A stretch of DNA of 20,132 nucleotides, from the NCBI GenBank assembly GCA_030685015.1, contig JAUXWS010000061.1:1-20132 (forward strand). The letters run 5' to 3'. The translations under genes were made by a program, and so were the position numbers. The notes below the pieces were generated by a model that saw only the letters and a list, made by a program, of their open reading frames with translations, ran no database searches and was not told the origin of the DNA. This document shows, in pieces, positions 1-20,132 of this stretch. The first letter of the stretch is position 1. Each line of letters opens with the position of its first letter. This DNA is from a bacterium. GTDB taxonomy: Bacteria > CAIWAD01.

Positions 1-1
1 G

Positions 2-2497
2 AGCCACACCACGGGCATCACCAGCCCCAGCGGCGCCCAATACCTGCAGTACGTCTACAACGGGAGCTACGACGTCAACGCCACGCCCATGACGGCGCCC
101 ATCGCCCTGCTCATCAGCTCCAACGAGAACGGCTTCGGCCCGGTGAGCTATCCCGACGTGGCGGTCAATCCAACCAGCCTGAGCAAGACCCTGCCCCCCG
201 GCGGCACGGATTCCGACGCCGTGACCGTCACCAACTCGGGCGAGGGCACCCTCATCTGGAACGCCAGCGTGACCACCTTCACGGCGGCGACCACGGTGCC
301 CCACCTGGAGCTGGCCAAGGGCGAGGTCGACCCGCGGCCCGGCCAGGTGGCGCGCGACGCCGGCGGCCCCGACGCCTTCGGCTACTCCTGGAAGGACTCC
401 AACGAGCCGGGCGGACCTGCCTTCAACTGGTTTGACATCAGCGGCATTGGCACGACCATCGGACCGGCGGACGACAGCAACTTCGGCCCCTACAACCTGG
501 GCTTCACATTCCCCTATTACGGGAACGACTTCACCACGGTCCGGGTGTGCACCAACGGCTTCCTCAGCTTCACCAGCACCAGCAACTCCCTGTCCAACCA
601 GGGCATTCCGAACACCAATGAGCCCAACAACATGCTCGCCCTGTTCTGGGACGACCTCAACCCCAATGCGGGCGGCTCGCTGAAGTACTATGTGGACAAC
701 GCCAACAACCGCTTCATCGTCCAGTGGACGAACGTGCCCATCTATGGCACCAGCAATCTGCAGACCTGCCAGGCCATCCTGCACGCCAATGGGCGCATCC
801 TCTTCCAGTACCTCACCGTGACCAGCCCCACGGGCTGCACGGTGGGCATCGAGAACGGCGCGGGCACGGACGGCCTCCAGGTGGTGTTCAACGCGCCCTA
901 CCTGGCCAACGGCCTGGCCATCGAGTTCGCCACCACCATCCCCTGGCTGACCCTCGCGCCCGGCTCGGGCAGCGTGGCGCCCGGCGGCAGCGGCGGCTTC
1001 ACGGTCAACTACGACGCCACCGAGATCCCCTACGGCACCTTCACGGGCCAGGTGAACTTCACCTGCAACGACCCGGACACGCCGACCATCACCATCCCGG
1101 TGACGATGATCGTCTCCGGTGACGACACGGTGCCGCCCACCATCATCCACACGGCGCTGGGCAACACGGAGAACACGGCTGGCCCCTACACCGTGAACGC
1201 CAACGTCACCGACCTGTCCGGCCTGGCGTCGGTCACCCTGGCCTACCGCATCAACGGCGGAACCTGGACCAACGTGGCCATGACGGGTGGACCCAACTAC
1301 ACGGCGGCCATCCCCGGCCAGCCCTTCAACACGACGGTGGATTACCAGATCACGGCGGTGGACGCCAGCCCCAACAACAATCAGGCGCAGACGCCGCAGC
1401 ACACCTTCCTGGTGGTGGACACCTCGCTGCCGGTCATCGTCCATGTGCCGCTCACCAACACGCAGGATGCGGTCGGCCCCTACGTGGTCAACGCCACGGT
1501 CACGGACAACGCCGGCCTCGCCTCGGTCACCCTGGCCTATCGCATCAACAACGGCGCCTGGACCAACGTGGCCATGACGGGCGGCCCGCTCTACACAGCC
1601 AACATTCCCGGGCCGCGGCCCATCGGCACCATGATCGACTACCAGATCACGGCGGTGGACGCCAGCCCGGGCGGCAACACGGCGCAGACGGCGGTGATCA
1701 CCTTCACCATCCTGGCCCCCACCGGTTTGGAATACTGCCAGGATTTCGAAACGGGCGGTCTGGATGACTTCACGACGGTCAACTTTGGCAGTGGCAACGA
1801 TTGGGGGATCTCCACCTACAATAGCTACGCCGCCTATATCCAGTACAGCAGCACGAGCCAGGAAGACCACGCCGGCCTGATCAGCCCGGTCTTCGATTGC
1901 AGCGGGCAGGCCACCGTTCAGCTTGATTTCTGGATGCATTTGCGCTATGGCTACAGCAACTACTGGACCGATGCATATGTCAAGCTGTCCACGGACGGCG
2001 GCGCCACCTGGCCGCACACCATTGATGAATGGCATGCCGGACCGGATGATCCCGACGTGGTGGTGGAAGGCGACTTCAGCTATGACATCACGGCGCTGGC
2101 CGCCGGCCAGTCCAACGTCAAGCTCATGTTCGAGTTCCACGATCTCTATGACTGGTATTGGTATGTGGACGATGTGTGCGTCACCGGCACCTTGATCATC
2201 AACGAGCTGGAGCCGGTGGACCTCAACATCGCCTACCTGGGCGCCGGCGTGGCCCAGCTGTCCTGGGCGGCGGTCCCTGTGGCCACCAGCTACGACATCT
2301 ATGTGGCCAACGCCATGGGCGGGACCTGGACCTTCCTGGCCAACACGACGGGAACCAGCCACAACCTGTCCACCGGCACCGGGTTGACGAGGGTCTACCG
2401 GGTGGTCACGCGCCAGGATGCCGCGGCGGCCGCGGCCGTGCACGTCAATCCGACGGCCCGCCGCCTCACGGAGGCCGAGCAACTGATGACCAAGTAA
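2..2497 (+). CDS. Large multidomain secreted protein, 5' end cut off by the window
   Basis: The frame is open from the first bases of the window to TAA at 2495-2497, so the true start lies upstream. The ATG at 89 is probably internal, because the coding-like sequence before it reads straight through. The visible part is a chain of beta-sandwich modules: an Ig-like domain (about 161-290, NPTSLSKTLPPGGT type), a nidogen-like region (about 380-930) with conserved aromatic and GFLSF/ALFWDDL-like segments, a second Ig-like domain (about 945-1115), two tandem 98-residue repeats (1124-1715), a MAM/jelly-roll-like module (about 1728-2190) with the closing pattern WYVDDVCV, and a fibronectin-III-like domain (about 2205-2430). 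No enzyme active site is visible here; a catalytic domain could lie upstream. The C-terminus (EAEQLMTK) is not a T9SS sorting domain. A strong terminator follows within 40 bases. An extracellular or cell-surface role is inferred from the modules; the exact function is unknown. Confidence 0.88.
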   Translation, partial: SHTTGITSPSGAQYLQYVYNGSYDVNATPMTAPIALLISSNENGFGPVSYPDVAVNPTSLSKTLPPGGTDSDAVTVTNSGEGTLIWNASVTTFTAATTVPHLELAKGEVDPRPGQVARDAGGPDAFGYSWKDSNEPGGPAFNWFDISGIGTTIGPADDSNFGPYNLGFTFPYYGNDFTTVRVCTNGFLSFTSTSNSLSNQGIPNTNEPNNMLALFWDDLNPNAGGSLKYYVDNANNRFIVQWTNVPIYGTSNLQTCQAILHANGRILFQYLTVTSPTGCTVGIENGAGTDGLQVVFNAPYLANGLAIEFATTIPWLTLAPGSGSVAPGGSGGFTVNYDATEIPYGTFTGQVNFTCNDPDTPTITIPVTMIVSGDDTVPPTIIHTALGNTENTAGPYTVNANVTDLSGLASVTLAYRINGGTWTNVAMTGGPNYTAAIPGQPFNTTVDYQITAVDASPNNNQAQTPQHTFLVVDTSLPVIVHVPLTNTQDAVGPYVVNATVTDNAGLASVTLAYRINNGAWTNVAMTGGPLYTANIPGPRPIGTMIDYQITAVDASPGGNTAQTAVITFTILAPTGLEYCQDFETGGLDDFTTVNFGSGNDWGISTYNSYAAYIQYSSTSQEDHAGLISPVFDCSGQATVQLDFWMHLRYGYSNYWTDAYVKLSTDGGATWPHTIDEWHAGPDDPDVVVEGDFSYDITALAAGQSNVKLMFEFHDLYDWYWYVDDVCVTGTLIINELEPVDLNIAYLGAGVAQLSWAAVPVATSYDIYVANAMGGTWTFLANTTGTSHNLSTGTGLTRVYRVVTRQDAAAAAAVHVNPTARRLTEAEQLMTK
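1124..1715 (+). repeat. Two tandem 294-bp repeats encoding 98-residue Fn3/Ig-like modules
   Basis: Unit 1 starts at about 1124 and unit 2 at about 1418. The nucleotide match is strong, including shared stretches coding for ASVTLAYRIN, TNVAMTGGP and DYQITAVDASP. Unit 1 has VDASPNNNQAQT where unit 2 has VDASPGGNTAQT. A more diverged single copy of the same module lies in the subtilisin gene at about 4356-4625 (SVTLDWRL, FRVTAVDAS). This looks like recent in-frame duplication of a module in a surface protein. Confidence 0.85.
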
Positions 2498-2530
2498 TCG
2501 AGGGGGACGGCCACCCCGGTCCATGAAGTG

Positions 2531-2563
2531 AGGCCCCCCGCGAGCAGTCGCGGGGGGCCTTTC
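2531..2563 (+). terminator. Rho-independent terminator of the multidomain protein gene
   Basis: A perfect 13-bp stem (2531-2543 pairs with 2548-2560) encloses a GCAG tetraloop and is followed by a short T run. It lies 34 bases after the stop codon. The T tract is short (TTT), but the very GC-rich stem makes termination likely. Confidence 0.85.
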
Positions 2564-2639
2564 ACCAACCCGGCACGGGCTTTGCGCGGAAAATGGGGCG
2601 CGATTGCCCAACCAACCGCCGCACGGCTTCAGCAGACCT

Positions 2640-2804
2640 AGCAGCCTGTCGGGCTTGGGCCTTGGATGGGATTCGCGCCCAAATCGAGGCCAGTTTTTCG
2701 GAATTTTCGCAGAGCATACTGGTGGTCTGTTCAAGAAAATTGCGGAAAATCCGGACCGATTGGGGCGATGAAGACCGCCAAGTGGCCAAGTCCGACAGGC
2801 TGCT
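2640..2804 (+). repeat. 165-bp element with 19-bp terminal inverted repeats, copy A
   Basis: The left end (2640-2658) reads AGCAGCCTGTCGGGCTTGG. The right end (2786-2804) is its inverse complement apart from one base. The interior matches copy B at 14518-14747 closely in the opposite orientation, apart from an insertion in B. It contains no convincing gene: open frames across it are short or lack ribosome binding sites and homology that I recognise. It fills most of the gap between the terminator at 2563 and the protease start at 2907. Its size and inverted ends fit a MITE- or REP/BIME-like non-autonomous repeat. No clear flanking target-site duplication is visible, and no transposase is present in the window. 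Confidence 0.8.
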
Positions 2805-2906
2805 GGCGCGACGCTGCCGCCTCCCTTCGGGATCGGGCGGGGCAATCAAATGTCTTGCCAACTGAACAAGTGAAGACGGGCCGCCGTCAAGCAGGAAGGG
2901 ATCACG

Positions 2907-5432
2907 ATGAAACAACTTGCTGTCATGTTGCTCTCGGCCGGCGTCGCCGCCGCGGGGACATTCTCTCCGGGTCTGGAGCGTCTCGTGGCCGACCGTCCCG
3001 GTGGGGAGACGATGACCGTGCTGCTGGCCATGCGCGAGCAGGCGGACATCACGACCCTCAGCGCCGAACTCAGCGCCCGCCGGGTCACGCGCGCCGAGCG
3101 CAACCGGCAGGTGGTGGAGCGTTTGACGGAGACGGCTGGAGTCTCCCAGGCCGCCTTGCTGGCCGAGCTGGAGCAGCTCAAGGCCGCGGGCAAGGTCGAA
3201 GGCTACACGCCTTATTGGATCACCAACGCCGTGGTTGTGCGCGCTCCCCTGGCCATCCTGCGCCAGCTGGCGGCGCGGGAGGACGTGGCGGTGGCGGAGC
3301 CCGATCTGCGGGTGGAGCTGATCCAGCCCATCCTGCCCGAGGGAGGCCCGGTGGAAGACGGTGGCAATGGTCAGCGCACGCCGGAGGCGGGCGTGACAGC
3401 CGTGCGCGCTCCCCAGGTCTGGAGCGAGTTGGGCATCACGGGCACGGGCGCCCTGGTGGGCGGCATCGACACCGGCGTGCTCGGCACACACACGGCGCTG
3501 AGTTCCCGCTGGCGTGGCAACAACGGACATCCCGCCAGCCAGTGCTGGATCGACGCGGCCAACCTGGGCCACACCACGCCGCAGGATGGGCATGGCCACG
3601 GCACCCACACCATGGGCACGATGGTGGGCGGCGCTCCCGGCGACGAGGTGGGCGTGGCCCCAGGGGCGCAGTGGATCGCCAGCAACTGCATCAACATGGG
3701 CACGGGCGCGGCCTTCGACAACGCCGTGATCGCCTCCTTCCAGTTCATGGCCAACCCTGACGGCAACCCGAACACCATCGACGACGTGCCGGACGTGGTG
3801 CAGAATAGCTGGGGCGTCAACGAAGGCTTCAGCGGCTACTTCGATTGTGACAGCCGCTGGTGGGCGGCCATTGACAACTGCGAGGCGGCGGGGGTCTGCG
3901 TCACCTGGTCCGCCGGCAACGAGGGTCCGGGCAGCACCACCCTGCGCAGCCCGGGGGATCGCGCCCTGACGCCCTACAATTGCTTCTCGGTGGGCGCCAC
4001 CAGCGCCTTCTCCCCTTACACCATCGCCAGCTTCTCCTCGCGCGGGCCCAGCGGCTGTGGCGGCGCCTTCGCCATGAAGCCGGAGGTCTCGGCCCCCGGC
4101 GTGGACACGCGCAGCTGCTACAACAACGGCGGCTACACCGTGATGAGCGGCACCTCCATGGCCGGACCGCACGTGGCGGGAGTGGTGGCTCTCATGCGCA
4201 GCGCCAACCCGGACCTGGAGGTGGATCTCATCAAGCAGATCCTGATGGATACGGCCGTGGACCGGGGATCGGCCGGCGAGGACAACACCTACGGCCACGG
4301 CACGGTGGACGCCTACGAGGCGGTGCTGGCCGCCTTGGCCGGTTTCAACGACCTCTACCCGCCCATCATCCTGCTGCTGGAGACGGACCTGGCCCTGGCC
4401 GGCCAGCCCCTGACCGTGGCGGCCCGCGTCACCGACGCCAGCGGCCTCTCCTCCGTGACGCTTGACTGGCGTCTGGCGGAGGGCGAATGGCAGACCCTGC
4501 CCATGTCCCAGAGCGGACTTGTCTGGTCGGCCCAGATTCCCGGCCAGACGGGCGGCGCCACCCTGGAGTTCCGCGTCACGGCCGTGGATGCCTCGGAGAA
4601 CGTCAACAGCGCCACCACACCGGTGGGCAGCCGGGTGGTCTACACCCGGATCCACGCCGACGGCTTCAACGGAGCATCAGCCTTCACCCACGAGGGCGGC
4701 GGCGGCCTGACCGACCAGTGGCACCTGGAGAGCGCCCGCGCCTTCGAGGGCAGCCACAGCTGGAAGTTCGGCGGCACGGGCACGGGCAACTACGCCAATG
4801 ACGCAGGCGGCATCCTGACCAGCCCGACCCTGCCCCTGCCCGCCGGCGCGACGGAGATCACGGCCGCCATCCGATCCTGGATCGCCGCGGAGACCTCCGG
4901 CGCCTACCCGGACTCCTGCTACGACGGCGGCAAGTGGGAGATGAGCGTGAACGGCGGCCCCTGGCAGGACGCCCTGCCGGCCCCGGCCTATTCGCATGCT
5001 CTGCGTGGCGGCACCGCCACCGCCGCGCTGCGGGCCTGGCTGGGCTTCCCGGTGCGCCTCTACAGCGGCATCGCGGACTGGACCGTGCTCAGCGCGGTCG
5101 TGCCGCCGGCCGCCTCCACCGTGCAATTCCGCTGGCTCTTCGGAACGGACGTGGGCACGGTGCGAGAGGGCTGGTACCTGGATGACTTCCGGCTCCTGGC
5201 CCTGGTGGCGCCGGTGGTGGGAGCGCCGGTGGACGACCTGTCCATCAGTTGGTCGGACGGCGTGGCCACCCTGGATTGGAGTCCCCTGCCCGGCGCCCTT
5301 TCCTACAAGATCTATGCCAGCGAAGTGGCATGGGATGACACGCCGCTCCTGGTGGGCGAAGTGGCGACACCGTCCTTCCAACATTCCGGGGCGGGCACCA
5401 TGCGCTTCTATCAGGTGCGGGTCGTCTACTAA
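2907..5432 (+). CDS. Secreted subtilisin-family (S8) serine protease with C-terminal beta-sandwich modules
   Basis: This 841-residue protein starts at ATG 2907, six bases after an AGGAAGGG ribosome binding site. The order is: a short signal peptide (MKQLAVMLLSAGVAAAG); an inhibitor-I9-like propeptide region to about residue 145; the S8 catalytic domain with Asp188 (GGIDTG), His231 (GHGTHTMG), oxyanion Asn338 (SAGNEG) and Ser417 (GTSMAGPHVAG), so the triad is complete; an Ig/Fn3-like module at about 484-573, related to the tandem modules of the upstream gene; a jelly-roll-like domain at about 580-770 ending in WYLDDFRLL; and an Fn3-like end domain (about 772-841). It should be an active extracellular endopeptidase. 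Substrate is unknown. There is no T9SS sorting domain at the C-terminus. Copy A of the TIR element lies just upstream and a terminator just downstream. Confidence 0.95.
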   Translation: MKQLAVMLLSAGVAAAGTFSPGLERLVADRPGGETMTVLLAMREQADITTLSAELSARRVTRAERNRQVVERLTETAGVSQAALLAELEQLKAAGKVEGYTPYWITNAVVVRAPLAILRQLAAREDVAVAEPDLRVELIQPILPEGGPVEDGGNGQRTPEAGVTAVRAPQVWSELGITGTGALVGGIDTGVLGTHTALSSRWRGNNGHPASQCWIDAANLGHTTPQDGHGHGTHTMGTMVGGAPGDEVGVAPGAQWIASNCINMGTGAAFDNAVIASFQFMANPDGNPNTIDDVPDVVQNSWGVNEGFSGYFDCDSRWWAAIDNCEAAGVCVTWSAGNEGPGSTTLRSPGDRALTPYNCFSVGATSAFSPYTIASFSSRGPSGCGGAFAMKPEVSAPGVDTRSCYNNGGYTVMSGTSMAGPHVAGVVALMRSANPDLEVDLIKQILMDTAVDRGSAGEDNTYGHGTVDAYEAVLAALAGFNDLYPPIILLLETDLALAGQPLTVAARVTDASGLSSVTLDWRLAEGEWQTLPMSQSGLVWSAQIPGQTGGATLEFRVTAVDASENVNSATTPVGSRVVYTRIHADGFNGASAFTHEGGGGLTDQWHLESARAFEGSHSWKFGGTGTGNYANDAGGILTSPTLPLPAGATEITAAIRSWIAAETSGAYPDSCYDGGKWEMSVNGGPWQDALPAPAYSHALRGGTATAALRAWLGFPVRLYSGIADWTVLSAVVPPAASTVQFRWLFGTDVGTVREGWYLDDFRLLALVAPVVGAPVDDLSISWSDGVATLDWSPLPGALSYKIYASEVAWDDTPLLVGEVATPSFQHSGAGTMRFYQVRVVY

Positions 5433-5455
5433 GGCGCCCGGCCGCAAGCAGATCG

Positions 5456-5487
5456 GCGCCGGATTCCACTTGGGGTCCGGCGCTTTC
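5456..5487 (+). terminator. Terminator after the subtilisin gene
   Basis: The stem GCGCCGGATTCC pairs with GGGGTCCGGCGC (12 bp including two G-U pairs) around an ACTT loop and is followed by TTTCCCTT. It lies 24 bases after the stop and just beyond the end of the convergent spmB gene, so it separates two converging transcripts. Confidence 0.8.
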
Positions 5488-5489
5488 CC

Positions 5490-6038
5490 TTATCCGAACA
5501 TGACGCGGCAGATCCACAGCGCCGCCAGCAGGCCGGCGGCGTCGGCCAGCAGGCCGGCGATCAGGGCATGGCGAGTGCGGCGGATGCCCACCGAACCGAA
5601 GTAGACGGCCAGCACGTAGAAGGTCGTCTCGGTGGAGCCGTACATGGTGCTGGCCAAGCGGCCGATGAAGGAGTCGGGGCCGTGCACCTGAATGAGTTCG
5701 GTGACCAGGCCCAGGCTGCCCGAACCGGAGAGGGGACGCATCAGGGCGGCAGGGAGCGCCTCCACCGGGAATCCGATGGCCGCCGTGAGCGGTGCCAGCA
5801 GGCCGGCCAACAGATCCAGGGCGCCGGAGGCGCGAAACATGCCGATGGCCACCAGAATGGCCACCAGGTAGGGAATGATGCGCAGAGCCACCTCGAAGCC
5901 GCCCTTGGCCCCTTCGATGAACTCCTCGTAGAGCTTGACTCGGCGCGCCACGGCGAAGACGGGAATGGCGACGAAAAGGAATGGCACCAGGGCGTGTGAG
6001 AAGGCGTCGATGGCCGGGCGGAGCAGCTCAACCGTCAT
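5490..6038 (-). CDS. spmB: Spore maturation protein B family (nucleoside recognition/gate domain) membrane protein
   Basis: This 182-residue polytopic membrane protein (B. subtilis SpmB is about 178) has hydrophobic segments near residues 15-30, 50-90, 138-152 and 158-178. The conserved middle PLSGSGSLGLVTEL...DSFIGRLASTMYGSTETTFYVLAVYFG is characteristic of SpmB and the Gate domain. In Bacillus the SpmA/SpmB pair is needed for spore core dehydration. Homologues are common in bacteria that do not form spores, where the transported substrate is not established. The start at 6038 lies inside the end of spmA (11-base overlap), with a GGGAGG ribosome binding site, so translation is probably coupled. 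Nothing else in the window suggests sporulation. Confidence 0.93.
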   Translation of the reverse strand: MTVELLRPAIDAFSHALVPFLFVAIPVFAVARRVKLYEEFIEGAKGGFEVALRIIPYLVAILVAIGMFRASGALDLLAGLLAPLTAAIGFPVEALPAALMRPLSGSGSLGLVTELIQVHGPDSFIGRLASTMYGSTETTFYVLAVYFGSVGIRRTRHALIAGLLADAAGLLAALWICRVMFG

Positions 6039-6648
6039 GGCGCGCCTCCCCGCCTTGCTCGGCGGGCTGGATGGGGAAGAAGCGCGGCAAGAGGCGGCTG
6101 GCCAGGATGGCCACCACCGTGGCGATGCCCGAGGCGACCAGGGTGGTTCCCACGATCTCCGCCGGTTGGGCGCTGCCGGCGCCGGCCCGCACGGCGATGA
6201 TGGTGGTCGGGATAAGGGTGATGCTGGCGGTGTTGATGGCCAGGAAGGTCACCTGGCTGTTGCTGGCCGTGTCCTTGCGCGGATTGAGTTCCTGCAGCTG
6301 CTCCATCGCTTTCAGGCCCAGGGGCGTGGCGGCGTTGCCCAAGCCCAGCCAGCTGGCGCTGATGTTGAGCAGCATGGAGCCCAGCGCGGGATGACCATCG
6401 GGAATGTCCGGGAAGAGGCGGCGAAAGATGGGGCGGATTGCCTTGGCCAGCAATTGGATCATTCCCGCCTTCTCCGCGACTCGCATCAGGCCCAGCCACA
6501 GGCTCATGACACCGATGAGGGAAAGGGCGATGGTCACGGCCACGCCGGCCATGTCGAAGGCGGCCTTGCTCACCTCGTCCAGGCGACCGGTGAAGGCGCC
6601 CACCACGACGCTGCCCACCACGAGGGCCAGCCAGATCCAGGTCATCAT
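6028..6648 (-). CDS. spmA: Spore maturation protein A family (nucleoside recognition/gate domain) membrane protein
   Basis: This 206-residue membrane protein has the SpmA pattern: an N-terminal transmembrane helix (MMTWIWLALVVGSVVVGAF), the segment SLIGVMSLWLGLMRVAEKAG, a DIPDGHPALGSMLLNISASWLGLGNAATPLGLKAM block that is highly typical of the family, and TFLAINTASITLIPTTIIAVR. It is close to the usual length (about 196). The start is ATG 6648, six bases after AGGAG; a second ATG follows directly at 6645. It forms a two-gene operon with spmB. The pair probably makes a membrane complex; its role outside sporulation is unknown. Confidence 0.93.
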   Translation of the reverse strand: MMTWIWLALVVGSVVVGAFTGRLDEVSKAAFDMAGVAVTIALSLIGVMSLWLGLMRVAEKAGMIQLLAKAIRPIFRRLFPDIPDGHPALGSMLLNISASWLGLGNAATPLGLKAMEQLQELNPRKDTASNSQVTFLAINTASITLIPTTIIAVRAGAGSAQPAEIVGTTLVASGIATVVAILASRLLPRFFPIQPAEQGGEARHDG

Positions 6649-6718
6649 GGGCTGCTCCTAGGTTTTTCTGGTTGAGCGGGAGGATGGCCCTCCGCGACCG
6701 GGACATCTACCGCGAAGA

Positions 6719-6748
6719 TATCAATCGGGCCTTCCCCCAACATGTCAA
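6719..6748 (-). promoter_or_regulatory. Possible promoter for spmA-spmB
   Basis: On the - strand TTGACA (6748-6743) is followed after 18 bases by TTGATA (6724-6719). An overlapping TATCTTCG (6720-6713) differs at one defined base from the TAnnTTTG box seen elsewhere in the window, but has only a partial -33 match. Either would give a leader of about 55-65 bases. Prediction only. Confidence 0.3.
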
Positions 6749-6772
6749 CCGGATGCAAATGAACGGTTCAGT

Positions 6773-6788
6773 TGTGATCCGCGTCACA
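6773..6788. promoter_or_regulatory. Crp/Fnr-family type operator palindrome
   Basis: The sequence is TGTGATCCGCGTCACA, which is TGTGA-N6-TCACA with both half-sites perfect for the E. coli CRP core consensus. It lies in the spmA/pepN intergenic region, centred about 132 bases upstream of the spmA start and about 350 upstream of pepN. Which gene it controls cannot be read from the sequence. Confidence 0.45.
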
Positions 6789-6826
6789 TGCGATGAAGCC
6801 ATGTGTTCCGAACGATCTGCCCGATC

Positions 6827-6843
6827 TTGCACAAATTGTGCAA
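6827..6843. promoter_or_regulatory. Perfect palindrome TTGCACAA-A-TTGTGCAA, probable operator
   Basis: Two perfect 8-base half-sites flank a central A. The inner TGCAC-N5-GTGCA resembles, with one extra spacer base, the TGCNC-N4-GTGCA box reported for LexA in Fibrobacter succinogenes. The regulator is not encoded in this window. Confidence 0.4.
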
Positions 6844-6917
6844 TTCCCAGCCGCTGACCCGCACAAGCCTTGTTGACTGTTAACAGGTTTGAAACTGGCA
6901 CACGATTCGCCTTAAGC

Positions 6918-6932
6918 AAGCTGAATCAGCTT
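6918..6932. promoter_or_regulatory. Palindrome AAGCTGA-A-TCAGCTT
   Basis: This 15-base dyad has the same half-sites as the core of the larger palindrome at 19534-19562, upstream of recG and the small gene. Because it recurs in two divergent intergenic regions, a shared operator is plausible. Confidence 0.4.
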
Positions 6933-6940
6933 TGTCAAGG

Positions 6941-7046
6941 CCTGCGGCAGCAGGTGGTTCCCTCGTGCATGAACCATGAGCGGAACGGTGGAGTCGGGTA
7001 GGCAGCCGGACTCATGCAGAATAGCCCGGAGCAATCCGGGCTTTCT
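6941..7046 (+). ncRNA. Candidate structured RNA or leader ending in a terminator
   Basis: Three elements occur in order: hairpin CCTGC-GGCA-GCAGG (6941-6954); a long-range stem TGCATGA (6966-6972) with TCATGCA (7012-7018), which encloses and overlaps an alternative hairpin GAGTC/GACTC (6991-6995 with 7009-7013); and a terminator hairpin at 7023-7042. No coding sequence fits: the only ATG frames give peptides of 10 and 30 residues without clear ribosome binding sites. It could be a small RNA or an attenuator/riboswitch-like leader of pepN. It does not match any riboswitch consensus that I can recall, nor 4.5S or tmRNA. The 5' end is undefined. Confidence 0.35.
7023..7046 (+). terminator. Terminator upstream of pepN
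   Basis: AGCCCGGA-GCAA-TCCGGGCT is a perfect 8-bp stem with a GCAA tetraloop, followed by TTCT. It is oriented for + strand transcription and ends about 80 bases before the pepN start. No annotated + strand gene lies before it in the intergenic region, so it implies a short transcript or attenuation. Confidence 0.65.
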
Positions 7047-7076
7047 ATATCTCCTCCACAAATTCTAATTTCAGTC

Positions 7077-7100
7077 GGTTGACAGTGTTGATGGTCAACC
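7077..7100. promoter_or_regulatory. Inverted repeat GGTTGAC-N10-GTCAACC just before pepN
   Basis: Two perfect 7-base arms lie 29-52 bases upstream of the pepN ATG. The left arm contains TTGACA (7079-7084), a possible -35 element, but no good -10 or TAnnTTTG box follows at the usual distance. It may be an operator over the pepN promoter or a hairpin in its leader. Confidence 0.3.
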
Positions 7101-7128
7101 TGATTTCAATAGTAAGAAAGGCCGCACG

Positions 7129-9783
7129 ATGGCTCGCCAAACCCGCGACATCCAGCTAAAGGATTATAATCCCTCAAGTTGGCAGATACATTCGGCAAAT
7201 CTTCTGTTCGACCTGTATGACGACCATGCCTTGGTGCATGCCCGGCTTGAATTGTCGCCCCGGCCTGGCCGGCCGCCGGCCGAGCTGCGCCTCGCGGGCG
7301 AGGCCTTGGACTTGATCAGCGTGGCCGTGGATGGCGCCGTGGCGCCCGCCGGCTCCTGGCGCGTCGAGCAAGGCGAATTGATCATCAGCGGTTTGCGCGG
7401 CGAGCATGTGGTGGAGACGGTCTCCCGCATCCATCCCGCCGCCAACACCGAGTTGTCGGGGCTTTACCTTTCCGACGGCATCTTTTGCACCCAGTGTGAA
7501 GCGGAGGGCTTCCGCCACATCACCTGGTTCCTGGACCGGCCCGATGTCATGTGCCTGTTCACGACCACCATCCAGGCTGATCGGGAGCGCTGCCCGGTCC
7601 TGCTCTCCAATGGCAACCTGGAGGACAGCGGAGAACTGGAGGATGGCCGGCACTGGGCGCGGTGGTCGGATCCCTTTCCCAAGCCGAGCTACCTCTTTGC
7701 CATGGTGGCCGGCCGGCTGGAACACATCGAGGATCGTTTCACCACGGCCAGCGGCCGGGACGTGGCCCTGCGCATCTACACTGAGGCCCACAACGTCCAC
7801 AAGTGCGGCTTCGCCATGGAGTCCCTCAAGCGGGCGATGGCCTGGGACGAACAGGCCTACGGCCGCGAGTACGATCTGGATATCTTCATGATCGTCGCCG
7901 TGGACGCCTTCAACATGGGCGCCATGGAGAACAAGGGCTTGAACATCTTCAACAGCTCGCTGGTGCTGGCCCTGCCCGAGGCCACCACCGACGACACCTT
8001 CGACAGCATCGAAGGCGTGGTGGCCCACGAGTACTTCCACAACTGGACGGGGAATCGCATCACCTGCCGGGACTGGTTCCAGATCACGCTGAAGGAGGGG
8101 TTGACCGTCTTCCGCGACCAGGAGTTCTCCGCCGACATGGGTTCGCGGGCCGTCTGCCGTATTTCGGCCGTGCAGCTCCTGCGCGGCCGGCAGTTCCCCG
8201 AGGACGCCAGCCCCATGGCCCATCCCATCCAACCCGTCAGCTACCAGAAGATCGACAACTTCTACACGGCCACCGTTTACGAGAAGGGCGCCGAAGTCAT
8301 CCGCATGATGCACACGCTGCTTGGTCCGGAGGGCTGGCGGCGGGGCATGGATTGCTACTTCGCCCGCCACGACGGACAGGCCGTGACGACGGAGGACTTC
8401 GTCAAGGCGCTGGAGGACGGCTCCGGGCGGGATCTGGGACAGTTCCGCCGCTGGTACCGGCAGGTGGGCACGCCCCGCCTCACCGTGCGCGAGAACTGGG
8501 ATCCCGCGGGGGGCGAGCTCCACCTGGAGCTGTCCCAGCAGGTGCCGGGCTGGGCGGCGGGGGCCGAGGCCGGTCCCCTGCACATTCCCGTGGCGATCGG
8601 CCTGCTGGACAAGGAAGGCCGGGAGCTGCCCACTCGCCTGCATGAGGAGGCGGATGCACAGCCGGCCGGCACGCGACTGCTCGAGCTGCGCGACGAGCGC
8701 CGCCGCTTCACCTTCACGGGCTTGACGGCACGCCCCCACCTCAGCCTGCTGCGCGGCTTCAGCGCCCCGGTCCGCGTGGAGCGCGAGACCGCCCGGGAGG
8801 AGCTGGGCTTCCTGCTGGCCAGGGACTCGGACGCCTTTGCCCGCTGGGAGGCAGGGCAGGCCCTCTACACCCGATCCCTGCTGGCCGCCGTGGAAGGGTT
8901 GCGGAAGGGGCGCGGCGCGGAGGTGGATCCCATCATGCTTGTGGCCTGGGGAGCCACCCTGGCCGACGCCGATCAGGATCCCGCCTTCATCGCCCTGGCC
9001 CTCCAACTGCCGGGCTACACCGTGCTGGAACAGGAGTACGATGAGGTGCCGGTTGAGGCGCTGGTCCAGGCCCTGGATCTGCACCGCCGCCAGCTGGCCG
9101 TGACACATGGCGACGCGCTGATGGCCGTCTACGAGCGCTATGCACGTGAACTGGCGGCCCGTCCCTATGATCGAGAACCACGCTCCGCCGGGCAGCGGAC
9201 TCTCAAGAACGCCTGCCTGGCCTTGCTGGGCGAGGCGGAGGTGAAGGAAGCGGCTCGTCTGGCCATGCGCCAGTATCGCGGGGCGCAATGCATGTCGGAC
9301 ACGATGGGCGCCCTGGCGGCCATGACCCACTGCCACAGGCCCGAGCGCGAAGAGGCGCTGGCGGACTTCGCCGCACGCTGGGGTCAGGATCCGGTGGTGA
9401 TGAACTCCTGGTTCGCCGTGCAGGCGGTCGCGCGGCGGGAGGACACCCTGGAGCGCATCGGCGCTCTCATGCAACATCCGGCCTTCGACATCAAAAACCC
9501 CAACAAGGTGCGCGCCCTCATCAGCACCTTCGCCGCGCGCAACCCGGCCCGCTTCCACAAGGCGGACGGAAGCGCCTACCGCTTCTTCACGGATCGGGTG
9601 GTGGAGGTGGATGCGCTCAACGCGACCATGGGCAGCAGCATGGTGCGGCCCCTCATGTCCTGGCGCCGCCATGAGCCGGCGCGCGCCGCCCTGCTCAAGG
9701 AGCAGCTGGAACGGTTGGCCGCGACGGAGGGGCTGTCCGCCAATTCCTACGAGATCGTCTCCAAGAGCCTGGCGGAGGCCTGA
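7129..9783 (+). CDS. pepN: Aminopeptidase N (M1 family zinc metallopeptidase)
   Basis: This 884-residue protein is close to E. coli PepN (870) and is collinear with it. It removes N-terminal residues from peptides in the cytoplasm; no signal peptide is present. The exopeptidase motif GAMEN has its Glu at 267. The zinc site is HEYFH (His300, Glu301, His304) with the third ligand Glu323 in LKEGLTVF. Spacing agrees with E. coli His297/His301/Glu320. A Tyr in the NFYTATVYEKG segment corresponds to the transition-state tyrosine. The C-terminal helical half (from about residue 545) is of the long gammaproteobacterial-type PepN. The start is ATG 7129 with only a weak AAGAAAGG ribosome binding site. 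It is the first gene of a tight three-gene operon: the next ATG begins one base after its stop codon. Confidence 0.97.
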   Translation: MARQTRDIQLKDYNPSSWQIHSANLLFDLYDDHALVHARLELSPRPGRPPAELRLAGEALDLISVAVDGAVAPAGSWRVEQGELIISGLRGEHVVETVSRIHPAANTELSGLYLSDGIFCTQCEAEGFRHITWFLDRPDVMCLFTTTIQADRERCPVLLSNGNLEDSGELEDGRHWARWSDPFPKPSYLFAMVAGRLEHIEDRFTTASGRDVALRIYTEAHNVHKCGFAMESLKRAMAWDEQAYGREYDLDIFMIVAVDAFNMGAMENKGLNIFNSSLVLALPEATTDDTFDSIEGVVAHEYFHNWTGNRITCRDWFQITLKEGLTVFRDQEFSADMGSRAVCRISAVQLLRGRQFPEDASPMAHPIQPVSYQKIDNFYTATVYEKGAEVIRMMHTLLGPEGWRRGMDCYFARHDGQAVTTEDFVKALEDGSGRDLGQFRRWYRQVGTPRLTVRENWDPAGGELHLELSQQVPGWAAGAEAGPLHIPVAIGLLDKEGRELPTRLHEEADAQPAGTRLLELRDERRRFTFTGLTARPHLSLLRGFSAPVRVERETAREELGFLLARDSDAFARWEAGQALYTRSLLAAVEGLRKGRGAEVDPIMLVAWGATLADADQDPAFIALALQLPGYTVLEQEYDEVPVEALVQALDLHRRQLAVTHGDALMAVYERYARELAARPYDREPRSAGQRTLKNACLALLGEAEVKEAARLAMRQYRGAQCMSDTMGALAAMTHCHRPEREEALADFAARWGQDPVVMNSWFAVQAVARREDTLERIGALMQHPAFDIKNPNKVRALISTFAARNPARFHKADGSAYRFFTDRVVEVDALNATMGSSMVRPLMSWRRHEPARAALLKEQLERLAATEGLSANSYEIVSKSLAEA

Positions 9784-9784
9784 C

Positions 9785-10261
9785 ATGTCGCGACCCAGCT
9801 GGGACGAGTACTTCATCGGCCTGGTGCGGGAAGTGGCCAAGCGCGCCACCTGCGACCGGGGGAAGAGCGGCTGCCTGATCGTGCGCGACAAGCGCATCAT
9901 CTGCACGGGCTACGTGGGATCCCCGCCCGGACTGCCCCACTGCGACGAGGCGGGCCACCTCATGAAGCAGCTGGTGGATGACGACGGACAGGTTTCCCGC
10001 CACTGCGTGCGCACCATCCACGCCGAGCAGAACGCCATCTGCCAGGCGGCGCGCCACGGCACGGCCCTGGACGGCGCCACCCTCTATTGCACGATGGAAC
10101 CCTGCCGCACCTGCGCTCTCCTCATCATCAGCTGCGGTATCCGGCGTGTGGTGGCGGAGCGCCGCTATCACGCCGCCGGCGAGACAAGGGAGTTGTTCCA
10201 GATGGCGGGAGTGGACCTGGTCGTGCAGAACGACGAAGTGGAACGCTACGAGAACCAGTGA
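9785..10261 (+). CDS. dCMP deaminase (ComEB/deoxycytidylate deaminase family)
   Basis: This 158-residue zinc-dependent deaminase converts dCMP to dUMP, feeding thymidylate synthesis. The N-terminus MSRPSWDEYFIGLVREVAKRA and the segment GYVGSPPGLPHCDEAGH are typical of the family. The zinc ligands are His79 in HAEQNA, with Glu81 as the proton shuttle, and Cys107 and Cys110 in PCRTC. The start is ATG 9785, one base after the pepN stop (TGACATG), with a GGAGG ribosome binding site inside the end of pepN. This predicts translational coupling. A tRNA or other cytidine deaminase is less likely, given the PPGLPHC motif. Confidence 0.93.
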   Translation: MSRPSWDEYFIGLVREVAKRATCDRGKSGCLIVRDKRIICTGYVGSPPGLPHCDEAGHLMKQLVDDDGQVSRHCVRTIHAEQNAICQAARHGTALDGATLYCTMEPCRTCALLIISCGIRRVVAERRYHAAGETRELFQMAGVDLVVQNDEVERYENQ

Positions 10262-10265
10262 CCAC

Positions 10266-10961
10266 ATGCCGGACGACGGTGGAAGAGTGTCCCGCCCGCC
10301 CCGTCGCCCGCCCGCCCTCAACGTCGGCCAGTCCTGTCGGCACTGCCGCATGCTGGCCGACCTTTGCGTCTGTCAGGTGGTGCCGCGCCGGATGACGCGC
10401 ACCCGGCTGGTTCTGATCATGCACCACATCGAGGCCCGCCGGCAGAGCAACACCGGCCGCCTCGCCCTGAGCGCGCTGGAGCATGCGGAGATCCTTCTGC
10501 GCGGCCGGCCTGATCAAAGCCTTGACCTGTCCCGCTTGATCGATCCGGCGCGCCGCCTGCTCCTGCTCTTTCCCAGTCCGGAGGCCGAGCTGCTGGATGA
10601 GGCCTACGTCGCCCGCGACGACCGCCCGGTCACTCTCATCGTGCCCGACGGCACCTGGAACCTGGCCCGCAAGATTCCCCTGCGCCAGCCGGAGCTGCGT
10701 CCCCTGCCCCGGGTCCGCCTGGGCCTGGAGGAGCCATCCGCCTACCGCCTGCGCCACTCGCCGCATCCGGACAAGCTGTCCACCCTGGAGGCCATCGCCC
10801 GGGCCCTGGGCGTCCTCGAAGGGCCGGAGCTGCGCCGGGACCTGGAGACGCTCTTCCAGGTGGCCCGCGATCGCATCCTCTGGAGCCAGGGCAAGCTGCG
10901 CGAGGAACTCGTGGCTGGTGGCCTGCCCTTCCGCGCCCGGCCCTGGGCGGCCAAGGCCTGA
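10266..10961 (+). CDS. DTW domain protein, probable tRNA-uridine aminocarboxypropyltransferase
   Basis: This 231-residue protein carries the DTW-domain features: an N-terminal cysteine cluster (CRHCRMLADLCVC, about residues 20-32), the segment LVLIMHHIEARRQSNTGRLA, the signature PDGTW with Asp128, and STLEAIARALG near the C-terminal third. Characterised members (E. coli TapT/YfiP) transfer the 3-amino-3-carboxypropyl group from S-adenosylmethionine to uridine in tRNA to make acp3U. Here the motif reads DGTW, a usual variant. The start is ATG 10266, four bases after the deaminase stop, in the same operon as pepN. The functional link to the other two genes is not evident. An alternative is an rRNA-modifying relative. 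Confidence 0.88.
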   Translation: MPDDGGRVSRPPRRPPALNVGQSCRHCRMLADLCVCQVVPRRMTRTRLVLIMHHIEARRQSNTGRLALSALEHAEILLRGRPDQSLDLSRLIDPARRLLLLFPSPEAELLDEAYVARDDRPVTLIVPDGTWNLARKIPLRQPELRPLPRVRLGLEEPSAYRLRHSPHPDKLSTLEAIARALGVLEGPELRRDLETLFQVARDRILWSQGKLREELVAGGLPFRARPWAAKA

Positions 10962-10973
10962 CCCCGCATCAAT

Positions 10974-11010
10974 CAAGAAAAGCCCGACGCCTGCAAGCAG
11001 GGGCCGGGCT
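10974..11010 (-). terminator. Second, distal - strand terminator
   Basis: On the - strand AGCCCG...CGGGCT encloses a CCTG-CTTG-CAGG inner hairpin and is followed by TTTTCTTG. It lies beyond the terminator at 11075-11110, so it is either a backup or the end of a separate short transcript. It also stands between the converging DTW gene and the secreted-protein gene. Confidence 0.6.
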
Positions 11011-11074
11011 ATGAGTACGTTGGGGATGCAATCAGGGGAGGCTGGAGCCGTTGTCCTGCATCAATCAGGGGCAG

Positions 11075-11110
11075 GGAGAGAAAAGACCGGGCCTCGCAAG
11101 AGGCCCGGTC
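11075..11110 (-). terminator. Terminator of the T9SS-type secreted protein gene
   Basis: An 11-bp perfect stem (11085-11095 with 11100-11110) with a 4-base loop is followed on the - strand by CTTTTCTCTCC. It starts 13 bases past the stop codon. Confidence 0.85.
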
Positions 11111-11122
11111 CAGTTAATAGAC

Positions 11123-12181
11123 TTACTTCACCAGCACCATCTTGCGGGTGTCGGTGACACCGGCGCCCTCGAAAGTGTAGAAGTACACGCCCGAGGTGAG
11201 ACCGGAGGCATCGAAGACCACGTTGTGGTTGCCGCGGGAGGTCAGGCCGTTCACCAGGGAGGCCACCTCACGACCGGCCAAATCGAAAACCTTCAGGCTG
11301 GCCACGCCGGTCTCCGGCATGGTGAAGGAGATCGTCGTGGTGGGGTTGAAGGGGTTCGGGTAGTTCTGGCCCAGGGTGAAGTCCATGGGCAGCTCATCCG
11401 CCGTCACCTCGTCGCCATTGTCGTCGATCACGCAGGCACAGATGTCATCGATGTACTGGTAGGCGCCGGTCGCGGCGGGAACAAAGCCGCCAAAACCGAT
11501 CCAACCGCCCGTCAGGCCGCCCACGGCCGTCCAGGGCACAATCACCTCTTCCGCAAGCATTTCGAAGAGGGTGACCTTCACGGCGTTTGTGAAATCGTCG
11601 TAGCGGATGCGGATCAGGTGGAAGTTCTGGTCGTAGATCGGCAGTGCGCCGCTGGTGACAAAGGCACCGTCCTCATAGACATCCAGCGTGGCGCCGGCGG
11701 GCGTGCGGTCGATGATGAAAGAGAGGCCGGCGGCCGCGATAGGGGTCAGGGTGGCGAAGGTGGCGGCGTCCATGGAGGCGGGCGTCAGGTAGAAGCCCAA
11801 GGCGTCGGCGGCCTCCTGCACGGCGAAGTAGAAGGTGACGTCGAGGGTGCGGCCAGTCCAGTCATAGCTGGCAGGACTCTGCACATAAGTCTTGGCGTTG
11901 AAGCCCGAACCGGCGGTGCGGTTCATGCGCAGGACATCATAGGCGCCAATGACCGACGGATCACCCGTGCTGGGCCACTCGCTGCCGCTGTGGGTGGCGT
12001 CGCTGGTGCAGAAGCACTCCGTCCACACGCAGCCGGCGTCAAGGGTGGCGGCCATGTACTGACCCGGGTGGAAAGGGAACCCCACGTCCCCGCCCGTGTC
12101 AGGCTCGACCACCGGATGACCGGCCAAAGCGACGGCCGCCATGGTGATCGAGACAGTAAGCAGTGTTGCGAACCTCTTCAT
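11123..12181 (-). CDS. Secreted lectin-like protein with T9SS-type C-terminal sorting domain
   Basis: This 352-residue protein starts at ATG 12181 after an AAGGGGG ribosome binding site. The frame extends upstream to another ATG, but only this start gives a clean signal peptide (MKRFATLLTVSITMAAVALA, cleavage before GHP). The middle (about 35-255) is a beta-rich domain resembling concanavalin-like or LamG folds, with YDWTGRTLDVTFYFAV, LIRIRYDDFTNAVKVTLFE and GGWIGFGGF; this fold assignment is inferred. It has a few cysteines (GCVWTECFC, ICAC) that could form disulfides. Residues 267-352 form the sorting domain: LGQNYPNPFNPTTTISF, LKVFDLAGREV, SGVYFYTF, TRKMVLVK. Such domains direct proteins through the type IX secretion system to the cell surface, or act as FlgD-like Ig domains in FCB bacteria. 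The biological role of the N-terminal domain is unknown. Confidence 0.93.
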   Translation of the reverse strand: MKRFATLLTVSITMAAVALAGHPVVEPDTGGDVGFPFHPGQYMAATLDAGCVWTECFCTSDATHSGSEWPSTGDPSVIGAYDVLRMNRTAGSGFNAKTYVQSPASYDWTGRTLDVTFYFAVQEAADALGFYLTPASMDAATFATLTPIAAAGLSFIIDRTPAGATLDVYEDGAFVTSGALPIYDQNFHLIRIRYDDFTNAVKVTLFEMLAEEVIVPWTAVGGLTGGWIGFGGFVPAATGAYQYIDDICACVIDDNGDEVTADELPMDFTLGQNYPNPFNPTTTISFTMPETGVASLKVFDLAGREVASLVNGLTSRGNHNVVFDASGLTSGVYFYTFEGAGVTDTRKMVLVK

Positions 12182-12307
12182 CAGAAACCCCCTTCGTCTT
12201 ATTGGCGACCCGGGATCCCTGCGCGGAGGCAGTGGACACACGTGTCGCGTGACACCATTTGTTTCGGCTTCTGGAGAAGGAGGTGGGTTTGATTGCTAAT
12301 TCGAGGG

Positions 12308-12338
12308 CAAATCTAGGGGCTGCAAAGCTAAGATGCAA
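12308..12338 (-). promoter_or_regulatory. Bacteroidota-type promoter (TTG-N20-TAGATTTG) for the T9SS-type gene
   Basis: On the - strand TTG (12338-12336) is followed after exactly 20 bases by TAGATTTG (12315-12308), a full match to TAnnTTTG. The same sequence and spacing occur upstream of recG. The predicted start near 12300 gives a leader of about 120 bases. Confidence 0.6.
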
Positions 12339-12434
12339 GGGTTTTCTAAGAATTCTCGCGAGCGACCGGGCGCTGTGTCCAGGTCGGCCTTCCCATTCCA
12401 ATTCGTGCGGCGCTTGATGTGATAAGGAAGACGA

Positions 12435-13511
12435 TCAATGGGATGGCCCTCGTTGCCGCCAGGCTTGGAACAGAAGGGGCAGGGCCATGGCCGGAATGAC
12501 GAACAAAAAGAAGATGCGATGGCTTGGCCCAAAGGCCGCATGTTGAATTGTGTGCAGCACTAGCAGGACTGTGTAAATTAAGTACAAAACAAGTAAACCT
12601 ACTCCCTCTAGCCTTGTAATGGTATGTTCGGTGAAAAAGACAGGCAGGCAGGCGGCAGCTGCCACCAAGAGCAGGGGGTAATCCAGTTGGAAAAGGATGG
12701 CGGGTACGGGGATGCCCCCTCCGGCGACGACGGCGCTGGGTCCCAGCACGCCCAGGATGTTGGCGATGTTGCTGCCCACCACGCCCCCCACGGCGATGTC
12801 CCGCTGGCCACGCAGGGTGGCCATGATGGCGGTGGCGATTTCAGGCAGGGAGGTGCCGATGGCGACGACGGTGAGTCCGATCACCATCTGGCTGATGCCC
12901 AGCCGCTGCGCCAGGGCCATGGCCCCCTGCACCAGCCAGTGGGAGCCCAGCACAAGCAGCGCCAGACCGGTCAGGGTGGTGAGAAGGGGGATGAGCCAGC
13001 CGCGGGATGTGGCGGGGGGGTGGGCGTCGGCCGGCGTCAGGGGCGCGGCCTCGGGCCTTTCATCGGCCTTGCCCAGCCGATAGGCCAAGGCCGAATAGGC
13101 CAGCATGCCCAGGGTCAGGAGCAGCCCGTCCAGGCGCCCGATGCGGCCGTCCAGCGAGAGCAGGACAAGCAGGATCGAGACGCCGATCATGATGGGAACA
13201 TCCACCCGCACCAGCAGGCGGGTCACCACCAGCGGCGTGATGAGGGCGGCCAGGCCCAGCACCACCAGCACGTTGAGGATGTTGCTGCCCACCACATTGC
13301 CCAGCACCAGGTCGACGCTGGCGGAGCCGCCCAGGGCCGCCTTCAGGCTCACCGCCAGTTCCGGCGAGCTGGTGCCGAAGGCGACGACGGTCAAGCCGAT
13401 CATCAGGGGGGAGAGGCCCAGCCGCGCCGCCAGCGTGGAGGCGCCGCGCACCAGCAGCTCGGCTCCCGCCACCAGCAGCACGAGGCCAAGGATGAAAAGA
13501 AAGGCGGTCAT
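12435..13511 (-). CDS. Calcium/sodium antiporter of the CaCA family (YrbG-like)
   Basis: This 358-residue inner-membrane exchanger has the two inverted alpha repeats of the family: GLTVVAFGTSSPELAVSL (Glu51) with GNVVGSNILNVLVVLG, and GLTVVAIGTSLPEIATAI (Glu224) with GGVVGSNIANILGVLG. These carry the ion-binding acidic residues. About ten hydrophobic segments are visible, with a hydrophilic loop around residues 147-170 between the halves. The C-terminus is longer than in E. coli YrbG (325), adding two hydrophobic stretches and a basic tail. It begins 45 bases after the preceding peptidase-like gene and is probably the last gene of the recG-priA-peptidase operon. No clear terminator was found after it. 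Confidence 0.94.
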   Translation of the reverse strand: MTAFLFILGLVLLVAGAELLVRGASTLAARLGLSPLMIGLTVVAFGTSSPELAVSLKAALGGSASVDLVLGNVVGSNILNVLVVLGLAALITPLVVTRLLVRVDVPIMIGVSILLVLLSLDGRIGRLDGLLLTLGMLAYSALAYRLGKADERPEAAPLTPADAHPPATSRGWLIPLLTTLTGLALLVLGSHWLVQGAMALAQRLGISQMVIGLTVVAIGTSLPEIATAIMATLRGQRDIAVGGVVGSNIANILGVLGPSAVVAGGGIPVPAILFQLDYPLLLVAAAACLPVFFTEHTITRLEGVGLLVLYLIYTVLLVLHTIQHAAFGPSHRIFFLFVIPAMALPLLFQAWRQRGPSH

Positions 13512-13556
13512 CGGTGAAGTGATCCTCAGGGCACGTGGTTGCTGAACAAGTCCGGG

Positions 13557-14540
13557 CTACACCAGGAATTCGTCGTCGTCCTCCTCCTCGGCCTCGCGGG
13601 ACCAGCGGTCCAGGATGCGCCTGGCCCGACGGCGCCGAATCCACCAGACGACCCCCGCCAAAACGATGATGCCGCCCCACACCCAACTGGAGAAGTCCAT
13701 CAGGAAGTAAAGGCCGCGCTGACTTTTCAACCAGTCCTGCCAATCGCTCTCGAAGCGGTAGTAGCCGCCGCCGGTGGCCTGGTCGAAGGCCTCGTTGAAG
13801 CCTGTGCCGCGCCCGACCAGGGTCAGCATGTGGACCAGGGCGACCCGGCCGTGGCGCTCCAGGAAGAAGCGCACGGCGCTCTCGGCCTCCATGTAGGCCA
13901 GCTCCGCCTGCTGGCTGCTAAAGGAGTGCAGGTTGTCCAGCTGCGTCAGAGGAATGAGGGATCCTGTCGTGATGGCCTTGGAGAGGCTGATCCCCGCCCC
14001 GTCCGGGCGGATGCCGTAGGGCAGGCCGGAGAGGCGGACGGCCAGTCCCTCCTCGAGCCAGACGGGGATCCAGTTGCCGCGCCGCAGCCGGCCCACGCCC
14101 AGGTGGGTCATCTCGTGACGGATGGTGGCGCCGGCGTTGCGCTCCACATCGCCCCAGCGCGGACTCTTGAGGACGATGCGGCCTTGCTCCGGGTTGGCCA
14201 CGGCGCCCGCCCAGTGGGGCGTGCCGCTGCCCGCCAGGCGGTAGAAGTGGGCGGGATCCCAGGCCACCACGATATGGCTGCCGCGGAAATTGCGCAGGTC
14301 CAGCTCATCGGCCAGACGCTGCTCGCTGGCCTGGACCACGCCCGCCACATGGGCGGCGAAGGACTGGTCGACCCGGTGGTAGTAGAGGCGGAAGTCGCCC
14401 AGGTTCTGCTCGGCAAAGGCGGCCGCCACCGGCGCGTCCAGGCCTGCCAACACGGCGGCGGGCGGGGCCGCCGGCGCGGGCAGGGCCAGCAGCAGCCACA
14501 GGAGAAGGATGGGGGCCAGCAGCCTGTCGGACTTGGCCAC
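13557..14540 (-). CDS. Membrane-anchored HExxH metallopeptidase-like protein (peptidase MA-like gluzincin)
   Basis: From the chosen GTG at 14540 the protein has 327 residues. This start gives a good signal peptide (VAKSDRLLAPILLLWLLLALPAPA, initiator V read as Met). No later start keeps it, and the frame stays open upstream without a convincing ribosome binding site. The mature part has RHEMTH (His142, Glu143, His146) and WLEEG (Glu164 the likely third zinc ligand), the gluzincin pattern of peptidase MA-like proteins. Near residues 280-300 a single transmembrane helix (VWGGIIVLAGVVWWI) is followed by RRRRARR and an acidic cytoplasmic tail (EEEDDDE). The catalytic part should therefore face the periplasm. 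The substrate is unknown. The start codon lies inside copy B of the TIR element. It lies downstream of priA and upstream of the antiporter on the same strand. Confidence 0.82.
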   Translation of the reverse strand: MAKSDRLLAPILLLWLLLALPAPAAPPAAVLAGLDAPVAAAFAEQNLGDFRLYYHRVDQSFAAHVAGVVQASEQRLADELDLRNFRGSHIVVAWDPAHFYRLAGSGTPHWAGAVANPEQGRIVLKSPRWGDVERNAGATIRHEMTHLGVGRLRRGNWIPVWLEEGLAVRLSGLPYGIRPDGAGISLSKAITTGSLIPLTQLDNLHSFSSQQAELAYMEAESAVRFFLERHGRVALVHMLTLVGRGTGFNEAFDQATGGGYYRFESDWQDWLKSQRGLYFLMDFSSWVWGGIIVLAGVVWWIRRRRARRILDRWSREAEEEDDDEFLV

Positions 14541-14747
14541 TTGGCGGTCGTCGCATGGCTTACGCCATGCTTCCTGCCGAAGCTTCGCTTCGGCCAAGCC
14601 CAATCCGCTTGCGGATTGGGCCCAATCGGTCTGGATTTTCCGCAAGTTTCTTGAACAGACCACCAGCATGCCCTGCGAAATTTCCGAACAACCGGCCTCG
14701 ATCTGGGCGCGAATCCCATCCAAGGCCCAAGCCAGATAGGCTGCTAG
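14518..14747 (-). repeat. 230-bp element with terminal inverted repeats, copy B
   Basis: Read on the - strand, this copy matches copy A (2640-2804) from the left end AGCAGCCT to the right end CCAAGTCCGACAGGCTGCT. Near the right end it has about 70 extra bases that fold into three hairpins (14553-14620). Its left terminal repeat is more diverged (AGCAGCCTATCTGGCTTGG) than its right. It begins five bases after the priA stop codon and its right end overlaps the start of the peptidase-like gene. Both copies have their right end toward the next gene on the same strand. Confidence 0.8.
14553..14620. repeat. Three back-to-back perfect hairpins inside copy B
   Basis: The hairpins are GCATGGC-TTAC-GCCATGC (14553-14570), GCCGAAGC-TTC-GCTTCGGC (14576-14594) and CCCAATCCGC-TT-GCGGATTGGG (14599-14620). 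The stems are perfect, of 7, 8 and 10 bp (9 bp with a usable loop in the last), with only 4-5 bases between them. They are absent from copy A. Confidence 0.85.
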
Positions 14748-14752
14748 GCGCG

Positions 14753-17257
14753 TCACATCACGCCCTGGGGGTCCATGTCGATGATCAAGCTCAGGTCGCG
14801 CTCCTTCAGGGCTTTGTTGAAGTATTCGCGGCAGGCCAGCGCCGCCTCGCGCAAGCGGCGGCCGCCAGCGTCCTGGTCGCGCCGGCTGCGCAAGAGCAGG
14901 TGGAAGCGGTACTCCCGCCGCACCATGCGCACCGGGGCCGGCCCAGGATTGAGCGCCCCCACCCGGGCCGGACGCGGCACCTCGTCGTAGAGGCGCCGAC
15001 AGGCCCGTTCGGCCAGGACCTCGTCGGCGGATTTGACAAGCAGCCGGCAAAGTCGCGTGAAGGGCGGGTAGCCGGACTGGTGGCGCACCTCCAGCTCCTC
15101 GTCGGCGAAGCCAAGGTAGTCATGGGCGGCGGCCTGCCGCAGGACGGGATGGTCGGGCGTCATGGTCTGCACCACGACGCGGCCGGGCAGTTCGCCGCGG
15201 CCGGCCCGCCCCGCCAGTTGGCTGACCAGCTGGAAACCCCATTCCCGCGCCCGGAAGTCCTGCAGGTTCAGCTCGGTGTCGGCCTGGATGACCCCGGCCA
15301 GGGTCACGCCCGTGAAATCCAGCCCCTTGGCCACGCCCTGCGTGCCCAGCAGGACCTCGAAGCGGCCCTCGTTGAAATCCCGCACCATGCGGATGTAGGC
15401 GCCGCGGCGCCGCGTGGTGTCGCGATCCATGCGCAGCAGGCGGACATCGGGCAGCAGCTCGGCCAGCTCCTCCTCGATCTTTTGCGTGCCGGCCCCCAGG
15501 AAGCCCAGCTCGGCGCCGCGGCAGGCTGGACAGGCCTCGGGGGTGGGCAGTTCCAGGCCGCAGAGATGGCAATGGCATTGGCCCGTGCTGCGGTGCCAGA
15601 CGAGCGAGACATCGCAGCGGGGGCAGTGCAGCACCTCGCCGCAGGCCGGGCATTGCAGCCAGGGCGAGTGGCCGCGCCTGTTCTGGAGGAGGATGGTCTG
15701 CCGTCCCGCCGCCCGCGCCGCCAGCAGCGCCTCCACCAGCACGCCGCTGAAGTTGCGCTGGGTGCGGCCGCGGCCGGCCAGCTGGTCGCGCTCGGCCTTC
15801 ATGTCCACCAGCTCCACCGGAGGCAGGGGGCGGTCCGCCACCCGGCGGGGAAGCTCCAGCAGCTGATAGCGGCCCTGGCGCACGTTCCACCAGGATTCCA
15901 GGGAGGGCGTGGCGCTGCCCATGAGAATGGGGATGCCCAGTTGCTGGGCACGCAGCACGGCGGCGTCGCGGGCATGGTAGCGGGGCGCCGGCTCCGCCTG
16001 CTTGAAGGAACTCTCGTGCTCCTCGTCCACCACGATGAGTCCCAGGCGGCGGATGGGGGCGAAGAGGGCGCTGCGGGCGCCCACCACCACGCGGATGGAG
16101 CCTTCGCGCAGGGCCCGCCAGATGGCGAAACGCTGCGCGCCCGAGAGCTGGCTGTGGATGACGGCCACATCCTGGCCGAGGTAGCCCTGGAAACGAGCCA
16201 CGATCTGCGGGGTGAGGGCGATCTCCGGCACCAGGACCAGCACGCCGCCGCCCGCTGCCCGCGTGCGCCGGGCCAGCTCGAGATAGACCTGGGTCTTGCC
16301 GCTGCCCGTCACGCCCCTCAGCAGGAAAGGTTGAAAGCGGCCCGGCCGCCGTCCGGGACCGGGCAGACAGGGCACCACCGCCGCCGCCACCTGTTCCTGC
16401 TCATCCGTGAGGATGATGTCGCGCACGCTGGCGTCCAGGTCGTAGCCCGAGGCGGAAGGCTCCGCCTCCTCCTCGTCCTCGCGCAGGACGCCGCCTTGCG
16501 CCAGGGAGCGGATCACGGCCGGGGTCCAGCCCTGGGCCAGCACCTCGGACCGCTCGAGGCGGCCATCCCCGGTGCCGCCCAGCAGCAGCATGAGCGCCGC
16601 CTGGCGCGGGGCGCGCCGTTCGCGCTCGGCCAGCTGGGCGCGGAACTCGGGCGTGCCGGCCGGGTGGACCAGGCCCAGGACGCGGCGGGTGGGGGCCCGG
16701 CGCCGTTCGCCGTCCAGGGCGTCGCGACGGACCAGGTGGCCGGCGGCGATGAGCTGGTTGAGGTCGTGATGAAAGGCGCCGCCCATCTCCTGGGCCAGCC
16801 AGGAACGGCTGACAGTGCCGCGCTCGCGGACCAGCCGCAGGATGGCCTCGCGGCGCGGCGTAAGTCGAAGGGGCCGGCGCAGGGCGGGATCGGCCTGCTC
16901 CTCCAGCCAGCAGCGCACCGTGCCGTTGATGCCGGGGGGCAAGGCCGCCTTCAGCACCTCGCCCGTGCTGCACAGGTAGTACTCGGCCAGGCGGGCCGCG
17001 AAGGCGACCAGGCCCTCGTCGAGCAGGGGCGTCTCGTCGATGAGGTCGAGCACGGGCTTGAGGCCGGGGGGCGGCTCCCGCCGCGCCACGGCGGCCACGT
17101 AACCGATCAGACGCTGGCCGCCCAGGGGCACCAGCACGCGCGAGCCGACGGCCAGGTCGGCGGCGAACTCGTCGGGGACGGCGTAGGAGTAGAGACGCGG
17201 CACGGGCAGGGGCAGGGCCACGTCGGCCAGCAGCGGCAGCGCGGAGGGCGGGGGCAT
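14753..17257 (-). CDS. priA: Primosomal protein N' / replication restart helicase PriA
   Basis: This 834-residue superfamily 2 helicase (E. coli PriA is 732) reloads the replisome at stalled forks. The N-terminal DNA-binding region begins MPPPSALPLLADVALPLPVPRLYSYAVP. Walker A is GVTGSGKT with Lys321. Walker B is VVDEEH (DEEH 411-414). The zinc-binding insert has nine cysteines between residues 536 and 579 (CPAC, CPRC, CHCHLC, CPAC), where eight ligands are expected. Later motifs include GTQGVAKGLDF and QLAGRAGRGELPG. The start is ATG 17257, which overlaps the recG stop by one base (TGATG), so the two genes are translationally coupled. The extra length lies mainly between the N-terminal domain and the helicase core. 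Copy B of the repeat begins five bases after the stop. Confidence 0.97.
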   Translation of the reverse strand: MPPPSALPLLADVALPLPVPRLYSYAVPDEFAADLAVGSRVLVPLGGQRLIGYVAAVARREPPPGLKPVLDLIDETPLLDEGLVAFAARLAEYYLCSTGEVLKAALPPGINGTVRCWLEEQADPALRRPLRLTPRREAILRLVRERGTVSRSWLAQEMGGAFHHDLNQLIAAGHLVRRDALDGERRRAPTRRVLGLVHPAGTPEFRAQLAERERRAPRQAALMLLLGGTGDGRLERSEVLAQGWTPAVIRSLAQGGVLREDEEEAEPSASGYDLDASVRDIILTDEQEQVAAAVVPCLPGPGRRPGRFQPFLLRGVTGSGKTQVYLELARRTRAAGGGVLVLVPEIALTPQIVARFQGYLGQDVAVIHSQLSGAQRFAIWRALREGSIRVVVGARSALFAPIRRLGLIVVDEEHESSFKQAEPAPRYHARDAAVLRAQQLGIPILMGSATPSLESWWNVRQGRYQLLELPRRVADRPLPPVELVDMKAERDQLAGRGRTQRNFSGVLVEALLAARAAGRQTILLQNRRGHSPWLQCPACGEVLHCPRCDVSLVWHRSTGQCHCHLCGLELPTPEACPACRGAELGFLGAGTQKIEEELAELLPDVRLLRMDRDTTRRRGAYIRMVRDFNEGRFEVLLGTQGVAKGLDFTGVTLAGVIQADTELNLQDFRAREWGFQLVSQLAGRAGRGELPGRVVVQTMTPDHPVLRQAAAHDYLGFADEELEVRHQSGYPPFTRLCRLLVKSADEVLAERACRRLYDEVPRPARVGALNPGPAPVRMVRREYRFHLLLRSRRDQDAGGRRLREAALACREYFNKALKERDLSLIIDMDPQGVM

Positions 17258-19449
17258 CAGTCCTCCACCCGGGCCAGCCGGTCGGCGTAGGTGGTGTGCA
17301 GGTGCTCGCGCAGGACGGGCGCCTGGCTCAGGCCCGGATCCTCCTCGACCAGCTGGAAGGCGGCGTCCCGCGCCTGGATGAGCAGCTCCGTGTCGCGCAG
17401 GAGGTCGGCGATGCGGAACTCGGGCAGGCCGCTCTGCCGCGTGCCGAAGAAGTCGCCCGTGCCGCGCATGCGCAGGTCGGCCTCGGCGATGACGAAACCA
17501 TCCTGGGTGGCGGCCATCGTCTCCAGGCGTTCTCGCCCTTCGTTGGAGAGGGCTTTGCCCGCCACCAGCACGCACCAGGACTTGTCCGCGCCCCGCCCCA
17601 CGCGGCCCCGCAGCTGATGGAGCTGCGCCAGCCCGAAGCGCTCCGCCTGTTCGACGACCATGATGGTGGCCCGCGGGTTGTCCACGCCCACCTCGATCAC
17701 GGTGGTGGAGACGAGCACGCGCAGGCCGCCCTCCAGGAAGGAGCGCATCACCGCCTCCTTCTCCGCCGCTTTCATCCGGCCGTGGAGCAGGCCGACGGGC
17801 AAGCCGGCCAGCCAGTCCGCCTGCAATTCGGCGCAGGCCTCCTCGGCGGCGCGCAGGTCCAGCTTCTCGCTCTCCTCGACCAGGGGATAGACGACGTAGG
17901 CCTGGGCGCCCTTGTCCACCTGTTCCCGCACGAAGCGGAAGATCTCCGGGCGCTTGTTCTCGCGACGCCAGACGGTGGTGACGGGCAGGCGGCCGGGCGG
18001 CAGCTCGCGGATGACCGAGAGGTCCATGTCGCCGTAACCGACAATGGCCAGCGTGCGGGGAATGGGCGTGGCCGTCATCACCAGGGTGTCGAGGACGGGA
18101 GCCTTGCGGCGCAGGCGGGCCCGCTGCTCCACGCCGAAGCGGTGCTGTTCGTCGATGATGGCGAGGCCCAGGTCGGCGAACGCGACCTCGTCCTGGATGA
18201 GGGCGTGCGTCCCCACCACCAGGTGGGCCAGGCCGGAGGCCGTCTCCTGCAAGGCCCGCCGCCGGGCCGCCGCCAGGCGCGAGCCGGTGAGCAGGGCCAC
18301 GCGCAGCCCCAGTGGCTCCGCCAGCCGGATGAGGGTGCGGGCATGCTGCTCGGCCAGGATCTCGGTGGGCGCCATGAGGGCGGCCTGGTGGCCGTTGTCC
18401 ACGCAGAGCAGCATGGCGCAGAGGGCGACAAGGGTCTTGCCGCAGCCCACGTCGCCCTGGAGCAGGCGATTCATGGGATGGGGCGAGCGCATGTCGCGGA
18501 AGATCTCGTCCACGGCGCGGCGCTGGCCCGCCGTCAACCGGAAGGGCAGCGAGTCCAGCAGGCGGTCCACCAACCCGCTGTCGCGATCGAACTGGAGGCC
18601 CTTCTCGGCGCGTCCGATCGTCGCCTTGCGCCAGGCCAGCATCAGCTCCAGCAGGAAGAACTCCTCGAACTTGAGGCGGTGGCGGGCCCGCTCCACATCC
18701 TCCATCGATCGGCCGAGGTGCACCTCGCGCAGCGCCGAGGCCAGGTCCACCAGACCGAAGCGGCGGCGCAGGGCGGGCGGCAGGGGATCGGCCGGCTCCA
18801 CGCGGTGACGCTGGAAGAGGCCACGGATGATGCGCGAGAGGGCGCGACTATCCAGCCAGGCGCGGCGCAACTCCTCGCTGCCCGGATAGATGGGCACCAC
18901 CTGGCCCTGGTAGTTGAGATCCTCCGGGGCCTGGGAGGGCGCGTCGGGATCCACCTCCGTCTCGTCGATGGCCAGCTTTTCCACGGCGGGGTGCTGGAAC
19001 TGCCAGCCGCGGTAGAAGGAGGGTTTGGCGCTGGCGGCGATGACGTCCCCCGCCTGCAGGAATTTCTGCACCCAGGCCACCCGGTTGAACCAGACGAGGG
19101 TCATGCGCCCGCTGCCGTCCGCCAGGACCGCTTCGCAGCGTTGGCCTTTGGCGAAGCCCTTCACCTGCACGGTGAGGAGGCGGCCCACCACCGTGATCTC
19201 TCCCATCTCCGTCCGCAGGTCGGCGATGCGCGTCACGCTGGTGCGGTCCAGATAGCGGCGGGGATAGAAGTGGAGCAGGTCTTCTACGATGCGAAGCCCA
19301 TGGCGGGCCAGGACTTCCGCCTTGCGTGGCCCCACTCCCTTCAACCAGGTCAGCTCGTCGTCCAAGAAGGGCGGACGCGCCAGGGTGGCCACGGCCGCGG
19401 GGGCGGCCGGCCGATCCGGCCGTGCGGGTTGAAGCTGCTCCCCCGTCAT
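17257..19449 (-). CDS. recG: ATP-dependent DNA helicase RecG
   Basis: This 730-residue protein (E. coli RecG is 693) regresses stalled replication forks and processes branched DNA. The N-terminal part has a helix-hairpin-helix-like WLKGVGPRKAEVLARHGL. The OB-fold wedge domain follows (about 85-200: TSVTRIADLRTEMGEITVVGRLL). Helicase motifs are GDVGCGKT with Lys338, IIDEQHRFGVEQR with DEQH at 433-436, VMTATPIPRTLA, STTVIEVGVDNP and QLHQLRGRVGRG. The start is ATG 19449 with GAGG about ten bases upstream. It is the first gene of a - strand operon with priA, so two fork-rescue helicases are co-transcribed. A TTG-N20-TAGATTTG promoter lies 44-74 bases upstream. Confidence 0.97.
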   Translation of the reverse strand: MTGEQLQPARPDRPAAPAAVATLARPPFLDDELTWLKGVGPRKAEVLARHGLRIVEDLLHFYPRRYLDRTSVTRIADLRTEMGEITVVGRLLTVQVKGFAKGQRCEAVLADGSGRMTLVWFNRVAWVQKFLQAGDVIAASAKPSFYRGWQFQHPAVEKLAIDETEVDPDAPSQAPEDLNYQGQVVPIYPGSEELRRAWLDSRALSRIIRGLFQRHRVEPADPLPPALRRRFGLVDLASALREVHLGRSMEDVERARHRLKFEEFFLLELMLAWRKATIGRAEKGLQFDRDSGLVDRLLDSLPFRLTAGQRRAVDEIFRDMRSPHPMNRLLQGDVGCGKTLVALCAMLLCVDNGHQAALMAPTEILAEQHARTLIRLAEPLGLRVALLTGSRLAAARRRALQETASGLAHLVVGTHALIQDEVAFADLGLAIIDEQHRFGVEQRARLRRKAPVLDTLVMTATPIPRTLAIVGYGDMDLSVIRELPPGRLPVTTVWRRENKRPEIFRFVREQVDKGAQAYVVYPLVEESEKLDLRAAEEACAELQADWLAGLPVGLLHGRMKAAEKEAVMRSFLEGGLRVLVSTTVIEVGVDNPRATIMVVEQAERFGLAQLHQLRGRVGRGADKSWCVLVAGKALSNEGRERLETMAATQDGFVIAEADLRMRGTGDFFGTRQSGLPEFRIADLLRDTELLIQARDAAFQLVEEDPGLSQAPVLREHLHTTYADRLARVED

Positions 19450-19492
19450 CGCGCCACCATCCTCTGTTGCATTCGTTCTGCGGAATATGCGT

Positions 19493-19523
19493 CAAATCTA
19501 GTACTGGAGCGAACCGACGCCAA
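19493..19523 (-). promoter_or_regulatory. Bacteroidota-type promoter (TTG-N20-TAGATTTG) for recG-priA
   Basis: On the - strand TTG (19523-19521) is followed after exactly 20 bases by TAGATTTG (19500-19493). Both box and spacing are the same as in the promoter at 12308-12338, while the spacer sequences differ. The predicted leader to the recG ATG is about 35-40 bases. Confidence 0.6.
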
Positions 19524-19533
19524 GTTGTTGCGA

Positions 19534-19562
19534 TTTTCCAAAGCTGACTCAGCTTTGGAAAA
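19534..19562. promoter_or_regulatory. 29-bp perfect palindrome between recG and the small gene
   Basis: TTTTCCAAAGCTGA, a central C, then TCAGCTTTGGAAAA: 14 of 14 bases are symmetric. The single-base centre favours a protein-binding dyad over an RNA hairpin. Its core AAGCTGA-N-TCAGCTT is shared with 6918-6932. It lies just upstream of the recG promoter and of the possible promoter of the small + strand gene, so it could control either or both. Confidence 0.55.
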
Positions 19563-19585
19563 ATTCATCCAGCTTGAGAAAAACC

Positions 19586-19616
19586 TTGCGCGGCCGGTGG
19601 CCGGATGGTACTCTCG
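19586..19616 (+). promoter_or_regulatory. Possible promoter for the small gene at 19685
   Basis: TTG (19586-19588) is followed after 20 bases by TACTCTCG (19609-19616), which differs from TAnnTTTG at two of six defined positions. The spacing equals that of the two better promoters in the window. Weak on its own. Confidence 0.3.
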
Positions 19617-19684
19617 CCCCGCATTCAAGCAAAATCGAACGGTTTGACCATCTGCCACACACAGGCCTGACAGGGGGGGTGTCC

Positions 19685-19846
19685 ATGTCCGCTATTGAAG
19701 ATGCGGTATTGATCCTGGGGGAGGAACGCGTCGCGGAAATCCGGGCCAACGTGGACGATCTGCTCAAGCAGGTCCTGGCCAACCGGGCCCGCTATGCCCG
19801 CAAGCGCCCCCTGGTCGAACAGGAGAGCTGCCTGAACGCGGCCTGA
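19685..19846 (+). CDS. Small hypothetical protein, 53 residues
   Basis: The protein MSAIEDAVLILGEERV... is largely helical and charged: an acidic N-terminal half, then LLKQVLANRARYARKRPL, ending in CLNAA. No signal peptide, membrane segment or domain I recognise is present. The start at ATG 19685 is chosen because AGGGGGGG lies 5-12 bases upstream; the frame extends further upstream to a TTG at 19574 but that stretch is proline/arginine-rich and lacks a ribosome binding site. It is divergent from recG. Function unknown; it could be a small regulatory or adaptor protein. Confidence 0.55.
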   Translation: MSAIEDAVLILGEERVAEIRANVDDLLKQVLANRARYARKRPLVEQESCLNAA

Positions 19847-19860
19847 GCCGCCTCCGCTCG

Positions 19861-20132
19861 ATGATCTTGCCCGACCCGCCTTGCCCATGCACACCCACAT
19901 CCCACCCGCGCGCCGCGCCGCCATCCTGCGACCATCGGCAGGTCCGGGGTGTCGACGTCGTCCTGCCCCGGCCAGGCGAACCACGTGGGGACCGACCCCT
20001 ACACTTCTGTCCTTTCGAACTCCTGACGGTGGTTTCAGCCGCGGCGCGAGGCGTCGTCCGCGGCAACAGGCTGCTGGACATCCGCGCGCCCTTGGTGCCG
20101 CAGGACGACGTGCGTGGCTTTCTCCGATGCGG
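19861..20132 (+). CDS. Possible 5' part of a gene running off the window end (ambiguous)
   Basis: From ATG 19861 a frame stays open to the end of the window (90 codons). The second half reads as a plausible protein (LHFCPFELLTVVSAAARG, NRLLDIRAPLVPQDDV). The first 25 codons are rich in proline and cysteine and look non-coding, there is no ribosome binding site before the ATG, and a second overlapping frame from ATG 19887 is also open to the end. Third-position GC is lower than in the confident genes. The start may lie later, or this may be non-coding. No family recognised. Confidence 0.25.
   Translation, partial: MILPDPPCPCTPTSHPRAAPPSCDHRQVRGVDVVLPRPGEPRGDRPLHFCPFELLTVVSAAARGVVRGNRLLDIRAPLVPQDDVRGFLRC

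Follow-up and report, generated by a model that had tools for sequence, protein, structure and literature searches.

The repeat that occurs twice in the window (the whole 20,132-nt stretch of DNA analysed) is very probably a non-autonomous hairpin MITE with IS1182-type ends, targeted to CTAG and moved in trans. What we observed comprises its copies with their ends and flanks, empty sites, insertions at stop codons, an interior that shows both homology and covariation, and complete IS1182 elements bounded by the same ends; from these we infer that mobilisation in trans is by an IS1182 transposase. In the model that we propose, a DDE transposase of the IS1182 family, acting in trans, would recognise the terminal 15-19 bp as its repeats, excise the element and insert it at CTAG or a similar tetranucleotide, and this target would be duplicated as the 4-bp flank. 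Insertions would land between genes, exactly on stop codons, or in frame inside genes, and at stop codons the duplication would restore the TAG.

Copies in the window and across the genome

The first-pass annotation had reported two copies of one element more than 11 kb apart, at 2640-2804 (+) and 14518-14747 (-), and both are present there (Table 1). The lengths given, 165 and 230 bp, describe the same elements, but the true bodies are 161 and 224 bp between 4-bp flanks; similarly, the 19-bp terminal inverted repeats are real ends, except that the outermost two bases on each side belong to the flank. Copy 1 has the ends AGCAGCCTGTCGGGCTTGG and AGCAGCCTGTCGGACTTGG, whereas copy 2 now reads AGCAGCCTATCTGGCTTGG at its drifted outer end. 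Copy 2 is the longer by 63 bp because of three small hairpins, and the same insert recurs in a relative truncated on the left, elsewhere in the genome (G000:C28:33208-33315). Several older copies (L057, L059 and L060) have a different small hairpin, CCCGACGCGAGCGTCGGG, at the internal position that the three mini-hairpins occupy in copy 2.

Table 1. Coordinates of the element, its flanks and associated genes (window positions unless a locus is named).
Feature	Position	Strand	Basis or remark
Copy 1, left 4-bp flank CTAG	2638..2641	.	target-site copy
Copy 1, 161-bp hairpin body CAGCCTGTCGG...CCGACAGGCTG	2642..2802	+	genome-wide matches, folding, copy alignment, covariance match
Copy 1, right 4-bp flank CTGG	2803..2806	.	
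Peptidase-MA-like gene hit by copy 2	13557..14756	-	element-free orthologs in G001 and G002; open frame
Copy 2, gene-side 4-bp flank	14516..14519	.	CCAG on +, CTGG on -
Copy 2, 224-bp body	14520..14743	-	same element plus 63-bp insert (three small hairpins)
Copy 2, mini-hairpin 1, GCATGGCTTACGCCATGC	14553..14570	.	second copy of the insert at G000:C28:33208-33281
Copy 2, mini-hairpin 2, GCCGAAGCTTCGCTTCGGC	14576..14594	.	
Copy 2, mini-hairpin 3, GCCCAATCCGCTTGCGGATTGGGC	14598..14621	.	
Copy 2, outer 4-bp flank CTAG	14744..14747	.	
IS1182 transposase between the same ends	Zoogloea L167:309-1857		
IS1182 transposase between the same ends	Nitrospinae L106:1510-3112		

Copy 1 was compared with the whole of this genome (G000; 105 contigs, 3.61 Mb) and matched about 40 places, of which 18 span its full length with 95-100% identity. 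Once old and decayed copies are included the number rises to about 50, rather than only the two in the window, so that the genome-wide family predicted from two copies is borne out at a number far above chance. The 19-bp end, with up to three mismatches, matched 66+62 times versus 5+9 for a reversed control pattern. With copy 1 as query, about 20 copies were found in the sister genome G002 and about four weak ones in G001; among more distant genomes only G034 matched, over 24 bp and at chance level. The full element was not found in the viral contigs, phage records and plasmids searched.

The whole body of the element folds as a single hairpin (-100.9 kcal/mol, z -10.2) and is 161 bp long in most copies of the genus, as aligned with their flanks. 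As previously noted it encodes no transposase; the body is short, lacks such a gene and has no codon periodicity. We rejected a coding function, given the absence of 3-base periodicity (p 0.71) and the stops in many copies; a slight excess of open frames in some element frames has p values, 0.003 to 0.3, that ignore the kinship of the copies. Repeated hairpins around GGTGTCCGAC...GTCGGACACC, at L002:2719-3006 and L051:1312-2161, are perhaps another small repeat family.

Empty sites were found for both window copies: G002 lacks both, and G001 lacks copy 2. The neighbours of copy 1 are an 802-aa ORF and an S8-type peptidase gene, and the same gap in G002 is without the element, at a divergence too high for a base-exact reading. 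A G002 copy has its empty counterpart at 5433-5495 of the window, where the orthologous gene (5490-6038), which has no element, stops at the same codon. Copy 2 had been assigned to an intergenic gap but is actually inside the start of a peptidase-MA gene downstream of priA, three codons in, with the frame open throughout. In G001 and G002 this gene has no element and its GTG start overlaps the stop codon of priA, while in G000 copy 2 follows its codons GTG ACG CGC; with one 4-bp flank, the site reads GTG ACG CGC CTG GCC CCC ATC CTT, in register with the relatives. Judged from the sequence, the ancestral GTG start would lie at 14756-14754, outside the element, and copy 2 may supply a candidate new GTG start (14540-14538) plus a charged signal-peptide start.

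Target choice and the 4-bp flanks

The consensus of the flanks is CTAG on both sides (C 82-87%, T 75%, A 84%, G 98%), and in the aligned copies the flanking sequence is random beyond position -5. Left and right flanks are equal in 54 of 116 pairs versus 38 expected by chance, and among pairs other than CTAG in 6 of 32 versus 2.1 expected (p 0.008). As this agreement exceeds chance we take it as the mark of a 4-bp target duplication, though many pairs are unequal.

CTAG is itself very rare. Outside the elements, sampled loci of G000 contain 30 occurrences in 237 kb versus 696 expected from base composition, a depletion of approximately 23-fold, and those left comprise 8 stop codons, 17 intergenic sites and 5 within genes. 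On genes predicted with a simple codon-usage score of our own, not a standard gene finder, 12 of 49 copies sit exactly on a gene's TAG stop codon. A coding frame enters the element at 19 of the 92 flanks examined; this is the TAG frame at 14 of them (p 0.0004), and at 12 the flank TAG is precisely where the gene stops, with mostly non-coding sequence beyond. The insertion sites thereby mirror the distribution of the few remaining CTAG. We attribute the intergenic and stop-codon landing to the rarity of CTAG, which survives mainly between genes and as C-TAG stops. Insertions inside genes keep the frame at L002, L008, L043, L054 and copy 2 of the window, because the frames used have no stop and body plus flank add up to 165 bp, or 55 codons (228 bp in copy 2); on each strand two frames are mostly open. 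A target avoided except between genes and at stops, together with the 55-codon open-frame length, offers a simple account of how palindromic repeats could settle harmlessly. Two earlier generalisations do not hold: a strictly intergenic location is contradicted by copy 2 and several further copies that lie within genes, and copies do not as a rule point their right end towards the start of the following gene.

Simple target duplication does not predict the unequal flanks of many young copies. In about ten of these, CTAG borders one side alone and the opposite flank reads CTGG, CCAG or similar, although the bodies differ by only 2-5% from the consensus. The transposition intermediate of piggyBac has a TTAA overhang, and on this model the intermediate of our element could carry a 4-nt CTAG overhang from the donor, the true target being on the other side. 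One-sided CTAG despite such low body divergence is in keeping with this refinement, as is the gene-side CTGG of copy 2, which fits codon use (CTG 390, CTA 4). However, the process that depletes CTAG 23-fold could by itself quickly erode CTAG flanks, and the full IS elements examined bear CTAG on both sides, in a search that favoured such cases; we hold the refinement only tentatively and incline against it. The asymmetry reflects either rapid erosion of CTAG in a CTAG-avoiding genome or a carried CTAG overhang, and it raises a concrete question on the chemistry of IS1182 transposition.

Hairpin interior and the transposase link

The interior was compared across lineages with two covariance models. 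The first (R1), built from this genus on the interior only with the ends removed, matches proteobacterial elements at their interiors in 22 of 23 matches (best 1e-5 outside the genus). The second (R2), from nine Burkholderiales copies, gives the stronger test of homology when applied to this genus: 24 matches in 158 kb of its DNA, 24/24 on elements (best 7e-9), among them positions 2662-2782 in the interior of copy 1. With E values as low as 1e-14, R2 also recognises copies from Gammaproteobacteria and Desulfuromonadales and, genome-wide, finds multiple copies in Massilia, Duganella, Oxalobacteraceae and others, 23 matches in a Desulfuromonadales MAG, and 13 in G000, all on known elements. Judged from these comparisons, the interior is evidently an old hairpin family common to relatives in several phyla and not derived from the IS. 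One homologous MITE hairpin spans Pseudomonadota, Desulfuromonadales and the lineage of this genome, an unusually broad family that keeps its length and pairing while its sequence drifts. A sister-genome record (L179, DYSB01000005.1) bears the public label Acetofilamentum sp. (Bacteroidota).

Within the genus, paired cells stand at 94%, falling to about 45% when the partners are slid by one base, and compensatory double changes number 41 versus 13 in shuffles; 0 of 500 shuffles attain the observed score. Such covariation can also be produced by mutation that corrects imperfect palindromes, and selection for structure is thus one possible reading. It is conceivable, if unlikely, that the conserved substrate is the hairpin itself, on which IS1182-type transposases would act in its folded form (cruciform or single-stranded) while carrying a 4-nt CTAG overhang; this would explain why a pure hairpin of nearly constant length, about 160-166 bp, with compensated changes has persisted and spread across phyla. 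Were this true, the element would differ from ordinary MITEs, in which sequence is kept and not structure. We find it improbable that the repeat is instead a conserved structured RNA or 3'-UTR element, such as an mRNA stabiliser or terminator, that spreads by its usefulness with transposition secondary. The compensatory changes and the hairpin kept across phyla would suit such an RNA, and the quarter of copies lying exactly at stop codons would form the start of a 3' UTR, but CTAG targeting alone explains that position, palindrome-correcting mutation likewise yields compensatory changes, and some copies lie in divergent gaps or within genes. Moreover, a check against Rfam gave no match above the gathering score.

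Scanned with one element end, public genomes show matching ends in numerous Beta- and Gammaproteobacteria, in Verrucomicrobia and in other groups, paired mostly 162-166 bp apart, with a second group at about 203-207 bp. Two pairs about 1.55-1.6 kb apart, in Zoogloea and Nitrospinae (Table 1), enclose transposases of 452-454 aa assigned to the IS1182 family by NF033551 (376 and 317 bits, cut-off 270), and in Lysobacteraceae and Halieaceae partial IS1182 genes adjoin the element's end. ISAzo1 and IS1182 relatives on plasmids of Aromatoleum, Pseudomonas, Polaromonas, Marinobacter and Methylobacter have the same ends with CTAG on both sides, beginning CTAG-[C/G]AG[C/T][C/G]TGTCGG. In all, ISAzo1-type IS with these ends and flanks are found in Beta- and Gammaproteobacteria and in Nitrospinae. 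Since complete IS1182 elements share both the ends and the CTAG flanks, we name the transposase family as IS1182 (ISAzo1 type), which ties the homologous MITE hairpin to a named transposase group. The shared sequence between IS ends and MITE is no more than about 19 bp, and the two complete IS elements examined are without the hairpin interior. Ends about 1.53 kb apart in Acidovorax (L112) and a Betaproteobacterium (L178), where no IS1182-like transposase ORF was seen between them, were set aside.

A transposase flanked by the same ends, which had been proposed as a check, is present as IS1182 in other genomes, but none was found in G000, G001 or G002. The sole full IS1182 transposase of G000 (C43) is without the element's ends, and none of the unpaired ends inspected there outside the 165-200 bp elements bounds a transposase. 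One copy (G000:C28:14715-16430; L064:1516-3231) is interrupted close to the tip of its hairpin by an IS of 1.55 kb with a 467-aa transposase and the ends ACCCGGATTCTGCA; this IS was rejected as the partner because it belongs to the IS1380 family. The draft assemblies are fragmented and several contigs end within an element, so the partner IS may be missing from them; it has presumably been lost, is unassembled or lies elsewhere.

IS1272, a member of the same transposase family, is reported to replace existing stem-loops without target duplication (PMC5678879). That our element, itself a stem-loop, inserts in this manner is quite improbable. At L005:1490-1515, L007:1655-1680 and L036:1655 an inverted piece of the terminal repeat, 9-13 nt long and facing outward, adjoins the 4-bp flank directly, without the remainder of a second element, which would suit such replacement. 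Against this, the 4-bp flanks look duplicated, the outer flanks showed no complementarity when it was looked for, the flank comparison gave no signal of stem-loop replacement or of inverted flanks, and the empty site of copy 2 keeps the frame with a single 4-bp target and shows no loss of a stem-loop. Of the two enzymes first suggested for movement in trans, a DDE transposase is probable, whereas a TnpA_REP-like one is unsupported: despite its hairpin shape, its many copies and five Y1_Tnp (IS200/REP-type) genes in G000 (C41, C94, C6, C19 and C100; L048-L052), a REP/BIME-type repeat moved by a single-strand (HUH, Y1) TnpA_REP transposase is extremely unlikely, as the terminal inverted repeats and CTAG flanks match DDE-type IS1182 elements, the element is 165 bp rather than one or two REPs of 20-40 bp, and none of the five Y1 loci carries it within about 1.5 kb.

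Relation to known elements

The kind of element is already known. MITEPye1 of Paracoccus yeei, an IS1182-type hairpin MITE and the closest element described, is 159 bp, non-coding, with a long stem-loop and 4-bp direct repeats (PMC11578231, ISfinder); its 18-bp ends resemble those of the IS1182-family ISPye18, and it is thought to be moved in trans by an IS1182 transposase (PMC11578231). Compared by description only, it resembles our element in its length of about 160 bp, IS1182-type ends, 4-bp repeats and stem-loop, and the two are possibly of the same hairpin family. In contrast, MITEPye1 has 1-3 copies per chromosome, is intergenic, and has its partner IS in some strains (PMC11578231). Among IS1182 members, a 4-bp duplication or target is described for ISPse1 (PMC3281130) and, as GGCC, for ISPsy36 (PMC8027508). 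ISAzo1-type IS have nearly identical terminal repeats and CTAG flanks but differ in their transposase gene of about 450 codons and the absence of a hairpin interior. IS1272 shares with the element the transposase family and a link with stem-loops, yet the element shows a 4-bp duplication.

No paper in the literature searched prints the end sequence of the element in this context. As far as that literature shows, what is new is the homology of the hairpin across phyla, the link to ISAzo1-type ends, and the placement at stop codons and in frame. For this placement there is a likeness with the Rickettsia palindromic elements, repeats of about 150 bp of which some lie in frame in protein genes (PMC10969869). 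By description only, these resemble our element in being palindromic, of similar length and in some cases inserted in frame, but they belong to other organisms and in-frame insertion is much more frequent among them; the settling of our element at stop codons and in frame is a testable parallel.
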